From NCBI RefSeq assembly GCF_031085175.1, contig NZ_JAVHUY010000006.1, positions 62,001 to 126,000 on the forward strand: DNA of 64,000 nucleotides, in the 5' to 3' direction. This DNA comes from Phytohabitans maris (GTDB lineage Bacteria; Actinomycetota; Actinomycetes; Mycobacteriales; Micromonosporaceae). This document shows positions 1 through 64,000 of the stretch, piece by piece; position 1 is the first letter of the stretch, and every line of letters starts with the position of its first letter. The notes below the pieces were generated by a model. That model was not told where the DNA came from, ran no database searches, and saw nothing but the letters and a program-made list of their open reading frames with translations. The position numbers and the translations under genes are program-made.

Positions 1-752
1 AGGAGTTCGCCGTCGCCGACGTTCGCCTCGGCCAGCAGCACCGCGTCGCCGCGCCGCCACGACAGCGTCTCGCGCAGCTCGCGCAGGAACGCGTAGTCGC
101 GGGAGGGCGTCCCGATCTGCCCGTCCCGCCGGCTCTCGATCAGCATCGGCGCGGCGTCGACCCGGAAGCCGGCCACGCCGAGGCGCAGCCAGAACTCCAG
201 GATCTTGCGGATCTCCCGGCGTACCGCGGGGTTGTGGGTGTTGAGGTCCGGCTCGAACGTGTAGAACCGGTGCCGGTACCAGGCCTCCGCCACGTCGTCG
301 TACGTCCACGTCTCCGACTCGACGCCGGGGAAGACCTGCCCGTGCCAGCGGTCGTCCGGCTCGCTGTCGGACCACACGTACCAGTCCCGGTACGGGGAGT
401 CGCGGTCGGCACGGGCCTGCTGAAACCACGGGTGCTCGTCGCTGGTGTGGTTGAGCACCAGGTCGAGCATCACCCGCAGCCCGCGCTCGTCGGCGTTGTC
501 GAGCAGCTCGGCCAGGTCGCCGAGGGTACCCAGCCGGGGGTCGACGCCGTAGTAGTCGGTGATGTCGTAACCGCCGTCGCGCCGCGGGGAGGGGTGGATC
601 GGGTTGAGCCAGACCGCGTTCACGCCGAGCCGGGTCAGGTAGTCCAGCCGGGAGGTCAGGCCCGGGATGTCGCCGTACCCGTCGCCGTTGGAGTCCTGAA
701 ACAGCCGGACGTCCAGCGCGTAGATGACGGAGTTGCGGTACCAGCGGTCCAC
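1..752 (-). CDS. GH13 alpha-glucosidase / trehalose synthase-like enzyme (C-terminus cut off by window)
   Basis: This is a glycoside hydrolase family 13 (alpha-amylase superfamily) enzyme acting on alpha-glucosides, most like trehalose synthases and alpha-glucosidases. The 250 visible residues run from the GTG start through the (beta/alpha)8 barrel. They include the region I motif DLVLNH (97-102), region II GFRVDA with the nucleophile Asp199, and region III LLAEAN with acid/base Glu242. The early block WYRNSVIYALDV is typical of the subfamily. A GGAGGG Shine-Dalgarno lies about 6-8 nt before the GTG and supports this start. The C-terminal barrel end and domain C lie outside the window, so the exact specificity (hydrolysis, or maltose-trehalose isomerisation) cannot be settled here. 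No signal peptide is present, so it acts in the cytoplasm. It lies just downstream of the two paralogous unknown genes, 15 bp after the second. Confidence 0.93.
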   Translation of the reverse strand, partial: MDRWYRNSVIYALDVRLFQDSNGDGYGDIPGLTSRLDYLTRLGVNAVWLNPIHPSPRRDGGYDITDYYGVDPRLGTLGDLAELLDNADERGLRVMLDLVLNHTSDEHPWFQQARADRDSPYRDWYVWSDSEPDDRWHGQVFPGVESETWTYDDVAEAWYRHRFYTFEPDLNTHNPAVRREIRKILEFWLRLGVAGFRVDAAPMLIESRRDGQIGTPSRDYAFLRELRETLSWRRGDAVLLAEANVGDGEL

Positions 753-767
753 CCGACCCTCCGCGGG

Positions 768-1322
768 TCAGGCCGGCCGGTCCGCGCCGCCCAACGCGTG
801 GCGTAGCCGGTCCCGCAGCTCGTCGTCGATGGTCGCCTCGTCCGGGTCCGGGCCGCGGCCGGGCTCGAACACCAGCGCGTCCAGGTACGGGTCGCGGTTC
901 TCGCTGTTTCGGGTCTCGATCGCCTCGTGGCAGCGGCGCCGGGCCGCATCCGGGTCCATGCCGTGCGCCACCACGTCGTGCGCGAGGTTGAGCGCGAGGA
1001 TGTTGCCCTCCTCGTCCTCGCAGTGCGAGGAGAGCTCGCCGCGGGTCCGGTCGTACACGACGCTGCCGTTGAACCGGGCCAGGTCGGCGAGGCGTTCCAT
1101 CGGCACCGGCTGCTCCACGACGTGCTGTACGACGTCGACGTGCTCGTGCGGGAAGCGGTGCGGGACGATCGCGCGGGACACGACGACCCGCTTCCACGGC
1201 GTCCGGTCGTGCCAGATCAGCGTGTTGGGGCTCGCCTCGTCGGGCGGCCCGTACTTGTCGGCGGTGACCTGGGCGGCGGCCGCCGCGCTCGTCGGCCACC
1301 CCTCGGTGAGCGGCGCGGTCAT
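768..1322 (-). CDS. Unknown protein, paralogue of its upstream neighbour (copy B)
   Basis: A soluble 184-residue protein of unknown function. It clearly resembles the product of the next gene upstream. Both share a block beginning YGPPDE, then a WxxxxPWKRxxV segment, an aromatic-His patch (HRFPHEH here, HHFPEPH there), then FNGS, a TRGE motif and NLAHD. There is no signal peptide, membrane segment or catalytic signature I recognise. The ATG overlaps the TGA of the upstream copy (ATGA), so the two are translationally coupled. Fifteen bases after its stop comes the GH13 gene on the same strand, suggesting a three-gene unit. The conserved His, Trp and Asp residues could suit a small-ligand or metal-binding protein, but that is a guess. 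Confidence 0.8.
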   Translation of the reverse strand: MTAPLTEGWPTSAAAAAQVTADKYGPPDEASPNTLIWHDRTPWKRVVVSRAIVPHRFPHEHVDVVQHVVEQPVPMERLADLARFNGSVVYDRTRGELSSHCEDEEGNILALNLAHDVVAHGMDPDAARRRCHEAIETRNSENRDPYLDALVFEPGRGPDPDEATIDDELRDRLRHALGGADRPA

Positions 1323-1885
1323 GCCGGCCGCCCCGTGCCGCGCGCCGACACCGTCGGTACCTCGTGCGGCGCGACCGGCCGGTCCTCGTCCGCGGTGCCC
1401 GCGCCGGTGCTCGCCGGCTCGAAGGCGAAACCGCTGGTGTACGCCTGCGGGCGCCCCATCAGGTGGCTGGCCACCATCTCGGTGTACTCGCGGCGTGCCT
1501 CGTCCACCCCGATGCGGCCGCTGACCAGGTCGTGGGCGAGGTTGACGGCGAGGAAGTTGACCGCCTCGACGTGGCAGGTGGCGGCCACCTCGCCGCGGGT
1601 CCGGTTGACCCGGATGCTCCCGTTGAACGCGGCGACGTCGGCGGCGCTCTCCCGCGGCACCTCCAGGTCGACCCAGCTCTCGATGCGGTCCTGGTGCGGC
1701 TCGGGGAAGTGGTGCTCCGACGCGTCGCGGTTGACCACGATCCGCTTCCACGGCAGGGGGTGGTTCCACACCAGGCGCCTGGGCATCGTCTCGTCCGGCG
1801 GCCCGTACCGCTCGGCGGTGCGCCGCGCGGCCTCCTGGGCCTCCTCCGGCCAGTCGCCCACCACCCGGTCCAGCGTCTCTGTCAC
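1319..1885 (-). CDS. Unknown protein, paralogue of its downstream neighbour (copy A)
   Basis: A 188-residue protein that forms a tandem duplicate with the gene following it. The start is taken as the GTG at 1885 because it has GGAGG 7 nt upstream. Longer in-frame readings add an Arg/Gly-rich leader with no such site. The matching blocks are YGPPDETMPRRLVW, PWKRIVVN, FNGSIRVNRTRGE and AVNLAHDLV. The C-terminus (after about residue 150) diverges from copy B. No known domain is recognised. It is the first gene of a coupled pair (4-nt ATGA overlap) and its divergent neighbour on the plus strand is a membrane protein. Confidence 0.8.
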   Translation of the reverse strand: MTETLDRVVGDWPEEAQEAARRTAERYGPPDETMPRRLVWNHPLPWKRIVVNRDASEHHFPEPHQDRIESWVDLEVPRESAADVAAFNGSIRVNRTRGEVAATCHVEAVNFLAVNLAHDLVSGRIGVDEARREYTEMVASHLMGRPQAYTSGFAFEPASTGAGTADEDRPVAPHEVPTVSARGTGRPA

Positions 1886-2044
1886 GGTCGATCCTCCGTG
1901 TCTGCGTGCTCCGCTCCCGGGTACCCAGCGGGCGCCGGCCCATTCCCGCCGCGCCGGCCCGATCACCCCGACCGGGCGATCCGCGCTCACCCCCGCCCGG
2001 CGAACGCTCGTGGCGTCTCAGCCGCGCACGGAGAGGACGCGCCG

Positions 2045-3160
2045 GTGGAGGATGCCGATGCCGCGACCGTCGTCGTCGGCCTCGTCGCCTCGCCGGGGCC
2101 GGCCGCGGAGATGGCGCAGACGCTGGTCGACGGGCTGGCCGACCAGATGGGCGACCGGCTGCCCGGTGCCAAGTGGACGATCCGGGTGGTGGCCGACCGG
2201 CTCGTCGACGGCCCGGCCCCGCTGCACCAGCTCGTCTCGTGCACCCGGCGCCGCCTGCTCGACGGCGGCTGGCAGCTCGCCGTCTTCCTCACCGACCTGC
2301 CATTGCAGACCGCTCGCCGCCCGGTCGTCGCGCACGCGAGCAGCGCGCACGGGGTGGCGGTGATCTCCTTGCCGGCGCTCGGCGCGGTGGGCGTACAGCG
2401 GCGGGCCGGCGAGGCGATCGTACGGCTCGTCGCGGTGCTGGTCGGCGACGGCGACACGCCGGTCGACGTCAAACCGGCCCGCGCGAACGGCGGCAGGCGC
2501 CGGGACGCGCTGCTGCGCCGGCTCCGCGAGCTCGGCACGGTGGCCGGCGACGACCGCGGCGCCGGCGTGGTCGCCGGGGTGGTCAGCGGCAACCTGCGGC
2601 TGCTGGTCGGCATGCTGCGCGCCAACCGCCCCTGGCGGCTGGCCGTCGGGCTGTCCCGGGCCCTCGTCGCGGCGCTCGCCGCCGGCGTGTTCGCGCTGGT
2701 CACCAACGACGTCTGGCAGCTCGCCGACACCTTCGGCTGGGTGCGGCAGACGCTGGTCGGCGCCGGCTCGGTGGCGGCCGTGGTGCTCACCCTGCTGCTC
2801 GGCGCCGACCTGTGGGAACGCGCGCCGCCGCGCCCCACCGACCGCGAGGTGGCCCGCTCCACCCGCGAACAGGTGATCCTCCTCAACTCCGTCACGGTCA
2901 CGACGCTGCTCATCGGCGTGTTCGCGCTCTACTGCGCGCTCTTCGTCATCACGCTGCTCGGCGTGCTGCTGCTCGTACCGCCGGGGCTGCACGCCAGCAC
3001 GCTGGGCCACCCGATCGGCTTTTCCGACCAGGTGGAGCTGGCCTGCCTGGCCAGCGCGCTGGCCACCCTGGGCGGCGCGCTCGGCGCCGGGCTGGAGAGC
3101 GACGAGACGGTCCGCGAGGCGGCGTACGCGTACCAGCCGGACCGCTCACTGACGGACTGA
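2045..3160 (+). CDS. Actinobacterial integral membrane protein, function unknown
   Basis: A 371-residue protein with a soluble N-terminal half of about 190 residues and a membrane C-terminal half. The N-terminal half has alternating beta/alpha character, with motifs VVVGLVASPGPAAEMA, FLTDLPLQTARRPVVAHAS and ISLPALGAVGVQRR. Hydrophobic segments lie near residues 205-225, 235-255, 282-312 and 325-345. The end, LGAGLESDETVREAAYAYQPD, looks conserved and cytoplasmic. I recognise this as a family common in actinomycetes that sometimes carries misleading enzyme names, but no activity is established. The GTG start follows a GGAGAGG stretch about 9-14 nt upstream, and earlier in-frame codons offer no start. 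Its 3' end overlaps the convergent TetR gene by 15 bp. Confidence 0.78.
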   Translation: MEDADAATVVVGLVASPGPAAEMAQTLVDGLADQMGDRLPGAKWTIRVVADRLVDGPAPLHQLVSCTRRRLLDGGWQLAVFLTDLPLQTARRPVVAHASSAHGVAVISLPALGAVGVQRRAGEAIVRLVAVLVGDGDTPVDVKPARANGGRRRDALLRRLRELGTVAGDDRGAGVVAGVVSGNLRLLVGMLRANRPWRLAVGLSRALVAALAAGVFALVTNDVWQLADTFGWVRQTLVGAGSVAAVVLTLLLGADLWERAPPRPTDREVARSTREQVILLNSVTVTTLLIGVFALYCALFVITLLGVLLLVPPGLHASTLGHPIGFSDQVELACLASALATLGGALGAGLESDETVREAAYAYQPDRSLTD

Positions 3161-3805
3161 CGGCACGGCCAGCGCGACGAGGGCGGTGGCGATCCACTCC
3201 CGGTACGCCTCGACGGTCCAGCCGCGCTGCCCCACGAGGAGGCCGTGGAGCAGCGGCGAGCTCAGCGTCCAGATCGTGTCCCGCAGGTGGCCGACCCGGG
3301 ACAGGTCCGCGTCGCCGCGTTTGGCGGCCACGGCCGTGGCGACGTAGCCGGCGCCGGTGAGCCGCTGCCGGTCCAGGTCGGCGACGAGCGCGGCGATCTG
3401 CGGGTCGGCGTCGGCCGCGGCGTGCGCGACCGCGTAGATCGGGCCCGCCCGCCGCCCGGCGTCGGCGATCACCTCCGCGTACCGCCGGAGCGCCTCGGCG
3501 GCTGACGGCGCCTCGTGCACCCGCCGCAGCACCGGCTGGTCGCCCGGCCCGCCGGCCTCGGCGTCGTCGCCGAGCGCGTCGCCGACCGCCTCCTTCAGCA
3601 GGTTGACCTTTGACTTGAAGGCCGCGAACACGGTCGGCGTGGAGACCCCCGCCTCCTCCGCGACCTGGGCGATCGACGTGACGGCGTATCCGTGCTCGCG
3701 GAAGAGGCGGGTCGCCGCGCGCAGGATCCGCTCCCGGTTGGCCAGCGCCTGGGCCCGGCGGCCGGAGGAGTCGTAGCGGCGGCGGCCAGCCGGCGGGACG
3801 ATCAT
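3146..3805 (-). CDS. TetR-family transcriptional regulator
   Basis: A 219-residue one-component repressor. The N-terminal DNA-binding domain spans about residues 20-65 and matches the TetR pattern: ILRAATRLFREHGYAVTSIAQVAEEAGVS, then the recognition helix TPTVFAAFKSKVNLL. The C-terminal two thirds is the variable ligand-binding and dimer domain, with no clue to the ligand. It is divergent from a GT1 glycosyltransferase, and the 170-bp gap between them carries a perfect inverted repeat (3819-3837) just upstream of its own start. It probably represses itself and possibly the glycosyltransferase. The stop lies within the last codons of the convergent membrane protein gene. Confidence 0.92.
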   Translation of the reverse strand: MIVPPAGRRRYDSSGRRAQALANRERILRAATRLFREHGYAVTSIAQVAEEAGVSTPTVFAAFKSKVNLLKEAVGDALGDDAEAGGPGDQPVLRRVHEAPSAAEALRRYAEVIADAGRRAGPIYAVAHAAADADPQIAALVADLDRQRLTGAGYVATAVAAKRGDADLSRVGHLRDTIWTLSSPLLHGLLVGQRGWTVEAYREWIATALVALAVPSVRQ

Positions 3806-3818
3806 TCGGCTACCTTAC

Positions 3819-3837
3819 GCTCTATTAGATATAGAGC
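3819..3837. promoter_or_regulatory. Candidate TetR operator (inverted repeat)
   Basis: Perfect 7-bp arms GCTCTAT and ATAGAGC are separated by TAGAT. The repeat sits 14 bp upstream of the TetR start in an AT-rich island of an otherwise GC-rich sequence. Size, symmetry and position between divergent genes fit a TetR-family operator. This is inference from position and symmetry only. Confidence 0.5.
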
Positions 3838-3978
3838 TAATTAAATCAATCTGGTACGGCGTACGCGTCCCGAGTGGACGGTCGGGCGGAGATGGAACGG
3901 GCCGTCCGATCGGGCCAGTCCGCGCCGCGCGGGTACCCGCCAGACTGGGGGCCGGGCGGCCAGACCGGGGGATATGGC

Positions 3979-5151
3979 ATGAGGATTCTGTTCAGCGGCT
4001 GCCCGGCTTACGGGCACCTGCACCCGATGCTTCCACTCGCCCGCGCGGCGGCGCGCGGCGGCCACGACGTGGCGGTGGCGACCGGGCCCGACCTGGCCGA
4101 GCACCTGGCCGACCGGGGCTACGAGACCTGGGCGGTCGGACCGACGTTCGCCGAGTCGTGGGACGAGCGCAACGCGGCACTGCCCGACCTCGCCACGGTG
4201 CCACCGGAGCGGCACCTGTCGCTGGACATCGGGCCGCTCTTCGGCGCCTCGGCCGTCAAGCGGGCGGTCGACCTGGTGCCGAGGGCCCAGGCGTGGCGGC
4301 CCGACCTGGTGGTCCACGAGACGGTCGAGTTCGCCGGGGCGATCGCCGCACATCGCAGCGGGGCGGCGCACGTCACGCACGGGATCGGCGTCCCGCCGCC
4401 CGGGCCGGTGCGGGCGGCGCTCGGGTCCGCGATGGGCGAGGTCTACGAGCGGTGGCACGCGCCCGACCTCCCCGCCGAGGTGCTCGCCGCGCCCTATCTG
4501 GACATCGCGCCGCCCGCGCTGTCACCCCTGGGCGAGCCGGCGTTCGACAACGTGGTGCCCCTGCGCCCGTACCCGGGAGAGATCCTCCCCACCGACCGGC
4601 TGCCGGCCGCCCTCGCGGCCCGGCCCACCGCGGACATCGCGTACCTGACCTTGGGCACGATCTTCCACAGCGCGCCCGGCGTCTTCGAGGCGTGCCTGGC
4701 CGGCCTGCGCGACCTGCCGCTCGACGTGGTGGTGACCGTCGGTCGCGACGGCGACCCGGAGCGGCTCGGGCCGCAGCCACCGTCGGTGCTGGTCGAGCGG
4801 TACGTGCCGCAGGCGCTGCTGCTGCCCCGCTGCCGGCTGGTCGTCTCGCACGGCGGGGCCGGCACGATGCTCGGCGCGTACGCGCACGGGATCCCGCAGC
4901 TGATCCTGCCGCAGGCCGCCGACCAGTTCCTCAACGCGGAGGTGGCGCAGGCGGCCGGGGCGGCGATCGCCCTCCAGCCCGGGACGGTCACGCCGGCGGC
5001 GGTGCGCGCGGCGGCGCTGCGGCTGCTCGGCGAGCCCGGGTTCGGCACGGCCGCGCGGGCGCTGCGGGCGCAGATCGAGGCGACGCCGGGCGTCGACGAC
5101 GTGCTCACCGCGCTCAGCCGGAGCGCGGGCGCTGCCTGCCGTCGGCGGTGA
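3979..5151 (+). CDS. GT1-family (UGT/MGT-like) glycosyltransferase
   Basis: A 390-residue GT-B fold glycosyltransferase that would transfer a sugar from an NDP-sugar to a small hydrophobic acceptor such as a macrolide, polyene or flavonoid-like molecule. The N-terminal acceptor domain starts MRILFSGCPAYGHLHPMLPLARAA, the classic family 1 opening. The C-terminal donor-binding signature is VSHGGAGTMLGAYAHGIPQL followed by PQAADQF, containing the His-Gly-Gly and the terminal Asp/Gln that contact the nucleotide-sugar. The ATG at 3979 is chosen because it gives the canonical N-terminus and follows GGGGGA; upstream in-frame codons are unlike the family. Its neighbour across the shared promoter region is a TetR regulator, a pairing often seen for drug-modifying or self-resistance enzymes. 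Confidence 0.92.
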   Translation: MRILFSGCPAYGHLHPMLPLARAAARGGHDVAVATGPDLAEHLADRGYETWAVGPTFAESWDERNAALPDLATVPPERHLSLDIGPLFGASAVKRAVDLVPRAQAWRPDLVVHETVEFAGAIAAHRSGAAHVTHGIGVPPPGPVRAALGSAMGEVYERWHAPDLPAEVLAAPYLDIAPPALSPLGEPAFDNVVPLRPYPGEILPTDRLPAALAARPTADIAYLTLGTIFHSAPGVFEACLAGLRDLPLDVVVTVGRDGDPERLGPQPPSVLVERYVPQALLLPRCRLVVSHGGAGTMLGAYAHGIPQLILPQAADQFLNAEVAQAAGAAIALQPGTVTPAAVRAAALRLLGEPGFGTAARALRAQIEATPGVDDVLTALSRSAGAACRRR

Positions 5152-5602
5152 GGGCGGCGCCGACGAGGGCGATCGCGGCGGTGACGGTGGTGCCGTCCGG
5201 GCCGGTCTCCACGACCACGTCTTCGCTGAGGCGGCGCACGATCCAGAGGCCGCGCCCGCCCAGCGCGGTCGGCTCCGGCGGGCGGGAGCCGGCGGCCGGG
5301 TCCGGCATGCCCGGGCCCTGGTCGCTGATCCGGCAGCGCAGCAGGTCGCCGTCGCGCCACAGCCGCAGCCGCCCGGTGCCGCCGCCGTGCCGGATCGCGT
5401 TGGTGGCCAGCTCGCCGCCGACGATCAGCAGCCGTTCCACCTGCTCGGGGGTGGCGCCCAGGTGGTCGGCGTGCGCGGCCAGCGCGGCCCGCAACGCGTA
5501 CAGCCCGTCCGCGTCGAACTGGTGGTCCACGGCGACCGCCTCGGGACCCATCGTCGGCGCCGGCCCGGCCCGGTCCCGGGCGGGCGGGTCAGCGCTGGTC
5601 AT
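5114..5602 (-). CDS. RsbW-like anti-sigma factor / ATP-binding serine kinase
   Basis: A 162-residue protein made almost entirely of a GHKL (HATPase_c_2) domain. The N box is IVGGELATNAIRHG, the G1 box ISDQGPGMPD and the G2 box GGRGLWIVRRL, in the right order and spacing. Proteins of this size and fold bind a sigma factor and phosphorylate an STAS-domain antagonist in partner-switching cascades. An STAS protein is encoded 174 bp away on the opposite strand, which fits a small partner-switching module. No sigma factor lies next to it. The gene is convergent with, and overlaps by 38 bp, the glycosyltransferase. An internal ATG (MGPEAV) could be the true start, since the first ATG has only a weak ribosome site. 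Confidence 0.88.
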   Translation of the reverse strand: MTSADPPARDRAGPAPTMGPEAVAVDHQFDADGLYALRAALAAHADHLGATPEQVERLLIVGGELATNAIRHGGGTGRLRLWRDGDLLRCRISDQGPGMPDPAAGSRPPEPTALGGRGLWIVRRLSEDVVVETGPDGTTVTAAIALVGAALTADGRQRPRSG

Positions 5603-5776
5603 GGCCGGGTACTACCCGAAGCCGCGGCAGGTCACGCGCGCCGAGGAGGTCCAGCATCCAGCGCACCCGTCACCCACGCCCCGCTACCGTTCCGCTGCCA
5701 GTCACGGCGATCGTAGTCCCGCGGTGGATGTCGGGCTGGTCCCGCGAGTGACACGGTGGGGGTTGGAGGTCATGTC

Positions 5777-6112
5777 ATGACACAGCTGACGACCACCGTC
5801 CGCATCGGCCCCGGTCACGTACAGCTAGCGCTGGTCGGTGAGATCGACCTGTCCAGCGTCGAGGTGCTCCTGCAGGGCCAGGGCGAGGCGCTGGCCGGCG
5901 CGGCGAGCCGGAGCCTTCCCGGCGTGGTCGTCGACCTCGGCCGGGTGACGTTCCTCGACTCGACCGGCATCGGTGCCCTGGTCGGCGGCTTTCGCGAGGC
6001 GTCCGCGGCCGGCCTGACCTACCGCCTGGAAAACCCGCGCGGCGCCGTCGCCCGCGTCCTCGACGTGTCCGGCGTCCTGCCGACGCTCGCGCCCCGCCCC
6101 CAGCCCGCCTGA
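5777..6112 (+). CDS. STAS-domain anti-sigma factor antagonist
   Basis: A 111-residue single STAS domain with the hallmark phosphorylation motif FLDSTGIGALV (Ser62). In RsbV/SpoIIAA relatives the kinase-type anti-sigma factor phosphorylates this serine, which releases its hold. The second of two close ATGs is used because GGAGG lies 7 nt before it. The probable partner is the GHKL protein encoded divergently just upstream. The pair would gate a stress or developmental sigma factor encoded elsewhere. Confidence 0.9.
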   Translation: MTQLTTTVRIGPGHVQLALVGEIDLSSVEVLLQGQGEALAGAASRSLPGVVVDLGRVTFLDSTGIGALVGGFREASAAGLTYRLENPRGAVARVLDVSGVLPTLAPRPQPA

Positions 6113-6126
6113 GCGTCCTGCGGCCG

Positions 6127-7023
6127 TCACGCGCCGCTGTCCGGCCCGAAGACGAGGTGCGGCAGGAGGAGCCGCATGGTGGCGGCGGCGTGCTCCGAGG
6201 CGAGGGCGTGGTCGCGGTGGCCTTTGGCGGCGTCGGCGGCGTCCGAGATCCCCCGGATCGTGAGCCAGCCGTACGTCGGGCTTTTGCCGGTCGACCGTTC
6301 GTGGAACGCCTGGGCGACGCCGGCCGCCTCGGTCTCGACCGCGAGGATCTTTTCGTGGAAGGTGCCGAGCCAGCGGCGGATCTCCGAGTCGACGTCGGTG
6401 ATGACGGCGTCGCCGGAGCCGATCGGGCCGCGGTACATCCGGAACGGCGTGCCCTCCGGCGTCCTGGCCTCGCGCCCCGCGGTCAGGAAGAACTCGTTGA
6501 GCCGATGGCCCAGCGCCGCCGTGACGGTGTGGGCCTGGCCGCGGCGGTGCGGGCCGTCGGCCGCCTCCCGGCGCGCGTCGTAGTAGATCACCTGGTCCGA
6601 GATCACCACGTCGCCCACCTTCACGCTCGGCTGTACGCCGCCGGCGATGCCGACCAGCAGGACCACGGCGGGCTCGTACGCCCGTACCAGGCGCTCGAAC
6701 GCGAGTCCGGAGGTGCGGGGGCCGCGGTCGAGCGTCTGCATCGCGGCGAGCCGGATCTCGTCTCCGCCCGCCGGAAAGCGGGCCTCGTGCACCAGCGGCC
6801 CGTCGTTGTCGAGCCGCCGTGTCCGGTAGCCGTGCATCGACCGCAGGACCTCGGCGACCGCCACCATCTCCTCCTCGATGACGGTCAGGACGCCGACGTC
6901 CGCCCGCCGCCGTTCCTCGCTCCGCCGCTCTTCGTCCCGCCCGAACGACTGCCCGGTCACCGGCCCGTTGAAGATCTGGTCGCCGCGCCCGAAGTGACCG
7001 ATCCCGATGTTCGTGGGTGCCAT
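6127..7023 (-). CDS. Nucleoside phosphorylase / MTA-SAH nucleosidase-fold protein with N-terminal Gly-rich peptide
   Basis: A 298-residue PNP/UDP-phosphorylase superfamily protein, expected to cleave a nucleoside or nucleotide N-glycosidic bond. Fold landmarks are LLVGIAGGVQPSVKVGDVVIS (the phosphate/ribose-side loop), AVETEAAGVA (equivalent of the ribose-binding MExxA) and RGISDAAD (the purine-contacting Asp). About 45 residues precede the fold. They carry the peptide NIGIGHFGRGD at residues 5-15 with a FxxxVxGQ continuation. Almost the same peptide ends the membrane protein encoded 19 bp upstream in the same operon. Housekeeping MtnN-type enzymes lack such a tail. In actinomycete conflict systems this fold is used as an effector fused to small adaptor segments, and that role is inferred here, not shown. 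A GGAGAGG site precedes the ATG. Confidence 0.88.
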   Translation of the reverse strand: MAPTNIGIGHFGRGDQIFNGPVTGQSFGRDEERRSEERRRADVGVLTVIEEEMVAVAEVLRSMHGYRTRRLDNDGPLVHEARFPAGGDEIRLAAMQTLDRGPRTSGLAFERLVRAYEPAVVLLVGIAGGVQPSVKVGDVVISDQVIYYDARREAADGPHRRGQAHTVTAALGHRLNEFFLTAGREARTPEGTPFRMYRGPIGSGDAVITDVDSEIRRWLGTFHEKILAVETEAAGVAQAFHERSTGKSPTYGWLTIRGISDAADAAKGHRDHALASEHAAATMRLLLPHLVFGPDSGA

Positions 7024-7042
7024 GCCGTCTGGTCCTCTCCGG

Positions 7043-8737
7043 TCACTCGGCGGGTTGCGCGGGCTGGGTGGGCTCGGGCATGCGCTGACCTACCACCTGG
7101 TCGTGGAAGGTCATGTCGCCCTGCCCGAAGTGGCCGACGCCGATGTTCAGGACCGAGGCCGCGCTCGCCCGGTACTCCGTGGTGTCCACGTCCCGCTCGT
7201 CCAGGAAGTCGAGCACGTGTGCGATCACCCGGCGCTCGATCAGGCGCTTGAACTTGAAGACGTCCTGACGCTGGGTGAAGTTGCGGAGCTTGTCCTTGGT
7301 GCCGATCTCGCGCACGCTCGTACGGGTGCCGTAGTCGTACCGGCGCCGGGACAGGCCCATCCGGGCGGCGCCGTGCGAGGCGCGTCCGAGGCGGGCCACC
7401 GACTGGATCAGGCCACCCGGTGCTCGCACGATCGTGCGCGGCGTGGCGGTGAGTCCACTTCGGAGCGCCCGCATCCACGCGCCGGGCCCGGTGCCACCCT
7501 CGATGTCCACGGTGCGGTACCACTCGTTGGGCGGGGCGAGGAAGGTGGTGGTGACCTCCAGGTACAACGACCGGCCCTGGAGCGCCACGTGGACGTGGAC
7601 CGTCGTCACGAGCGCGCCACGCCAGGAGACCACCTGGCAGGCCAGGTAGTGCCGGGCCGGCATCGTCGGATTTCGGATGATCTCCGCCATCTCCTCCGGC
7701 GAGGTCGTGAGCGTGCGGTGGCCCCACTCGCGGGCGGAGAGAAAGACCCGGTCCTCCACCCGCATGTCGGGGATCCGCTGCTCGGCCACGTCGGCGGAGG
7801 CCAGCGCACCGAGGTGCGTCCTGAGGTAGTCGACGAGGTCCGCCGCGCTGAACGGTGACTGCGCGAACTCGCGCTCCCCTTCGAGGGGCGCCAGGACGCG
7901 ATCGACGACGTTGTCGGGTGGCTTGCGAACCAGCCGCTGGGCGAAGCCCCACGTGCTCATCACCTCGCCGGACCCGATGAACGGCTCGAAGCCGCTGTAG
8001 ATCACCGTGTTGCCGTGTCGCTGCTCGTCTATCTGCCGCAGCCGGCTCGACGGCCGGACGGGCGGTGCCGGCCGCCCGAGGGTGAACTGCTCGATCCTCT
8101 TCTGGCGCCACAGTGCGTAGGCGGCCGGTACCAGCAGGACGACGGCGGCGAAGAGATAGCCCGCGCTGCCGCCGAGGGAGAGGGCGGGCCCGCCGTCATC
8201 CGGGCCGCCGAGAAGGGGCGAGGCGGTGGCGGAGACGACCCTGCCCGCGATGGCGGCCAAGCCGAGCCCCAGCATCGTCCATCCCAGGAGCAGGACGAGC
8301 CCTCGGCCCGGGCTCACGGTGGTGTCGACGGCCGTGCCGGCGCGCACCCGGCCGACGAAGTCGCGGATCAGCCGCCAGGCGGAACGCGCCGCTCTCAGCA
8401 GGATGAGTGTCGCGGCGAGCGCGACGATCGAGAGCCAGTTCAGGTACGCGGCCAGGCAGCCGGCGAGGACGATACCGGCGTCGCGGAAGATGGTCAGATC
8501 GCGTGCCCGCAGGCACTGGTCCAGCACCACCACCACGTCGAATCCGTAGGAGGGCGCGACGAAGCGCCTCTTCTGGTGGTAGACGTCGCGCAGGCAGCGG
8601 TCGCGGAAGTGGTCGTCCAGGTAGGCGCCCACGCAGAGGTGGCGGGTGGCGTCGGACATCTCGGGGCGGTCGAGCGAGGGCGCCGGCGAGATCGGCTCGA
8701 CGGGTGGCAGGAGGCGCTCCATCGTGCGGCGGGACAT
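7043..8737 (-). CDS. Multi-pass membrane protein of unknown function, C-terminal Gly-rich peptide shared with the next gene
   Basis: A 564-residue protein. Residues 1-85 are soluble. About four hydrophobic segments lie near 86-104, 106-116, 148-168 and 190-212. The rest is a long cytoplasmic region with the block HGNTVIYSGFEPFIGSG and a region starting PPNEWYRTVDIE. I recognise the YSGFxPFxGSG block from uncharacterised actinobacterial membrane proteins but know of no assigned activity. The last 34 residues hold NIGVGHFGQGD (531-541), continuing FxxxVxGQ to 551. That is the peptide found at the N-terminus of the nucleosidase-fold protein encoded next. AGGAGG lies 7 nt before the ATG. The two genes, 19 bp apart, form an operon. 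A membrane sensor with a cytosolic enzyme partner is a plausible reading. Confidence 0.82.
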   Translation of the reverse strand: MSRRTMERLLPPVEPISPAPSLDRPEMSDATRHLCVGAYLDDHFRDRCLRDVYHQKRRFVAPSYGFDVVVVLDQCLRARDLTIFRDAGIVLAGCLAAYLNWLSIVALAATLILLRAARSAWRLIRDFVGRVRAGTAVDTTVSPGRGLVLLLGWTMLGLGLAAIAGRVVSATASPLLGGPDDGGPALSLGGSAGYLFAAVVLLVPAAYALWRQKRIEQFTLGRPAPPVRPSSRLRQIDEQRHGNTVIYSGFEPFIGSGEVMSTWGFAQRLVRKPPDNVVDRVLAPLEGEREFAQSPFSAADLVDYLRTHLGALASADVAEQRIPDMRVEDRVFLSAREWGHRTLTTSPEEMAEIIRNPTMPARHYLACQVVSWRGALVTTVHVHVALQGRSLYLEVTTTFLAPPNEWYRTVDIEGGTGPGAWMRALRSGLTATPRTIVRAPGGLIQSVARLGRASHGAARMGLSRRRYDYGTRTSVREIGTKDKLRNFTQRQDVFKFKRLIERRVIAHVLDFLDERDVDTTEYRASAASVLNIGVGHFGQGDMTFHDQVVGQRMPEPTQPAQPAE

Positions 8738-8830
8738 CTGGCCCTCCTGGTGGGGGTGGCGGCGATCTATGCCAGGCTGCCGACGAAACCGGCTGGTGTC
8801 GATGGCGCGTGTACGTGATAGTGGCGGGCC

Positions 8831-9544
8831 ATGGGGACATCGCACGTCATCGAGACCGGCGGCTCGACGCTCCACGGCTACTTCTCCCGCGACTACCCGC
8901 CCGTCCTCACCGTGGACCCCGGTGACTCGGTGCGCTTCTCCACACTGGACGCCTTCTGGTTCGCCGGGCCGTACAGCGGCGGGAGCCTCGACGACCGGCC
9001 GCGCAGTGAGCACCACCGCGAGGGGTACGGGCACGCGCTCGTCGGGCCGATCGCGATCCGGGGCGCCGAACCGGGCATGGTGCTCGAGGTCCGCGTCGAC
9101 GCGGTCGTGCCCGGCCCGTGGGGCACCACGGTGGCGGGTGGCTGGCCGAGCGTCTTCAACCAGCGGTACGGCGAGGTCGACGAGCAGACCACCCAGGCCT
9201 GGGACCTCGACGCGGCGGCGCTGACCGGCCGCAACCAGTACGGCCACACGGTCGCGCTGCGCCCCTTCCTCGGCGTGATGGGCATGCCGCCGGCCGAGCC
9301 GGGGGAGCACTCGACGACGCCGCCCCGCGCGTACGGCGGCAACCTCGACTGCCGCGAACTGGTCGCGGGCAGCACGCTCTACCTGCCGGTACCGGTGCCG
9401 GGCGGGCTCTTCTCCGCTGGCGACGGGCACGCCGCGCAGGGCGACGGCGAGGTCAGCGGCACCGCGATCGAGTGCCCGATGGAGCGGGTCGAGCTGACGA
9501 TCGCGAGGACGGATCGCCCCGGTAGCCTTCAGGGGCGGCCGTAG
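8831..9544 (+). CDS. Acetamidase/formamidase-family amidohydrolase (short form)
   Basis: A 237-residue member of the FmdA/AmdA family, which hydrolyses formamide or acetamide to the acid and ammonia. The diagnostic block GDGHAAQGDGEVSGTAIE near the C-terminus, and the earlier GGNLDCREL and GHALVGPI segments, carry the conserved Asp, His and Glu residues of the metal site. It is shorter than typical members (about 300-400 residues), lacking some C-terminal sequence, so substrate range may differ. There is no signal peptide. Its last 16 bp overlap the convergent disulfide oxidoreductase gene. Confidence 0.87.
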   Translation: MGTSHVIETGGSTLHGYFSRDYPPVLTVDPGDSVRFSTLDAFWFAGPYSGGSLDDRPRSEHHREGYGHALVGPIAIRGAEPGMVLEVRVDAVVPGPWGTTVAGGWPSVFNQRYGEVDEQTTQAWDLDAAALTGRNQYGHTVALRPFLGVMGMPPAEPGEHSTTPPRAYGGNLDCRELVAGSTLYLPVPVPGGLFSAGDGHAAQGDGEVSGTAIECPMERVELTIARTDRPGSLQGRP

Positions 9545-10947
9545 GTCTCCAGCAGGCGCAGCCAGACCTCGTTGATCGTCGGGTAGGCGGGCACCGCGTG
9601 CCACAGCCGGTCGAGCGGCACCTGGGCGACCACCGCGATCGTCGCGGCCTGGAGCAGCTCGCTCACGTCCGGGCCGACGAAGGTGGCGCCGAGCACCACC
9701 TTGCGGTCCTCGTCGACGACCATGCGGGCGGTGCCCTTGTAGCCGTCGGCGTGGACGCTCGCCCCGGCCACGTATCCGATCTCGTAGTCGACGGCGCGCA
9801 CCCGGTAGCCGGCGGCGGTGGCCGCCCTGAGCGTCAGGCCGACCGACGCGACCTCCGGGTCGGTGAACGTCACCTGCGGCACCGCCTCGTGGTCGGCCGT
9901 CGCCACGTGCGTGCCCCACGCGCCGTCCGAGACCGGCCGCCCCTGCGCCCGCGCGGCGATCACGTCGCCCGCCGCCCGGGCCTGGTATTTGCCCTGGTGG
10001 GTGAGGAGCGCGCGGTGGTTGACGTCGCCGGTGGCGTACAGCCAGTCGAAACCCTTGACCCGCAGCGTGTCGTCGGTCTCCAGCCAGTCGCCGGGCGTCA
10101 GGCCGACCGTGTCAAGACCGATGTCCCGGGTACGGGGTGTGCGGCCGGTCGCGACCAGCACCTCCTGCGCGGTGATCGACTCGCCGTCGCCGGTCTCCAG
10201 CGTGACCGACTCCCCGGCGCGGCGCACCCGGGTCGTCCCCGTCTGGAGCAGCACCTTGGCGCCCGCGTCGCGGAGCGCCTCGGCGACCATCTCGCCGGCG
10301 AACGGCTCCATGCCGGCCAGCAGCCCGCCGCGCGAGATGAGCGTGACCTCGGTGCCGAAGCTCGCGTACGCGGTGGCCATCTCGGTGGCGACCACGCCGC
10401 CGCCGATGATGGCGAGGCTCTCCGGCGTGACCTTGGCGCTGGTCGCGTCGCGGCTGGTCCACGGGTCGGCGTCGCGGAGGCCGTCGATGTCCGGGATGAG
10501 CGGGTCGGAGCCGGTGGAGACGACCACCGCGTGGCGGGCGCGCAGGAGCACCTCGCCCCCGTCCGGCGTGCTGACCGTGACCTCCTTGGCCGCGGTGAAT
10601 CGCCCGTGGCCGCGGACGACCGCGATGCCCGCGCCCTCGGCCCAGCGGACCTGGCTGTCGTCGTTCCAGTCGTGGGTGAACGAGTCCCGCCGGGCCAGCA
10701 CCGCGGCCACGTCGAGGGCGCCGGTGACCGCCTCCCTGGCACCCTCCACCTGCCGCGCGGCGCGCAGCGCCTGGGCCGGGCGGAGCAGGGCCTTGGACGG
10801 CATGCACGCCCAGTACGAGCACTCGCCGCCGACCAGCTCGTGCTCCACGAGAGCGGCGGTCAGTCCACGCTGGACCGCACGGTCGGCGACGTTTTCACCG
10901 ACCGGCCCAGCACCCAGCACGATGAGGTCGTACTCTTTCGCAGCCAC
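9529..10947 (-). CDS. FAD-dependent pyridine nucleotide-disulfide oxidoreductase (Lpd/mercuric reductase type)
   Basis: A 472-residue class I flavoprotein disulfide reductase. Landmarks are the FAD-binding LIVLGAGPVGE (8-18), the redox pair Cys43-Cys48 in GGECSYWACMPSK, the NADP/NAD-binding IIGGGVVATEMA, the second FAD motif YATGDVN and the C-terminal dimerisation domain. The usual catalytic base lies in an HPTxxE motif. Here the matching place reads YPTINE, so the His is a Tyr. That substitution defines an actinobacterial subgroup annotated variously as quinone reductase or LpdA-like, so lipoamide or mycothione reduction should not be assumed. The start is a GTG. It is divergent from an ArsR-type regulator. 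Confidence 0.92.
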   Translation of the reverse strand: MAAKEYDLIVLGAGPVGENVADRAVQRGLTAALVEHELVGGECSYWACMPSKALLRPAQALRAARQVEGAREAVTGALDVAAVLARRDSFTHDWNDDSQVRWAEGAGIAVVRGHGRFTAAKEVTVSTPDGGEVLLRARHAVVVSTGSDPLIPDIDGLRDADPWTSRDATSAKVTPESLAIIGGGVVATEMATAYASFGTEVTLISRGGLLAGMEPFAGEMVAEALRDAGAKVLLQTGTTRVRRAGESVTLETGDGESITAQEVLVATGRTPRTRDIGLDTVGLTPGDWLETDDTLRVKGFDWLYATGDVNHRALLTHQGKYQARAAGDVIAARAQGRPVSDGAWGTHVATADHEAVPQVTFTDPEVASVGLTLRAATAAGYRVRAVDYEIGYVAGASVHADGYKGTARMVVDEDRKVVLGATFVGPDVSELLQAATIAVVAQVPLDRLWHAVPAYPTINEVWLRLLETYGRP

Positions 10948-11042
10948 GCCCGTGAGGCTAACCCCCGCCGTCGCGGATCAGGGAGACGGCGGGCGTGTCG
11001 GCCGGGGTGTCGCCCCCGCGCATCCTGACCGAGGATGGGTAC

Positions 11043-12023
11043 GTGTTGCGGATCGTGCTGACCCCGGGTGACCTCGCCAGAGTGCGGTTCGAGGCGGAGC
11101 CCGGGCCGCTGGTCGACACGGGCCTGGCCGCCCGCGCGCTGCGCCGGCCACCCGCCGCGCCGCTCGTCCACTGGCACGCGGCCATCCGGCCGGCGCTCGG
11201 TGAGCGGGCCGGCCCGCTGCTCGCGCTCACCCCGCCGGCGGGTCCGACCTGCTCGTTCGTGCAGCCGATCTGCGCCGACCTCGACGCGGGGCTCGACCTG
11301 GTGCGGGCCGCTCCGGCGCAGGTGATGCGGGAGGAGATCGCCGACCTGGTCACGCCGCCGACCGGCTGGCTGCGGCGGCTGGCCGGCGGTGACCGCGCCG
11401 CTCGGGCCGACCTCCGCGCCGCGGCCGCCCAGGTGTACGCGGCGGGCGTCGCGCCGGTGGCGGCACACATAGCCGCCGACCGCGAGGCCGACGTCTCGCG
11501 CCGCTCGGCGGAGCTTGGCGTCTCCGGCCTCGCCTCCGCCCTCCACGGCCTGCACCGCACCGTCGAGCTGCGCGGTCACGAGCTGCTGGTACGGCGGCCG
11601 TTCTCGTTCACCCACCGGTCCGACGGCGGTGGCATCGTGCTGGTGCCGTCGCCGTTCCTGGTCGACGAGGTGCGGGTCGTGGCCGGGCCGGGCCAGCCCA
11701 CCGTGATCTTCTACCCGACCGGCACACCGCTGCCCAGCCGCGACGGCGAGGCCCCGGAGGACGCGCTCGCCCGGCTACTCGGCGGCACCCGGGCGGCCGT
11801 GCTGCGCGCGGTCGGCACCGGCTGCGGCACGGTCGAGCTGGCCCGGCGGGTACGGTCCAGCCCGGCCACCGCCTCCGAGCACGCTGCCGCGCTGCGCGCC
11901 GCCGGTCTGGTCGCGACCACCCGCGCCGGTCGGGGTGTACGCCACTGGCTCACCCCACTCGGCGCCCAGTTGCTGCACCGCACCACTCGGCCGGCCTCGA
12001 GCACTCGGCCGCCCTCGCCATGA
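11043..12023 (+). CDS. ArsR-type winged-helix transcriptional regulator with large N-terminal domain
   Basis: A 326-residue regulator. The C-terminal 90 residues form an ArsR/SmtB-like winged helix (LGGTRAAVLRAV, CGTVELARRVRSSPATASEHAAALRAAGLV, then a wing RAGRGVRHWLTPLG). The N-terminal 200 residues are the domain found only with this type of actinobacterial regulator (DUF5937-like), with the motif RPFSFTHRSDGGGIVLVPSPF. No cysteine metal-sensing cluster is visible in the helix, so metal sensing is unlikely. The GTG at 11043 follows GAGGATGGG and gives the usual VLRIxLTPxDLARxRF opening, so it is preferred to the earlier ATG. It may regulate the divergent flavoprotein 95 bp away. Confidence 0.87.
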   Translation: MLRIVLTPGDLARVRFEAEPGPLVDTGLAARALRRPPAAPLVHWHAAIRPALGERAGPLLALTPPAGPTCSFVQPICADLDAGLDLVRAAPAQVMREEIADLVTPPTGWLRRLAGGDRAARADLRAAAAQVYAAGVAPVAAHIAADREADVSRRSAELGVSGLASALHGLHRTVELRGHELLVRRPFSFTHRSDGGGIVLVPSPFLVDEVRVVAGPGQPTVIFYPTGTPLPSRDGEAPEDALARLLGGTRAAVLRAVGTGCGTVELARRVRSSPATASEHAAALRAAGLVATTRAGRGVRHWLTPLGAQLLHRTTRPASSTRPPSP

Positions 12024-12087
12024 GCGAGGCGGCGGCCGGCCCCCGCCCGGGCGGGACGCGGCCGGCGCGTACCGGTGAGCGCCGGGG

Positions 12088-12723
12088 TCAGACGCGCCAC
12101 ACCTCCGCCTCGGCCAGGAAGGCCGACGACCCGGGGCGTTCGGGTGTGCCGCCGAGTTGTACCTCGCCGGGGAGCGCCCGCCCGCCGACCGTGATCGCCG
12201 CGGTGCGCATCGGCGCGAGCACCAGGCTCAGCGAGTGCGCGGTACCGGCCAGGTCGAAGTCGTCCGTGCTGAACGTGCGGCGGTGCAGCACGCCACCCAT
12301 CCGCACCCGCACGTCCCGGGCCCGCGCGTCGAGACCGGTGGCGAGGTCGAGCGTGACCTCCACGTCCGCGCGCCGCACCTCCGGCTCGGGCCACGGGACG
12401 CCCGCGACCTCGGGGAAGTTGCGGGTGAAGTACTGCGACAGCCAGTAGCCGAGTTCCCGGTCCGTCGCCAGCACCTGGACGCGGCCGTCGTGCCACACGA
12501 CGACCGCGCGGCCACTGCCGCGCTCCGACCACCGCACGATCCACACCGACGCGAACGCGCTGAGCTCCTCGCCCCGCACGAGGCTGACGCCGGGGTTGGC
12601 GCCGACCAGCAGTACCCGCCGGTCGGCCGGGTCGGTCGCCGCGGCCGCGGCGCGGCCGGGCAGGGCGACGGCTGCCGTCGCGGTCATTCCCGCGGCGTAG
12701 GCCAGCATGGTGCGACGTTTCAT
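12088..12723 (-). CDS. Exported protein of unknown function (twin-arginine-like signal)
   Basis: A 211-residue protein with an export signal MKRRTMLAYAAGMTATAAVALPGRAAAA (residues 1-28, split here only for description). It has an RR pair and an Ala-rich h-region ending in AxA. The mature part is beta-rich with no recognised domain, for example SVWIVRWSERGSG and VEVTLDLATGLDARARDVRVR, and it could be a small sandwich or binding module. The start at 12723 is chosen over the ATG five codons earlier because GGAGG lies 7 nt upstream. It is divergent from the thiol-quinone reductase gene. Confidence 0.78.
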   Translation of the reverse strand: MKRRTMLAYAAGMTATAAVALPGRAAAAATDPADRRVLLVGANPGVSLVRGEELSAFASVWIVRWSERGSGRAVVVWHDGRVQVLATDRELGYWLSQYFTRNFPEVAGVPWPEPEVRRADVEVTLDLATGLDARARDVRVRMGGVLHRRTFSTDDFDLAGTAHSLSLVLAPMRTAAITVGGRALPGEVQLGGTPERPGSSAFLAEAEVWRV

Positions 12724-12876
12724 CGGGTACCTCCACATGACAGCCGGTCACCCCCGTGTGGACCGGTTCTCGCCCGACACCCTGCGCGCCCCGGCCCGCC
12801 CGGCTCAACCATTTCGGCCGTCGCCGAAACGCCCGGGCGCGTTTCGGCGCGCGGGACGGCTGGGCAGGATGGAGGC

Positions 12877-13887
12877 ATGGCCTACGTCAGCTCCACCGGT
12901 GAGTTCACCCGCGACCAGCGTTACATCGCCACCCGCGTCACCGCCGACGGGCGGGACGGGTACCCGGTGGAGCCGGGCCGCTACCGGCTCGTCGTCAGCC
13001 GCGCCTGCCCGTGGGCGAGCCGGGTGGTCATCGTCCGGCGGCTGCTCGGCCTCGAGCCGGTGCTGTCGATGGCGGTCGCCGGGCCGACGCACGACGCGCG
13101 GAGCTGGACGTTCGACCTGGACCCGGGTGGGCGCGACCCGGTGCTCGGCATCGAGCGGCTGCGCGACGCGTACCTCGCCCGCTTCCCGGACTACGACCGC
13201 GGCATCACCGTGCCGGCGATCGTGGACGTGCGGACCGGCCGGGTGGTGACCAACGACTACGCGCCGATGACGCTGGACCTCTCGACACAGTGGCGGGCCT
13301 ACCACCGCCCCGGCGCGCCCGACCTCTACCCCGAGGCGCTGCGCGGCGAGATCGACCAGGTCAACGACGCGGTCTTCGGCGACGTCAACGACGGCGTGTA
13401 CCGGTGTGGCTTCGCCGGCGGCCAGGAGGCGTACGAGGAGGCGTACCACCGGCTCTTCGCCCGGCTGGACTGGCTGTCGGAGCGCCTGTCCGGCCGCCGC
13501 TACCTGGTCGGCGACACGATCACCGAGGCGGACGTGCGGCTCTTCACGACGCTGGTCCGCTTCGACCCGGTGTACCACGGGCACTTCAAGTGCAACCGGC
13601 AGAAGCTGAGCGAGATGCCGGTGCTGTGGGCGTACGCCCGCGACCTCTTCCAGACGCCCGGCTTCGGCGACACGGTCGACTTCGACCACATCAAGCGCCA
13701 CTACTACGAGGTGCACCGCGACATCAACCCGACCGGCATCGTGCCGGCCGGGCCCGACCTGTCCGGCTGGCTGGCCCCGCACGGGCGGGAGGCGCTGGGC
13801 GGGCGGCCGTTCGGCGCGGGCACCGCGCCCGGCCCGGTCAGCGACGCCGAGGCGGTGCCGCCGGACCACACGCCGCTGGCCGGCTGA
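12877..13887 (+). CDS. Glutathionyl-hydroquinone reductase family protein (Xi-class GST)
   Basis: A 336-residue Xi-class glutathione transferase relative (ECM4/YqjG/PcpF family). These enzymes reductively remove a thiol adduct from hydroquinones. The catalytic motif CPWA (Cys44 in SRACPWASR) and the family blocks VVTNDYAPM, NDGVYRCGFA and LVGDTITEADVRLFTTLVRFDPVYHGHFKCN are intact. Length is normal. Actinomycetes make mycothiol rather than glutathione, so the natural adduct is probably S-mycothiolyl, an inference from cell chemistry. GGAGGC precedes the ATG. A hairpin follows the stop. Confidence 0.93.
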   Translation: MAYVSSTGEFTRDQRYIATRVTADGRDGYPVEPGRYRLVVSRACPWASRVVIVRRLLGLEPVLSMAVAGPTHDARSWTFDLDPGGRDPVLGIERLRDAYLARFPDYDRGITVPAIVDVRTGRVVTNDYAPMTLDLSTQWRAYHRPGAPDLYPEALRGEIDQVNDAVFGDVNDGVYRCGFAGGQEAYEEAYHRLFARLDWLSERLSGRRYLVGDTITEADVRLFTTLVRFDPVYHGHFKCNRQKLSEMPVLWAYARDLFQTPGFGDTVDFDHIKRHYYEVHRDINPTGIVPAGPDLSGWLAPHGREALGGRPFGAGTAPGPVSDAEAVPPDHTPLAG

Positions 13888-13898
13888 GACCGCGCGCG

Positions 13899-13925
13899 GG
13901 CCCGCGCCGTGGGAGAGCGCGGGCC
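13899..13925. terminator. Hairpin between convergent genes
   Basis: Perfect 9-bp arms GGCCCGCGC and GCGCGGGCC enclose a 9-nt loop. It sits between the convergent stops at 13887 and 13942, so it can serve both transcripts. No U-tract follows, as is common in high-GC actinomycetes. Confidence 0.6.
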
Positions 13926-13941
13926 GGGGCGGCCGCCGGGG

Positions 13942-15081
13942 TCAGGCGTCGGGGATGCGTCCCACGCCCGCGCCGGTGGTGACCAGCGAGGGTACGGAGG
14001 CGGCGCTGTCCGGCGTGTAGGAGTAGTACGCGCGCGGGTCGGCCACGGTGCCGCCGCTCTCGCAGGTGCCGGATCGGACGAAGGCGTTGCCCCGCTCGGC
14101 GAGGCGGCCGGGTGCCGAGTCCGCGTACCCGCTCACGGAGTGGCAGGGATACGCCACGTCCTCGAAGTAGTTGGCCTCGACGAGCACGCCCGCGTTTTCG
14201 GTGGAGGCGACGCCGTAGAGGCCGATGCCGCGGTAGTAGTTGTTGTACACGTGGACCGGCTCGCCGAAGCGCACCCGCGGGTGGCGCTGGTTGGAGCCGT
14301 CGAAGTAGTTGTGGTGGTACGTGACCTTGAGGTAGCCGATGTCGTCCGGGTACGAGTCGGAGTGCCCGAGCAGCATGCTCTTGTCGGTGGCGTGGAACCG
14401 GTTCCAGGACACGGTCACCGCCGTCGACTTGCGCTTGACGTCGACCGAGCCGTCGAAGCCGGGGTAGAACTCGTTGTGGTCGATCCAGACGTGATGCGAT
14501 CCATTGTGGACGCTCACCGAGTCGTCCGAGGCGTCCCGGAAGGTGATGTTGCGGACGATGACGTTGTTGCCGGGGCGCGTGGTCGTACCCAGCTGGAAGC
14601 CGCCGCCGACGATCTCGGCGGTCGATCCGACGCCGATGATGCTCTTGTTCGCGACCACGGTGACCATGTCGTCGACCGCGATCCGCCCGGCGACCCGGAT
14701 GACGTACGGGGTGTTGGCGCCGGCGTACTCGGCCAGCTCCGCCGCGCTCGTGACGGTGACGGTGGGGCCGCCCGCGCCGCCGGTGGTGCCGGTCGCGTGG
14801 CCGTCCGCTTGGCCGGGCACCGGCGTGGGGCCGGCTGCGTCGGTGACCAGCACGCCGTCGAGGGTGGCACTGGCGGAGCCGTTGTGGCGGTAGGCGGCCG
14901 AGCCGTCGGTGACCACGGACCAGTTGCCGCCGGAACGGGTCCAGCCGCCGGTGCCGCCGGTGAAGTCGGCGCTGAAGAGCGTGGCGGCGTGCGCCGACGG
15001 CACGCCGACGACGGTGAGCGCGGCGACAACCGCGCTGCCGAGGGCCGCGGCGAGCAGCGCCCTCCGTCCTTTGTGGGGCAT
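13942..15081 (-). CDS. Secreted pectate lyase, PL1 family
   Basis: A 379-residue secreted enzyme that cleaves polygalacturonate by beta-elimination. A Sec-type signal ends at AHA (about residue 32). A short glycine-rich module of about 50 residues resembling a C-terminal-type binding domain follows, then the right-handed parallel beta-helix. PL1 landmarks are NVIVRNITF, HHVWIDHNEFYPGFDG with the Ca-binding Asp/His, and VTYHHNYFDGSNQRHPRVRFG, which carries the catalytic Arg. The stop follows IPDA at the normal end. AGGAGG sits 8 nt before the ATG. Upstream lies a LacI-like palindrome (15129-15142), suggesting substrate-controlled expression. Confidence 0.95.
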   Translation of the reverse strand: MPHKGRRALLAAALGSAVVAALTVVGVPSAHAATLFSADFTGGTGGWTRSGGNWSVVTDGSAAYRHNGSASATLDGVLVTDAAGPTPVPGQADGHATGTTGGAGGPTVTVTSAAELAEYAGANTPYVIRVAGRIAVDDMVTVVANKSIIGVGSTAEIVGGGFQLGTTTRPGNNVIVRNITFRDASDDSVSVHNGSHHVWIDHNEFYPGFDGSVDVKRKSTAVTVSWNRFHATDKSMLLGHSDSYPDDIGYLKVTYHHNYFDGSNQRHPRVRFGEPVHVYNNYYRGIGLYGVASTENAGVLVEANYFEDVAYPCHSVSGYADSAPGRLAERGNAFVRSGTCESGGTVADPRAYYSYTPDSAASVPSLVTTGAGVGRIPDA

Positions 15082-15128
15082 GGGCGCGCCTCCTGTCTCG
15101 CGGACTCAACCTGGTGGAAACAACGTTA

Positions 15129-15142
15129 GGAAAGCCCTTTCC
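15129..15142. promoter_or_regulatory. Candidate LacI-family operator upstream of pectate lyase
   Basis: GGAAAG-CC-CTTTCC is a 14-bp near-perfect palindrome 48 bp upstream of the pectate lyase start. It has the CG-centred, GGAAAG...CTTTCC form commonly seen before carbohydrate-enzyme genes in actinomycetes and bound by LacI-family repressors. Function is inferred. Confidence 0.45.
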
Positions 15143-15215
15143 CAAGGTCAAGCGAATCGACGTGCAGGAATGTTGCAGTCCGCGCCCCGGGCGTCTTTCA
15201 GACATGGTGTGCCCC

Positions 15216-15321
15216 GGTCGCGCCGAAACCGCGACCTCCGCTGCCGGCTCCGCGACCCAAGCCCACCCCGAGGTCGCCCGCCCGGCGGCGGCGCGGCGGT
15301 GACGTGTCGTGGACGCCCGGA
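15216..15321. repeat. Intergenic repeat, module C copy
   Basis: A partial copy of a dispersed intergenic repeat. Positions 15278-15321, the stretch beginning CGCCCGGCGGCGGCGCGG and running through GTGTCGTGGACGC, match 23735-23781 with only a few differences. The preceding CCTCCGCTGCCGG matches 23602 onwards. No coding function is visible. With the pectate lyase promoter it fills most of the 340-bp gap before the PIG-L gene. Confidence 0.55.
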
Positions 15322-15373
15322 CCCATGCGGCCGCCGGGTCCCCGGTGGCGCACCCGGCGAGCTGGTGAGGACG

Positions 15374-15402
15374 CTCTCACGGAAGTCTCAGCCCGGCCTC
15401 AT
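15374..15402 (+). promoter_or_regulatory. Triple response-regulator box, site 1 (PIG-L operon)
   Basis: Three heptamers CTCTCAC, GTCTCAG and GCCTCAT start exactly 11 bp apart (15374, 15385, 15396), a spacing typical of OmpR/PhoB-type response regulators binding one face of the helix. They end 22 nt before the GTG at 15425. The same arrangement precedes three other transcripts of this cluster. Confidence 0.65.
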
Positions 15403-15424
15403 GCCGCCCGCCGACGCTGAGCCC

Positions 15425-16327
15425 GTGACCGTACCGATGTCCGCGCTCCTCCTCGTCGCCCTCCTGGCCGCCGCGACGGCCGCACTGGGCGGGACCCGCA
15501 CGCTGCGGCGGCGGTTTCGTCGCCCGCGGCTGATCCAGGCGGCGGCGCTCGCGTCCGCGGCGCTGCTCGTGCCGCCGAACGCGCTCCACGCCGCCGCCGG
15601 CACGCCCGGCCCGGCCGCGGCACTCCTGCTGGCCGCCAGCCTCGCCGCGCTCTCCACGGTGGCCGGGCTCGCCGCCGCCCTCCGGATCACCGCCCCGCCG
15701 GCCCGGCTGCCGCGCCGGGTGCTCGCGGTCGGTGCCCACCCCGACGACGTCGAACTCGCCTGCGGCGGCACGCTGCTGCGGCTGGTCGACTCCGGCCACG
15801 AGGTACGCGTGCTGGTGATGAGCCGGGGCGGTGCCGGTGGCGACCCGGCGACCCGCGCCCGGGAGGCGACGGCCGGCGGCCTCTTCCTCGGCGTGACCGG
15901 GGTCGAGGTGCTCGACCTGCCGGACACCCGGCTGGCCGCCCACGAGAACGAGATGGCCGCCGCGATCGAGGAGGCGATCCGCCGGTACCGCCCCGACATC
16001 GTCTTCACCCACTCCGCCAACGACCAGCACCAGGACCATCGCGCCGTGCACGCCGCCACGCTCCGTGCCGGCCGCGGCCACCCCGCGCTGCTCTGCTACG
16101 AGAGCCCGTCGGCGACGGCGGACTTCCGGCCGAGCGTCTTCGTGGACATCGCCGAGCACCTGGAGGCGAAGGTCGGGGCGGTCGCCGCGCACCGGGGGCA
16201 GCGCGCCAAGCCGTACGCCCGGGAGGCCCGGGTCCGCGGCCTCGCCGCCTTCCGCGGCAACCAGGCCCGGCTGCGGCGGGCCGAGGGCTTCGAGCCGGTA
16301 CGGCTGCCGCTCGTGGAAGAGTCCTGA
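15425..16327 (+). CDS. Membrane-anchored PIG-L/LmbE-type deacetylase
   Basis: A 300-residue zinc-dependent N-acetylglucosamine-type deacetylase. The metal motif is AHPDDVE (104-110), with the further ligand in DQHQDHRAVH. The family normally removes acetyl from GlcNAc in mycothiol, GPI or antibiotic intermediates. Unusually, three hydrophobic helices (about 6-22, 37-54, 62-86) precede the domain, which suggests membrane tethering. The GTG at 15425 is chosen over the ATG at 15401 because that ATG lies inside the regulator box, and because 22 nt from box to start matches the other sites, so the transcript is probably leaderless. Its TGA overlaps the next ATG (TGATG). Followed by ATP-grasp and GT2 genes, it may act on a surface polymer precursor. 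Confidence 0.88.
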   Translation: MTVPMSALLLVALLAAATAALGGTRTLRRRFRRPRLIQAAALASAALLVPPNALHAAAGTPGPAAALLLAASLAALSTVAGLAAALRITAPPARLPRRVLAVGAHPDDVELACGGTLLRLVDSGHEVRVLVMSRGGAGGDPATRAREATAGGLFLGVTGVEVLDLPDTRLAAHENEMAAAIEEAIRRYRPDIVFTHSANDQHQDHRAVHAATLRAGRGHPALLCYESPSATADFRPSVFVDIAEHLEAKVGAVAAHRGQRAKPYAREARVRGLAAFRGNQARLRRAEGFEPVRLPLVEES

Positions 16328-17142
16328 TGCCCCGGGTACTGGTGACCGGCGCGGGCGGGCCGGCGGGGACGGCGCTGCTGGCGGTGCTCGCCGAGCGGGG
16401 CGTGCCGGCGGTGGGCGCGGACATGCTGCCGCTGCCGCCCCGCGCCGGCGTACCGATCGAGCGGATCCTGCCCGCCGGCGCGCCGCTGTTCGAGTCCGAG
16501 GTCCTCCGCCTCGCCGCGCGCCACCGGGTCGACCTCGTGGTGCCCACCGTCACCGAGGAACTGCCGCGGATGGCCGCGCTCGCCGCCGCCCGGGCCGCGC
16601 CGCCGCGGATCGCCGTCGGTACGCCCGAGGCGGTCGCGGTCGCCGACGACAAGTGGCGCACCGTCCAGGTGCTCGCCCGCGCCGGGATCGCGGTACCCCG
16701 TTCGGTGGTCGCCGGCACGGCCGATCCGGTCCGCGTGCTCGGCCTGCCGTACCTCAGCAAGCCCCGCCACGGTCGTGGTGGCCGGGGGGTGAGCCTGCAC
16801 CACGAGCCGGGCGGGCCGCGGACCACCGACCACGTGCTGCAGGAGTACGTGCCCGGCGACGAGTACGCCGTCCAGCTCTACGGCGCCGTGTCCGTGGTGC
16901 TGCGCAAGACGGCGCTCGCGCAGGGGCACGTGGGCAACGGGGTCGCCGTCGTGCGGGAGGAGCACCCGGACGTCGCCGCCGTGGCGCGGGCCGCGGTCGG
17001 CACGCTCGGGCTGACCGGGCCGGTCGACGTGGACGTGCGGCGCCGCGCCGACGGTACCCCGGTGGTGCTGGAGGTCAACGCCCGCTTCGGCGCCCACCTG
17101 CGCAGCGCGCCGGAGCTCGTCGACCAGCTGCTCAGCCCATGA
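16327..17142 (+). CDS. ATP-grasp ligase
   Basis: A 271-residue ATP-grasp protein (carbamoyl-phosphate-synthase large-subunit-like). The N-terminal preATP-grasp Rossmann part is MPRVLVTGAGGPAGTALL. The ATP-binding core has DDKWRT, LSKPRHGRGGRGV (the phosphate-covering loop) and QEYVPGDEYAV. The metal-binding end is VLEVNARFGAHL. The enzyme would activate a carboxylate with ATP and join it to an amine. No substrate can be read off. It overlaps both neighbours (TGATG and ATGA), so it is tightly coupled with a deacetylase that exposes amines and a GT2 synthase. Aminoacylation of the product is a reasonable hypothesis. Confidence 0.9.
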   Translation: MPRVLVTGAGGPAGTALLAVLAERGVPAVGADMLPLPPRAGVPIERILPAGAPLFESEVLRLAARHRVDLVVPTVTEELPRMAALAAARAAPPRIAVGTPEAVAVADDKWRTVQVLARAGIAVPRSVVAGTADPVRVLGLPYLSKPRHGRGGRGVSLHHEPGGPRTTDHVLQEYVPGDEYAVQLYGAVSVVLRKTALAQGHVGNGVAVVREEHPDVAAVARAAVGTLGLTGPVDVDVRRRADGTPVVLEVNARFGAHLRSAPELVDQLLSP

Positions 17143-18395
17143 TCGACGCACTGCACGCCGTGGTGCTGGTCGCCGGCGTACCCCTCGTCGTGCTCGGCCT
17201 GCTGGAGCTCGCCTACTACCCGCTCGCGTTCGCCGCCGAGCTGCGCCGCCGCCACGATCCGGTCTTCGAGACGCTGCTGCCGAGCGTGTCGGTGATCGTG
17301 CCGGCGTACAACGAGGAGCGGGTCATCGCCGCCTGTGTCGCCTCGATCGTCGCCGACCGCTATCCGCGCAAGGAGATCATCGTCGTGGACGACGGCTCGA
17401 CCGACGGTACGCTCGCCGCGCTCCGGCCGTTCACCCACTACGCCGACGTCACCGTGATCACCAAGGCGAACGGCGGCAAGGCGGCCGCCCTCAACGCCGG
17501 CCTGCGGTACGCGGGCGGGGAGATCTGCTGCTTCGTCGACGCGGACGGGATCTTCACCCGGGACACGATCACCAACCTGCTGCGCGGCTTCCGCGGCCCC
17601 GAGGTCGGCGGCGTCTGCGGCAACGACGAACCGGTCAACCTCGACCGCCCGCAGACCCGCCTGCTCGCGCTGCTCACCCACGGCACCGCGCTGGCCCGCC
17701 GCGCGCTCGCCCTGGTCGGCTGCCTCACCGTGGTCTCCGGCAACTGCGGCGCCTTCCGGCGGCGGGTGGTCGACGAGGTCGGCGGCTTCCGGGAGGGTTC
17801 GCTCGGCGAGGACCTGGAGCTCACCTGGCGGGTCCGCGCCGCCGGCCACCGCATCGCGTTCCAGCCCGGGGCCCTCGTGTACGCCGAGGTGCCGGCCACG
17901 CTCACCGGGCTGTGGCGGCAGCGGATCCGCTGGACCCGCGGGCTCGTGCAGACCGCCCGCCTGCACCGGCACCTGGTCGGCAGCCGGCGGCACGGGCGGC
18001 TCGGCCCGTACCTGGTGCACAACCTCGTCACGATGCTCGCCGCGCCGGTCCTCCAGCTGGTCGCCCTCGGCGCCGCGCTCGCCCTGGTGGCGGTCGGGCA
18101 CTCGCCGGTACCGGCCAGCCTGCCCGCCGTCGCGGTCTGGCTCGGCCTCGGCGTCGCGCTGGTCAACGTGCTGGTCGCGGTCTTCCTCGACCGGGCCTGG
18201 CGGGACCTGCGCTTCCTCTACGTGCTGCCGCTGGTCGCCGCGTTCTCCGTCTTCATGTCGCTGGTCACCGCCACCGCCCTCTGGAAGGAGGCCCGGGGTG
18301 CGCCGGCCAGGTGGAACAAGCTCGACCGAACGGGTGTGAAGACCCGCACGGGTGACGGCCACCCGACACATAAAGATGTCTTCACCAACCGCTGA
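17139..18395 (+). CDS. Membrane GT2 glycosyltransferase (PgaC/HAS-like processive synthase)
   Basis: A 418-residue family 2 glycosyltransferase with one N-terminal helix (about 5-30) and three or four C-terminal helices (about 295-400). That topology is typical of processive synthases such as poly-GlcNAc or hyaluronan synthase. Catalytic signatures in order are VIVPAYNEE, VDDGSTDGT, FVDADG (donor/metal site), GEDLELTWR (catalytic base) and the processivity motif QRIRWTRG. GNCGAFRR precedes the base as in PgaC. It is the last gene of the overlapping PIG-L/ATP-grasp/GT2 operon. The likely product is a beta-linked amino-sugar or similar polymer, with the sugar unproven. Confidence 0.92.
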   Translation: MIDALHAVVLVAGVPLVVLGLLELAYYPLAFAAELRRRHDPVFETLLPSVSVIVPAYNEERVIAACVASIVADRYPRKEIIVVDDGSTDGTLAALRPFTHYADVTVITKANGGKAAALNAGLRYAGGEICCFVDADGIFTRDTITNLLRGFRGPEVGGVCGNDEPVNLDRPQTRLLALLTHGTALARRALALVGCLTVVSGNCGAFRRRVVDEVGGFREGSLGEDLELTWRVRAAGHRIAFQPGALVYAEVPATLTGLWRQRIRWTRGLVQTARLHRHLVGSRRHGRLGPYLVHNLVTMLAAPVLQLVALGAALALVAVGHSPVPASLPAVAVWLGLGVALVNVLVAVFLDRAWRDLRFLYVLPLVAAFSVFMSLVTATALWKEARGAPARWNKLDRTGVKTRTGDGHPTHKDVFTNR

Positions 18396-18431
18396 GGCCC
18401 GGCTTACGGACCCTCCGCAGACTCCGGAGTC

Positions 18432-18905
18432 ATGGTCCAGGGTAGGAGCAGAAGGCCGGCCCGGCGCCGCGCCGTCATCGCGCTGGTGCTCGCCGCCTCG
18501 CTGACCGCCACCGTGATCGGTGTGCAGCCGGTGTGGGCGATGACGTTCACGGTCAACAGCACGGCGGACGAGGCGGCCGAGATGGCCCGAACCTTCAACG
18601 CGATGCTGGACCGGCTGGAGGCGGTCTTCCGCCGGGAGCGGGAGTTCATCGTCGACGCCAGCCACGAGCTGCGCGGCCCGCTCACCATCTCGCTGGGCAA
18701 CCTCGGGCTGCTGGGGCACGCGGTGACCGACACCGAGGAGCGGCGGCGTACGGTCGCGCTGGTCTGCGACGAGCTGGAGCGGATGGGTCGGATCGTCGGC
18801 GACCTGCACCTGCTGCTGATCCTGGACATCGGGCTGCCCGGCCGGGGCGGCTTCGAGAACGTGATCGAGACACTGCGCGGCTTCGGCTACCGGCTGCGTA
18901 CATGA
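18432..18905 (+). pseudogene. Chimeric remnant: CSLREA-type leader + histidine kinase core + response regulator pieces
   Basis: A 157-codon open frame assembled from parts of unrelated genes. Residues 1-36 are an export signal and 37-47 (MTFTVNSTADE) match the opening of CSLREA-type secreted proteins. Residues 48-129 are the end of a HAMP and the HisKA helix pair with the phospho-acceptor motif DASHELRGPL (His78). Residues 129-141 (ILDIGLPGRGGF) are a receiver phospho-site segment, and 142-157 (VIETLRGFGYRLR) are the end of an OmpR winged helix. Catalytic ATPase and nearly all receiver and DNA-binding sequence are missing. The kinase part resembles the intact kinase downstream (ARTFNAML, then SHEL vs GHEL). 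It remains in frame throughout, so it could still be expressed, but I regard it as the scar of nested deletions. Confidence 0.75.
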
Positions 18906-18910
18906 GAGCC

Positions 18911-18939
18911 CTCTCATCCGCGCCTCATCGGGTGATCAC
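18911..18939 (+). promoter_or_regulatory. Triple response-regulator box, site 2 (two-component operon)
   Basis: Heptamers CTCTCAT, GCCTCAT and TGATCAC start at 18911, 18922 and 18933, again 11 bp apart. The third is the weakest match but keeps the TCA core. They end 22 nt before the ATG of a 24-codon frame at 18962. Position implies autoregulation of the two-component operon. Confidence 0.55.
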
Positions 18940-18961
18940 GCTTCTCGGCCAGGATCGGGGG

Positions 18962-19036
18962 ATGAGCGAGCGAATCATCGGGCACAGCGCTGTTGGTGCC
19001 TCATGCCCGCCCGCGGCGAAGCGAGGACGGGCATGA
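18962..19036 (+). CDS. Possible 24-residue leader peptide
   Basis: ATG AGC GAG CGA opens a 24-codon frame (MSERIIGHSAVGA... ending KRGRA). Its TGA overlaps the ATG of the Asp-rich protein in an ATGA arrangement. Support comes from position: its ATG lies exactly 22 nt after the regulator box, as do two other starts in this cluster, and the transcript would therefore be leaderless. Translation of the leader would bring ribosomes to the downstream start. The peptide has no recognised similarity. Without expression data it may be only a coupling leader. Confidence 0.45.
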   Translation: MSERIIGHSAVGASCPPAAKRGRA

Positions 19037-19398
19037 GCGCTCAGCAGTGGGCCACCGGGATCGGGCTGGTGGCGCTGGCCACGCTGCTGACCGGCGTCGG
19101 CCTGCCGGCGCTGCTCCCGCCCGACCGGGTGCCGGCCATCGAGATCACCGTGCCGGCCGCTCACGAGGTTCAGCCAGGGCAGAATGAGACGGCACCGCCC
19201 AGTGCGGGCACCGTACCCAGGCCCGCCAGCGGAGACGACGACGATGACGATGCCGACGACCGGCCCGCCCGGCCACCCGCCGCCGGAGGCGGGTCCGGAC
19301 CCGACGATGACGATGCCCCTGCCCGTCCCGCAGACGACGACTCCGACGACGGTGGCGGCGGGGACGACGATGGGGGCGACGACGGGGACGACGACTGA
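19033..19398 (+). CDS. Exported or membrane-anchored Asp-rich acidic protein
   Basis: A 121-residue protein with one hydrophobic segment (about residues 6-28) and a very acidic C-terminal half. Residues 67-121 consist mainly of Asp runs separated by Gly, Pro and Ala, such as SGDDDDDDADD and DDDGGDDGDDD. Such tails bind divalent cations. Located directly upstream of, and overlapping, the histidine kinase gene, it could be an extracytoplasmic ligand or metal-buffering partner of the sensor (inference). The start at 19033 follows GAGGACGGG and overlaps the leader stop. The GAC repeats, read one base later, give the Thr-rich start of the kinase. Confidence 0.72.
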   Translation: MSAQQWATGIGLVALATLLTGVGLPALLPPDRVPAIEITVPAAHEVQPGQNETAPPSAGTVPRPASGDDDDDDADDRPARPPAAGGGSGPDDDDAPARPADDDSDDGGGGDDDGGDDGDDD

Positions 19399-20806
19399 GC
19401 GGAGCCGCTGGCGGCCGCCCCTCGGGCTGCGGCTGCGCCTGCTCGGCTGGGCGCTCGTGCTGCTCTGCATCGCCAGCCTCGCCTCGGTCGTCGTGATCCG
19501 GCAGGTGCTGCTCAACCAGCTGGAGAACCGGATCACCGCGGACATGCGGCAGGAGGTGACCGAGTTCCGCCGCCTGGTCGACGGGCGCAACCCCACCACG
19601 GGGCAGCCGTTCGGCACCGACCTGCGGGCGATCGCCGACACGTACCTGCTGCGCAACGAGCCGCAGCCGGGCGAGGCGGTGCTGGTCTTCGTCGACGGCG
19701 CGTTCTACCGCTCCACCGGCGACCCGCCGTACGACCTGGCCGCCGACGCCGCGCTCGTGGCCCGCTGGACCGCGCTGCGCGACAGCGCGTACGGGGAGGT
19801 CGACGGCGGGGCGGCCGGCGCCGGGCGGTGGCTGGCCGTGCCGGTCGTCATCGACGGCGCGGTACGCGGGCACGTGGTGGTCGCCGAGTTCGGCGCCGAG
19901 CGGCGCGCCGAGATCGACCGCGCCGTGCAGATCATGGCGCTCGCCTGCCTGCTCGTACTCGTGGTCGTGGCCGCCGGCGGGTACCTCGCGATGGGCCGGG
20001 CCCTGCGCCCGCTGCGCCAGGTCACCGAGACCGCCCGGGTCATCGAGGAGACCGACCTGTCCCGGCGGATCGAGGTGACCGCCACCGACGAGGTCGCCGA
20101 CCTGGCCCGCACGTTCAACGCGATGCTCGGCCGGCTGGAGGGGGCGTTCGCCGCGCAGAAGGCGTTCGTCGCCGACGCCGGCCACGAGCTGCGTACCCCG
20201 ATCACGATCGTCCGCGGCCACCTGGAGCTGATGGGCGACGACCCGGCCGAGCGGGCCGAGACCGTCGCGCTGGTCACCGACGAGCTCGACCGGATGAACC
20301 GGATGGTCGACGACCTGCTCGTGCTGGCCCGGGCCGAGCAGCCCGACTTCCTGCAGCTCGACCGGGTCGACGTGGCACCGATGACACACGAGGTGTACGC
20401 CAAGGCGGTGGCGCTCGGCGACCGCGACTGGCGGCTCGGCGAGGTGGCCGAGGTGACGGTCTGGGCCGACCGGCAGCGGCTCACCCAGGCGCTGATGCAG
20501 CTTGCCCAGAACGCCGTCCAGTTCACCGCCGCCGGCGACCGGATCGAGCTCTCCGCCCGCGCCGAGCACGGCCGGGTGCTGCTCGCGGTACGGGACACCG
20601 GCCCGGGCATCGAGCCGGAGGAGCGGGAGCGGATCTTCGCCCGCTTCGCCCGGGGCCGCGACGGCCGGGCCCGTGCCGAGGGTACCGGCCTCGGCCTGGC
20701 CATCGTCGCCGCCATCGCCCAGGCCCACCGGGGCGCGGTCGCGGTGGACAGCGTGCCGGGGGCGGGCGCGACGTTCACGCTGGTGCTGCCGGGCGCGCCG
20801 CGATGA
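19370..20806 (+). CDS. Sensor histidine kinase
   Basis: A 478-residue transmembrane sensor kinase of the OmpR-partner type. Helix 1 is at about 22-44, an extracytoplasmic domain of about 140 residues follows, and helix 2 is at about 187-206. Then come HAMP (207-259), HisKA with FVADAGHELRTPIT (His272) and HATPase with NAVQFTAAGD (N box), DTGPGIEPEE (G1) and GTGLGLAI (G2). All functional boxes are intact. The first residues MGATTGTTTE come from the same GAC-repeat DNA that encodes the Asp tail of the preceding gene; upstream in-frame ATGs exist, so the true start could be earlier. It overlaps the response regulator by ATGA. Confidence 0.94.
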   Translation: MGATTGTTTERSRWRPPLGLRLRLLGWALVLLCIASLASVVVIRQVLLNQLENRITADMRQEVTEFRRLVDGRNPTTGQPFGTDLRAIADTYLLRNEPQPGEAVLVFVDGAFYRSTGDPPYDLAADAALVARWTALRDSAYGEVDGGAAGAGRWLAVPVVIDGAVRGHVVVAEFGAERRAEIDRAVQIMALACLLVLVVVAAGGYLAMGRALRPLRQVTETARVIEETDLSRRIEVTATDEVADLARTFNAMLGRLEGAFAAQKAFVADAGHELRTPITIVRGHLELMGDDPAERAETVALVTDELDRMNRMVDDLLVLARAEQPDFLQLDRVDVAPMTHEVYAKAVALGDRDWRLGEVAEVTVWADRQRLTQALMQLAQNAVQFTAAGDRIELSARAEHGRVLLAVRDTGPGIEPEERERIFARFARGRDGRARAEGTGLGLAIVAAIAQAHRGAVAVDSVPGAGATFTLVLPGAPR

Positions 20807-21465
20807 ACCGGATCCTCATCGCCGAGGACGAGCCGCGGATCGCCTCGTTCCTGACCAAGGGGCTGCGCGCCGCCGGGTACGTCACCACGGTCGTCGAGAC
20901 CGGCGTCGACGCGGCCGCGTACGCGCGCGGCGCCGACTTCGACGCGCTCATCCTCGACCTGGGGCTGCCCGGCCAGGACGGGCTCTCGGTGCTGGCCCAG
21001 ATCCGGGCCCGGGGCGAGCGCCTGCCGGTGATCGTGCTGACCGCCCGGGACGCGGTGCCGGACCGGGTCACCGGGCTGGACCAGGGCGCCGACGACTACA
21101 TGACCAAGCCGTTCAGCTTCGAGGAGCTGCTCGCCCGGCTGCGGGCCCGGCTCCGCGACCGGGGCCGGGACACCCCGACCACGCTGCGCGCCGGCGCGGT
21201 CGTGATGGACCTGGTGCGGCGCACCGTCACCGTCGACGGGCAGCCGGTCGAGCTGACCGCCCGTGAGTTTCTGCTCGCCGAGACGCTGATGCGCCACCCC
21301 GGCCAGGTGCTCAGCCGCGAGCAGCTGCTCGACCGGGTATGGGGCCTCGCGCACGACCCCAGCTCCAACGTCGTGGACGTCTACATCGGATACCTGCGCC
21401 GCAAGCTCGGCCAGGAGCTCATCCACACGGTACGCGGCGTGGGTTACCGGCTGCGCGAACCCTAA
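20803..21465 (+). CDS. OmpR/PhoB-family response regulator
   Basis: A 220-residue regulator. The receiver has the acidic pair in AEDEP, phospho-acceptor Asp52 (LILDLGLPG), Thr in VLTARD and Lys in TKPFSF. The winged helix spans about 125-220 with LTAREFLLAETLMRHPGQVLSREQLL and the recognition helix SSNVVDVYIGYLRRKL. Coupled to the kinase gene by ATGA. The most probable binding sites are the triple NNYTCAY boxes with 11-bp period found at four promoters within 7.4 kb, including its own operon and the divergent-function genes on either side. Confidence 0.95.
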   Translation: MNRILIAEDEPRIASFLTKGLRAAGYVTTVVETGVDAAAYARGADFDALILDLGLPGQDGLSVLAQIRARGERLPVIVLTARDAVPDRVTGLDQGADDYMTKPFSFEELLARLRARLRDRGRDTPTTLRAGAVVMDLVRRTVTVDGQPVELTAREFLLAETLMRHPGQVLSREQLLDRVWGLAHDPSSNVVDVYIGYLRRKLGQELIHTVRGVGYRLREP

Positions 21466-21470
21466 GCGGA

Positions 21471-21499
21471 CTCTCACCCGCGGTTCACCGTCCACTCAC
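21471..21499 (+). promoter_or_regulatory. Triple response-regulator box, site 3 (APH-like kinase)
   Basis: CTCTCAC, GGTTCAC and CACTCAC start at 21471, 21482 and 21493, in perfect 11-bp phase, beginning 5 bp after the response regulator stop. They end 22 nt before the ATG at 21522. A weak -10-like GATCGT lies 6 nt before that ATG, consistent with a leaderless transcript. Confidence 0.65.
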
Positions 21500-21521
21500 G
21501 ACGGTGGTCGATCGTCGTGGC

Positions 21522-22760
21522 ATGACCCGACTGCTCACCGGACCCGACGCGGGCGACCTGCTCGGCGTCGCCCTGCACCCCGGGCGGCTGCTGTCCTGGC
21601 GCGCCCGGCAGGTCGACCACCAGCCCGGCCGGGGCTGCACCGCCGCGTACGAGGTGCGCGTGCGCTGGCCGGACGGGCGCGACACGCACGAGCGGATGGC
21701 CGCCTGCACGGGGCGGGTCCCGGCCGGCGTGACCGTGCTCGACGACGGCGCCGAGCGGGTCGGCGTCTGGCGCTACCCGTACGACCCGGACCTGCCCGCG
21801 CTCGCCACGGCCGCCGACGGCACCGCGGTCGCGGCGCTGCTCGACGGCTTCGGGCTGGGCGGCGGGCCGGTGCGGCTGGCCCTGCGCGCGTACCGGCCGC
21901 GCCGCCGGGCGGTCATCGAGGCGGTGGGGGAGCGGGGCCGGCTCTTCCTTAAGGTGGTACCCCCCGGCCGGGTACGCCGGCTGCACGAGCGGCACCGGAC
22001 GCTGGTCGCCGCCGGCGTGCCTGCCGCGCCCAGCCTCGGCCACACGCCGGACGGGCTGCTGGTGCTCCAGGCGCTCCCCGGCCGTACCCTGCGGCAGGCA
22101 CTGCGGCACGGCTTTCCGGTGCTGCCACCGGCGTCCGCCGTACTCGCGCTGCTGGACCGCCTGCCGGCGGAGCTGGCTTCTGGCCGGCGGCGCCGCACCT
22201 GGGCGGAGAAGGCGCCGCACTACGCCGCGGTCGTGGGCGCGGCGCTGCCCCCGGCGGGGGAGCGGGCGGCGGCGCTCGCCGCGGCGATCGGCGCCGAGGG
22301 CGGGCGGGGCGCGGTGGTGCCGGTGCACGGCGACCTCTACGAGGCGCAGCTCCTCGTCGCCGGCGACCGGGTCACCGGCCTGCTCGACATCGACACCGCT
22401 GGCGCGGGGGAACGCCTGGACGACCTCGCCTGCGTGCTCGGCCACCTCTCCGTGCTGGCCGACCTCTACCGTCCACAAGCGACAGCCATCAACCGGCTCG
22501 GCGCCCGCTACCTCGGCGCGTTCGAGCGGTCGGTGGACCCGGCGGACCTGCGCTACCGGACCGCGGCGGTGGTGCTGTCGCTGGCGACCGGCCCGCACCG
22601 CGTGCAGGAGCCGGGCTGGCCGGCCGCCACCCAGCGCCGCCTGGACCTGGCCGAGCGGTGGGTGGCGAGCGCGCGGACCATGAAAGGCTCCTCATCCCGC
22701 CGCCATGCCCGTCTCACCGCGCCCGCACAGGCTGAAACCCACACGCAGAAGGAGGAGTGA
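21522..22760 (+). CDS. Aminoglycoside phosphotransferase-family (APH/ChoK-like) kinase
   Basis: A 412-residue small-molecule kinase. The catalytic loop VPVHGDLYEAQLLV and metal site LLDIDTAGAGERLDDLACVLGH match the APH/choline kinase fold. The first 150 residues are an added domain (CTAAYEVRVRWPDG, VGVWRYPYDPDLPAL) that looks like the substrate-anchoring module of maltokinase-type proteins. No Shine-Dalgarno is visible; position relative to the regulator boxes indicates a leaderless ATG. The last 25 residues run through the promoter of the next gene. Its substrate might be a sugar, lipid head group or amino sugar of the same pathway (inference); antibiotic resistance is not implied. Confidence 0.86.
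   Translation: MTRLLTGPDAGDLLGVALHPGRLLSWRARQVDHQPGRGCTAAYEVRVRWPDGRDTHERMAACTGRVPAGVTVLDDGAERVGVWRYPYDPDLPALATAADGTAVAALLDGFGLGGGPVRLALRAYRPRRRAVIEAVGERGRLFLKVVPPGRVRRLHERHRTLVAAGVPAAPSLGHTPDGLLVLQALPGRTLRQALRHGFPVLPPASAVLALLDRLPAELASGRRRRTWAEKAPHYAAVVGAALPPAGERAAALAAAIGAEGGRGAVVPVHGDLYEAQLLVAGDRVTGLLDIDTAGAGERLDDLACVLGHLSVLADLYRPQATAINRLGARYLGAFERSVDPADLRYRTAAVVLSLATGPHRVQEPGWPAATQRRLDLAERWVASARTMKGSSSRRHARLTAPAQAETHTQKEE
22689..22717 (+). promoter_or_regulatory. Triple response-regulator box, site 4 (Ser/Asp-rich protein)
   Basis: TCCTCAT, CCGCCAT and GTCTCAC start at 22689, 22700 and 22711. The 11-bp period is kept and the middle box is the most degenerate. They lie inside the 3' end of the APH-like gene. 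Here a 44-nt gap with a strong AAGGAGGAG site leads to the ATG, so this transcript has a leader. Confidence 0.55.
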
Positions 22761-22761
22761 C

Positions 22762-23163
22762 ATGCGGCTATCACGACCCTGGCGGGTCGCCGTCGCGGGA
22801 GCCGGCGCCGCCGCCATCCTGGCCGGCGTCGCGGGTGCGGCCACGGCCAGCGACGGCATCCAGCTCAACGACAAGGTGCAGCCGATCGAGATCGGCGGTA
22901 ACCTGGACGCGGGTACCGCTGGCGCGGACGACTCGGCGGAGTCGGCCGACAGCGCGGGCGAGTCCCCGTTCGACTCGGCCGGCTCGGCCGGCGACAGCCC
23001 CGGCGATCCGAAGTGGACGGACCCGTCGCCGGAGTCCGCCGACAGCGCCGCCGAGTCGGCGAACGACTCGCCCGCCCCGCCCCGCAAGCCGGCGAAGGCC
23101 AAGCCCGCCGGCGACTCCGCCGGCTCGGGTGACTCCGGCGGCTCCGCCGACTCCGGCGACTGA
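22762..23163 (+). CDS. Secreted Ser/Asp-rich low-complexity protein
   Basis: A 133-residue protein with a Sec signal (AAAILAGVAGAATA, cleavage near residue 29) and a mature part dominated by short Ser-Ala-Asp repeats (DSAESADSAGES, ESADSAAESANDS, SGDSGGSADSGD). It has no folded domain. The middle PPRKPAKAKP is basic. AAGGAGGAG precedes the ATG. It is the fourth transcript with regulator boxes, and the second acidic exported protein of the cluster. A flexible surface or matrix polyanion is plausible; Ser-rich stretches could be glycosylated. Confidence 0.78.
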   Translation: MRLSRPWRVAVAGAGAAAILAGVAGAATASDGIQLNDKVQPIEIGGNLDAGTAGADDSAESADSAGESPFDSAGSAGDSPGDPKWTDPSPESADSAAESANDSPAPPRKPAKAKPAGDSAGSGDSGGSADSGD

Positions 23164-23170
23164 CAGCACC

Positions 23171-23312
23171 CCGCGCTCGCCGCGCTCGCCGGCTTCCCCG
23201 CCCTCCGCCGCCAGCTCCACGCGGGTTTGACCGCGGTGTCCGCCGGACCCGAGGTGTGCGTGCGCGAAGCTCTGGAGCTGCCCGCACAGACGGGGCACCG
23301 CGACGACCCGGC
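23171..23312. repeat. Intergenic repeat, modules A (degenerate) and B
   Basis: This stretch pairs with 43721-43870. Module B, 23250-23312, begins GAGGTGTGCGTGCGCGA and contains GAGCTGCCCGCACAGACGG. It is almost identical over about 60 bp to 43804-43866. Part of it could encode VCVREALELPAQTGHRDD in both copies, with mostly synonymous changes, so it may derive from a coding sequence. The region 23164-23934 contains no convincing gene. Confidence 0.6.
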
Positions 23313-23358
23313 CGAGGAGCACGGCTAGGCGTCGCCTCGCAACGTCGCCCGCCGTCGT

Positions 23359-23411
23359 GCAGATCTAGAACGTTTAGGGCTGATATAGAGCCATAAACGT
23401 TCTAGATCTGC
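23359..23411. repeat. AT-rich perfect palindrome (18-bp arms)
   Basis: Arms 23359-23376 (GCAGATCTAGAACGTTTA) and 23394-23411 are exact reverse complements around a 17-nt loop that itself contains GGCT/AGCC. Its base composition differs sharply from the flanks. It lies between two repeat copies, away from any gene end on the same strand. It could be a mobile palindrome, a recombination site or a strong hairpin. Confidence 0.8.
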
Positions 23412-23554
23412 TTTCGGAATCAGCGTCGGGCGCGTCGCAGCGTTCCTTCGGACGCGATTTGCCCCGGTCCGCCCCAGCTGTGGGCCGGATGCGCGGGGTC
23501 CCCGGGGAAACGTGGAGCGCAGCGGAGCGCTTTCTTGGGGTGCTTTCCCGCGGG

Positions 23555-23795
23555 GACCGCGGCGGCCGGCGGCTCGCTGGCGCTCGCCGAGTTCCCCGGC
23601 CTCCGCTGCCGGCGCCGCGGCACAAGCCCGACCGGGGACGAGGTCCGCGCTGACCGCCCACGGCGGGTGCGGGGAAGCTGTGCGGTCGCACGCACAGACG
23701 GGGCAGCTCCAGAGGCTCCCGCGCACGCACATCCGTCCGCCCGGCGGCGGCGCGGTGGTGAGGTGTCGTGGACGCACGGACGCCTGGACGGCCGG
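23555..23795. repeat. Intergenic repeat, modules A, inverted B and C
   Basis: Module A at 23568-23613 (GGCGGCTCGCTGGCGCTCG onward) matches 43723-43768. Module B is present in inverted orientation around 23683-23735. Module C at 23735-23781 matches 15278-15321. The mosaic order shows the modules have been shuffled. No gene is supported in 23413-23934. Confidence 0.55.
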
Positions 23796-23934
23796 CGGCT
23801 CCCCGCAGGGGCCGGGGTGAGATCGCCGGCCGCGGAGGGTGAGGCCGCGGGAGCAACGGTCTGGACCACCGCGGGCGTCGCGGTAGCTCGATTTCTTTGG
23901 GATTGGTCTTTCTGCCGGCGCGGCGGCGCGCGTG

Positions 23935-25035
23935 TCAGGCGGCGAGGCGGTGGAGGAAGGAGACGAGCGCCGCGTGGTAGGGGGCGATGGTGGAGAGCTC
24001 GGCGTATTCGTGCGGGCCGTGCTGGCCGTGGCCGCCGACGCCGAACGCGACCGCGGGGATGCCGCGGGCGGAGTAGAAGCGGCCGTCGCCGGCGCCGTGC
24101 TTGTAGAGGAAGGCGCCGTCGTAGCCGGCCTCGCGGGCGGCGGCGCGCAGGTGGGTGATCTCCGGGCGGTCGTGGTCGGCGTGGTGCGGGGCGTCCACGT
24201 GGTCGACCGAGACGGTGACGCCCGGCTCGCAGAACGCGGCCAGGTGCGCGGTGATCCGTCCGGCGTCGGCGCCGGCCCAGTCGGTGTCCTCGGTGGGGAA
24301 GCGGATGTCGAGCCACGCCTCGGCCTCGCCCGGGATCTGGTTGAACGCCCGGTTGGGCGTCTCGATCCGCGCCACGTTGACGGTGGTGCGCCACGCCTCC
24401 GCGGCCGGTACCGGGTAGCGCTCGGTGAGCCGGTCGATCGTGCGGACGAGCTTGAGCAGGGCGTTGTCGCCGAGCCACGGGTACGCGCCGTGACCGCTGT
24501 GGCCGGTCGCGTGCAGCCGGGCGTGTGCCAGCCCCTTGGAGTCGGCCACGATGTCGAGCCGGCTGTGCTCGCCGATCACGACGAAGCCGGCCGTGACGCC
24601 CCGCTCCAGCTGGTGCCGCGTGCCGTCGCGCCCGCCCACCTCCTCGTCGGCGACGAGCTGGAGCGCCAGCGGGTACGGCAGTGCGGCCGCGGTCTCCTTG
24701 AACGCGAGCGCCTGGGCCAGCGCCGTGACCTTCATGTCCTGGGCGCCCCGCGCGTACAGCCGGTCGCCCTCCCGCCTCGGCCGGAACTGCTCCGGCGTGG
24801 CCGGTACGACGTCGAGGTGCGCGTTGAGCACGACCCGGAAGTCGCGCCGCTCGCCGGGTCCATGGTGGAGCAGGGCGCTGGGCACCCCGCTCGACTCGAA
24901 CCACTCCACCCGGAAGCCCGGCCCGACGAAGTCGACCACGAACTCGACCGCCCGCCGCAGCTCCTCCGGCCGGTCCGCGGTGGACGGCACGGCGAGCAGC
25001 TCCTCGGCGGCGGCGAGAAAGCCATCCAGCTCCAC
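23935..25035 (-). CDS. M20-family metallopeptidase / deacylase
   Basis: A 366-residue cytoplasmic di-zinc hydrolase (ArgE/DapE/CPG2 family). Metal ligands and catalytic residues fall where expected: NAHLDVVP (His73, Asp75), RGAQDMK (bridging Asp100), ADEEVGG (general base Glu131, ligand Glu132), and a late His in GHGQHGPHEYAE. The dimerisation insert (HATGHSGHGAYPWLG) is present. It could act on N-acyl amino acids or dipeptides; the exact substrate is not readable. The GTG at 25035 follows an AGGA stretch. No operon partner lies nearby. Confidence 0.92.
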   Translation of the reverse strand: MELDGFLAAAEELLAVPSTADRPEELRRAVEFVVDFVGPGFRVEWFESSGVPSALLHHGPGERRDFRVVLNAHLDVVPATPEQFRPRREGDRLYARGAQDMKVTALAQALAFKETAAALPYPLALQLVADEEVGGRDGTRHQLERGVTAGFVVIGEHSRLDIVADSKGLAHARLHATGHSGHGAYPWLGDNALLKLVRTIDRLTERYPVPAAEAWRTTVNVARIETPNRAFNQIPGEAEAWLDIRFPTEDTDWAGADAGRITAHLAAFCEPGVTVSVDHVDAPHHADHDRPEITHLRAAAREAGYDGAFLYKHGAGDGRFYSARGIPAVAFGVGGHGQHGPHEYAELSTIAPYHAALVSFLHRLAA

Positions 25036-25260
25036 GAAACCATCCTGCCCGACGGCGGGTAACCACGGCCGAAGGCCGGCGCGGCTTTGGGACCGGAGGG
25101 CGGGAACGAGCGATGCCGGCGCGCCCGACGGCCGAAGATCATCCGGCCAGCGCGCGGCGTTCATCCGCGATTTGATCAACGTCGCCAGGGTGTGGCTACC
25201 CGCGGTGCCAGCCTGCTCCACGGCGACCGCTGGACTCGTCCGCTCAGTCAGGGAGACGCA

Positions 25261-26904
25261 ATGGCCAAATCCGTACCCAGGACCCGATTCGCGCTGGCCG
25301 CCGTCGCGGCGGCGCTCGTGCTCCTGCCCACCGCGGCCGCGCAGGCCGGCGGGTCCGGACAAGCGCAGCCGGGGCAGAAGACGCTCTGGCGCGGTGACTT
25401 CGACGGTGCCAGCTCGGCGTGGTCGGTGCAGACCGACGGTACGCCGGCCGGCTGGCGCGGCTGGACGTTCACCCAACGGGACGACTGGTTTGCCACCGCC
25501 GCTCCGGCCGGCGTGGGCTGCGATCCGGAGAACGACCAGCCGCTGGACCAGCGCTGCTTTCTCGACGGGCGCCAGCAGTTCTCCCGTTCCCGCGGGGTGA
25601 TCGCGGTCGCTGACAACGGCGTCGCGGCGGCCAAGGGCGCGACCGTCGACGGCGACCACCCGGTCAACAGCACGCTGGTCAGCCCCGCCGTGCCGCTCAA
25701 CAGCCGGAAGGCGATCGAGCTCGTCTTCTCCTCGCACTACCGGCAGGCGCACAAGGCGGTCGGCCGGGTGACGGTGGCGTTCGACGGCGGCGCGGAGACG
25801 GAGATCCTCCGCTACTCGGCCGCGCGGACCAGCGCCAACGGCGGCGAGGACGTCATCTCCGGCCAGGAGGTGATCCGGGTGAAGGTGCCGTCGGGGGCGC
25901 GCACCGCCGTGTTCCGCTTCGGGTACAGCAGCAACCGCCCGCAGATGTACTGGGCGGTCGACGACGTGCTGATCCGCACCCCGCTGCCGGCGCTCTCCAG
26001 CAACGCCAAGCCGGTGATGCTCCAGGTGCTCAGCGACATCCAGGTGGAAGGGCTGCCGTACACCGACGGGGCGCTCGACCTGCTCCGCCGCGAGGCGCCG
26101 GGCGCGAAGGCGCTGCTCTTCGACGGCGACATCATCTCCGGGCCGCGCGAGGCGACCCAGGAGCAGCAGGTGCACGAGTACGCCCAGGTCAGCGCGGCGT
26201 TCGAGGGCCACAAGCTGCCCCCGGTGTATCCGGCGATCGGCAACCACGACGTGCGCAGCCGGGTGCTGACCAAGCAGCAGCAGGTGGACAACTACGTCAC
26301 GTGGGCCAACCAGTGGGGCGCGGAGATCACCAAGCCGTACTACGAGAAGGTCATCGGCGGCGTGCCGCTGGTCGTCCTCGGCGAGGAGGGGAACGTCCCC
26401 GAGGACGAGAAGCAGGACATCAGCGACGCGCAGGTGGCGTTTCTGATCGAGCGCCTCGCCTACTGGTCGGCGAAGGGCAAGCAGGTGCTGGTGATGCGCC
26501 ACTACCCGTTCGAGTGGACGGTCTCCGGCTCGTACGGCGACTTCTACGAGAACGGTCCGCGCGACTTCGAGCTTGAGAAGATCATCGGCAAGTACCCGAA
26601 CGTGATCTACCTGAGCGGCCACACCCACTGGTCGCCGTACCGCCGGGACTGGTCGGCGCGGGTGGTCGTGGACGGCGGGCACCAGGACGGCTACACGGCG
26701 ATCAACACGGGCGCGCTGGCGATGGAGTTCGCACCGAGCCCGGACAACCCGTGGGACGAGGACTCGGCCACCGACCGGCCCGAGTCGCCGGCCGTGCTGA
26801 CCGTCGCCGTGTACGACGACCGTACGATCGTGCGCGCGTTCGACGTGCTCACCGGCGAGCAGATCAACGAGATCGAGGTAGCCAACCCGGCGACCCGCCG
26901 CTGA
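25261..26904 (+). CDS. Secreted calcineurin-like metallophosphoesterase
   Basis: A 547-residue exported phosphoesterase. A Sec signal ends at AQA (about residue 29). Residues 40-240 form a beta-sandwich with the appearance of a jelly-roll carbohydrate-binding or LamG-type module. The phosphoesterase domain covers about 255-500: LQVLSDIQVE, FDGDIISG, GNHDVRS, MRHYPFEW and SGHTHWSPY. These give the Asp, Asn and His ligands of the dinuclear metal site, although the first motif is DIQ rather than the usual DxH. The natural substrate may be a phosphodiester or nucleotide outside the cell. GGGAG precedes the ATG. Confidence 0.9.
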   Translation: MAKSVPRTRFALAAVAAALVLLPTAAAQAGGSGQAQPGQKTLWRGDFDGASSAWSVQTDGTPAGWRGWTFTQRDDWFATAAPAGVGCDPENDQPLDQRCFLDGRQQFSRSRGVIAVADNGVAAAKGATVDGDHPVNSTLVSPAVPLNSRKAIELVFSSHYRQAHKAVGRVTVAFDGGAETEILRYSAARTSANGGEDVISGQEVIRVKVPSGARTAVFRFGYSSNRPQMYWAVDDVLIRTPLPALSSNAKPVMLQVLSDIQVEGLPYTDGALDLLRREAPGAKALLFDGDIISGPREATQEQQVHEYAQVSAAFEGHKLPPVYPAIGNHDVRSRVLTKQQQVDNYVTWANQWGAEITKPYYEKVIGGVPLVVLGEEGNVPEDEKQDISDAQVAFLIERLAYWSAKGKQVLVMRHYPFEWTVSGSYGDFYENGPRDFELEKIIGKYPNVIYLSGHTHWSPYRRDWSARVVVDGGHQDGYTAINTGALAMEFAPSPDNPWDEDSATDRPESPAVLTVAVYDDRTIVRAFDVLTGEQINEIEVANPATRR

Positions 26905-26912
26905 CCGCCGCC

Positions 26913-26952
26913 GCTCCGGCCCCGCCCGAGGTCCCACGGGCGGGGCCGGAGC
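26913..26952. terminator. Strong bidirectional hairpin
   Basis: Perfect 16-bp GC-rich arms (26913-26928 and 26937-26952) enclose an 8-nt loop. It fills the 53 bp between the convergent stops at 26904 and 26958. Confidence 0.85.
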
Positions 26953-26957
26953 CATGC

Positions 26958-27572
26958 TCACCACAGCCGCCTCAGGTCCAGGATCGTGGGCGTGCCGTCC
27001 GGGGCGGTCCAGACCCGCACCGGCGACCGCGGGTCCGCGGACTCGTAGAAGTACCGGTCGTCGGCGAACCCGTTGCGCGTGCTCGCCGTGTGCTCGATGA
27101 CCGCGGCCCGGCCGCTGCCCCGGTCCCACACGACGTCTCGCCCGCCCAGGGATCCGATCGCGAGGCGCCCCTCCAGCGCCGGATCGAGGCTACCTTTCTC
27201 CTTCAGCGGGATGTAGCCGCCGCCGTCGAGGTCCTGGATCGCGGCCTGGTCGCCGACGGTCCAGCCGGTGCACCACGCGGGTCCACACGCGACGGTCGCG
27301 ACCATCTCCTCGTTGGCGGTCCACCGGTATCGCTTGACCACCACCGTGTGCAGCCAGCTCTCCGGGTCCCGGACCGTGGGCCAGCGCCGGTACAGCTCGA
27401 CGAACGCCTCTTGGACGATGTCTTCGGCCGCCGCCATGCTGTCGGTTATCACGTACGCCAGGCGGATCATGGCGTCGTAGTGCGCCCGATACGCCGCGCC
27501 GAAGTCGGCCAAGGCGCTTCCGCCCGCCTGGGGCTCCTCTACCGCGGTCCTCGTCACGCTTCCTGGTCGCAC
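26958..27572 (-). pseudogene. Chimera: SigE-type sigma factor region 2 fused to the C-terminus of a partner protein
   Basis: A 204-residue frame in two unrelated parts. Residues about 20-80 are sigma-70 region 2 of the SigE/ECF41-like actinobacterial type (FGAAYRAHYDAMIRLAYV, AAEDIVQEAFVELYRRW, DPESWLHTVVVKRYR). Region 4, needed for -35 recognition, is absent. The frame continues with WTANEEMVATVACGPAWC and a beta-rich end (VRVWTAPDGTPTILDLRRLW). This resembles the C-terminal half of the propeller-like proteins usually encoded just downstream of such sigma factors. An in-frame deletion joining neighbouring genes explains it. The intact arrangement of sigma plus partner occurs at 45.8-47.3 kb. 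The start may also be the GTG at 27557. Confidence 0.7.
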
Positions 27573-27664
27573 CGGACCCCCGATCGGTTCCGCCTCTCGC
27601 GCCGGATTTGTTTGAACAGATGACGCCGACCCGCCCGTATCACCGTTCAGGGAGTGTGAACCTT

Positions 27665-29368
27665 GTGACGATGACGAAGACCGCGGCACCGCCCGCGACC
27701 GCGACCGAGCCCCGGGAGGGCCGGGTGGCGGCGGTGCTGGGGCGCCGCCGGCGGTGGCTGTATCCGCTGGTCGTGGCGGTGATCCTGGGCCAGATGGCGG
27801 TCGCGATGGTGACCGCGGCCAGCCAGCAGACCCCGACGATCGACGAGCCCGTCTACGCCGGCACGGCCGTCTGGCAGCTCCAGGAGCACAGCCTCCGCTA
27901 CAATCCGGAGCACCCGCCGCTCGGCAAGCTGGTGATCGGCGCCGGGCTGGCGCTCTCCGGCGCCGAGGTCGACCCGGCCTTCACCGGAGACCAGACCGCA
28001 CTCGGCCGGCACCTGCTCTACGAGTCCGGCTACGACCCGTGGCGCCTGATGCTCCTCGCCCGGCTGCCGGTGATCCTGCTGACGCTGCTCTTCGGGCTGG
28101 TGGTGCTCGCCTTCGCCCGCGACGTGGCCGGCCCGGCCGGCGGGCTGGTCGCGCTGAGCCTCTACGCCTTTTCGCCCGACGTCATCGCCCACGGCTCCCT
28201 CGCCACGCTCGACCTGCCCGTGGTCGGCTTTCTGCTCACCTCGGTGTGGCTGGCGTGGCGGGCGCGGCAGCGCCCCCGGCTCTACGTGCCCCTCGCCGGG
28301 CTGGCACTCGGGGCGGCGCTGGCCACCAAGATGAGCGCTCTCCCGGCCGTACCGGTGCTGCTCCTGCTGATCCTGCTGTCGGTGTGGTCGGCGGCCGGGC
28401 GGACCTGGCGCGGCGCGGCCTGGGGCGTGGCCGCCGCGGCCGGCGCGGCGCTGCTCGCGGTCGCCGTGGTCTGGGGTGCCTACCTGGCCGTCGACCCGCG
28501 GCTGGAGTGGGTGCCGCCGCCGGACGTACCGGCCACCGGCGGCTGGCGCGGCCTGGTGGCGCGTCTGCTGCCGTTTCCCGAGCCGTACGGCGACGGGCTG
28601 CGCATGCAGTTCGGCTTTGAGGACTCGCGGTGGAGCGGTTTCCTCTTCGGCGAGCTCTACAGCGGCGGCCGCTGGTACTACCTGCCCGCCGCGCTGCTGG
28701 TGAAGTCGCCGCTCGGCGCCATCGCGCTGTGGCTGGCCGGCGCGGTCGCGCTGCTCGCGGTGCCCCGGCTGCGGGCGGCCGCGCCCTACGTGCTGGTGCC
28801 GGCCGCCGTGCTGCTCGGCGTGGCGATGACCGGGGCGCGCGACTTCGGCACCCGCTACGCGCTGGTGGTGCCGGTCTTCCTCGCCGTCGCCGCGGCCGCC
28901 CTGACCGCCGTGCGGTGGCGCTGGCCCGGGGCCGGGCGCGAGCGCCGAGCGACGGCGGCCCGGGTCGCCGCGGCGGTGCTGGTGCTCCTCGTCGCGGCAA
29001 GTTCGCTGCGCACGTTTCCGTACTACCTGCCGTACTCGAACGAGGCCTTCGGCGGCCCGGCCCGCACCCACGAGCACCTGCACGACTCCAATGTGGACTG
29101 GGGGCAGGACCTGGGGCGGCTGGCCGACCGGCTGCGCGAGCGGTACGCGGGGGAGCGGGTCTGGCTGGTCTACAAGGGCAGCGGCGTGCCGTCGTGGTAC
29201 GGCATCGAGTCGTCCGACCCGCTGGCCGTGCCGGCGGGGGAGGTGCGCGGGCTGCTCGTCGTCTCGGACAGCTCCGCGGCCAAGGCCACGGGTCCGCTCG
29301 CGGAGCTGATCCGCACGAGCGAGCCGATCGACACGGTGGGACACTCGATCACCCTCTATCGACGGTGA
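27665..29368 (+). CDS. GT39/ArnT-like membrane glycosyltransferase
   Basis: A 567-residue GT-C fold enzyme that would transfer a sugar from a polyprenyl phosphate donor to a target on the outer face of the membrane. The first extracellular loop carries the catalytic acidic motif TIDEPVYAGTAVW followed by RYNPEHPPLGK, as in protein mannosyltransferases and ArnT. About ten hydrophobic helices follow (for example 125-150, 180-205, 225-245, 255-280). The C-terminal soluble tail has DSNVDWGQDLGRLADRL, a block typical of bacterial family 39 members. The GTG at 27665 lies 10 nt after AGGGAG. It is divergent from the sigma chimera and overlaps the convergent MDR gene by 20 bp. Confidence 0.9.
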   Translation: MTMTKTAAPPATATEPREGRVAAVLGRRRRWLYPLVVAVILGQMAVAMVTAASQQTPTIDEPVYAGTAVWQLQEHSLRYNPEHPPLGKLVIGAGLALSGAEVDPAFTGDQTALGRHLLYESGYDPWRLMLLARLPVILLTLLFGLVVLAFARDVAGPAGGLVALSLYAFSPDVIAHGSLATLDLPVVGFLLTSVWLAWRARQRPRLYVPLAGLALGAALATKMSALPAVPVLLLLILLSVWSAAGRTWRGAAWGVAAAAGAALLAVAVVWGAYLAVDPRLEWVPPPDVPATGGWRGLVARLLPFPEPYGDGLRMQFGFEDSRWSGFLFGELYSGGRWYYLPAALLVKSPLGAIALWLAGAVALLAVPRLRAAAPYVLVPAAVLLGVAMTGARDFGTRYALVVPVFLAVAAAALTAVRWRWPGAGRERRATAARVAAAVLVLLVAASSLRTFPYYLPYSNEAFGGPARTHEHLHDSNVDWGQDLGRLADRLRERYAGERVWLVYKGSGVPSWYGIESSDPLAVPAGEVRGLLVVSDSSAAKATGPLAELIRTSEPIDTVGHSITLYRR

Positions 29369-30323
29369 GCACGAACTTGCCGCGGGCGTGATGCTCCTCG
29401 ACGAAGCGGATCGCGTCGGCGGTCTCGCTCAGCGGGCGGGTCTGCTCGATGACCGGGTCGAGCGTGCCGGCCGCGACCATCGCGCCGAGCTCGGCGAGCT
29501 CGTCGCCCTTTGGCGTGGCGAGCAGCGGGCGCAGCCGGTGCGACACGAACGGCGCCAGCGCCATCAGGCCGAGCAGCCGCGGCATCGGGCCGAGCACCTT
29601 GCCGCCGCTGCCGAACGACGCGATGTACATCCCCTTGGGGGCGAGCACGCGGCGCATCGCGGCCAGCGGCTTGTCGCCGACCAGGTCGAGCACGACGTCG
29701 AAGGTCGACCCGCCCCGCGTGACGTCGTCGATCGTGTAGTCGACCACGCGATCCGCGCCGATCGAGCGGACCAGGTCGGAGTTGCGCCCGCCGCAGGTCG
29801 CGGTGATGTGCGCGCCGGCCGCCTTCGCCAGCTGCACCGCGAACGTGCCCACCCCGCCCGACGCGCCGTTGACCAGCAGGCGCGTGCCGGCGCCGACCTG
29901 ACCGAGGCGGATGCCCTGCAGCGCGGTATTGGCCGCGACCGGCAGCGTGGCCGCCCGCTCGAACGACACCTCGGCGGGCTTGGCCGCGAGGTGCTTCTCC
30001 TTCGCCACCGCGAACTCCGCGAAGCCCTTCTGGCTGACCTCGCCGAACACGCCGTCGCCGGGCTGGAAACGGGTCACCCCGGGCCCGACCGCCTCCACCG
30101 TGCCGGCGACGGCCCGGCCGAGGACCCGTGCCCGCGGCCGGCGCAGCCCCATGGCGAGCCGGATCGCGCCCGGCTCTCCGCGCATCGCGGCGCGGTCGCC
30201 GAAGTTGAGGGAGGCGGCCCGCACGCGGACGAGCACTTCGCCGGCGCCGGCGGTGGGGCGCTCCACGTCCGCGTAGCGCAGGACTTCGGGCGGGCCGTAG
30301 CGGTCGTAGACGATGGCCTTCAT
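29349..30323 (-). CDS. Zinc-independent medium-chain reductase (quinone oxidoreductase type)
   Basis: A 324-residue MDR superfamily NADPH-dependent oxidoreductase. The N-terminal GroES-like domain starts MKAIVYDRYGPPEVLRY. The nucleotide-binding fold has NGASGGVGTFAVQLAKAAGA followed by GADRVVDYTIDD. The Cys/His zinc ligands of alcohol dehydrogenases are missing, so it belongs with quinone/enone reductases. It is the third gene of a PadR-HAAS-MDR operon, beginning 14 bp after the previous stop with GGGAG before the ATG. That context suggests induction by a compound sensed by PadR. Confidence 0.92.
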   Translation of the reverse strand: MKAIVYDRYGPPEVLRYADVERPTAGAGEVLVRVRAASLNFGDRAAMRGEPGAIRLAMGLRRPRARVLGRAVAGTVEAVGPGVTRFQPGDGVFGEVSQKGFAEFAVAKEKHLAAKPAEVSFERAATLPVAANTALQGIRLGQVGAGTRLLVNGASGGVGTFAVQLAKAAGAHITATCGGRNSDLVRSIGADRVVDYTIDDVTRGGSTFDVVLDLVGDKPLAAMRRVLAPKGMYIASFGSGGKVLGPMPRLLGLMALAPFVSHRLRPLLATPKGDELAELGAMVAAGTLDPVIEQTRPLSETADAIRFVEEHHARGKFVLTVDRG

Positions 30324-30337
30324 CGGTGTGTCTCCCT

Positions 30338-31291
30338 TCAGCGCCGGCGGTAGTCGCGCAGGCCGTTGACGACGGCGCTGACCAGCGAACCGATGCAGAT
30401 GACGACGATGATCCCGTTTGTCCACCGGGAGGCGCCGGCGGACCAGCCGGCGGCTTCGACGAACGCGGGGTTGAGGATGCGGTCGTTGACGGCGAGCCAG
30501 ATGAGCGTCAGGCCGGTGGCGAGTTCGACCGCCGCGCGACCGATCGCCAGCGGGATGCTCGGGCTCACGTAGTACTTGGCGAAGGAGAGGCCCAGGCTGA
30601 CCACGAGCAGGCCGAGGAAGGCGTAGATCAGGCCGCTGTCCCAGAGCCAGGGGTCGAGCAGCCCGATCGCGTCGCCGTCGGCGTCCGTCTGGAAGCGGAG
30701 CACCGGGGAGATCAGGATGAACGAGGTGAACACCACCATCGCCACCGTCTCGGCGATCAGCTCCGCGTATCGCGTGCGGCGGCCCACCGGCTCGGGCAGC
30801 GCGTCCGGCGTCCACCGCCGGGTGGGCAGCTTTGGCGAGGGGACCCGCTCGACGATCGCGAAGAGCACCGTGGTCCAGAAGACGACGTGCAGCGCGGCCG
30901 TGAACCCCGCGCCGACCGCGTCACCGACCACTGTGGACGCGTCTCGCTCCAGCAGCACCCGCACCAGCCCGACCCCGGCCGCCACGGCGGGCACGACGGT
31001 GACCAGCAGGACCCGCAGCAGCTTCGTGTACTCCAGGTAGAACGCGGGGCCGATCAGGTGCAGTGGGCGGTCGGCGTAGCCAGCGGCCAGCCGGGCCGGG
31101 TCGCCCAGGTCGGTGAGCACGGCCGCCTCCGCCTCCGCCGGCGTGACACCCGCCTCGAGCCGGTCGTCGACCGCGTCGGCGATCGACGTCCGCAACTCGC
31201 GCTCGATGTCGGGCCGCTGCCGGCTCGGCACGCGGCGGAGGGTGGCCTCGATGTAGCGATCGGTGAGCGTGGGGGTGGTGGACGTCGTCAT
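30338..31291 (-). CDS. HAAS-domain multi-pass membrane protein
   Basis: A 317-residue protein with the N-terminal HAAS domain (about 1-75: TDRYIEATLRRVPSRQRPDIERELRTSI, DLGDPARLAAGYADRP). Six or so hydrophobic segments follow (near 95-112, 130-150, 180-200, 225-245, 255-272, 295-312). HAAS proteins are nearly always encoded next to PadR regulators, and here the start overlaps the PadR stop (ATGA). The role of this family is unproven; signal relay to or from the membrane is the usual suggestion. Confidence 0.88.
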   Translation of the reverse strand: MTTSTTPTLTDRYIEATLRRVPSRQRPDIERELRTSIADAVDDRLEAGVTPAEAEAAVLTDLGDPARLAAGYADRPLHLIGPAFYLEYTKLLRVLLVTVVPAVAAGVGLVRVLLERDASTVVGDAVGAGFTAALHVVFWTTVLFAIVERVPSPKLPTRRWTPDALPEPVGRRTRYAELIAETVAMVVFTSFILISPVLRFQTDADGDAIGLLDPWLWDSGLIYAFLGLLVVSLGLSFAKYYVSPSIPLAIGRAAVELATGLTLIWLAVNDRILNPAFVEAAGWSAGASRWTNGIIVVICIGSLVSAVVNGLRDYRRR

Positions 31292-31623
31292 GGCTCGCCC
31301 TTCAGGGTGCGGAACGCGGCGTGCAGCTCGTCCCAGTCGCGGCTCAGCGTGTGGGCGAGCTCCTCACCGAGGTCGCTGGTGCGGTAGAACTTTCGCGGCC
31401 GGGACTCGTCGGTATTCCAATCGCTGGTGAGCAGGCCCTGCTTTTCCAGCCGGCGGAGCAGCGGATACAGCGTGTTGGCATCCACGGCGAAGCCGCTGCG
31501 CTCCAGCAGGTCGAGCAGGGCGTAGCCGTAGTTGGGCTTGCGCAGGATCAGCAGGCAGGCGAGCACGACGGTGCCGCGACGCAGCTCCTGCAGGTGCGTC
31601 GAGAGCAGTTCGTCGTCGAGCAT
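31288..31623 (-). CDS. PadR-family transcriptional regulator
   Basis: A 111-residue winged-helix regulator with family landmarks RGTVVLACLLILRKPNYGYALLDLLE, VDANTLYPLLRRLEKQGLL and the wing SRPRKFYRTSDLGEEL. It lacks a long C-terminal domain (PadR-s2 type). It leads the operon with the HAAS and MDR genes. A palindrome TGTGTG-C-CACACA lies 15 bp upstream of its start and is the probable operator. Its ribosome site is poor. Confidence 0.93.
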   Translation of the reverse strand: MLDDELLSTHLQELRRGTVVLACLLILRKPNYGYALLDLLERSGFAVDANTLYPLLRRLEKQGLLTSDWNTDESRPRKFYRTSDLGEELAHTLSRDWDELHAAFRTLKGEP

Positions 31624-31637
31624 GCGTCACACGGTAC

Positions 31638-31650
31638 TGTGTGCCACACA
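31638..31650. promoter_or_regulatory. Candidate PadR operator
   Basis: TGTGTG-C-CACACA, a perfect 6-bp palindrome with one central base, lies in the 71-bp space between the PadR start and the CadD-like stop. It would overlap the PadR promoter. Inferred from symmetry and position. Confidence 0.45.
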
Positions 31651-31694
31651 CTATCGCAAGACGCACATCATCCGGCTCGTCATCATCCGGCTCG

Positions 31695-32291
31695 TCAGAA
31701 GAGGAGGCCGGACTCCAGGACGATCACCGTGCCGATGAGGACGAAGACTCCCGGGACCAGCCAGTGGCCGTAGCCGCGGACCAGCGCGACGACCCGCCCG
31801 TGCGAGCCCAGCCAGGAGCCCGCCGCGCACCAGGCGGCCACCAGCACCGCGAAGACCGCCACCGTCACCAGGCTCGCGGTCAGGCCGATCGTGCGGAGCA
31901 TCGGCGTGTACACGGAGATGTTGTCGGCGCCGTTCGCGATCGTCACCGCGGCGACCGACCAGGGGCCGCCGGCGACCACGGGCGGCTCCTCACCGCCGGA
32001 GGACCGGGAGCGGAGCGCGGCGACCAGCCCGCGCACGCCGAGGGCGATCGGCACCAGGCCGAGCAGCCCCACCCAGCGGTCGGGCACGACCGTCAGGCCC
32101 AGCGCGGCGGCGGCCGACACGGCGACGAGCGCCGCGATGCCCGCGTACTGGCCGGCCCAGACGTGCCACACCTTCGGCTTGCCGCCGGCGCGGGCGGAGA
32201 GGAAGAGCACGGTCAGGACGATCAGGTCGTCTACGTTGGTGCCCGCGAAGACGCCCGCGGCGGCGCCCACCGTCCCGAGCGGCCCAGCCAT
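31695..32291 (-). CDS. CadD-family cadmium resistance transporter-like protein
   Basis: A 198-residue membrane protein of the CadD (LysE superfamily) type. The family motifs GVFAGTNVDDLIVLTVLFLS at the N-terminus and VAAVTIANGADNISVYTPML in the middle are both present. They are separated by a short cytoplasmic loop (RSRSSGGEEPP), with about six helices in all. Relatives export cadmium or other cations, but many actinobacterial members are uncharacterised. The start is the ATG at 32291, which begins the first family motif cleanly; the longer frame adds a Pro/Arg-rich leader. It follows the GH30 gene in the same direction with two hairpins between them, so it is probably independently transcribed. 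Confidence 0.88.
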   Translation of the reverse strand: MAGPLGTVGAAAGVFAGTNVDDLIVLTVLFLSARAGGKPKVWHVWAGQYAGIAALVAVSAAAALGLTVVPDRWVGLLGLVPIALGVRGLVAALRSRSSGGEEPPVVAGGPWSVAAVTIANGADNISVYTPMLRTIGLTASLVTVAVFAVLVAAWCAAGSWLGSHGRVVALVRGYGHWLVPGVFVLIGTVIVLESGLLF

Positions 32292-32384
32292 GATCGAGCC
32301 AGCGTACACAGTGGGAGCCGGCACCCCGGGTGGCGCCGGCTCCCGGGTGGGCGTGCGCCGGTCGCCGCGCCGGTGCACGCCCCG

Positions 32385-32410
32385 GGGCCGCCGCCGAGGA
32401 GCGGCGGCCC
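32385..32410 (-). terminator. Terminator hairpin after GH30 gene
   Basis: Perfect 10-bp arms GGGCCGCCGC and GCGGCGGCCC enclose a 6-nt loop 18 bp after the GH30 stop. A second hairpin (32313-32344, arms GGGAGCCGGC/GCCGGCTCCC) lies further downstream. Confidence 0.65.
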
Positions 32411-32427
32411 GCCAATCGAGGTACCTC

Positions 32428-34299
32428 TCAGGCGGGTGCGTTCCACTTCTGGTTGGCCGCGCCGGTGCAGGTCCAGATCTGCAGCCGGGTGCCGTCGGCC
32501 GAGTTGTTGCCGGTGACGTCCAGGCACTTGTTGGCGTACACGCTGGTCAGGTCGCGCCCGGCCGTGTACGTCCACTGCTGCGAGGCGCCGCCGTGGCAGT
32601 CCCACAGGTGGGTCTGCGCGCCGTCGGCCGTGCTCGGGCCGGCGATGTCCAGGCACTTGCCCAGCGCGCGGATCGTGCCGTCGGTGCCGCGGGTCCATTG
32701 CTGCGCGGCGGTGCCGTTGCAGGCGTAGAGCTGGACCGCCGCGCCGTTCGCGGTCGAGGCGCCGGCCACGTCCACGCACTTGCCGGCGAGGCCGGTGATC
32801 TGGCCGGTGCTCCCGCCGCCACCGCCGCCGCCGGACTGGGTGCCGGTCCAGGTGAACGTCGCGGTGGTGCGGGCCGGCAGCGTGTACGTGAAGGACTGGT
32901 TGCCCCAGTTGACCCGGACCGACTGGGAACCGGTGCCTCCATTGTGGGCGATCAGCGCCTTGGAACCGTCGGTGTTGCGCCACGCCACGTTCTGCACGGC
33001 GGTGTTGTTGGAGTCGATCCGCTGCGCGCCCGGCCGCACGAACTTGGTCAGGTGGCCGGTCGTGTAGTACTCGATCGTGTTGTCCACCTGGCCGGCCCGA
33101 GACCCTCCCTCTTGGACGGTGACCAGGCCGGTGCAGGTGCCGCAGCCGCCGTTGTGCGGGCCCATGTTCTGGTTGAGCGCCAGGCTCCACTTCACCAGGC
33201 TGCCGCTCCAGTTACGCGCGTAGTTGACGATGTCGTTCAGGTCCTCGTTGTGCTGGTTGCCGACCCACGTGCCGCCGGAGTGCTCGGTGGAGAACTGGCG
33301 CACGTTCGGGTACTGGTTGCGCACCTGCGTGCCGACCGCCGGGTCGCCGAAGTAGCCGTGCCACGCGATGCCGCCGAAGAGCGGGTCGTTGCGGATCGCC
33401 GCGTCGGCGAGGATCCCCTGGCCGATCTGGCCGTAGTCGCCGTAGTTCCAGTCGTGCACCAGCACCTTGGTGGTGATGCCGGCGGCCCGGAACGCGGGGA
33501 AGAGGTGGTTCTTGGTGAGCTCGATCAGCCCGGAGGCGTTCCAGCTCATGCCGGGGTAGTTCATCGCGGTGGGGTTGCCGGCCTGGCAGCAGTTGGGCTC
33601 GTTCTGCACCGAGACGTAGTCGACCGGTACGCCCGCGGCCTGGTAGCTCTGCACGTACTTGACGAGGTACTGGGCGTACAACCCGTAGTACTCGGCGCGC
33701 AGCCACCCCATCTGGTCCATCCGGCCGTTGTCCTTCATCCAGCCGGGGGCGCTCCACGGCACGCCCTTGACCCGCAGCGCCGGGTTGATCTGCTTGGCCT
33801 GCTGGGTCAGCAGCCGCACGTTGGTGTCGTACCCGTTGGCGCCGAAGTCGTTCAGGTCGCAGCAGGTGTCGTCGAGCGAGACGTTGCCGGGGCGGGAGAG
33901 GTCGGAGGCGCCGATCGGGTTGCGGACGAACGACAGCCCGATGCCCTCGGTCGGGCTGAAGAGGCGGCGCATGACCGCGTCGCGGGTGGCCGCGCTGATC
34001 GGGCCGCCGCGGAAGAGGTACGCCGTCGTGTCGGTGATCGACGCGCCGCCGCCCTCGAAGGTCTGGTAGCGCACGTTCTCGTTCACGGTGATGGTCTGGT
34101 TGGCCGAGCCGCCGGCCGGCCCGAAGGCGATGGCCGCCTGCTGCTGCAGGCCGCGGGTGACGTTGCGGCCGCCGCTGTCGGAGGTGGTGGTGAGCCAGAC
34201 GTTGACCTGCTCGCCGGCGGCGTGCGCGGGTGGCGACAGGACGACGCCGGCAGCCGCGACCGCGAGAAGGGTGGCGGCGGCGGCGAGCGCTCTGGGCAT
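32428..34299 (-). CDS. Secreted GH30 glycosidase with C-terminal ricin-type CBM13
   Basis: A 623-residue secreted enzyme, probably an endo-beta-1,6-glucanase or glucosylceramidase-type beta-glycosidase. A Sec signal ends at AHA (about 28). GH30 catalytic domain: acid/base Glu234 in VSVQNEPN and nucleophile Glu339 in QFSTEHSGG, with the beta-side domain following (to about 480). A GGGGGGGS linker near 490 leads to a three-lobed ricin B lectin domain with repeats CVDVAG, CLDIAG and CLDVTG, each followed by a QxW motif. Its substrates are probably fungal beta-glucan. GGGAG precedes the ATG. A LacI regulator gene lies immediately upstream, same strand, and is its likely controller. Confidence 0.95.
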   Translation of the reverse strand: MPRALAAAATLLAVAAAGVVLSPPAHAAGEQVNVWLTTTSDSGGRNVTRGLQQQAAIAFGPAGGSANQTITVNENVRYQTFEGGGASITDTTAYLFRGGPISAATRDAVMRRLFSPTEGIGLSFVRNPIGASDLSRPGNVSLDDTCCDLNDFGANGYDTNVRLLTQQAKQINPALRVKGVPWSAPGWMKDNGRMDQMGWLRAEYYGLYAQYLVKYVQSYQAAGVPVDYVSVQNEPNCCQAGNPTAMNYPGMSWNASGLIELTKNHLFPAFRAAGITTKVLVHDWNYGDYGQIGQGILADAAIRNDPLFGGIAWHGYFGDPAVGTQVRNQYPNVRQFSTEHSGGTWVGNQHNEDLNDIVNYARNWSGSLVKWSLALNQNMGPHNGGCGTCTGLVTVQEGGSRAGQVDNTIEYYTTGHLTKFVRPGAQRIDSNNTAVQNVAWRNTDGSKALIAHNGGTGSQSVRVNWGNQSFTYTLPARTTATFTWTGTQSGGGGGGGSTGQITGLAGKCVDVAGASTANGAAVQLYACNGTAAQQWTRGTDGTIRALGKCLDIAGPSTADGAQTHLWDCHGGASQQWTYTAGRDLTSVYANKCLDVTGNNSADGTRLQIWTCTGAANQKWNAPA

Positions 34300-34505
34300 G
34301 AAGGGATCTCCCTCGCGTAGGGATCGTCTCGCCTGGCGGTTTCGCCAGGCGACGCCGGACATGGATGTGCGGCGTCAGACCCCCTCACCGTCCTTGGACG
34401 AGCGTGAACGGCGATGGCCTCGGGTGGGTCCAGCGCCCGCTGCCGCGCTCGACCCGGCGGGCGCGACGGCGGTAACGGAAATGAAACACCCACTTGGAAC
34501 GAGTG

Positions 34506-35543
34506 TCAATATGTAACGCCGGCCGGGCCGGTGGAGCCGCGGACCACGAGCTCGGTCGCGAGCTCGACGTGGAGAGCGTCCAGCTTGTGCGCGTCGAGCA
34601 GGCGGATCAGCAGGTTGACGGCCATCCGCCCCATCTCCTCCAGGGGCTGCCGCACGGTCGTCAGCATCGGCTGGGTGGCGCGGCTGACCTCGATGTCGTC
34701 GAAGCCGGCCACCGACAGGTCGTCCGGCACCCGCAGGCCGCGCTCGGCCGCCGCGCGGAGCGCGCCGACCGCCATCTTGTCGTTGAACGCGACCAGCGCG
34801 GTCGGCCGCTCGGCCAGGTCGAGCAGCTCGCGGGCGGCCCGGTAGCCGTGCTCGGTGGTCGGCTCCACCACGAACCGCACCAGCTCCGGCACCGGCAGTA
34901 CGCCGACGTCGGCCAGCGGCGCCACGTACCCGGCCTGGCGGTGGTCGGTGACCAGCCAGTGCCGCGGCCCGCCGATGATGCCGACCCGGCGGTGGCCGAG
35001 CTCGACCAGGTGGGTCATCAGGCGGCGGGCGCCGGCGAAGTGGGCGGCGGAGACCGCGGGCACGTCGCGCGGCGGCGGGGTGCGCGGGTCCACGACCACG
35101 AACGGGAAGCCCTGGTCGCGCAGGCGCTCCAGCTCCTGGCCCGGCTCCGGCGGGAGGATCAGGATGGCGCCGGACAGGGAGGTCCGGCCGGCCAGGCCGG
35201 GGAGGACCGCGGCGTGCTGGGCCGCCTCACCGGCGTTGAGCACCACCGGCCGGCCGTGCACCTCGAGCGTCTCGGCGACCGACGACACGATGATGCCGAA
35301 GTAGTCGGTCAGCACGTACGGGCAGCGCACGTAGACCGCGCCGCCGGCCGGCTCGGGGTCGGTGCGGCGTGGCACGTGCTGGCCGAGCCGGCCCATCGCG
35401 CGCAGCACGAGATCGCGGGTGTGCGGTGCGACATTGGCCCGACCGTTCATCACCCGGGACACCGTGGCGATGGACAGACCGGTCTCGGCCGCGATGTCGC
35501 GCACCGTGACGCGGGCACCGTGTGTTACGCCGCGTTGTTTCAT
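34506..35543 (-). CDS. LacI-family transcriptional regulator
   Basis: A 345-residue repressor. The N-terminal helix-turn-helix and hinge (VTVRDIAAETGLSIATVSRVMNGRANVAPHTRDLVLRAM, read in two parts) are canonical. The remainder is the periplasmic-binding-protein-like sensor domain with LSGAILILPP, GHRRVGIIGG, AFNDKMAVGALRAA and LSVAGFDDIEVS. It would bind a sugar released from the polysaccharide degraded by the GH30 enzyme encoded 206 bp downstream. The pectate lyase palindrome at 15129 is another possible target. Confidence 0.94.
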   Translation of the reverse strand: MKQRGVTHGARVTVRDIAAETGLSIATVSRVMNGRANVAPHTRDLVLRAMGRLGQHVPRRTDPEPAGGAVYVRCPYVLTDYFGIIVSSVAETLEVHGRPVVLNAGEAAQHAAVLPGLAGRTSLSGAILILPPEPGQELERLRDQGFPFVVVDPRTPPPRDVPAVSAAHFAGARRLMTHLVELGHRRVGIIGGPRHWLVTDHRQAGYVAPLADVGVLPVPELVRFVVEPTTEHGYRAARELLDLAERPTALVAFNDKMAVGALRAAAERGLRVPDDLSVAGFDDIEVSRATQPMLTTVRQPLEEMGRMAVNLLIRLLDAHKLDALHVELATELVVRGSTGPAGVTY

Positions 35544-35583
35544 GGTGGAACAGCATACCGGCCACGTGCGTCGATCCGCGCAC

Positions 35584-36708
35584 TCAGCGTTCGCGGGCGG
35601 CCTCGATCGGTACGACGTCGGCCAGGTCGGGCGCGGCCCGCGCGAGGTCGGGCGGCGGTGGCGCGAGGTCGGGCACCGCCGGGGCGAAGTCGGGCGCCGG
35701 TGGCATCGACTCCGGCACCAGCCGCGCGAGGGCGGGTACCGGCGGACGGGGCGGGCGCACGCCCAGTTCGAGGCTCCGCTCCCGCCACCAGGACGCGGAC
35801 TCCAGGCGGCTCAGCAGGATCCCCTCGCGCAGCGCCCACGGGCAGACGGTCACCTGCCGCAGCCCGAAGATGTCCATCGCGGTATGGGCGACGAGCGCGC
35901 CGGCCAGCGACTGGCGGGCGCGGGGCTTGCTGATCCCGGGCAGCCGGGCCCGCTCGGCGGCCGGCAGGCGGGCCAGGCGGGCGAGCTGGTCACGCAGGTC
36001 CTTGCGGCGCAGCAGGCGGGGTACGAGCGGGCCCTGCCGCCGGGGCGCCGCGCCGCAGAGCCGGGCCAGCTGGTGAAACGTGCGGGACGTGGCGACCGCG
36101 GTGTGCGGCCGCTTCCAGCACAGCCGCTCGGCGATCTCGCCCAGCTCCTGCCGCAGGTAGTCGCGGAGCGCCTTCACCTCGCGCCCGCTCGGCGGGTCCT
36201 CGCGCAGCCGCTCCCGGGTGAGCCGGCCGGCGCCGAGCGGCAGCGAGACCGCCGTCTCGGTCGTGACGTCGTGGCCGTACGCGACCTCGACCGAGCCGCC
36301 GCCGATGTCGAGCAGCAGCAGCGGCCCGGCCCGCCATCCCATCCACCGCCGGGCGGCCAGGAACGTCAGCTCCGCCTCCTCGACGCCGCTCAGCAGCCCG
36401 AGCGTCAGGCCGGAGCAGTCCCGTACGGTCGAGAGCACCTCGTCCCGGTTGGGCGCGTCGCGGACCACCGCCGTGGCGTACCCGAAGAGCTCGTGCACGC
36501 CCATCTCGCGGGCCTGCGCGACGGCGCCCGACACGGCCTTGGCCAGCCGCCCCACCGCGGCCGGGTCGAGCTGGCCGTCCGGGCCGACCCGCTCGGCGAG
36601 GCGGAGCTTGGTCTTGACCGCGCTGACCGGGATCGGCAGCCCGTCGCCCGCCTCCGCCACCAGCAGGTGGGCGGTGTTCGAGCCAACGTCGAGAACTCCG
36701 ATGCGCAT
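35584..36708 (-). CDS. Ppx/GppA family exopolyphosphatase / pppGpp phosphohydrolase
   Basis: A 374-residue ASKHA-fold phosphatase. Signatures are IGVLDVGSNTAHLLV (phosphate 1), YATAVVRDAPN and LLLLDIGGGSVEVAYG (phosphate 2). Family members hydrolyse polyphosphate or convert pppGpp to ppGpp. Actinomycetes usually carry two Ppx paralogues, one favouring short-chain polyphosphate. The last 30 residues form an odd low-complexity tail of Pro-Asp-Leu-Ala units (APDFAPAVPDLAPPPPDLAR) that is not part of the fold. The ATG at 36708 gives the normal start. A hairpin separates it from the upstream GT2 gene. Confidence 0.93.
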   Translation of the reverse strand: MRIGVLDVGSNTAHLLVAEAGDGLPIPVSAVKTKLRLAERVGPDGQLDPAAVGRLAKAVSGAVAQAREMGVHELFGYATAVVRDAPNRDEVLSTVRDCSGLTLGLLSGVEEAELTFLAARRWMGWRAGPLLLLDIGGGSVEVAYGHDVTTETAVSLPLGAGRLTRERLREDPPSGREVKALRDYLRQELGEIAERLCWKRPHTAVATSRTFHQLARLCGAAPRRQGPLVPRLLRRKDLRDQLARLARLPAAERARLPGISKPRARQSLAGALVAHTAMDIFGLRQVTVCPWALREGILLSRLESASWWRERSLELGVRPPRPPVPALARLVPESMPPAPDFAPAVPDLAPPPPDLARAAPDLADVVPIEAARER

Positions 36709-36721
36709 GGGCGTTGATACC

Positions 36722-36756
36722 CGGTGCCGGCCGCGCCAACCATCCGGCCGGCACCG
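36722..36756 (-). terminator. Terminator hairpin after GT2 gene
   Basis: Perfect 12-bp arms CGGTGCCGGCCG and CGGCCGGCACCG enclose an 11-nt loop, starting 12 bp after the GT2 stop at 36768 and ahead of the Ppx start. Confidence 0.75.
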
Positions 36757-36767
36757 ACCCGGCGCGC

Positions 36768-38078
36768 TCACCGGACGGTGAGGAGCGTCGCCTCCTCGTG
36801 CACGGTGGTCGCGACGTCGAAGCGGGCCTCGAGCATCCGCGCGGCGTACTCGACGTCCTCGACGAACGGCACCGGCAGCATCGACGCCGCGTCCGGCGCC
36901 GCGTGCGAGGCGACCAGTACGATCCGGTCGGCCTTGCGCAGCCCCTTGGTCACCAGCAGGCTGAGGTCGTCGGGCATGAGGCAGCGCCACAGGTCGATGT
37001 GGACGAACTGGGCGAACTGTCCGGTCCGGAAGTCGTGCAGCATCAGCCCCAGCCGGTGCCAGTTGGTCTCGTCGATCGGGGCGTCCTGGTCGAACGTGTG
37101 CGAGCCCGGGCCGAGCGGGAGGCGCGACACCCCGTACCCGGCGATCAGCGTGCGGTCGGTGAGCCCCGCGCGGACCTCGGCCGGCAGCACGGCGGGGCGC
37201 CCCAGCCCCGCCCGGCGGCAGGCGGCGACCGCGTCGGAGTAGAGCCGAACCCGCCCCATCACCTGCCCGAGCGTGGCCGGACTGTGCATCGCCTCGAAGT
37301 CGTAGCGCGGGTGCTTGCGGGCGATGTACCGGATGTTGTCGAGGGTGCCGAGCAGCTCGCCGGTCGGGCGGTAGTGCGGCATGTGGTACGCGATCGCCTC
37401 CGGGTCGCGGGCGAACAGGTCGGGCGGGCCGCCGTGGTGGTGGAAGACCCGGTAGAACAGCTCGCTGTCTTCCAGGCCCCACTTGACGATCGCCTCGTCG
37501 AAGCCGCCCACCGCGTCGAACGTCGCCTTGTCGACCGAGGCGTTGTGGGTGAAGCCGAGCAGCCACGGCGCGCGGGCGAAGTCGCGCCGGTGCTGCGGAT
37601 GCGCGGTGTGCCCGTCGCGCGGGTCGCCCCGGTACGCGTCGAGCATCGCCGGCGTGGGTGACTCGCCGCGCAGCAGCGCCCCGGCGGCGGCCCAGTCGAT
37701 GTCGAACCGCTCGCCGAGCAGCACCCCGGGACGGCCGCCGCGCCCCTCGTGGTACGCCGCGTGCCGCTCCAGCAGCGCCGGATGGGCCACCGTGTCGGCG
37801 TCGACGAACACCACGACATCGGCGCCGGCCCGGGCCGCTCCGGCGTTGCGCCCGGCCGAGCGGCCACGGTTGCGCTCGGCCCGCACGCAGGTGACGTTGA
37901 GCCGGTCGGCGTACTTGTCGACGGCGGGCGCCAGCGGCACCGGCGAGCCGTCGTCGTTGACGATCACCTCGAAGTCGGCGGCCGGCATGGTCTGCCGCGC
38001 CAGCCCGCCCAGCGTCAGGTCGAGCAGGGGAGCGTTGTTGTACGCGGGCACGACGACGCTCAGCCGGAACCGACCCAT
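36768..38078 (-). CDS. Soluble GT2-family glycosyltransferase
   Basis: A 436-residue GT-A fold enzyme with LSVVVPAYNNAPLLDLTLGGL, NDDGSP, RNRGRSAGRNAGAARAGADVVVFVDAD (donor-metal DxD, read as two parts) and FDEAIVKWGLEDSELFYR (catalytic base). No membrane helices are present. The C-terminal 130 residues form an extra domain (HTFDQDAPIDETNWHRLGLM, DDLSLLVTKGLRKADR) not found in short GT2 enzymes. It resembles chondroitin-synthase-type or mycofactocin-type GT2 proteins only in the catalytic core. Acceptor unknown. It is transcribed alone; a TetR regulator gene is divergent 190 bp away. Confidence 0.9.
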   Translation of the reverse strand: MGRFRLSVVVPAYNNAPLLDLTLGGLARQTMPAADFEVIVNDDGSPVPLAPAVDKYADRLNVTCVRAERNRGRSAGRNAGAARAGADVVVFVDADTVAHPALLERHAAYHEGRGGRPGVLLGERFDIDWAAAGALLRGESPTPAMLDAYRGDPRDGHTAHPQHRRDFARAPWLLGFTHNASVDKATFDAVGGFDEAIVKWGLEDSELFYRVFHHHGGPPDLFARDPEAIAYHMPHYRPTGELLGTLDNIRYIARKHPRYDFEAMHSPATLGQVMGRVRLYSDAVAACRRAGLGRPAVLPAEVRAGLTDRTLIAGYGVSRLPLGPGSHTFDQDAPIDETNWHRLGLMLHDFRTGQFAQFVHIDLWRCLMPDDLSLLVTKGLRKADRIVLVASHAAPDAASMLPVPFVEDVEYAARMLEARFDVATTVHEEATLLTVR

Positions 38079-38230
38079 GGTGCGCCCGCCCTTCCCGGTA
38101 GCCGTGTGCGCCAGTGATCGAGAGCCTAGGTTGGCGGACTCTAGGATCGGTCGGAATCCGGTCTGATCCGGCTGATCGCCGGGACCGGTCGCGGCTCCTC
38201 GCCGGACCGTGGTGACCACGTTATAGTGGC

Positions 38231-38260
38231 CCCAAATTTGGCGTTGCCTCAAGATTTGGG
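38231..38260. promoter_or_regulatory. Candidate TetR operator upstream of TetR gene
   Basis: CCCAAAT and ATTTGGG form 7-bp inverted arms 16 bp apart, and the left arm lies inside a perfect 10-bp palindrome CCAAATTTGG (38232-38241). The element ends 8 bp before the TetR ATG, so occupancy would block its expression. Confidence 0.5.
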
Positions 38261-38268
38261 CGAGGGCG

Positions 38269-38907
38269 ATGGGACTGCGCGAGCAGAAGAAGGAGCAGAC
38301 CCGGCGGCTGATCACCGAGACCGCCTGGCGGCTCTTCGCCGACCGGGGCTTCGACCGGGTCTCGGTGGCGGAGGTGGCGCGCGCGGCACAGGTGGCCGAG
38401 ACCACGGTGTTCAACTACTTCCGGACCAAGGAGGACCTCTTCTACTCCGGCCTGGAGGGGTTCGGCGCCGAGCTCGTCGACGCGGTGCGGCAGCGGGCGG
38501 CCGGGGAGTCCGCGCTGGCCGCGTTCCGCCGCTTCCTGCTCGGCGCCCAGGGGGTGCTCGCCCGGATCGCCGAGGGCGACGCGGAGGCGCTGGCCCGCGC
38601 CCGCTCGGTGATGGAGATGATCGCCCGCAGTCCTCGCCTGCGCGCCCGCGAGCAGGAGGCGCTCGCCCACATCACCGACGGCCTCGCCGACCTGCTGGCC
38701 CAGGAGACCGGCGCGGCCGGCGACGACCTCACCGCCCGCGTGGCGGCCAACGCCCTCGTGGGCGTCCATCGCACGCTCATCGAGTACGTGCGCCGCCGCG
38801 TCCTCGCCGACGACGGTGTGCGGCGCCTGGCGGACGACGTCCGCGTGCGCGCCGAGTCCGCCTTCGCCCTGCTGGAGCGCGGCCTGGGGGACTACGCGAC
38901 CCGCTGA
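38269..38907 (+). CDS. TetR-family transcriptional regulator
   Basis: A 212-residue regulator with the N-terminal helix-turn-helix EQTRRLITETAWRLFADRGF, VSVAEVARAAQVAETTVFNYFRTKEDLFY in the standard position (about 8-58). The ligand domain has no identifiable specificity. An overlapping AT-rich palindrome just upstream suggests autoregulation. The upstream divergent GT2 gene is the nearest candidate target. Downstream lies a three-copy 22-bp tandem repeat before the LPMO gene. Confidence 0.93.
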   Translation: MGLREQKKEQTRRLITETAWRLFADRGFDRVSVAEVARAAQVAETTVFNYFRTKEDLFYSGLEGFGAELVDAVRQRAAGESALAAFRRFLLGAQGVLARIAEGDAEALARARSVMEMIARSPRLRAREQEALAHITDGLADLLAQETGAAGDDLTARVAANALVGVHRTLIEYVRRRVLADDGVRRLADDVRVRAESAFALLERGLGDYATR

Positions 38908-38938
38908 CCGCCGTCGGCACGCCCGCCACTTCGCTGCC

Positions 38939-39004
38939 CGCTGCTCGCCGTCGGCGCGCCCGCTGCTCGCCGTCGGCGCGCCCGCTGCTCGCCGTCGGCG
39001 CGCG
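38939..39004. repeat. Tandem repeat, three 22-bp units
   Basis: Units beginning CGCTGCTCGCCGTCGGCG start at 38939, 38961 and 38983. The first two are identical and the third differs in its last base. The array lies between the TetR stop and the LPMO promoter and is not coding. Confidence 0.85.
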
Positions 39005-39047
39005 CATTAGCACACCCATCGAAATATTTGGTTAAGCCTATTTACTG

Positions 39048-39065
39048 TTAGGTTTGTTTACCTTA
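39048..39065. promoter_or_regulatory. Candidate operator in LPMO promoter
   Basis: TTAGGT-TTGTTT-ACCTTA is a near-perfect inverted repeat (AGGT/ACCT core) in a 60-bp AT-rich island that also contains GGTTAAGCC. Similar AT-rich elements precede secreted polysaccharide-degrading genes in actinomycetes. The regulator is unknown. Confidence 0.4.
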
Positions 39066-39114
39066 TGTTGATGGGCACCAACCCGAGCGGATCCCCCGAA
39101 ACAAGGAGGATTTC

Positions 39115-39828
39115 ATGCGAAGACGGATCACCCTCCCCCTCCTGACAGTCGCCGCGATCGTGGCCTCGTTCTTCGTGGCCATCTCGCCGGCGCAGGCGCA
39201 CGGGTACGTCTCCTCGCCGCCCAGCCGGCAGGCGATGTGCGCGCAGGGCCGGGTCGCCGACTGCGGCGACATCATCTACGAGCCGCAGAGCGTCGAGGCG
39301 CCCAAGGGCTCGATGCAGTGCAACGGTGGCGGCACCCGGTTCGCGGTGCTCAACGACAACAGCCGCAACTGGCCGACCACCTCCGTGGGCCAGAACGTGA
39401 CGTTCAGCTGGGTGCTCACCGCCCGGCACGCCACCAGCACCTGGGAGTACTTCGTCGGCGGTACGCGGATAGCCGTGTTCGACGACGGTGGACGCCAGCC
39501 GGCGGCGAACGTCTCGCACAACGTGAACCTGGGCGGGCGTACCGGCCGGATCACGGTGCTGGCCCGGTGGAACATCGCCGACACGATCAACGCGTTCTAC
39601 GCCTGCGTCGACCTGCAGGTCGGCGGGGGTGGCGGCAACCCACCGCCGACCACGCAGCCGCCCGCCCCCGCGTGCGGCAACGCGTGGAGCGCCACAGCGG
39701 TCTACACGGCCGGCGCGATCGTCTCCCACAACGGCCGCCGCTGGCAGGCCCAGTGGTGGACCCAGGGCGAGACCCCGGGTACGACCGGCGAGTGGGGCGT
39801 CTGGCGCGACCAGGGCGCCTGCGGCTGA
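39115..39828 (+). CDS. Secreted AA10 lytic polysaccharide monooxygenase with CBM5/12
   Basis: A 237-residue secreted copper enzyme that oxidatively cleaves chitin or cellulose. The signal ends at AQA, exposing His29 as the new N-terminus (HGYVSSPPSR). His29 and His105 (TARHATSTWEYF) form the copper-binding histidine brace. The catalytic domain runs to about residue 170. A GGGGGNPPPTTQPPAP linker then leads to a small CBM5/12 with WSATAVYTAGAIVSHNGRRW and QWWTQGETPG aromatic residues. That module favours chitin. AAGGAGG precedes the ATG. The domain order is typical of small chitin-active AA10 proteins. Confidence 0.96.
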   Translation: MRRRITLPLLTVAAIVASFFVAISPAQAHGYVSSPPSRQAMCAQGRVADCGDIIYEPQSVEAPKGSMQCNGGGTRFAVLNDNSRNWPTTSVGQNVTFSWVLTARHATSTWEYFVGGTRIAVFDDGGRQPAANVSHNVNLGGRTGRITVLARWNIADTINAFYACVDLQVGGGGGNPPPTTQPPAPACGNAWSATAVYTAGAIVSHNGRRWQAQWWTQGETPGTTGEWGVWRDQGACG

Positions 39829-39842
39829 AACCCGATCCCTCA

Positions 39843-39910
39843 GCGGTTGATCAGGGAGTTCGTGGGCGTGTCGTGCGGCGCGCCGCTCCACAAACTCCCT
39901 GATCAACCGC
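39843..39910. repeat. Palindromic element (18-bp perfect arms, 23 bp with one mismatch)
   Basis: Left arm 39843-39860 (GCGGTTGATCAGGGAGTT) and right arm 39893-39910 are exact reverse complements; pairing extends inward to 39865/39888 with one mismatch. It begins 14 bp after the LPMO stop and can act as its terminator. It ends 19 bp before the DUF305 lipoprotein gene. Confidence 0.85.
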
Positions 39911-39929
39911 CAGCGCGCGGAGGCGAGCC

Positions 39930-40520
39930 ATGCGAGTGGTTCTGGTGGTCCTGGTTTTCGCGCTGGCCGCGTGCGGCGCGGAGGCTACGAGTGGTGCGCC
40001 GACGACCGCGCCGCCGTCCACGGCCGCCGCGGCGTTGCCGGCCACTGTGGACGGTGCGCACAACGCGACGGACGTGATGTTCCTGCAGATGATGCTGGCG
40101 CACCACGAACCGGCCGCCGCGCTGCTGGAGCTGGGACGGAGCAAGGCGACCCGCGCGGACGTACGCGGGCTGGCCGGCGACCTGGCCACCGCGCAGGCCA
40201 CCGAGACCCGCACGATCACCGGATGGCTGGAGTCGTGGGGCGAGCCGCTCGTCTCCACGGCGCATGCCGGCGCGCACGCGGCGCACGGCGGGCTCCCCGC
40301 CCTCGGTGACAAGGAGGTCGCCGAACTGGAGCGGATCGGCGGCGCCGAGTTCGACACCGCGTTCCTCAACATGCTGATCGGGCACCAGCACGGCGCCGTC
40401 GAGCTTGCCCGCATGGAGGCGACCAGCGGCCAGAACCCGCAGGTCAAGGCGCTCGCCAAGCACACCGACGAGACGACCCGCGCGCAGATCCGGCAACTGC
40501 TGCGGATGGTCGCCGGCTGA
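39930..40520 (+). CDS. DUF305-domain lipoprotein
   Basis: A 196-residue lipoprotein. The signal MRVVLVVLVFALAACG contains a lipobox ending LAAC (Cys15). A Thr/Pro/Ala-rich spacer (20-40) is followed by the four-helix DUF305 (ferritin-like) domain with paired motifs DVMFLQMMLAHHEPAAAL and FDTAFLNMLIGHQHGAVELA. Their His and Met residues suggest metal binding, and family members are often linked to copper, which fits its place after a copper LPMO gene, though no operon is evident. A perfect hairpin follows the stop. Confidence 0.92.
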   Translation: MRVVLVVLVFALAACGAEATSGAPTTAPPSTAAAALPATVDGAHNATDVMFLQMMLAHHEPAAALLELGRSKATRADVRGLAGDLATAQATETRTITGWLESWGEPLVSTAHAGAHAAHGGLPALGDKEVAELERIGGAEFDTAFLNMLIGHQHGAVELARMEATSGQNPQVKALAKHTDETTRAQIRQLLRMVAG

Positions 40521-40528
40521 GCCCCGCT

Positions 40529-40584
40529 CGTGATCGAAGCTCCCGTGAAGTCGTTCTAACGACTTCACGGGAGCTTCGATCACG
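40529..40584. repeat. Perfect palindrome, 27-bp arms (GATCGAAGCTCCC family)
   Basis: Arms 40529-40555 and 40558-40584 are exact reverse complements with a 2-nt loop. The left arm begins CGTGATCGAAGCTCCC. It sits between the convergent stops of the DUF305 and propeller genes, so it can terminate both. Related copies occur at 50895-50945 and 56341-56406. Confidence 0.9.
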
Positions 40585-40587
40585 GGT

Positions 40588-41796
40588 TCACCAGTCCGAG
40601 TTCGTCACCCCGGTACCCAGGATGATCTGGTCGAACTCGTTGCCGTCGTTGTCGTCGGTGTACGCGACGCTCACCTCCGACCAGGGCGACACCGCGACCG
40701 CGATCTGCTCCTGCCGCCCCGCGGTGGCCTGGCTGAGCAGCTGCGCCCCGAGCCGCCCGGTGCCGGTGCCGTCCGGGTTGCGGCCGGCGATCCAGACCTG
40801 CGGGTCGGTGCCGCCGACCGTCCAGGCCAGCGCCACGTTTCCCTGGTCGTCGATGCCGATCCCGGGCGCCACCGCACCCGCCCCGGACGACACCTCCACC
40901 TCGGCGTGGCGCGCGGTGCCGGCGGCGGTGAAGGAGCGGGCCCACACGCCACGCGTACCCGTGTGGTCGGACTCCCACGCCACGGCGAAGTCGCCGCCCG
41001 CGCCGGCCGCCACCGCGGGCCGTTGCTGCTCGCCACCCGCCTGCGCGTTCGCCAGCCGCCGGGACAGGGTGACGGCACCGTTGGCCCGGGCCAGCCGGAC
41101 CAGGCCGACGTCGCCCCCATTGCCCCACACCACGAGCGCCTCGCCCGAGGGGAGCACCGCCACGTCCGGCCGGCGGTGGTCGCCCGTGGTCTGGCTGGCC
41201 ACCACCTCGTACGCCTTGGTGGTCGCGGCGGTGTAGCCGGACGCCCGTACCGTCGCCGGGTTTGTGCCCTGGATGTCCTCCCACACGACCGTAAACGCGA
41301 CCGCGCTCGTGCTGCCCGGCACCCCGTCCGGGTCGACCGACACCTTCGGGAAGACCTGCTGCCCGTCGGTGCTGGCGTTGGCCCGGCCGGAGGCGAGCAC
41401 GCTGCCGGTGGGGGAGACCACGCGGTACGGGACGTTGTAGTAGCCGTTGCCGTCCGGGTCGTCCGCCCAGACCACGACCGCGTTGCCCCGGTCGTCGAGG
41501 CCCACGTCGGGCGTGACGTGCTTCCAGGCCACGCCGCTGGTGCCGCCGCCGGAGAGCTTCACCTCGTACACCGGCGTGCCGTCCTTGAAGAGCCGCAGGA
41601 AGATCTCGGAGTGCGCGTCGTCGGCGGGCGCGGTGGTGTCGCGGTCGTCCTCCCACACGACGGCGACCTGGCCGTTGCGGTTGGCCGCGATCGCCGGCAC
41701 GTCCTGGTCGCCGGTGGCGACGCTGTTGGCGGTCGACCAGGTGACCGACTCCACGCCGAGCAGCATCACGGCGGTCGCGATCGAGACGATCGACAT
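40588..41796 (-). CDS. Exported beta-propeller-like protein of unknown function
   Basis: A 402-residue protein with a short hydrophobic N-terminus (MSIVSIATAVMLLGVES) that may be an uncleaved anchor or a signal. The rest consists of recurring units of about 45-55 residues with a core such as VAVVWEDDRD, AVVVWADDPDG, FTVVWEDIQG, ALVVWGNGG, FAVAWESDHTG and VALAWTVGG. These look like blades of a six- to eight-bladed propeller. AGGAGG precedes the ATG. The PhoD stop is one base upstream of this ATG, so the pair is coupled and probably works on the same extracellular process. Confidence 0.82.
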   Translation of the reverse strand: MSIVSIATAVMLLGVESVTWSTANSVATGDQDVPAIAANRNGQVAVVWEDDRDTTAPADDAHSEIFLRLFKDGTPVYEVKLSGGGTSGVAWKHVTPDVGLDDRGNAVVVWADDPDGNGYYNVPYRVVSPTGSVLASGRANASTDGQQVFPKVSVDPDGVPGSTSAVAFTVVWEDIQGTNPATVRASGYTAATTKAYEVVASQTTGDHRRPDVAVLPSGEALVVWGNGGDVGLVRLARANGAVTLSRRLANAQAGGEQQRPAVAAGAGGDFAVAWESDHTGTRGVWARSFTAAGTARHAEVEVSSGAGAVAPGIGIDDQGNVALAWTVGGTDPQVWIAGRNPDGTGTGRLGAQLLSQATAGRQEQIAVAVSPWSEVSVAYTDDNDGNEFDQIILGTGVTNSDW

Positions 41797-41797
41797 G

Positions 41798-43324
41798 TCA
41801 CACCTCCTGCAGGCCGGGCTGGCCGTCGAGGATGACGAACGAACGCAGCGTCGAGACCGCCGCGCCGTGCTCGGTCACGCTCGGCACCGCGCGGAAGTCG
41901 GCCCGCACCTGGGTACGGGAGATGGTCGTGCGCGTGTACCCGCGGCGGTCGGAGTGGAAGCGCAGGTGCGGGTTGTTCGCCACGTTCGGGATGGTGGTGC
42001 TGCCGGTGCCGTCGCCGCCCGAGGTGATCGAGGTGCAAACCAGCTCGGTGCCGATCGTGGCCGAGCCGGGGTTGGCGTAGTCGGCCTTCAGGTCGTTGGC
42101 CCACGCCCGGTGCACGTCGCCGGTGAGTACGAGCGGGTTGCGCACCGCCCGCTGCACCCAGCCCTGCTGGATCCGCGAGCGGGAGGCCCGGTAGCCGTCC
42201 CAGGCGTCCATGTTGGACGCTCCGGAGGCGTCGTACTGGCGGGCGAAGAAGACCTGCTGCCCGAGTACGTCCCAGGTGCCGGAGTGCTGCGCGAGCCCGT
42301 CCAGCAGCCAGGTCTCCTGCGCCGAGCCGGTGAGCGTGCGGGAGGTCAGGTCGGCGTCGGCGCAGACCTTCCAGCCGTCGCCGCACGCCTGGTCCGAGCG
42401 GAACTGGCGGGTGTCGAGCATGTGGAACGTCGCCAACTGTCCCCACTGGACACGCCGGTACAGCGGGATGCTGTTGCCGCTCGGCGCGGCCGACGGGCGC
42501 AGCGGCATGTTTTCGTAGTAGGCGCGGTACGCGGCGGTGCGCCGGGCCGTCCACTGTGCCGCGGTCAGCGCCGGGCTGCTGTCGGCGCGCGTGTTGGTGG
42601 CGTAGTTGTTCTCCACCTCGTGGTCGTCCGGCACGACCAGCCACGGGGCGGCCGCGTGCGCGGCCTGCAGGTCGGGGTCGGACTTGTACTGCGCGTACCG
42701 CCGGCGGTAGTCGGCCAGCGACACGATCTCGGCACCGAGGTGCTCGCGGACCGAGCCGGCCGTGGTGGCATCCTCGTAGATGTAGTCGCCGAGGTGCAGC
42801 ACCAGGCCGGGCGAGTCTTCGGCCAGCCGCCGGTAGGCCGTGTAGTAGCCGGACTCGTAGTGCGCGCAGGAGGCGAACGCCATCACCAGGTCGCGCCCGA
42901 ACGTACCGGCCGCCGGCGCGGTGCGGGTGCGCCCGACCGGGGAGACGTGCCCCTGCGCCCGGAAGCGGTAGAAGTAGTCGGCGTCCGGCGCGAGCCCACC
43001 GGCCACGACGTGCACCGAGTGGGCGTCGGCGTAGCGCGCGGTCACCGAGCCCGAGGCGACCAGCGTGGTGAACCGGTCGGTGGTCGACACCTGCCAGTCG
43101 ACGACCACGTCCGCGTTGGCCATCCCACCCTGCCCGTCGGCGTTGAGCGGGGAGGGGGCGAGGCGGGTCCAGAGCACGACGCTGTCCGGCGCCGGCTCAC
43201 CGGACGCGATGCCCAGCTTGAACGGGTACGGCGCCGCGGCGGACGCCGGCCGCGTGGGGAGCGCCGCGGCGCCGGCGACCGCGAGTCCACCGAGGACGAA
43301 CGTGCGGCGGGAGAGGTTCCTCAT
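41798..43324 (-). CDS. phoD: PhoD-type alkaline phosphatase (twin-arginine exported)
   Basis: A 508-residue phosphatase/phosphodiesterase using Ca and Fe. The twin-arginine signal is MRNLSRRTFVLGGLAVAGAA, with cleavage near ASA (about 30). An N-terminal Ig-like domain (PFKLGIASGEPAPDSVVLWTRL) precedes the catalytic domain: ASCAHYESG, HLGDYIYED, VVPDDHEVENNY, RQFRSDQ and LTGDVHRAW. It scavenges phosphate from phosphoesters outside the cell. The stop and the next gene's ATG are separated by one base. No PHO-type box is obvious upstream. The ATG at 43324 is preferred to the one four codons earlier because it puts the RR motif near the N-terminus. Confidence 0.95.
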   Translation of the reverse strand: MRNLSRRTFVLGGLAVAGAAALPTRPASAAAPYPFKLGIASGEPAPDSVVLWTRLAPSPLNADGQGGMANADVVVDWQVSTTDRFTTLVASGSVTARYADAHSVHVVAGGLAPDADYFYRFRAQGHVSPVGRTRTAPAAGTFGRDLVMAFASCAHYESGYYTAYRRLAEDSPGLVLHLGDYIYEDATTAGSVREHLGAEIVSLADYRRRYAQYKSDPDLQAAHAAAPWLVVPDDHEVENNYATNTRADSSPALTAAQWTARRTAAYRAYYENMPLRPSAAPSGNSIPLYRRVQWGQLATFHMLDTRQFRSDQACGDGWKVCADADLTSRTLTGSAQETWLLDGLAQHSGTWDVLGQQVFFARQYDASGASNMDAWDGYRASRSRIQQGWVQRAVRNPLVLTGDVHRAWANDLKADYANPGSATIGTELVCTSITSGGDGTGSTTIPNVANNPHLRFHSDRRGYTRTTISRTQVRADFRAVPSVTEHGAAVSTLRSFVILDGQPGLQEV

Positions 43325-43392
43325 GGTCCATACCATGGTGGTTATTCATTAACGAAACAAGGCCCGTCGATGAAGATTTTTGCCGGGCGTGG

Positions 43393-43659
43393 TCAGCCGA
43401 CGCCCTTCGCGTACCGGTGGCAGGGGACCGGGATCGGCCCGTCGTCGCCGACCACCATCACGAACCCGGCCACCTCGCCGCCCCGCACCGCCACGGTCGT
43501 GTCGCCCACCCGCCGCGCCGCCCGCACGCCGAACGACTCCTCCGTCCGGATCGCAACCAACGCCTCCGGCACGTGGCCGAGGTGCCCGTCCCGCCACCCC
43601 TCGTGCCAGATCCCCGCCACGGCCGCCGCGTCGCCGGCCTCGGCCGCCCGGATGCCCAT
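43393..43659 (-). pseudogene. Truncated GNAT acetyltransferase
   Basis: An 88-codon frame matching only the N-terminal third of a GNAT acetyltransferase: MGIRAAEAGDAAAVAGIWHEGW, then VAVRGGEVAGFVMVVGDD up to the end of the fourth strand. The acetyl-CoA-binding Q/RxxGxG/A motif and the C-terminal half are missing. It is replaced by an unrelated tail ending at 43393, and downstream comes the PhoD promoter region. Normal length is 150-180 residues, so it is treated as a remnant. Confidence 0.65.
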
Positions 43660-43720
43660 CCGCCGATTCTAGAGAGCCTTCCCCACAGCCCATCACCCCG
43701 CATGCTCCCGCACCGCTGCG

Positions 43721-43870
43721 GCCGGCGGCTCGCTGGCGCTCGCCGACTTCCCCGGCCTCCGCTGCCGGGTCCGCGCCGGTTTCGGCGCGCCTTCGCCAGA
43801 CTTGAGGTGTGCGTGCGCGAGGCTCTGGAGCTGCCCGCACAGACGGGGCACCGGGACGACCTGGCGGACC
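43721..43870. repeat. Intergenic repeat, modules A and B
   Basis: Module A (43723-43768) matches 23568-23613 and module B (43804-43866) matches 23250-23312 nearly base for base. The copy lies between the GNAT remnant and the hairpin following the ABC lipoprotein gene. Confidence 0.6.
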
Positions 43871-43883
43871 GGGCCGTTCGCGG

Positions 43884-43913
43884 CCGGGCCGTGCGGTGAG
43901 TCGCACGGCCCGG
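43884..43913 (-). terminator. Terminator hairpin after ABC binding protein gene
   Basis: Perfect 12-bp arms CCGGGCCGTGCG and CGCACGGCCCGG enclose a 6-nt loop, beginning 13 bp after the stop at 43927. Confidence 0.8.
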
Positions 43914-43926
43914 CCGTCCCCCGTTG

Positions 43927-45567
43927 TTACTTGAGTTCGACGGATGAGAGGTCGATGACGCCGACCCAGTCGGTCTTGATCGGCTTGAGGCGGCTGGAGA
44001 TCCCGGACTGCTGGGAGACCGCGACGATCGGCATCGACGGCACCTCGGCGTCTACGATCTTGATGGCCTCGGCGAACTTGGCGTGCGCCTCATCCTCGTT
44101 CGGCGCCTTGGTGCCCTCGGCGTAGAGGCGGTTGACGTCGGCGTTGTCGTAGAGGCCGTCGTTGGAGGCGGCGTTCTTGACGTAGAGCGGGCCGATCCAG
44201 TTTTCGCCGTCCGGGTAGTCGCCCTGCCACGCCGCCCGGTACGGGCCGTCCATCTCGTGCGCGTTGATCCGCTGCCGGAACGTGTCGAACGTCGCGATGC
44301 CCTGGGCCACCGCGTCGATGCCGAGGGTGTTTCGCACGCTCTGCGCGACCGCCTCCATCCAGTCCTTGTGGCTGGCGTCGGCGTTGTAGAGGAAGACCAG
44401 CTTGCCGCTGAAGCCGCCCGCCTTCCGCAGCAGCGCCACCGCCTCGTCCTTGTTGTAGGCGCAGGCGGTGCACGTGTACGCCTCGGTGCCCGGGGTGCCC
44501 GGCGCCGCCCAGTTCGTGGCCGGTTTGCGGGTGTTGAAGAAGACCTTCGAGGCGATCTCCTCCCGGTCGATGGCGAGCGAGATGGCCCTGCGCAGGTCCG
44601 GGTTCTTGAACCGCGCGTCGTAGACCGGGAACGTGATCATCTGCTGCACCGGGATGTCGATCGCCAGGGCCCGGTCGCCGAGGTCGGCCTTCCACTTCTC
44701 ACCGGCGAGGCTCACCACCGGTACCTGCTGCATGAAGTCGAGGTTGCCGGCGAGCAGGTCGGCGTACGCGGCGGTGTCCTCCTGGTACAGCTTGACCGTC
44801 ACCTCCTTGACCTTGACCTTGTCAGCGAGCGCGTAGTCGTCGAAGCGGGCCAGCTTGATCTCCACGTTGTCGCGCCAGGAGACGAACTTGACCGGTCCGT
44901 TGCCGATCGGGTTGCGGCCGAACGTGTCCGGCCCCTGCTGGAAGAAGACGTCCGGCATGGGCGAGTACGCCGAGTAGCCCAGCTTGGTCTTGAAGATGGA
45001 GAACGGCGCCTGCAGCTTGATGGTGAACGTGTAGTCGTCCAGCACCTTGAGGCCGGACATCGTCTGTACCTTCGGCTCGGGCGCCTTCTGCGGTCCCTCG
45101 CCGTCCGGGTCCTCCGGGTTGACGTCGGTAAACCCCTCGATGTCGCTGAAGAAGCTCGACTGCTGCTGCCCGTTGGTGGCGAGGGCGGTGTAGTTCCAGG
45201 CGTCGACGAAGTTCTTCGCCTTCACCTCGGTGCCGTCGTGGAACCTCGTGCCCTTCTTGATTTTGACCGTGTAGTTCTGCGAGTCGGTGGTGTCGATCGA
45301 CTCCGCTACGGCGTTCTCCGGCTCGCCGCCGCCCGGCGGGTAGGTGATCAGGCCGGTCCACAGGTGGTCGATGACGTTGCCGCCGCCGGTCTCGCTCGTG
45401 TTTCCGGGCACGAGGCCGACCTCGGGCTGGGTGCCGTTGACCGAGATGGACGCGTTCGCCGTGTCGCCGTCGTTGCCGCTATCCTCGCTACCGCCGCCGC
45501 AGCCCGCCGCGACGAGCGACACCGTCGCGACGGCGGCGAGCGCGATCGTGCGCTTCGACCGATGCAT
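43927..45567 (-). CDS. Family 5 (oligopeptide-type) ABC transporter substrate-binding lipoprotein
   Basis: A 546-residue DppA/OppA-type binding protein. The lipoprotein signal has lipobox LVAAGC. Family blocks are DHLWTGLITYPPGGGEPENAV, KKGTRFHDGTEVKAKNFVDAW (the SBP_bac_5 signature), NPIGNGPVKF and RRAISLAIDREEI. It captures peptides or related ligands for import. No permease or ATPase gene is adjacent, so it is an orphan or uses components encoded elsewhere. The ATG at 45567 follows AAGG; a GTG three codons earlier follows GGGAG and is equally possible. Confidence 0.93.
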   Translation of the reverse strand: MHRSKRTIALAAVATVSLVAAGCGGGSEDSGNDGDTANASISVNGTQPEVGLVPGNTSETGGGNVIDHLWTGLITYPPGGGEPENAVAESIDTTDSQNYTVKIKKGTRFHDGTEVKAKNFVDAWNYTALATNGQQQSSFFSDIEGFTDVNPEDPDGEGPQKAPEPKVQTMSGLKVLDDYTFTIKLQAPFSIFKTKLGYSAYSPMPDVFFQQGPDTFGRNPIGNGPVKFVSWRDNVEIKLARFDDYALADKVKVKEVTVKLYQEDTAAYADLLAGNLDFMQQVPVVSLAGEKWKADLGDRALAIDIPVQQMITFPVYDARFKNPDLRRAISLAIDREEIASKVFFNTRKPATNWAAPGTPGTEAYTCTACAYNKDEAVALLRKAGGFSGKLVFLYNADASHKDWMEAVAQSVRNTLGIDAVAQGIATFDTFRQRINAHEMDGPYRAAWQGDYPDGENWIGPLYVKNAASNDGLYDNADVNRLYAEGTKAPNEDEAHAKFAEAIKIVDAEVPSMPIVAVSQQSGISSRLKPIKTDWVGVIDLSSVELK

Positions 45568-45809
45568 TGTGTGCACCTTGCCGACTCCCTTCCTGATTCA
45601 GCCCGCACTGATCCGCGCCGCGCAGGGGGTGTCAGGCGCGGCGGGCGGGCGTTATGGGGTCTGTGCGTGCAGGTGGCCCTGCCGTCTTTTCCATGAACGC
45701 CCGAGCCGGTCCGCCGGGTTGTCGCCGATTCGCGCGGGAAGGCAAGGATGTGGGAGTGGACACATCGGCCGCGATCAGCGCACACGGCCTCGCGCGGGTG
45801 CGGTAGCGG

Positions 45810-46757
45810 TCAGCCGTGACCGACCACGGCGTCCGGGGTCGGATCGATCCCCGCCGCGAACGCGACGAGTCCCGCCTCGCCCAGCCCGGTCTCCGACTGG
45901 ACCACGAGGGTGCGCCCGTCGCCGAGGTCGACGGAGAGGACCGAGGAGCGGGGGCTGGTCGCGAGCCGGCCGGTACGCGCGCCGACCGCGACCGCGCGGC
46001 CGCTCGGCGACACCTCGGCGGTCTCCGACAGCAGCACGGTGAGCTTGCCGGCGAAGCCGTGGCTCGGCGCCGCGCCGGCCGGCCGGAACGCGACCGCCGC
46101 CCGGGTCACCACGTCGGGCACCAGCCCGGGCGGTACGGCGGCGAACGTGAACGGCCACAGCACCGGCACCGCCCCGGGGGTCAGGCCGGCGGCGAACCCG
46201 ATCAGAGCCTCCCGGGTCAGCCCCCGGTCGGCCTCCACCCGCAGCCAGCGGCCGTCCGCCACCTGCCAGGTGAGCGCCGAGCCGGTCCGCCCCAGCTCCA
46301 GCGCCCCCTTCCGCTCGCGCACCGTCACCCCGTACGACTTCGGCGCCGCGTCCCAGCGTGGCGGTGCCGGCCGGTCGGCGAAGACCGCGACCGTCAGCCA
46401 GCGCTCCGGTCCGCCGTCGTAGCGCAGGCCGGGCACGCCGGCGGAGAGCTCCGCGATCGGCTCACCGTAGCCGGGCGGGGAAAACCCCGGCGCGAACGGG
46501 AACGGCGGCACCGGTGGCTCCACGGCCGGCGCCGCGGCGGTGTCCACAGTGGAGGTCTCGACCGGGGACCAGAGGCGCGCCGCCATGGGCACCGCCAGCA
46601 GTACCGCCGCGGCGGCCACCGCGACGCCGACCGCCTGGGTGCGGCGCCGCCCCTGCCGCGCGCGGCCCCGGGCCCGGCGTACCAGGTCCGCCGGTGCCCC
46701 GACCTCGGCGGCGCGGTCGGTGAGCGTCACGCGCACCAGGTGCTCGATGTCATCCAC
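45810..46757 (-). CDS. Membrane partner of SigE-type sigma factor (putative anti-sigma factor)
   Basis: A 315-residue single-pass protein. The cytoplasmic N-terminus (about 1-38) starts VDDIEHLVRVTLTDRAAEVGAPADLVRRARGRAR, one helix spans about 42-60, and a large extracytoplasmic part follows with no named domain. The gene overlaps the end of the sigma factor gene by 8 bp, with GGAGG before its GTG. In this sigma class the second gene typically restrains or senses for the sigma factor. The role is inferred from this arrangement, since no zinc-finger (ZAS) motif is present. Confidence 0.83.
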   Translation of the reverse strand: MDDIEHLVRVTLTDRAAEVGAPADLVRRARGRARQGRRRTQAVGVAVAAAAVLLAVPMAARLWSPVETSTVDTAAAPAVEPPVPPFPFAPGFSPPGYGEPIAELSAGVPGLRYDGGPERWLTVAVFADRPAPPRWDAAPKSYGVTVRERKGALELGRTGSALTWQVADGRWLRVEADRGLTREALIGFAAGLTPGAVPVLWPFTFAAVPPGLVPDVVTRAAVAFRPAGAAPSHGFAGKLTVLLSETAEVSPSGRAVAVGARTGRLATSPRSSVLSVDLGDGRTLVVQSETGLGEAGLVAFAAGIDPTPDAVVGHG

Positions 46758-47250
46758 TGCGATCCTCCGCGGTCAGGTGCGTCGAGAGCCGCGCCCGCAG
46801 CGCGCCGAGCGCCCGAAACGCGTGTACGCGCACGGTCGCCGGGGCGCAGCCGACCAGGTCGGCGATCTCGGGGTCGGGCAGGTCGAGGTAGTAGCGCAGG
46901 ACGAGGACCGCCCGCTGTACCCGGGGAAGCGTGCCGAGCAGCGCCCACATCTCGTCGCGCGCCGCCACCTGGTCGGCCATCAACCCGCGGTCGGGGTGCT
47001 CCGGCACCTCCGCCACGACCGCCTCGGTGCTGGCCCGGCGGCGGCGCCAGGACAGGTACTGGTGCAGGATCGCCCGCCGCACGTACGCCTCCGGCGGCTC
47101 GGCGCGCGCGATCCGGCCCCACCGGCGGTACACCTTGGCCAGCACCTCCTGGAGGATGTCCTCGGCCAGGTGCCGGTCGCCGCACATGAGGTAGCCGAAC
47201 CGCAGCATCGCCGGGCCGCGCGCGGTCACGAATTCGTCGAACGAGATCAT
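46750..47250 (-). CDS. SigE-family ECF RNA polymerase sigma factor
   Basis: A 166-residue ECF sigma factor. Region 2: FDEFVTARGPAMLRFGYLMCGDRHLAEDILQEVLAKVYRRW. It binds core polymerase and the -10 element. Region 4 (LLGTLPRVQRAVLVLRYYLDLPDPEIADLVGCAPATVRVHAFRAL, read in two parts) recognises the -35. The start at 47250 follows GGGGAGGGCG and matches family length. It is co-transcribed with the membrane protein that follows. The truncated sigma gene at 26.9-27.6 kb belongs to the same class. Confidence 0.94.
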   Translation of the reverse strand: MISFDEFVTARGPAMLRFGYLMCGDRHLAEDILQEVLAKVYRRWGRIARAEPPEAYVRRAILHQYLSWRRRRASTEAVVAEVPEHPDRGLMADQVAARDEMWALLGTLPRVQRAVLVLRYYLDLPDPEIADLVGCAPATVRVHAFRALGALRARLSTHLTAEDRSG

Positions 47251-47313
47251 CGCCCTCCCCACCGGTACACGCGGTCGGGCGTCCGATCCGTTTCATTCCG
47301 CAGGTCAGGGCCA

Positions 47314-48087
47314 TCATGCGCCCTCCGGGACGGGGTCGTCGTACGAGCCGGCCGGCCCCCGGTAGAGCCGCCCGTCGAGCAGCGGCCACCCGTACGCGAC
47401 GCAGCCGTGCAGGCCGAGCGTCTGCTGCTGCATCACCGGCGCGGGCCGGCCCAGGCCGGGGCACTTCTCGTGGCCGTGGCCGAGCCGGTGCCCCACCTCG
47501 TGGTTGACCAGGTACTGACGGTAGGCGTCGAGGGGAGCACCGTACCGGGGCACGCCGTGCACCCAGCGCGCCACGTTGAGCACGACCCGCTCGCCGTTGC
47601 GGCACGAGGTGTACCCGTCGTCGCCGGGGCAGAGGTCGTCGCGGGTGCCGGGGGTGGTCAGGTAGACGGTGAAGTCGTAGGGCGAGCCGTTGCCGACCCG
47701 CTGCAGCCGCCACCGCCCGTCGCCGGTCCAGCTTCGCGGGTCGGAGAGCGTCCGGGTCACCTCGACGGCGAACGCGTCCGGCGCGATGCCGTCGATGCCC
47801 CGCTCCACCGCCACGCGGTACCGCATGAGCTGCCCGGACCGCCCGGCCAGCGGGCCGCCGCCGGCGGCGAAGCGCCACGTCCCCGCGCCGCGCGCCGGAT
47901 AGGTGATCTCCGGGGGCGGCGGCGCGGGCGGGCTCGCGGTGGAGGAGTAGGGCGGCGCGGGCGCCGGCGGCGTGGCCGGCGCAGCGGCCGGGACCGGCCG
48001 CTGCGGCATCCCGGCGCGGACGGCGACCACCCCCGCCAGTACCGCCCCGCACGCCGCCACGACCACCGCGATCCGTCCACCCCGCAT
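47314..48087 (-). CDS. DUF3152 membrane-anchored metalloprotease-like protein
   Basis: A 257-residue protein with an N-terminal helix (about 5-25), a Pro/Ala linker (28-60) and the DUF3152 domain. That domain includes a complete metzincin-type zinc motif HEVGHRLGHGH (196-206) and an adjoining CPG... MQQQTLGLHGC segment resembling a Met-turn. Proteolysis is predicted from the motif; no substrate is known. Its neighbours are a sigma factor module and an alpha/beta hydrolase, without obvious coupling. Confidence 0.9.
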   Translation of the reverse strand: MRGGRIAVVVAACGAVLAGVVAVRAGMPQRPVPAAAPATPPAPAPPYSSTASPPAPPPPEITYPARGAGTWRFAAGGGPLAGRSGQLMRYRVAVERGIDGIAPDAFAVEVTRTLSDPRSWTGDGRWRLQRVGNGSPYDFTVYLTTPGTRDDLCPGDDGYTSCRNGERVVLNVARWVHGVPRYGAPLDAYRQYLVNHEVGHRLGHGHEKCPGLGRPAPVMQQQTLGLHGCVAYGWPLLDGRLYRGPAGSYDDPVPEGA

Positions 48088-48131
48088 GCCTTGATCACGA
48101 CGTGGGTACCGGGGCGCGTTTCACCGTGGGC

Positions 48132-48803
48132 CTATTCGAGGAACGCCAGCACCGCTTCGAGGAACGGTTCCGGCGCGGTCGTGTGCACCCGGTGGCCGGC
48201 CGGGACCGTGACCAGCCGCCCGCCGGGGAGCCGCGCGGCGAACTCGTACAGCGTGCGCTGCGGCAGGTGGCTGGCCGGGCCGCCGGAGATCACCAGCGTG
48301 GGCACGGCGACCTCGTCGGCCCGGGTCCACCACGCCGGGTCGGGCGTGTTGAGCTGCGCGACGATCGCCGGCCGCACGTCGAAGTCGTACGGCACCGGCT
48401 CCGCGGGGCGTGCCGGCATGGGCAGCGCCAGCGGTACCGGCGGCGGGGCCTCCTCCAGCACGAGCCGCCTCACCCGCTCGGGGCTGTCGAGGGTGACCAG
48501 GTAGGCCACCGCGCCGCCCATCGAGTGCCCGACGAGCGAGACCGGCGCCGTCCCGATCTCGTCCATCAGTTCGAGCACGTCGTCGCGCATCAGCTCCAGC
48601 GAGTACTCGCCGGGCCACTCGCTCTTGCCGTGTCCGCGCAGGTCGGGGGCGTAGACCCGCCACTGCTCGGACAGGGCCGGCGCCACCACGTCCGCCCAGG
48701 TGGCCGAGTCGGTGCCGCCGCCGTGGAGCAGGATGACCGGCGCGTTCTCCGCCGAACCCCAGCTTCGGTAATGCAGTCGCACCGTCGCCACGGGCCCCAA
48801 CAT
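48132..48803 (-). CDS. Alpha/beta hydrolase
   Basis: A 223-residue alpha/beta-fold hydrolase with oxyanion motif HGGGTDSATW, nucleophile Ser94 in VGHSMGGAVA and the C-terminal catalytic His in PAGHRVHTTAP. It is short, with a small lid. Relatives hydrolyse esters or lactones, but the substrate is unknown. A GTG at 48791 (VATVRLHY) is an alternative start that follows GGGGCCC. Cytoplasmic. Confidence 0.9.
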   Translation of the reverse strand: MLGPVATVRLHYRSWGSAENAPVILLHGGGTDSATWADVVAPALSEQWRVYAPDLRGHGKSEWPGEYSLELMRDDVLELMDEIGTAPVSLVGHSMGGAVAYLVTLDSPERVRRLVLEEAPPPVPLALPMPARPAEPVPYDFDVRPAIVAQLNTPDPAWWTRADEVAVPTLVISGGPASHLPQRTLYEFAARLPGGRLVTVPAGHRVHTTAPEPFLEAVLAFLE

Positions 48804-48836
48804 AGCCCAGGACCCGCCGGCGGAGCCGCCGCGCGG

Positions 48837-49472
48837 TCAGCGCAGCAGCGAGCGGGCGGTCGGGGTCAGGCGGAGTGTCTCCAGCGGCTTGGCCAGCCAT
48901 TCGTCCAGCGCGGGTACCGGCGGGACGGGGTCGCCGGGTGCAGAGCGGCAGAACCAGACGTAGACGTGCTCGCCGGTACGCACGGGTAGGGCGGGGAAGG
49001 TGTTCTCCGCGTACTCGGTCTCGAAGCGGGCGATGACCGGCATCGCCGGCGCGACCTCGGCGGCGAAGAAGTCGCGAAAGGCCGGGGTCACCGGGGCCGG
49101 GAGGTACGCGATCGACGCGGTGAGCACCGAGTCCGTCCCCTGTGGACGCCGCTCGGCCGGCAGGTCCCAGACCGGGCCGGCCGGGCGCAGCAGCAGCACG
49201 TCGTCGGAGTCGACCATCGTGGCGTTGGCGGCGTCGCGGTTGGCCTGCCACACCGGGCCGCCGTAGAAGGCCCGCAGCGACTCGGCCCGGCGCGCCATGT
49301 CCGGAAAGCTGCGCACCCACACGAAGTGGTCCGGCCGGCCCTCGTCGCGGAACTGGCCGTCGATCCGCATGCCGGTGGCCTCCTGGCTCTCCACGAACTC
49401 GCGGTCGAACAGCTCGATGAGCGCCTCCCGCTTGCCCGGCCAGAGCGTGTACTGGCGCAACTCGTAGATCAT
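48837..49472 (-). CDS. NIPSNAP-family protein
   Basis: A 211-residue protein with two ferredoxin-like (dimeric alpha-beta barrel) halves, opening MIYELRQYTLWPGKREALIELFDREF, the NIPSNAP signature, with VWVRSFPDMARRAESLRAFY closing the first half. Family members have no firmly established activity in bacteria. The longer upstream frame is unlike the family, so the ATG at 49472 with GGCGGGTG before it is used. Divergent from the ThuA gene. Confidence 0.92.
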   Translation of the reverse strand: MIYELRQYTLWPGKREALIELFDREFVESQEATGMRIDGQFRDEGRPDHFVWVRSFPDMARRAESLRAFYGGPVWQANRDAANATMVDSDDVLLLRPAGPVWDLPAERRPQGTDSVLTASIAYLPAPVTPAFRDFFAAEVAPAMPVIARFETEYAENTFPALPVRTGEHVYVWFCRSAPGDPVPPVPALDEWLAKPLETLRLTPTARSLLR

Positions 49473-49584
49473 CACCCGCCCAGCCTGCCTTGGCGGAGGG
49501 CCTTTGACCAGTGACGGCGAGCGGGGTGCGAAACGTGGCGAAGCGTGGACATATCTGGCTTCACGAATTAATGTGACGGCTACG

Positions 49585-50892
49585 ATGCGTAGGAACCTCC
49601 TCGGGGCGGCCACCGCGCTCCTCGCGGTGCTCGCCTGCACGGGCCCGACCTCGCCGGTGTCGGCCAACCCGGCCGACGCGCCGTACGACGTGCTGGTCTT
49701 CGCCAAGACGGCCGGCTTCCGCCACGACTCGATCCCGCACGGGATCCAGGCGATCCGGGACCTCGGCGCGGCCAACAACTTCACCGTCACCGCGACCGAG
49801 GACGCCGCCGCGTTCACCGCCGGCGACCTCGGCCGGTACGAGGCGGTGATCTTCCTCTCCACCACCGGCGACGTGCTCGACGCGGCCCAGCAGGCGGCCT
49901 TCGAGCGGTACATCGCCGCCGGCCGGGGGTTCGTCGGCGTGCACGCGGCCGCCGACACCGAGTACGACTGGCCGTTCTACGGTGACCTGGTGGGTGGCTA
50001 CTTCGCCGCCCACCCGGCGGTCCAGCAGGCGGACATCCGGGTGGAAGACCGGGGTCACGCCGCGACCGGGGACCTGCCACGGACCTGGACCCGCACCGAC
50101 GAGTGGTACGACTACCGGACCAACCCGCGCCCATCCGCGCGCGTGCTCGCCAACCTCGACGAGTCCTCGTACTCCGGCGGCGGCATGGGCACCGACCACC
50201 CGATCGCCTGGTGCAAGTCGTTCGGCGGCGGGCGGTCGTTCTACACCGGGCTGGGCCACACCCAGGCCACGTACGCGGAGGCGGGCTTCCGGGCGCACCT
50301 GCTCGGCGGCATCCGGTACGCGGCCGGCCGCTCCCAGGCCGACTGCCGGCCGGAGACCGGCTACACCACCCTCTACAACGGGTCCACCGCGGGGTGGTCG
50401 CAGGCCGGGCCGGGCAGCTTCACCGACTCCGACGCCACGCTGACCTCCGTCGGGGGCATGGGCCTGTTCTGGTACGGCCAGCGGCAGTACACGTCGTACT
50501 CGCTGAAGCTGGACTGGCGGATGGCGGGCGACGACAACTCGGGCGTCTTCGTCGGCTTCCCGGCGTCGAGCGACCCGTGGTCGGCGGTCGACAACGGGTA
50601 CGAGATCCAGATCGACCCGACCGACGCGGACGACCGCACCACCGGCGCGATCTACGGCTTCAAGTCGGCCGACCTCGCGGCCCGGGACGCGGCGCTCAAC
50701 CGGGCGGGGGAGTGGAACACGTACGAGATCCTCGTCGAGGGGCAGCGCCTGCGGGTGTACCTCAACGGCGTGCTCGTCAACGACTTCACCAACACCGACC
50801 CGGCCCGTGACCTGGGCGGTCACATCGGCATCCAAAACCACGGCACCGGCGACGACGTCTCGTTCCGCAACCGCCGTCCCCAGGAGGTGTGA
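49585..50892 (+). CDS. Secreted ThuA-DUF1080 protein
   Basis: A 435-residue secreted two-domain protein. The signal ends near VSA (about 27). ThuA-like domain (about 32-255): DVLVFAKTAGFRHDSIPHGIQAI, VIFLSTTGDVL, GFVGVHAAADTEYDWPFYGDLVGGYF and the ending GLGHT. It has a class I glutamine-amidotransferase-like fold related to trehalose-utilisation ThuA. The C-terminal domain (about 262-435) is DUF1080/3-keto-disaccharide hydrolase-like with YNGSTAGWSQAG and DNSGVFVGFP. The ThuA part is close to that of the 1938-residue protein at 57.9 kb. A role in processing oxidised disaccharides outside the cell is inferred. Confidence 0.9.
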   Translation: MRRNLLGAATALLAVLACTGPTSPVSANPADAPYDVLVFAKTAGFRHDSIPHGIQAIRDLGAANNFTVTATEDAAAFTAGDLGRYEAVIFLSTTGDVLDAAQQAAFERYIAAGRGFVGVHAAADTEYDWPFYGDLVGGYFAAHPAVQQADIRVEDRGHAATGDLPRTWTRTDEWYDYRTNPRPSARVLANLDESSYSGGGMGTDHPIAWCKSFGGGRSFYTGLGHTQATYAEAGFRAHLLGGIRYAAGRSQADCRPETGYTTLYNGSTAGWSQAGPGSFTDSDATLTSVGGMGLFWYGQRQYTSYSLKLDWRMAGDDNSGVFVGFPASSDPWSAVDNGYEIQIDPTDADDRTTGAIYGFKSADLAARDAALNRAGEWNTYEILVEGQRLRVYLNGVLVNDFTNTDPARDLGGHIGIQNHGTGDDVSFRNRRPQEV

Positions 50893-50894
50893 GC

Positions 50895-50945
50895 CAAGCA
50901 CCCCCCCGGTCGTTCTAGCGACTTGGGGGGAGCTTCGATCACCGG
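50895..50945. repeat. Palindromic element, imperfect copy (GATCGAAGCTCCC family)
   Basis: A copy whose right half (GGGGGGAGCTTCGATCACC) matches the elements at 40529 and 56341, including GTCGTTCTAGCGAC at the tip, while the left half has diverged. It still folds into a hairpin right after the ThuA stop and probably terminates that transcript. Confidence 0.75.
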
Positions 50946-50983
50946 CGGGGGCCACTTGCCCGGGCGTTTTAGGGTGTGGACCT

Positions 50984-51964
50984 ATGCGGGGTGGCTTTCG
51001 AGTATTTGGCGCCGCCTTTCTGGCCGTCCTGGCGGCTGGCGGCTGCTCGTCCGGCCTGCCCGACCGGGCTCCCGGTGCCGTGCGGGCCGAGGCGCCGGTG
51101 CCGCAGGGCGTGCGCGACCCGGCCGGGGCGCCGAGCGCGGTGCCGCCCGAGCCGGCCTGCGACCCCCGCGCCAGCCTCCGCCCGGCCGGCGCGCTGCCCC
51201 AGCCGGGCCGGATGCCACCGGGCTCCACGATGGACCGGATCCGGCAGCGCGGGCGGCTGATCGCCGGCGTCGACCAAAACAACTACCTGTTCGGCTTCCG
51301 CGACCCGGTCAGCGGCCGCCTGGAGGGTTTCGACATCGACCTGGTGCGCGAGGTGGCCAAGGCGATCTTCGGGGACCCGGAGCGCGTGCAGTACGTGGTG
51401 GTCACCCAGGCCCAGCGGCTCACCGCGGTCAACGGGCAGGTCGACCTGGTGGCCAATTCGATGACGATCACCTGCGCGCGGCGCGAGCTCGTCGAGTTCT
51501 CCACCAACTACCTCGACTCCGGGCAGCGCGTGCTCGTGCCGGAGACCTCGCCGGTCACGGGCATCCACGACCTGGGCGGCAAGCGGGTCTGCGCGGCGGC
51601 CAACACCACGTCGATCCAGGCGATCATCGACGCGCCGGCCAAGCCGGTCGCGGTCTCCGCCGTCGACTGGACCGACTGCCTCGTGCTGCTCCAGCAGGGC
51701 CAGGTCGAGGCCATCTCCACCACCGACAACGTGCTGGCCGGCCTGGCCGCGCAGGACCCCACCACCAAGATTGTCGGGCCGCGGTTCAGCGACGAGCCGC
51801 ACGGGCTGGCGTTCGCCCGCGGCGCCCAGGACCTGGTCCGCTTCGTCAACGCGGTCTTCGACCGCCTCCGGGCCAACGGTGGCTGGATGGCGACCTACAA
51901 CCGCTGGCTGGGCGCCACGCTCGGACCGGTGGCCGCCCCACCCCCGGCCCGCTACCGCGCCTGA
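50984..51964 (+). CDS. Amino-acid-type (family 3) ABC transporter substrate-binding lipoprotein
   Basis: A 326-residue solute-binding lipoprotein with lipobox LAAGGC (Cys21), then a Pro-rich spacer to about 80. The SBP_bac_3 domain follows: RLIAGVDQNNYLFGFRDPVSGRLEGFDIDL, NSMTITCARRELVEFSTNY, LGGKRVCAAANTTS and a Cys pair (TCARRE, RVCAA/TDCLV) that could form disulfides as in glutamate-binding GluB relatives. No permease genes are adjacent. The ATG follows AGGGTGTGG. Confidence 0.92.
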   Translation: MRGGFRVFGAAFLAVLAAGGCSSGLPDRAPGAVRAEAPVPQGVRDPAGAPSAVPPEPACDPRASLRPAGALPQPGRMPPGSTMDRIRQRGRLIAGVDQNNYLFGFRDPVSGRLEGFDIDLVREVAKAIFGDPERVQYVVVTQAQRLTAVNGQVDLVANSMTITCARRELVEFSTNYLDSGQRVLVPETSPVTGIHDLGGKRVCAAANTTSIQAIIDAPAKPVAVSAVDWTDCLVLLQQGQVEAISTTDNVLAGLAAQDPTTKIVGPRFSDEPHGLAFARGAQDLVRFVNAVFDRLRANGGWMATYNRWLGATLGPVAAPPPARYRA

Positions 51965-52058
51965 GCGCGAAAAAACGCGGGGCGAATGCTCTGGCGCGGC
52001 GGCGCCGGCTCTCTCACCATGGGCGGATCTACAACCCATGCTGGGGAGGAGTTCCAAA

Positions 52059-52358
52059 ATGTACCGTCGTCGTGTCCTGGCCACCGTCCTCTGTGTACCG
52101 CTGCTCGCGTCCGCGTTCCTCGGTGCCGTGCTGAGCGGCGCGGCCACCGCCGGCCGGCTGGCCACGTTCACCGGCTTCGACAAGAGCCTGCTCGCCAACC
52201 CGATCGTCGTGGTGGACCGCGAGGCGTTCCGCCTGGGTGAGTTCGACCCGCGCCTGCTGGCCAACCCGGTGATCGTCATGGACCGGGAGGCGTTCCGCCT
52301 GGGCGAGTTCGACGTCCGCCTGCTCGCCAACCCCGTGATCGTCGTGGACCGCGAGTAG
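52059..52358 (+). CDS. Small secreted protein with 22-residue tandem repeats
   Basis: A 99-residue protein. The signal peptide is residues 1-31 (LLASAFLGAVLSGAATA). From residue 44 it consists of 22-residue repeats: LLANPIVVVDREAFRLGEFD PR (44-65), a second near-identical unit (66-87) and a half unit ending DRE (88-99). GGAGGAG lies before the ATG. No family is recognised. The repeats are almost perfect at DNA level (66-bp units), implying recent expansion or selection for identity. It may be a surface or signalling peptide precursor, or an amyloid-like strand-forming protein. Expression and function are unknown. Confidence 0.75.
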   Translation: MYRRRVLATVLCVPLLASAFLGAVLSGAATAGRLATFTGFDKSLLANPIVVVDREAFRLGEFDPRLLANPVIVMDREAFRLGEFDVRLLANPVIVVDRE

Positions 52359-52503
52359 CACCGGCCGGCCGGCAGCCGGCGGAGTGGTCTTTACCGATGG
52401 CTGCCGGCCACCTCGGCTTCTGGCTCCTCGGCGACTCGACCTGGCCCGGGCTGGGCACCGTCGCATGTGTACTCCGGAGCCGGATCGTGGCGGAGAAGCT
52501 CCG

Positions 52504-52864
52504 ATGACCGGGCCGTCGACGAAGGAGCTCGGCACCGACCTGCTCGCGACGATCGCCGGTCAGCGCCCGGTCGCGCTCGCTCGCCCGTACCCGGGGATGG
52601 TCGCCTTCGCCACCGCGGCCTGGCTGGGCCGGTGGTGGCTGACCCCCGCGATCGTGTTCGGGATCTTAGTGGCGGTCGTGACGGTGACCCACGACCTCGT
52701 CCACCGCGCGATCGGGCTCGGCGCCCGGCTGGTCGCGGCGGCTGGACCCGTTCCTCACCCGCTCCGGCGTGGTGCCGCGCCGCCAGCGGCCGGACGCGGT
52801 CTTCGCCGCGGCGGCGGCCCGCACCGCGACGATGGTGGACGCCCTGCGCGACTCGGGGTCGTAG
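52504..52864 (+). pseudogene. Fatty acid desaturase fragment, frameshifted
   Basis: The first 75 codons read as the N-terminus of a fatty acid desaturase/hydroxylase: RPYPGMVAFATAAWLGRWWLTP, a hydrophobic helix, then the first His box region VTHDLVHRAIGLG. After about 52730 the frame is lost. A second frame (LDPFLTRSGVVPRRQRPDAV to the TAG at 52862) may be a piece of another gene. The remaining His boxes are absent. With flanking bases this occupies the gap 52359-53039, in which I see no intact gene. Confidence 0.5.
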
Positions 52865-53039
52865 GCGCGGGAGCGCTACCAAATCCACGGCCTGTCCGGC
52901 GCCGATCACGGACCGCGACAGTGGCCCCACGGTCGATGCCGACACTGCCTGTCCGGTCAGGTCCGCCTCCCACTATCGGGCGAATCGTCCTTTGTGATCA
53001 AGGCGTACCTTGTGTCGCACGTGAGGGAGGCGTAGCGGA

Positions 53040-54305
53040 ATGTGGCAGGGACGGGTCGGGGTCCTGGCGCTGGTCGTCGTCGCCATCCTCGCGGGCATAC
53101 CCATGTGCGGAGCCGGCGGTGGCGGCGGCGACAACCAGCTCGAGGTCTACTCCTGGTGGACCGGGCCCGGTGAGGAAGAGGGCCTGGCCGCGATGGCGCA
53201 GGAGTTCGAGGCGAAGAACGCCGGCGTCGCGTTCGTCAACGCGGCCGTCTCCGGTGGCGCCGGCTCCAACGCCAAGGCGATCCTCGCCAGCCGCCTGCTC
53301 GCCAACGACCCGCCGGACTCGTACCAGCGGCACGCCGGGCTGGAGCTCGAGGACGACGTCCGCTCCGGCAAGGTGCAGGACCTGACCGCGCTGTACGACC
53401 GCGAGGGGTGGCGCGAGGTGCTGCCCCAGGGCCTGCTGGAAAACCTCACGATCGACGGCCGGCTCTACGCCGTACCGGTGAACATCCACCGGGCCAACCT
53501 GCTGTGGTACACCCCGGCGGCGCTGGACGAACTGGGGCTGGGCGGGCCGCCGAAGACCTGGCCCGAGTTCCTCGCCCAGGCCGAGAAGATCAAGGAAGCC
53601 GGCCGCACGCCGCTCGCCATCGGTCCACAGTGGACGCAGAAGCACCTGTTCGAGACCGTGCTCCTCGGCGAGCTGGGCGCCGACAAGTACGAGCAGCTCT
53701 TCGCCGGCTCGCTGCGCTGGACCGCGCCGGAGGTGCAGGCGGCCCTCTCCACGTACCAGCAGGTGCTCTCCTACTCCGACCTGCGTTCCGCCTCCGGCGA
53801 CTGGCAGCCGCAGCTCGACCGCGTCGTGCAGGGCACCGCCGTCTACGCGGTGATGGGCGACTGGGTCTCCGGCTACCTGGAGGGGACCAAGAAGCAGCGC
53901 TGGCAGCAGGGGTACGCGGCGGTCGCCTCGCCCGGCAGCGACGGCGTCTACTCGTTCCTCTCCGACGCGTTCACGCTCCCTACCGGCGCCCGCAACCCCG
54001 AGCTGGCCGAGAAGTGGCTGGTCGAGTGCGGCTCCACCGAGGGGCAAAACCTCTTCAACCCCAAGAAGGGCTCGATCCCGGCCCGGGTCGACGCGGACGC
54101 CAAGCTCTACCCCGGCTACCTGGGGTGGGCGCTGGCGCAGTGGCGCGACCCGAAGACCCGGATCGTCGGCTCGCTCGCCCACGGCGTGGTGGCCAACAAC
54201 GCGTTCAACGCCGAGATCGACTCCGCGCTCGGCCTCTTCAACCAGAACGGCGACCTGGGCAAGCTCGCCGCCACGCTGGACCGCACCTTCGAGGCCACCC
54301 GGTGA
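53040..54305 (+). CDS. Sugar ABC transporter substrate-binding protein (CUT1)
   Basis: A 421-residue family 1 (maltose/glucose-type) solute-binding protein. It has an N-terminal hydrophobic signal (about 6-24) with Cys23 in a poor lipobox-like context (GIPMCG). Blocks are LEVYSWWTGPGEEEGLAAM, YAVPVNIHRANLLWYTPAALDELG and SFLSDAFTLPTGARNPELAEKWL, close to glucose/mannose-binding proteins. Its stop overlaps the GTG of the first permease (GTGA). GGGAGG precedes the ATG. It delivers a mono- or oligosaccharide to the permease pair. Confidence 0.93.
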   Translation: MWQGRVGVLALVVVAILAGIPMCGAGGGGGDNQLEVYSWWTGPGEEEGLAAMAQEFEAKNAGVAFVNAAVSGGAGSNAKAILASRLLANDPPDSYQRHAGLELEDDVRSGKVQDLTALYDREGWREVLPQGLLENLTIDGRLYAVPVNIHRANLLWYTPAALDELGLGGPPKTWPEFLAQAEKIKEAGRTPLAIGPQWTQKHLFETVLLGELGADKYEQLFAGSLRWTAPEVQAALSTYQQVLSYSDLRSASGDWQPQLDRVVQGTAVYAVMGDWVSGYLEGTKKQRWQQGYAAVASPGSDGVYSFLSDAFTLPTGARNPELAEKWLVECGSTEGQNLFNPKKGSIPARVDADAKLYPGYLGWALAQWRDPKTRIVGSLAHGVVANNAFNAEIDSALGLFNQNGDLGKLAATLDRTFEATR

Positions 54306-55357
54306 GCGGCCCGTTTCGCATCCCGGGCGCCGGCCAGCCCGGCGGCGAAGGGCCGCACGGCCTGGAGCTGATCGGGACCACGCCGGCGCACCGGCCCCGG
54401 CACGCGCAGGCCGGCGTGGAGGGCGACTGGCTGCACCGGCCGCCGGAGCCGGTGCGCCGCTCCCCGCGGGTGCGCCGGGTGCCGGGGTGGCTGGCCGGGC
54501 TCGGCCTCATGTCGCCGTCACTGGTCCTCATCGGCGTCTTCGTCTACGGCTTCATCGGCTGGAACGTGCGCGTCTCGTTCACCAGCTGGCAGGGGCTCAC
54601 CCCGGTCTACGACTTCGTGGGGTTGGACAACTACCGGGCACTGTGGAACGACGCCCGCTGGCGCACCGACGCCCGCAACATCCTCATCTTCACCACCGTC
54701 TTCGTGCTCGGGGCGCTCGCGCTCGGCTTCGTCATGGCGCTGCTGCTGGAGAAGGGCGCGAAGGGGGAGGCGTTCTACCGGGGCGTCTTCCTCTTCCCGA
54801 TGGCGATCTCCTTCATCGCCACCGCGATCGTGTGGCGGTGGCTGCTGGACAACGGCAGCGGCGGCGACACCGCCGGCCTCAACCAGCTCTTCGCCGACCT
54901 CGGCCTCGGGTTCCTGCGCAGCGACTGGCACAAGTCCGACTCCAGCTGGGCGATCGCGGCCGTCGCCCTCCCCGCCGGCTGGGCGCTCTCCGGGTACGTG
55001 ATGGCGCTCTTCCTCGCCGGCATGCGGGCTATCCCCGACACGTTCCGCGAGTCGGCCCGGATCGACGGCGCGAGCGAGTGGCAGGTCCTCTGGTACGTGA
55101 TGCGGCCGGCGCTGCGGCCGGTCACGTTCAGCGCGGTGCTCATCCTGATCCACATCTCGCTGAAGACGTTCGACCTCATCTACGCGCTCGACCAGGGCAA
55201 CCTGAAGATCGACACCCCCTCGCTGTACATGTGGTTCACCACGTTCGACGGGGGCTTCTACGACCGGGGCGCCACGATCGCGACCGTGCTGCTGATCGGC
55301 GTCGCGCTCATCATCGGCCCGTACATCCGGCACTGGCTGCGATCGGAGCGGCGATGA
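54302..55357 (+). CDS. Sugar ABC transporter permease 1 (MalF-like)
   Basis: A 351-residue inner-membrane permease. A 65-residue Pro/Gly/His-rich cytoplasmic leader precedes six helices. The EAA loop FRESARIDGASEWQVLWYVMRPALRP, contacting the ATPase, is canonical. GTG start overlapping the previous stop. It forms a heterodimer with the next gene product. Confidence 0.93.
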   Translation: MSGPFRIPGAGQPGGEGPHGLELIGTTPAHRPRHAQAGVEGDWLHRPPEPVRRSPRVRRVPGWLAGLGLMSPSLVLIGVFVYGFIGWNVRVSFTSWQGLTPVYDFVGLDNYRALWNDARWRTDARNILIFTTVFVLGALALGFVMALLLEKGAKGEAFYRGVFLFPMAISFIATAIVWRWLLDNGSGGDTAGLNQLFADLGLGFLRSDWHKSDSSWAIAAVALPAGWALSGYVMALFLAGMRAIPDTFRESARIDGASEWQVLWYVMRPALRPVTFSAVLILIHISLKTFDLIYALDQGNLKIDTPSLYMWFTTFDGGFYDRGATIATVLLIGVALIIGPYIRHWLRSERR

Positions 55358-56301
55358 CGGTACGTGGCACCGCCGGCATCCCGACCCCGGCGCGTACGGC
55401 GATCCCGCGGCCGGTGCACCAGACCGCGCCCACCGCACCCGGCGCCGCGGGCCGGTCCCGCCGCACCGCCGGGTGGCTCACCGTCCTGCGGTACGCGGGG
55501 CTGTGGCTGCTGGTCGCGTTCTTCCTCATGCCGGTGTACGTGCTGCTGGCCACCGCCTTCAAGGACCCGGGCGACGTCACGGTCACCGGCATCTTCTCGC
55601 TGCCGAGCAGCTTCTCGCTGGACAACTTCACCGACGTGTGGCCGAAGCTCTCGCACAGCTTCCGCAACAGCCTGAGCCTCTCCATCCCGGCCAGCCTGAT
55701 CTCCTCGCTGCTCGGCTGCGCCAACGGCTTCGTGCTCGCCAAGGTCCGCTTCCGGTACGCCAACGTGGTCTTCCCGCTGATCCTGTTCGGCATCTTCGTG
55801 CCGTACCAGGCGATCGTCATCCCGCTCGCCCAGACCATGACCGACCTGGGTCTGCGCGGCGGCGCGGACCAGACCGGCGGCCTGGCCGGCCTCACCCTGA
55901 TCCACATCATCTACGGCCTGCCGATCACCACGCTGATCTTCCGCAACTACTTCGTCGGCCTGCCCGACTCGCTCATGGAGTCCGCCCGGCTGGACGGCGC
56001 CGGCGTGCTCCAGACCTTCCTCGACGTCGCGGTGCCGCTCGCCCGCCCGGCGTTCGCCGTGTCGATCATCTGGCAGTTCACCGCCTCCTGGAACGACTTC
56101 ATGTTCGGCGCGATGATGACCAGCCGCGAGTCCTGGCCGATCACGGTCGCGCTCAACAACGTCGCCGGCGGCCAGTCGGTCCCGTTCGGCCAGGCGATGG
56201 CCGGCGCACTGCTCGCCAGCCTCCCCACGCTCGCCATCTACCTGCTGCTCGGGCGCTTCTTCCTCCGCGGCGTCCTGGCCGGCACCCTGCGCGACGCCTA
56301 G
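55354..56301 (+). CDS. Sugar ABC transporter permease 2 (MalG-like)
   Basis: A 315-residue permease with six helices and the EAA loop LMESARLDGAGVLQTFLDVAVPLARP. It overlaps the previous stop by ATGA. No ATPase gene follows. In actinomycetes CUT1 importers of this type are usually energised by a shared MsiK-like ATPase encoded elsewhere. A palindromic element terminates the operon. Confidence 0.94.
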   Translation: MTVRGTAGIPTPARTAIPRPVHQTAPTAPGAAGRSRRTAGWLTVLRYAGLWLLVAFFLMPVYVLLATAFKDPGDVTVTGIFSLPSSFSLDNFTDVWPKLSHSFRNSLSLSIPASLISSLLGCANGFVLAKVRFRYANVVFPLILFGIFVPYQAIVIPLAQTMTDLGLRGGADQTGGLAGLTLIHIIYGLPITTLIFRNYFVGLPDSLMESARLDGAGVLQTFLDVAVPLARPAFAVSIIWQFTASWNDFMFGAMMTSRESWPITVALNNVAGGQSVPFGQAMAGALLASLPTLAIYLLLGRFFLRGVLAGTLRDA

Positions 56302-56340
56302 CGAATGTGGGCTACCGCGACGTCAGCGGTGGTCCGCCCT

Positions 56341-56406
56341 CCCCACGTGATCGAAGCTCCCTTCACGTCGTTCTAGCGACATGGAGGGAGCTTCGATCAC
56401 GTGGGG
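56341..56406. repeat. Palindromic element (GATCGAAGCTCCC family)
   Basis: Left arm from CCCCACGTGATCGAAGCTCC pairs with the right arm ending GTGGGG, about 30 bp each, with a few mismatches near the tip CGTTCTAGCG. It is 40 bp after the permease stop and a good terminator candidate. Same family as 40529-40584. Confidence 0.85.
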
Positions 56407-56511
56407 GCGGGTGTCCCGTAGGGGTTGGGGTGGGGACTAACACGGATGTTCGGGGATAGACCAGCTTCGTAGGGTGCACATAGGACATGTGGCCGTACGA
56501 AGGGGGAAAGC

Positions 56512-57681
56512 ATGCGGATCCAGCACCTCGGCCGCGCGCTGCTCGGGGCTGGCCTCGCCGCCGTCCTGGCCGTCGCGCCGGTCACCAGCGCCGCCGCGGG
56601 GGCGGCGCCGGCGGGCGGCGATCGGCGGGTGTTGCAGCGGGCCGCCGACGACCTGCGTGACCTCGGGGTGACCGGGGTGCAGGGGATCGCCGCCGACGGG
56701 CGGCGCACCAGCACGGCGCGCTCCGGTGTGGCCGACATCCGCACCGGCGCGCCCGTGCCGCACGACGGGTACTTCCGGATGGGGAGCAACACCAAGACGT
56801 TCGCCGCGGTGGTCGTGCTGCAGCTCGTGGCGGAGGGGCGGCTGTCGCTGGAGGACAGTGTGGAGCGCTGGCTGCCCGGCGTGGTGGCCGGCAACGGCAA
56901 CGACGGGCGGCGGGTCACCGTGCGGCAGCTGCTGCAGCACACCAGCGGCATCTACAACTACACGAACGACCTGACCGCGCTCGCCTCGCCCGAGGAGTAC
57001 CTGGAGCACCGCTTCGAGCACATGGACCCGGAGGAGCTCGTCGCGGTCGCGATGAAGCACGAGCCGGTCTTCGCGCCCGGTACGAGCTGGGACTACTCCA
57101 ACACCAACTACATCCTGGTCGGGATGATCATCGAGAAGATCACCGGCAGGTCCTGGGGAAGCGTGGTGCGGGAGCGGGTCACCGGGCCGCTCGGGCTGAC
57201 CCGGACGTACTCGCCGGGTGACGTGCCGACGCTGCCCCGGCCGCACGCCAAGGCGTACCAGCAGTTCGAGCCGGGCGGCCCGCTGCTGGACACCACGCTG
57301 CTCAACCTGAGCTGGGGGTGGACCGCCGGCGACCTGGTCACCACCCCGAGCGACCTGGTGCGCTTCTGGCAGGCGCTCCAGAGTGGACGGCTGCTGCGCC
57401 CGGCGCAGCTGGCCGAGATGCACCGCACGGTGCTGGCGGTGACGTTCCAGGACGTGTTCCCGGGCGTCCGGTACGGCCTGGGGATCATGTGGACGCCCAC
57501 GTCGTGCGGCGGCTACTGGAGCCACGGCGGCGACGTTCCCGGTATCAGCACCGTTAACGGCGTGACCGGCGACGGGAGCCACGCCGTGGTCCTGGCCATC
57601 ACCACCCGCCTGGCCGGCGACGAGGAGGCGCTCGCCGTGTACCGGCGGGCGGACGAGGCGGTGGCCCGCATTCTCTGCTGA
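56512..57681 (+). CDS. Secreted serine hydrolase, class C beta-lactamase / D,D-peptidase fold
   Basis: A 389-residue secreted enzyme. The signal ends at about residue 29. Active-site motifs: Ser92-x-x-Lys95 in MGSNTKTF, Tyr195-Ser-Asn in WDYSNTN and a His-Gly-Gly triad near the C-terminus (WSHGGD) in place of KTG. The family includes D-alanyl-D-alanine carboxypeptidases, esterases and amidases; true beta-lactamase activity is unlikely from motifs alone. GGGGGAAAGC precedes the ATG. A hairpin follows. Confidence 0.93.
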   Translation: MRIQHLGRALLGAGLAAVLAVAPVTSAAAGAAPAGGDRRVLQRAADDLRDLGVTGVQGIAADGRRTSTARSGVADIRTGAPVPHDGYFRMGSNTKTFAAVVVLQLVAEGRLSLEDSVERWLPGVVAGNGNDGRRVTVRQLLQHTSGIYNYTNDLTALASPEEYLEHRFEHMDPEELVAVAMKHEPVFAPGTSWDYSNTNYILVGMIIEKITGRSWGSVVRERVTGPLGLTRTYSPGDVPTLPRPHAKAYQQFEPGGPLLDTTLLNLSWGWTAGDLVTTPSDLVRFWQALQSGRLLRPAQLAEMHRTVLAVTFQDVFPGVRYGLGIMWTPTSCGGYWSHGGDVPGISTVNGVTGDGSHAVVLAITTRLAGDEEALAVYRRADEAVARILC

Positions 57682-57697
57682 CGGGGGAACCAGGGGG

Positions 57698-57744
57698 ACA
57701 GCCCGACCGTGACGGCGAGCGATTCGCCCGAACGGTCGGGCTGT
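57698..57744 (+). terminator. Terminator hairpin
   Basis: Perfect 13-bp arms ACAGCCCGACCGT and ACGGTCGGGCTGT around a 21-nt loop, beginning 17 bp after the hydrolase stop. Confidence 0.75.
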
Positions 57745-57782
57745 GTTACCTGAACGTGACTTGCCATCGACGGGGCCCGTTG

Positions 57783-57800
57783 GGCTTAATTCGTTAAGCC
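57783..57800. promoter_or_regulatory. Palindrome in promoter of the giant secreted protein
   Basis: GGCTTAA-TTCG-TTAAGCC is a perfect 7-bp inverted repeat with a 4-nt centre in an AT-rich patch 122 bp upstream of the GTG. The half site TTAAGCC also occurs in the LPMO promoter at 39032. Possible operator of a carbohydrate regulator. Confidence 0.4.
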
Positions 57801-57921
57801 AGATAACAAATTGCGGCGGCGGCCTCGGCGGGCCGGCGTCGCGCCCCACCCCCACCGCACCGGTCTTCGGCGAGCCGATGCGAGATCCCCCGCTGTTCCC
57901 ATCCAGCGAAGGAGCTCCTTC

Positions 57922-60900
57922 GTGCCAGTCAATCGCCGAAGCCGCCGCGCGCGCGGCGCCGCTAGACGTATGCTTTTCACGGCTGCCGCCGCCCTGCTCA
58001 CCGCCGCGTCCGCGCTGGTGGCGGGGCCCGCGCCGGCCCAGGCCGCGCCGGTGGAGCAGGCCGCGGCCGACCCGTTCTCCATCCTGGTCTTCTCCAAGAC
58101 GGCCGGCTTCCGCCACGACTCGATCCCCGCGGGCATCGCGGCGATCCAGCAGCTTGGCGCCGACAACGGCTTCACCGTCGACGCGACCGAGGACGCGGGC
58201 GCGTTCACCGACGCCAACCTCGACAGGTACGCGGCGGTGGTCTGGCTCTCGACCACCGGCGACGTCCTCGACGCCGACCAGCAGGCCGCGTTCGAGCGGT
58301 ACATCCGCGGTGGTGGCGGCTACGCCGGCATCCACGCCGCCTCGGACACCGAGTACAGCTGGGCCTGGTACGGGGACCTGGTCGGCGCCTACTTCGCCTC
58401 CCACCCGGCCAACCAGACGGCCACCATCAAGGTCGAGGACCCGGCGCACCCCTCCACCGCGCACCTGCCGGCGAAGTGGACCCGCTTCGACGAGTGGTAC
58501 AACTTCCAGACCAACCCGCGCGCCGACGTGCACGTGCTGGCCAGCCTGGACGAGCGCACGTACACGCCGGGCGCGGGCGCGATGGGCGCCGACCACCCGA
58601 CCGCGTGGTGCCACGACTTCGACGGCGGCCGCGCCTGGTACACCGGCAGCGGCCACACCATCGAGTCGTACTCGGAGCCGGACTTCCTGGCCCACCTGCT
58701 CGGCGGCATCCAGACCGCGGCCGGGGCGGTCGACGCCGGCTGCGCCGCGTCGCAGACCAGCAGCTTCGAGAAGGTGACGCTGGACAGCAACACGCAGAAT
58801 CCGATGGAGCTGGACATCGCGCCGGACGGCCGGGTCTTCTACATCGAGCGCGACGGCCGGGTGCAGATCGTCAAGCCGGACACCGGCACCACGGTCACCG
58901 CGATCGACCTCGACGTCTTCACCGGCAACGAGGACGGCCTCATCGGCATCCGGCTCGACCCGGACTTCGCCAGCAACGGCTGGGTGTACCTCTACTACGC
59001 GCCGAACGACGGCATCGCCCGCAACCGGGTGGGCCGCTTCACCGTCGCGGGCGACTCGATCGCGCTGAGCAGCGAGAAGGTCGTGCTGGAGGTGACCACC
59101 CAGCGCAACACCTGCTGCCACGCGGGCGGCAGCATGGTCTTCGACGGCGCCGGCAACCTCTACCTGGCCACGGGTGACAACACCAACCCGTTCGAGTCGA
59201 ACTCCTTCAACCCGATCGACGAGCGGCCGGGCCGCCAGGACTACGACGCGCAGCGCACCTCCGGCAACACCAACGACCTGCGCGGCAAGGTGATCCGGAT
59301 CCACCCGGAGGACGACGGGACGTACACGATCCCGGAGGGGAACCTCTTCCCGCCGGGCACCGCGCAGACCCGGCCGGAGATCTACGCGATGGGCTTCCGG
59401 AACCCGTTCCGGATCGGCATCGACAAGCAGACCGACACGCTGTACGTGGGGGACTACGGCCCGGACGCCGGCGCCGCCAACCCGGACCGCGGCCCCGAGG
59501 GCACCGTCGAGTGGAACGTGGTCACGCCCGGCAACTACGGCTGGCCGTACTGCCACGGCGCGAACTACGCGTACAACGACTACACGTTCCCGTCCGGCCC
59601 GAGCGGACCGAAGTTCGACTGCGCGGCCCCGGTCAACAACTCGCCCAACAACACCGGCCTGACCAGCCTGCCGCCGGCGATTTCGGCCACCGTCGACTAC
59701 GACTACAGCGGCAACCCGCTCTACCCCGAGATCGGGGGCGGCGGCGCGCCGATGGGCGGCCCGGTGTACCGGTACGACGCGGCGCTCGCCTCGGACCGCA
59801 AGTGGCCGGCGTACTACGACGGCAAGGCGATGTTTGGCGAGTGGAACCAGAACAAGATGTACGCGTTCCAGCTCGACGAGGACGCCAAGTCCCTTGTGGA
59901 CATCAACCAGCTGCTGGCCGGGATGACGTTCCTGCGGCCGATGGACTTCGAGTTCGGCCCGGACGGCGCGCTCTACATCATCGAGTGGGGCACCGGCTTC
60001 GGCGGCAACAACGACGACTCGGGCGTGTACCGGATCGACTTCATCGCCGGCGACCGGGCCCCGATCGCGGTCGCCTCGGCCGAGCCCACGTCGGGCCAGC
60101 CGCCGCTGACCGTCCAGTTCTCCAGCGAGGGGTCGCGTGACCCGGACGGCGGCACCCTCACGTACGCGTGGACGTTCGGCGACGGCGGCACCTCGGACCA
60201 GCCCAACCCGTCGCATCAGTACACGGCGGCCGGCAACTACACCGCCCAGCTCACCGTCACCAACCCCAAGGGCCGTACGGCCGTCGCGAACGTGCCGGTG
60301 ACCGTCGGCAACACCGCGCCGACCGTGACCATCGAGTTCCCGCCGCAGGGCGGCTTCTTCGACTGGGGCGACCAGGTCAACTACCGGGTCGAGGTGACCG
60401 ACCCGGAGGACGGCGAGATCGACTGCTCGAAGGTGACGCTGCAGACGTACCTCGGGCACGACGAGCACGCCCACCCGCTGCAGTCGTACACCGGCTGCGA
60501 GGGCACGGTGCAGACGTCGCTCGGCTCCGGCCACGGCGCCGACGCCAACGTGTTCACGGTCTTCGAGGCCACGTACACGGACGAGGGTGGCAGCGGCGGG
60601 GCCAACCCGCTGACCGGCCGGGCCATCGAGCAGCTCCAGCCCAAGCGCAAGCAGGCCGAGTACTTCTCGGCGACCGGCAAGGCGCCGGACGGCCTGGGCA
60701 CCGGTGACCCCGGCGTGGTGCGGGAGACGACCGGCGACACCGCGGGCGGCTTCCAGAACATCGGGTTCGTCGAGGACGGCGACTGGTGGTCGTTCGACCC
60801 CACCAACCTCTCCGGCATCGACACCCTGCGCTTCCGGGTCGCCTCCGGCGGCAACGGCGGCACGATCCAGGTGCGCACCGGTGCGTTCGACGGCCCGCTG

Positions 60901-63738
60901 CTGCTCACCGCGACGGTGCCGGCGACCGGCGACTGGCAGGTGTACACCGACGTCTCGGTCGACCTTCCGGCGCCGCAGGCGAGCACCGGGCCGCTCTACT
61001 TCGTGGCCCGCAACAACCCCGGCGACACGGGCGGGGGCGGCCTGCTCAACGTGAACTGGGTCGACTTCCTCGGCCGCGGCGTGACCGACAACGCGCCACC
61101 GGTGGTGAGCGTCTCGGCGACCCCGACCACGGGCACCGCGCCGGTGAACGTGGAGTTCACCGGTACCGCCACGGACGCGGAGGGCGACACGCCGCTCACG
61201 TACGCCTGGGACTTCGGTGACGGCGGGACGGCGGACACGCTGAACGCCACGCACACCTACACCGCGCCGGGTACGTTCACCGCCACGCTGACGGTGACCG
61301 ACGCCCGGGGTGCCAAGGCGTACGGGACCGTGCCCATCAAGGTGGACGCGCCGAACACGTCCTGCTTCGGGGCGCGCTCGGACGACTTCCTCGGCTCCAC
61401 TCTGGACAAGACCCGCTGGTCCACAGTGGTCCGCGAGAACCAGCTCTACTCCGTACAGGGTGGGTCGCTGGTCCTGCCCACCGGAGTGGGTGACCTCTAC
61501 GGCAGCCGCAACGACGCCACCAACCTCGTGCTCCAGCCCGCGCCCAGCGGTGCCTGGCAGGCCACGACGAAGCTGACGCTCGCGACGGCGGAGAACTACC
61601 AGCAGGCCGGGCTCCTGGTGTACGGCGACGACGAGAACTACGCCAAGCTCGACGTGCTCTTCTCCGGCAGCCGCCGGCTCGAGTTCATCCGGGAGACGGC
61701 CGGTACCCCGCGCAACGAGGGTGCCGACAGCGCCGCCGCACCGACCGGGTCGGACCCGATCTACCTGCGGCTGACCAGTGACGGGACCAACCTGACCGCG
61801 TCGTTCTCGGCCGACGGCCAGACCTTCACCCCGGTGGGCCGGGCGGCCGCGCTGGCCGGCATCACCAACCCGAAGGTGGGCCTGTTCGCCCTCCAGGGCG
61901 GCACGACCGCGCCGGTGGTCGACGCGACGTTCGACTGGTTCCAGATCACGCCGGACGAGCCGGCCGGTCCGGTGAACCCGTCCGACGAGTTCGACGGCAC
62001 CAGCCTGGACAAGTGCCGCTGGGACGCGATCGTCCGCGAGGACCCGGCCGCGTACCGGGTGCAGGGCGGTTCGCTCCATGTCGACGTGCCGAACGGCGAC
62101 ATCTACACGGGCAACAACACCGGTCCGACGAACTTCATCCTCCAGCAGGCGCCAGCGGGTGACTGGGTCCTGGAGACGAAGGTCGACGGAAGCCTGTTGA
62201 ACGAGCAGTACCAGCAGGCCGGTCTGCTCGTGTACGCCGACGACGACAACTACCTGAAGCTCGACTACATCGTGGACAACACGGCCGGGCAGCCGGTGAC
62301 GCGGCGGATCGAGTTCCGCAGCGAGATCGGCAGCGCGGTGCAGAATCCACAGCCCCAGGTCACCAACCTCACCGGCGCGGTGTGGTACCTGCGGCTGGCC
62401 AGGGTGGGCGACGTCTACACCGCGTCGTACTCGGCGGACGGGCAGACCTGGACCGCGTTCGAGCCGCTGACCAGTACGGCGGTGGGCGCGACCCCGAAGG
62501 TGGGCCTGTTCTCGCTCGGCGCGGCGCAGACCGCCAGCAAGACGGTCTCGTTCGACTACTTCCGGCTGAGCACGGAGGCTGAGGACGGCACCGCGCCGGT
62601 GACGGTCTCCACGGTGGACGGTACGGCGGTCGAGGGCTGGTACACCGGGCCCGCGACGGTCACGCTGGCCGCCACGGACAACGAGGGCGGCAGCGGGGTG
62701 GCCCGCACCGAGTACCAGCTCGACGCCGCCACGACCTGGACCGCGTACACCGAGCCGATCCTGGTGGCCGGCGACGGGACGCACGAGGTGCGCTTCCGCT
62801 CGGTCGACGAGGCCGGCAACGTGGAGGCGACGAAGTCCACCGCGGTGAGGATCGACGCGACCGCGCCGGTGACCACGGCGACGTTCGCCCCGCCGTCGGA
62901 CGGCGGCTGGAACGCGGGGGTGGTCCCCGTGACGCTCGCCTCGACCGACGCCGGCTCGGGCGTCTCCACTGTGGAGTGGTCGCTCGACGGTGGCCCGTGG
63001 ACGCCGTACACGCAGCCGGTCGACGTGACCGGCGACGGCGAGCACGAGCTGCTCTACCGCGCCACGGACAAGGCCGGCAACGCCGAGACGCTCAAGTCGG
63101 CGGTGCTGCGGATCGACGGCGACTCCCCGACGGTCCTCGTCTCCGGCCTCGCCGACGGCCAGCTCTACGGCGACAGCCAGGACGTGCGGGTCACGTTCGG
63201 AGCGGTCGACCCGACCTCCGGCATCCAGTCGGTGGTCGGCAAGCTGGACGGCACGCCGTACCAGTCCGGGACGCTGCAGGTCATGTACGACCTGACGCTC
63301 GGCCTGCACGAGCTGGTCGTGACGGCCACCGACAAGGCGGGCAACGAGACGACGGCGAACGTGCGGTTCTTCGTCACCACCTCGTTCCGCGACATGCAAA
63401 ACCTGATCGACCGGTTCAAGGCGACCGGCCAGCTCTCCAACAAGGCGCACCGCCAGCTGTCGAACAAGCTGGAGGCGGCGCGGGTGTCGGAGGCGACCGG
63501 CAACGACAAGCGGGCCGTGCAGCAGCTGCGGGCGTTCGTCGGGCTCGCCTCGGACACCGCGCTGGTCACCGACCCGGACGTGCGCGCCGTGCTCGTCCGC
63601 GACGCCGAAGCCATGATCGTCCGGTTGGGCGGCGAGGCGACGGCGGCCGGCAAGAAGGCCAACGGAAACAAGTCGCTGTCCGGCACCGGCCGCGTCGAGG
63701 GCGACCCGACCCGGCTGCCGGAGGGCGGCACGCTCTAG
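57922..63738 (+). CDS. 1938-residue secreted ThuA / PQQ-type sugar dehydrogenase / PKD / CBM6 multidomain protein
   Basis: Domains in order: a signal ending AQA (41), ThuA-like domain (about 48-270), soluble sugar dehydrogenase six-bladed propeller (about 280-705; MELDIAPDGRVFYIERDGRV, GDNTNPF, RNPFRIGID, EWNVVTPGNYGWPYC), PKD 1 (713-795), an Ig-like stretch (797-905), CBM6 (908-1050; GFQNIGFVEDGDWWSFDP), PKD 2 (1057-1145), two concanavalin/DUF1349-like domains (1150-1348, 1355-1550; both with YQQAGLLVYxDDxNY), three OmpL47/Ig-like repeats (1555-1815; EYQLDAATTWTAYTEP, EWSLDGGPWTPYTQP) and a helical tail. The GTG at 57922 has AAGGAGCTCC before it. The ThuA domain is paralogous to that at 49.6 kb. 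It would bind polysaccharide and oxidise sugars outside the cell. Confidence 0.93.
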   Translation: MPVNRRSRRARGAARRMLFTAAAALLTAASALVAGPAPAQAAPVEQAAADPFSILVFSKTAGFRHDSIPAGIAAIQQLGADNGFTVDATEDAGAFTDANLDRYAAVVWLSTTGDVLDADQQAAFERYIRGGGGYAGIHAASDTEYSWAWYGDLVGAYFASHPANQTATIKVEDPAHPSTAHLPAKWTRFDEWYNFQTNPRADVHVLASLDERTYTPGAGAMGADHPTAWCHDFDGGRAWYTGSGHTIESYSEPDFLAHLLGGIQTAAGAVDAGCAASQTSSFEKVTLDSNTQNPMELDIAPDGRVFYIERDGRVQIVKPDTGTTVTAIDLDVFTGNEDGLIGIRLDPDFASNGWVYLYYAPNDGIARNRVGRFTVAGDSIALSSEKVVLEVTTQRNTCCHAGGSMVFDGAGNLYLATGDNTNPFESNSFNPIDERPGRQDYDAQRTSGNTNDLRGKVIRIHPEDDGTYTIPEGNLFPPGTAQTRPEIYAMGFRNPFRIGIDKQTDTLYVGDYGPDAGAANPDRGPEGTVEWNVVTPGNYGWPYCHGANYAYNDYTFPSGPSGPKFDCAAPVNNSPNNTGLTSLPPAISATVDYDYSGNPLYPEIGGGGAPMGGPVYRYDAALASDRKWPAYYDGKAMFGEWNQNKMYAFQLDEDAKSLVDINQLLAGMTFLRPMDFEFGPDGALYIIEWGTGFGGNNDDSGVYRIDFIAGDRAPIAVASAEPTSGQPPLTVQFSSEGSRDPDGGTLTYAWTFGDGGTSDQPNPSHQYTAAGNYTAQLTVTNPKGRTAVANVPVTVGNTAPTVTIEFPPQGGFFDWGDQVNYRVEVTDPEDGEIDCSKVTLQTYLGHDEHAHPLQSYTGCEGTVQTSLGSGHGADANVFTVFEATYTDEGGSGGANPLTGRAIEQLQPKRKQAEYFSATGKAPDGLGTGDPGVVRETTGDTAGGFQNIGFVEDGDWWSFDPTNLSGIDTLRFRVASGGNGGTIQVRTGAFDGPLLLTATVPATGDWQVYTDVSVDLPAPQASTGPLYFVARNNPGDTGGGGLLNVNWVDFLGRGVTDNAPPVVSVSATPTTGTAPVNVEFTGTATDAEGDTPLTYAWDFGDGGTADTLNATHTYTAPGTFTATLTVTDARGAKAYGTVPIKVDAPNTSCFGARSDDFLGSTLDKTRWSTVVRENQLYSVQGGSLVLPTGVGDLYGSRNDATNLVLQPAPSGAWQATTKLTLATAENYQQAGLLVYGDDENYAKLDVLFSGSRRLEFIRETAGTPRNEGADSAAAPTGSDPIYLRLTSDGTNLTASFSADGQTFTPVGRAAALAGITNPKVGLFALQGGTTAPVVDATFDWFQITPDEPAGPVNPSDEFDGTSLDKCRWDAIVREDPAAYRVQGGSLHVDVPNGDIYTGNNTGPTNFILQQAPAGDWVLETKVDGSLLNEQYQQAGLLVYADDDNYLKLDYIVDNTAGQPVTRRIEFRSEIGSAVQNPQPQVTNLTGAVWYLRLARVGDVYTASYSADGQTWTAFEPLTSTAVGATPKVGLFSLGAAQTASKTVSFDYFRLSTEAEDGTAPVTVSTVDGTAVEGWYTGPATVTLAATDNEGGSGVARTEYQLDAATTWTAYTEPILVAGDGTHEVRFRSVDEAGNVEATKSTAVRIDATAPVTTATFAPPSDGGWNAGVVPVTLASTDAGSGVSTVEWSLDGGPWTPYTQPVDVTGDGEHELLYRATDKAGNAETLKSAVLRIDGDSPTVLVSGLADGQLYGDSQDVRVTFGAVDPTSGIQSVVGKLDGTPYQSGTLQVMYDLTLGLHELVVTATDKAGNETTANVRFFVTTSFRDMQNLIDRFKATGQLSNKAHRQLSNKLEAARVSEATGNDKRAVQQLRAFVGLASDTALVTDPDVRAVLVRDAEAMIVRLGGEATAAGKKANGNKSLSGTGRVEGDPTRLPEGGTL

Positions 63739-63747
63739 CCGCACGCC

Positions 63748-63779
63748 GTGGGGCCGGCCGGCGCACCGGCCGGCCCCAC
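63748..63779 (+). terminator. Terminator hairpin after giant secreted protein
   Basis: Perfect 14-bp arms GTGGGGCCGGCCGG and CCGGCCGGCCCCAC with a 4-nt loop, 9 bp after the stop. The next gene begins 19 bp later, so read-through or a promoter within the hairpin region must be invoked for that gene. Confidence 0.85.
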
Positions 63780-63798
63780 TCTCCAGGGGAGGCTTCGG

Positions 63799-64000
63799 AT
63801 GAGCAACAGGACCCGGGTACGGCCGCCGGCGCGCGCTGTCGCGCCGGCCGCGTCACCCGCCCGCCGGATCGCTCCCGTGCTGATCGCGTTCGCCCTCGGT
63901 GCCCTGCTCGCCGGGCCGATCGGCGCCTTGGCGGCCGGCGACTCGTCCGCGGGCTCCACGGCGGACCGGGTCGCGGCGCTGCAGGCCGAGGAGGCGAAGC
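63799..64000 (+). CDS. Exported or membrane-anchored protein, N-terminus only
   Basis: The first 67 codons of a gene that continues beyond the window. Residues 1-24 are basic and Pro/Ala-rich (MSNRTRVRPPARAVAPAASP). Residues 25-46 are hydrophobic (APVLIAFALGALLAGPIGALA), followed by AAGDSSAGSTADRVAALQAEEAK, which may start a helical domain. AGGGGAGG precedes the ATG. Too little is visible for a function. Confidence 0.75.
   Translation, partial: MSNRTRVRPPARAVAPAASPARRIAPVLIAFALGALLAGPIGALAAGDSSAGSTADRVAALQAEEAK

Follow-up and report, generated by a model that had tools for sequence, protein, structure and literature searches.

A rigid unit, probably of operator and promoter, shared by four promoters around an OmpR/PhoB-type two-component system of Phytohabitans maris

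Four promoters at a single locus of Phytohabitans maris share the same switch, a rigid unit of 60 bases in which a mirror-image site is followed by two repeats and by a weak promoter before the start codon. Judged from the sequence and its conservation, the four modules very probably serve as operators for the response regulator of this locus (20803-21465), which would activate weak promoters of mostly leaderless transcription units. The DNA analysed (the window) comprises 64,000 nt of assembly GCF_031085175.1 (contig NZ_JAVHUY010000006.1, positions 62,001-126,000, forward strand). Coordinates are those of the window and the features of the locus are listed in Table 1.

Table 1. Modules and genes of the locus, in window coordinates.
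Feature	Position	Strand	Details
Module 1	15365..15418	+	dyad 15365-15380 (GTGAGG-N4-TCTCAC), repeats 15385-15391 and 15396-15402, -10-like GACGCT 15413-15418; genome rank 3
PIG-L type deacetylase	15425..16327	+	Pfam PF02585 4e-31; predicted leaderless GTG at 15425; opens PIG-L / ATP-grasp / GT2 cassette
ATP-grasp protein	16327..17142	+	Pfam PF02655 7e-16
Family 2 glycosyltransferase, PgaC-like	17139..18395	+	Pfam PF13641 2e-35; best NCBIfam TIGR03937, below cut-off
Decayed second, paralogous two-component system	18432..18905	+	Pfam HisKA; HAMP below cut-off
Module 2, predicted autoregulatory promoter of the two-component system operon	18902..18955	+	dyad 18902-18917 (ATGAGA-N4-TCTCAT), repeats 18922-18928 and 18933-18939, -10-like CAGGAT 18950-18955; genome rank 2
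24-codon ORF in REP-like repeat	18962..19036	+	from sequence; begins at the conserved leaderless position; stop overlaps next ATG (ATGA)
Small Asp-rich protein, N-terminally anchored	19033..19398	+	relatives start at leaderless position
Sensor histidine kinase	19184..20806	+	Pfam HAMP, HisKA, HATPase_c; overlaps preceding gene, start uncertain
OmpR/PhoB-type response regulator	20803..21465	+	Pfam PF00072 Response_reg 2e-27, PF00486 Trans_reg_C 1e-28
Module 3	21462..21515	+	dyad 21462-21477 (weak left half CTAAGC), repeats 21482-21488 and 21493-21499, -10-like GATCGT 21510-21515; genome rank 4
APH-superfamily phosphotransferase	21522..22760	+	Pfam PF01636 1e-11; predicted leaderless ATG 21522
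Module 4	22680..22733	+	dyad 22680-22695 (ATGAAA-N4-CCTCAT), repeats 22700-22706 (CCGCCAT, deviant) and 22711-22717, -10-like CAGGCT 22728-22733; genome rank 1
Secreted Ser/Ala/Asp-repeat protein	22762..23163	+	from sequence; leadered, ATG 22762, Shine-Dalgarno AAGGAGG

A preliminary description of the locus had reported triplets of TCA-containing heptamers at 15374, 18911, 21471 and 22689 and no further triple set in the window. A pattern search recovered the boxes at all four sites, and a search of both strands likewise yielded no other set. The exact pattern TCA-N8-TCA-N8-TCA occurs three times on the two strands of the 64-kb window (15374, 18911 and 21471), and on average 0.03 times per shuffle in 30 first-order Markov shuffles of it. 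When one mismatch is allowed, 22689 is the sole extra distinct triple in the window, the remaining rows being shifted registers; as the seven rows obtained are not clearly above chance (shuffle mean 3.0, SD 2.3), this fourth site stands on its conservation and not on counting. A chance origin of the boxes was rejected, considering the rarity of the exact triple in the shuffles and, decisively, the conservation and co-occurrence described below. By itself the triple is a weak signature, because the pattern of three TCAY boxes has seven exact matches genome-wide, two inside the window and five elsewhere. As a sufficient signature it was discarded: none of the five outside matches is among the top five matches of the model introduced below.

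The boxes were originally thought to form a plain triple unit. The boxes themselves and their 11-bp steps held, whereas covariation shows that box 1 is one half of a dyad. An element 11 bp upstream pairs with box 1 as an inverted repeat, such that box 1 supplies the right-hand half of ATGAGA-N4-TCTCAT (a 6-4-6 arrangement), and the halves covary over 101 sites. In a permutation test that ignores the relatedness of the sites, covariation was found for the pairs -4/3 (p < 0.0005), -3/2 (p 0.0005), -8/7 (p 0.005) and -6/5 (p 0.01); 74 of the sites tested were picked without regard to the upstream element, from stretches retrieved by a model that contains it. Since box 1 belongs to the dyad, the unit consists of a dyad followed by two direct repeats in 11-bp steps. 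Two other arrangements were tried and rejected, namely a 7-2-7 dyad, of which the pair -2/1 lacks covariation (p 0.48), and the upstream element as a fourth direct repeat, which in the direct register matches only at the T (0.96) and the A (0.95), the other five positions agreeing at 0.02 to 0.31. Within the window the number of matching dyad pairs is six out of six at 18902, five at 15365, four at 22680 and three at 21462.

At all four sites a hexamer NANNNT lies exactly 10 nt past box 3. In a first set of 19 sites, from which shifted-register matches one step upstream, the match L054 4299- and the one-mismatch L053 14100- were omitted, the A and T of this -10-like hexamer are invariant, a C precedes the TCA of box 1 in every case (19/19) and the promoters have no conserved -35. 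Boxes 2 and 3 are positioned at about -40 to -23 from the predicted start and overlap the -35 region.

The genome-wide matrix scan that had been suggested earlier placed the four window sites on top. Model R2 was built from 38 sites, none of which comes from this genome, and it was applied to the 9.87-Mb genome by scoring 150 of 13,500 first-look candidates. The window sites rank 1 to 4 (37.4, 34.2, 30.7 and 27.4 bits) and are followed, after a drop of 10 bits, by matches of at most 17.1 bits (E 0.05). The same sites lead in the scan with the first model, R1, which includes them. Fifth in the genome is C37:71221, scored at 22.7 bits by R1 and at 17.1 by R2; it precedes an alpha/beta-hydrolase-like ORF at leaderless distance and is probably a chance match.

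The modules are also conserved in front of the same genes. Six relatives keep module 2 ahead of the corresponding operon, two of them having a triple with a single mismatch, and module 1 also precedes the PIG-L gene in two relatives. Matches to the PIG-L protein of at least 60% identity were found in three of the ten genomes checked (G000, G023 and G024), with the module in front in all three; the matches in G015 have merely 42% and 33% identity and are located elsewhere. Modules 3 and 4 are retained before the APH and Ser/Ala/Asp-repeat genes, respectively, in relatives. Moreover, G001 and G024 have, on other contigs, four sites from outside the R1 training set. Two precede relatives of the APH gene and one precedes a gene related to that of the acidic repeat protein; the last is at the matching place at a contig end.

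A link to the regulator is provided by a class-wide survey of 148 genomes, some of which may overlap with the species behind the R2 training sites. With thresholds of E <= 1e-4 for a site and E <= 1e-60 for a regulator relative, and 38 candidates scored per genome, sites were found in 31 of the 44 genomes that encode a closely related regulator and in 2 of the 104 that lack one (Fisher p 3e-19). In one of these two exceptions (G053) the contig ends, behind the site, in the coding sequence for residues 1-29 of such a regulator. Thirteen of the 44 genomes have the regulator and no site at the given threshold. The sites are mostly close to the regulator gene: 41 of 63 lie within 8 kb of a listed relative, where roughly 0.1% would be expected, and of the other 22, six share a contig with one and 16 are on contigs without one. 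An earlier survey with R1 gave weak matches (E <= 0.01) in 16 of 41 genomes; it is partly circular, as R1 was applied to genomes that had supplied its sites.

The association extends beyond the Actinobacteria. A set of 80 regulator loci was divided into 22 actinobacterial loci, 28 cyanobacterial loci and a distant group of 27 (to which four loci from actinobacteria and L119 from a cyanobacterium were also assigned, their regulators being at about 50%), L055-L057 being omitted because they are too near the training sites. A site above 15 bits was present at 21 of the 22 untrained actinobacterial loci (shuffles 1/110). The same architecture was found above 15 bits in the retrieved stretch of 16 of the 28 cyanobacterial loci (shuffles 1/28), the remaining 12 having no site above that score. 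In the regulator tree the cyanobacterial sequences group together, at a modest 84/58, within a mostly actinobacterial set. The recurrence of the same switch beside related regulators in many actinobacteria and cyanobacteria makes it very probably the binding site of that regulator.

The assignment of the product of 20803-21465 to the OmpR/PhoB type was borne out by Pfam, which detects a receiver and a winged-helix DNA-binding domain. Its best NCBIfam match is TIGR01387 (211.6 bits, short of the cut-off of 279.2), and that of the sensor kinase is the heavy-metal sensor kinase family TIGR01386 (211 bits, short of 292.6). Next to the promoter of this clade's own operon the half-sites are ordered and keep to helical phase, at about 11 bp, and 19 modules precede a kinase gene in the class-survey stretches. 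The regulator's neighbours in the PDB (PrrA, PhoP, RegX3 and BasR) gave no hint of the operator, and a search among open-access papers found none on the motif or the system. Among the nine window proteins scanned with Pfam there is no metal-efflux gene; a P-type cation ATPase is encoded behind the site in the cyanobacterial L058 and L059 (the Pfam run covers L058). CopR and PcoR, copper-type regulators of the OmpR family, respond to metals.

The closest described operator geometry is that of AgrR of Cupriavidus metallidurans, described as a metal-responsive type II activator of the OmpR family (PMC7380067). The AgrR box has the same 6-4-6 inverted repeat, which in our module is accompanied by covariation across the dyad. 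The sequence differs (half-site ATTACA in AgrR versus TCTCAT here), and a direct repeat is described at some AgrR operators (PMC7380067), whereas the present module nearly always has two at fixed 11-bp steps. Our module also differs in that the -10 keeps a constant position, as does, at many promoters, the leaderless start codon. The dyad operators of CopR and PcoR are similar as well, but consist of an inverted repeat within 16 bp, for which the passage on them mentions no ordered additional pair of repeats (PMC7380067).

The distance of 22 nt between the last heptamer and the start codons at 15425, 18962 and 21522 was reproduced. At these three of the four window sites the start codon lies 6 nt past the -10-like hexamer, which makes leaderless mRNAs likely. 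By eye, the distance is 5 to 7 nt at 15 of 15 promoters, that is, the 19 sites minus four that are seemingly leadered (L053 1191 and the three that precede the Ser/Ala/Asp-repeat gene). In the class survey 32 of the 69 sites with an ORF have their first start at +50 to +54, a count that takes solely the first ORF from +45 on and misses some starts at +53. The proposed leaderless geometry is thus upheld by the invariant A and T of the -10 and the start 5 to 7 nt further on, with the refinement that ATG 18962 lies inside an inserted repeat (51 listed matches of the repeat in this genome, itself included). There it opens a 24-codon ORF, and the gene that follows module 2 in relatives starts here at 19033. 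The fourth gene had been described as leadered, and indeed a Shine-Dalgarno sequence precedes its ATG, its relatives being leadered too; its product matches nothing in Pfam or NCBIfam.

A small acidic anchored protein is encoded at the leaderless position after 17 of the 19 class-survey modules that precede a kinase (operons of G138 and G149 included), and two of the 19 kinase operons lack it. This position suggests that the protein is a third component of the kinase/regulator system.

From these elements we infer binding, activation rather than repression, and the transcription starts. The phosphorylated regulator would first occupy the dyad ATGAGA-N4-TCTCAT as a symmetric dimer, after which added protomers would line up along the two 11-bp-spaced direct repeats, the second of them adjoining the -35 region. 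As in class II activation, the bound regulator would then bring RNA polymerase to a promoter with a weak -10 (NANNNT) and no -35 element. Transcription would begin about 7 nt past the -10, at the first base of the start codon of the PIG-L and APH genes; in the ancestral arrangement the start codon of the small acidic protein gene would likewise coincide with the transcription start and give a leaderless mRNA. In this manner the system may turn on the operon that encodes it (the genes of the acidic anchored protein, the kinase and the regulator), with as further targets the APH-type gene with the acidic repeat protein and, in this lineage, the PIG-L / ATP-grasp / glycosyltransferase cassette.

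The overlap of boxes 2 and 3 with the -35 region would equally suit a repressor, an oligomer on the repeats blocking the polymerase. We consider this rather unlikely, given that the lack of a conserved -35 and the weak -10 are as found in activator-dependent promoters and that AgrR, with the same geometry, is described as an activator (PMC7380067).

It is improbable that the sites are relics of which the original binder was the regulator of the decayed system at 18432-18905. This remnant carries in one frame a HAMP and HisKA part and then short receiver and regulator C-terminal pieces; relatives G003 and G004 keep a kinase and a regulator at its place. Site 18911 directly follows its last codons, and five genomes have a second system of that kind in their retrieved stretches, immediately adjacent in G003, G004 and G024 and at a distance of about 10 kb in G015 and G023. 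However, the sites survive here despite the broken second system, G001 keeps them with a next listed regulator match of 48% after the 85% ortholog, and the wider survey ties them to the clade in general. Cross-binding by both paralogous regulators is possible.

Still somewhat less credible is binding by a global regulator of the OmpR type, the main candidate being PhoP, which regulates the phosphate response. The PhoP units of Streptomyces (GtTCAccnnnn at 11 nt) and the PolR sites (GTTCACnnnnnGTTCaC) resemble the module in that an OmpR-type regulator binds direct repeats with a TCA core and an 11-nt period (PMC6754071). The flanks differ, with GTTCAC in PhoP/PolR versus TCTCAY and the constant C before the box 1 TCA here, and the unit as quoted in that source has no dyad (PMC6754071). 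Furthermore, PhoP and PolR serve a phosphate or poly-P regulon in the quoted account (PMC6754071), whereas the four good sites of this genome are all at one locus; the sites of a global regulon would scatter. Site presence tracks the present regulator clade, and by Pfam the targets at the four top sites are not phosphate genes.

Binding by a SARP-type activator can practically be set aside: SARPs such as AfsR use similar 11-bp direct repeats upstream of the -10 and a SARP-looking gene (by sequence) is divergent at the weak match C37:71221, but they are another class of protein acting at antibiotic clusters, at promoters not known to have a dyad, none occurs among the nine locus proteins scanned, the conserved partner is an OmpR-type regulator, and the module recurs in cyanobacteria, of which SARPs are not known to be typical.

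We thus favour activation by the regulator encoded at the locus. More tentatively, the data could point to an unrecognised signalling module of Actinobacteria and Cyanobacteria with a locked 60-bp unit of operator, promoter and start. In most sampled actinobacteria its leaderless, self-regulated operon might begin with the gene of a small acidic protein, rich in Pro and Thr and anchored in the membrane, that acts together with the kinase as a third component. This protein would be a co-sensor or a subunit for feedback and perhaps binds extracellular cations or cationic compounds. For an uncharacterised sensor/regulator family that is present in 44 of the 148 class genomes, the analysis predicts the operator, gives the exact positions at which transcription should start and proposes a regulon for every genome. 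Since activator sites, promoter and start codon are fixed as one unit, activator-dependent leaderless transcription becomes directly testable. The operator is kept between two phyla, so that targets can be found by simple scanning, and the small anchored acidic proteins are likely partners of the kinases.

Scanning both strands of the window recovered three exact TCA triples at 11-bp steps and one deviant triple, all at the positions noted in the preliminary description, and no further triple was found. The finding is real. In 30 Markov shuffles the mean was 0.03 exact triples, against the three observed. The distance between the last box and the start codon is indeed exactly 22 nt at 15425, 18962 and 21522. 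To the earlier observation we add a NANNNT hexamer, located exactly 10 nt downstream of the last heptamer at all four sites. At the first three sites the start codon lies 6 nt past this hexamer, which leaves no space for a ribosome-binding site, and the start codons there would coincide with the predicted transcription start position.

Sites and features in the window (window coordinates)
Feature	Position	Associated gene or content	Gene coordinates	Assignment
First site	15374	PIG-L deacetylase, ATP-grasp protein, family 2 glycosyltransferase downstream	15425-18395	Pfam
Second site	18911	kinase and OmpR/PhoB-type regulator downstream	regulator 20803-21465	Pfam
Third site	21471	APH-superfamily phosphotransferase downstream		Pfam
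Fourth site	22689	Ser/Ala/Asp-repeat secreted protein downstream	22762-23163	without Pfam or NCBIfam family
Remnant ORF	18432-18905	pieces of a two-component system		
REP-like repeat	18962-19040	about 75 bp		

In the alignment of 19 sites, an element located 11 bp before box 1 keeps its T and A at every site. Also invariant are CTCA in box 1, CA in box 2, A in box 3, and, in the -10 hexamer, A and T. The upstream element and box 1 pair as ATGAGA-N4-TCTCAT across 101 non-redundant sites, where covariation was found for the variable pairs -4/3 (p < 0.0005), -3/2 (p 0.0005), -8/7 (p 0.005) and -6/5 (p 0.01), and none for the next pair inward (p 0.48). The T and A of the upstream element were present in 69 of 74 sites picked without scoring that element, from stretches that had themselves been fetched with a model including it. 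The dyad is of unequal quality in the window, with 5/6, 6/6, 3/6 and 4/6 pairs by position, and according to the coordinates boxes 2 and 3 span roughly -40 to -23, counted from the predicted start. In G024 and on an acidimicrobial contig (L054:7301-7394, L060:7996-8089) divergent promoters share one dyad, with the repeats running outward on both sides.

The genome-wide matrix scan proposed earlier was run on the 9.87 Mb of the own genome with R2, a model trained on 38 sites, all from other genomes. Of 13,500 first-look candidates the best 150 were scored, and among these the window sites rank 1-4 (37.4, 34.2, 30.7 and 27.4 bits), and the next two matches reach 17.1 bits (E 0.05). R1, the model of the first 19 sites, placed the identical four first, followed by one at 22.7 bits. 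This weak fifth match (G000:C37:71221-71272, about 5222 in stretch L195) has a leaderless alpha/beta-hydrolase-like ORF; the divergent large regulator looks, in our own reading, like a SARP with an NTPase domain.

Orthologs of the regulator (81-99% identity) occur in six of 40 relatives. All six fetched stretches have the boxes, some with one mismatch, upstream of the acidic-protein/kinase operon; three have them at the orthologous promoter of APH, two at that of the acidic repeat protein, and two at that of PIG-L. For G001 and G024, whose APH gene is on a different contig, R1 indicated two places on each of these contigs: two lie upstream of APH relatives, one upstream of an acidic-repeat-protein relative, and the fourth at the matching position, where the contig ends. 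A leader with Shine-Dalgarno is retained at the sites before the repeat protein, and the leaderless distance is retained at the other sites. As far as sequence reaches, the interpretation as a local regulon holds.

Sites and regulator also co-occur. With a threshold of 26.5 bits, R1 had matches in 7/7 genomes with an ortholog (own included) versus 1/34 others, a 41-genome survey that is partly circular since the R1 sites came from those seven genomes. In the one positive genome without ortholog, a regulator with 49% identity is encoded 60 bp from the site; weaker R1 matches (E <= 0.01) were seen in 16 of the 41. An independent class survey of 148 genomes (R2 site E <= 1e-4, regulator E <= 1e-60) yielded sites in 33 and the regulator in 44, with both in 31, site only in 2 and regulator only in 13 (p 3e-19, and 9e-19 after dropping the own genome). 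In G053, one of the two exceptions, a regulator start directly behind the site is cut off by the contig end. Within the class, 41 of 63 sites lie <= 8 kb from a listed regulator relative, where roughly 0.1% is expected by chance; of the rest, 6 share a contig with such a relative at a greater distance and 16 sit on contigs that lack one. Matches above 15 bits were found in 21/22 untrained actinobacterial loci fetched by regulator (shuffles 1/110), in 7/27 loci with a more distant regulator (shuffles 2/135) and in 16/28 cyanobacterial loci (shuffles 1/28). The best match is directly behind the regulator stop codon in six of these 16, and up to about 9 kb away in others. In the regulator tree the cyanobacterial members form one group among the actinobacterial ones, with modest support (84/58). 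In three cyanobacterial loci (L068, L075, L125) the main regulator is followed by a site and, immediately after it, by a gene for a short receiver-only response regulator.

Of the 71 distinct class-survey sites, sorted by hits to the window proteins, 17 precede a kinase and 7 an APH homolog; another 7 directly follow the regulator and have a different kind of gene behind them, and 40 fall into none of these groups. All 17 pre-kinase sites are followed by an ORF of 97-235 codons starting at +50 to +54, the product of which is small, N-terminally hydrophobic and rich in Pro/Thr and Asp/Glu (15-30% D+E). Among the class sites, 69 have an ORF, and for 32 of them its first counted start is at this distance. 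In two additional kinase operons (G138, L253; G149, L259) the small acidic protein is absent, so that it is found in 17/19; in the former the kinase itself starts at the leaderless position, and the latter looks alike, with the module directly before the kinase gene. A DUF4956 protein is also among the predicted targets, as are a sodium:sulfate-symporter-type transporter (at L256 and at L066, a Nostoc locus) and a glycosyltransferase-28-like protein (at L235 and at L064, which is cyanobacterial). In cyanobacterial loci an RTX protein, a PAP2 protein and a P-type cation ATPase come in addition; these three are weaker assignments because of site-to-gene distances of about 200 to 830 bases.

Secreted proteins carrying short repeats, either acidic or of N-T-A / S-A-D type, are found repeatedly under the module, in the window and in L202-L207. 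The PIG-L / ATP-grasp / PgaC-like GT2 cassette also sits under the module. Close PIG-L relatives occur in 3 of 10 genomes checked, with the module upstream in every one; G024 has all three cassette genes, the glycosyltransferase inverted and with its own module, and in G023 the PIG-L match is split into two pieces. The remnant ORF derives from a second two-component system, as judged from its kept domains and from G003 and G004, which carry the pair there: HisKA and some of HAMP are left of the kinase, and the same frame continues into short remains of a receiver and of a regulator C-terminus with its last residues. In relatives the small acidic protein begins at the leaderless ATG, and in the window 71 bp lie between this ATG and the gene. 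ATG 18962 opens a 24-codon ORF, the stop of which overlaps ATG 19033 as ATGA; given this overlap, the system here may rely on translational coupling or on the GAGGA just upstream of 19033. It is a REP-like repeat, with 51 matches listed in the own genome, itself included, that separates the conserved start from the gene and creates the short ORF.

The best curated family for the regulator is the metal-type CzcR/SilR/CopR group, at 68 bits under the cut-off, and we therefore do not file it there. For AgrR, a regulator of that kind, PMC7380067 describes a box in which a 6-4-6 inverted repeat is combined with direct half-sites in phase, together with autoregulation and type II activation. The predicted operator would work in a similar way but differs from that box in half-site sequence, in having nearly always two repeats and in its locked -10 and start codon. 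The PhoP box, as described in PMC6754071, has the TCA core and the period in common with it; the two differ in their flanks and in how they are distributed over the genome, and the dyad is missing from that description. No description of the operator-promoter-start module or of the regulator family was found in the literature searched. The novelty does not lie in a new kind of mechanism; what is new is the predicted operator-promoter-start module together with its regulator family, conserved across two phyla.
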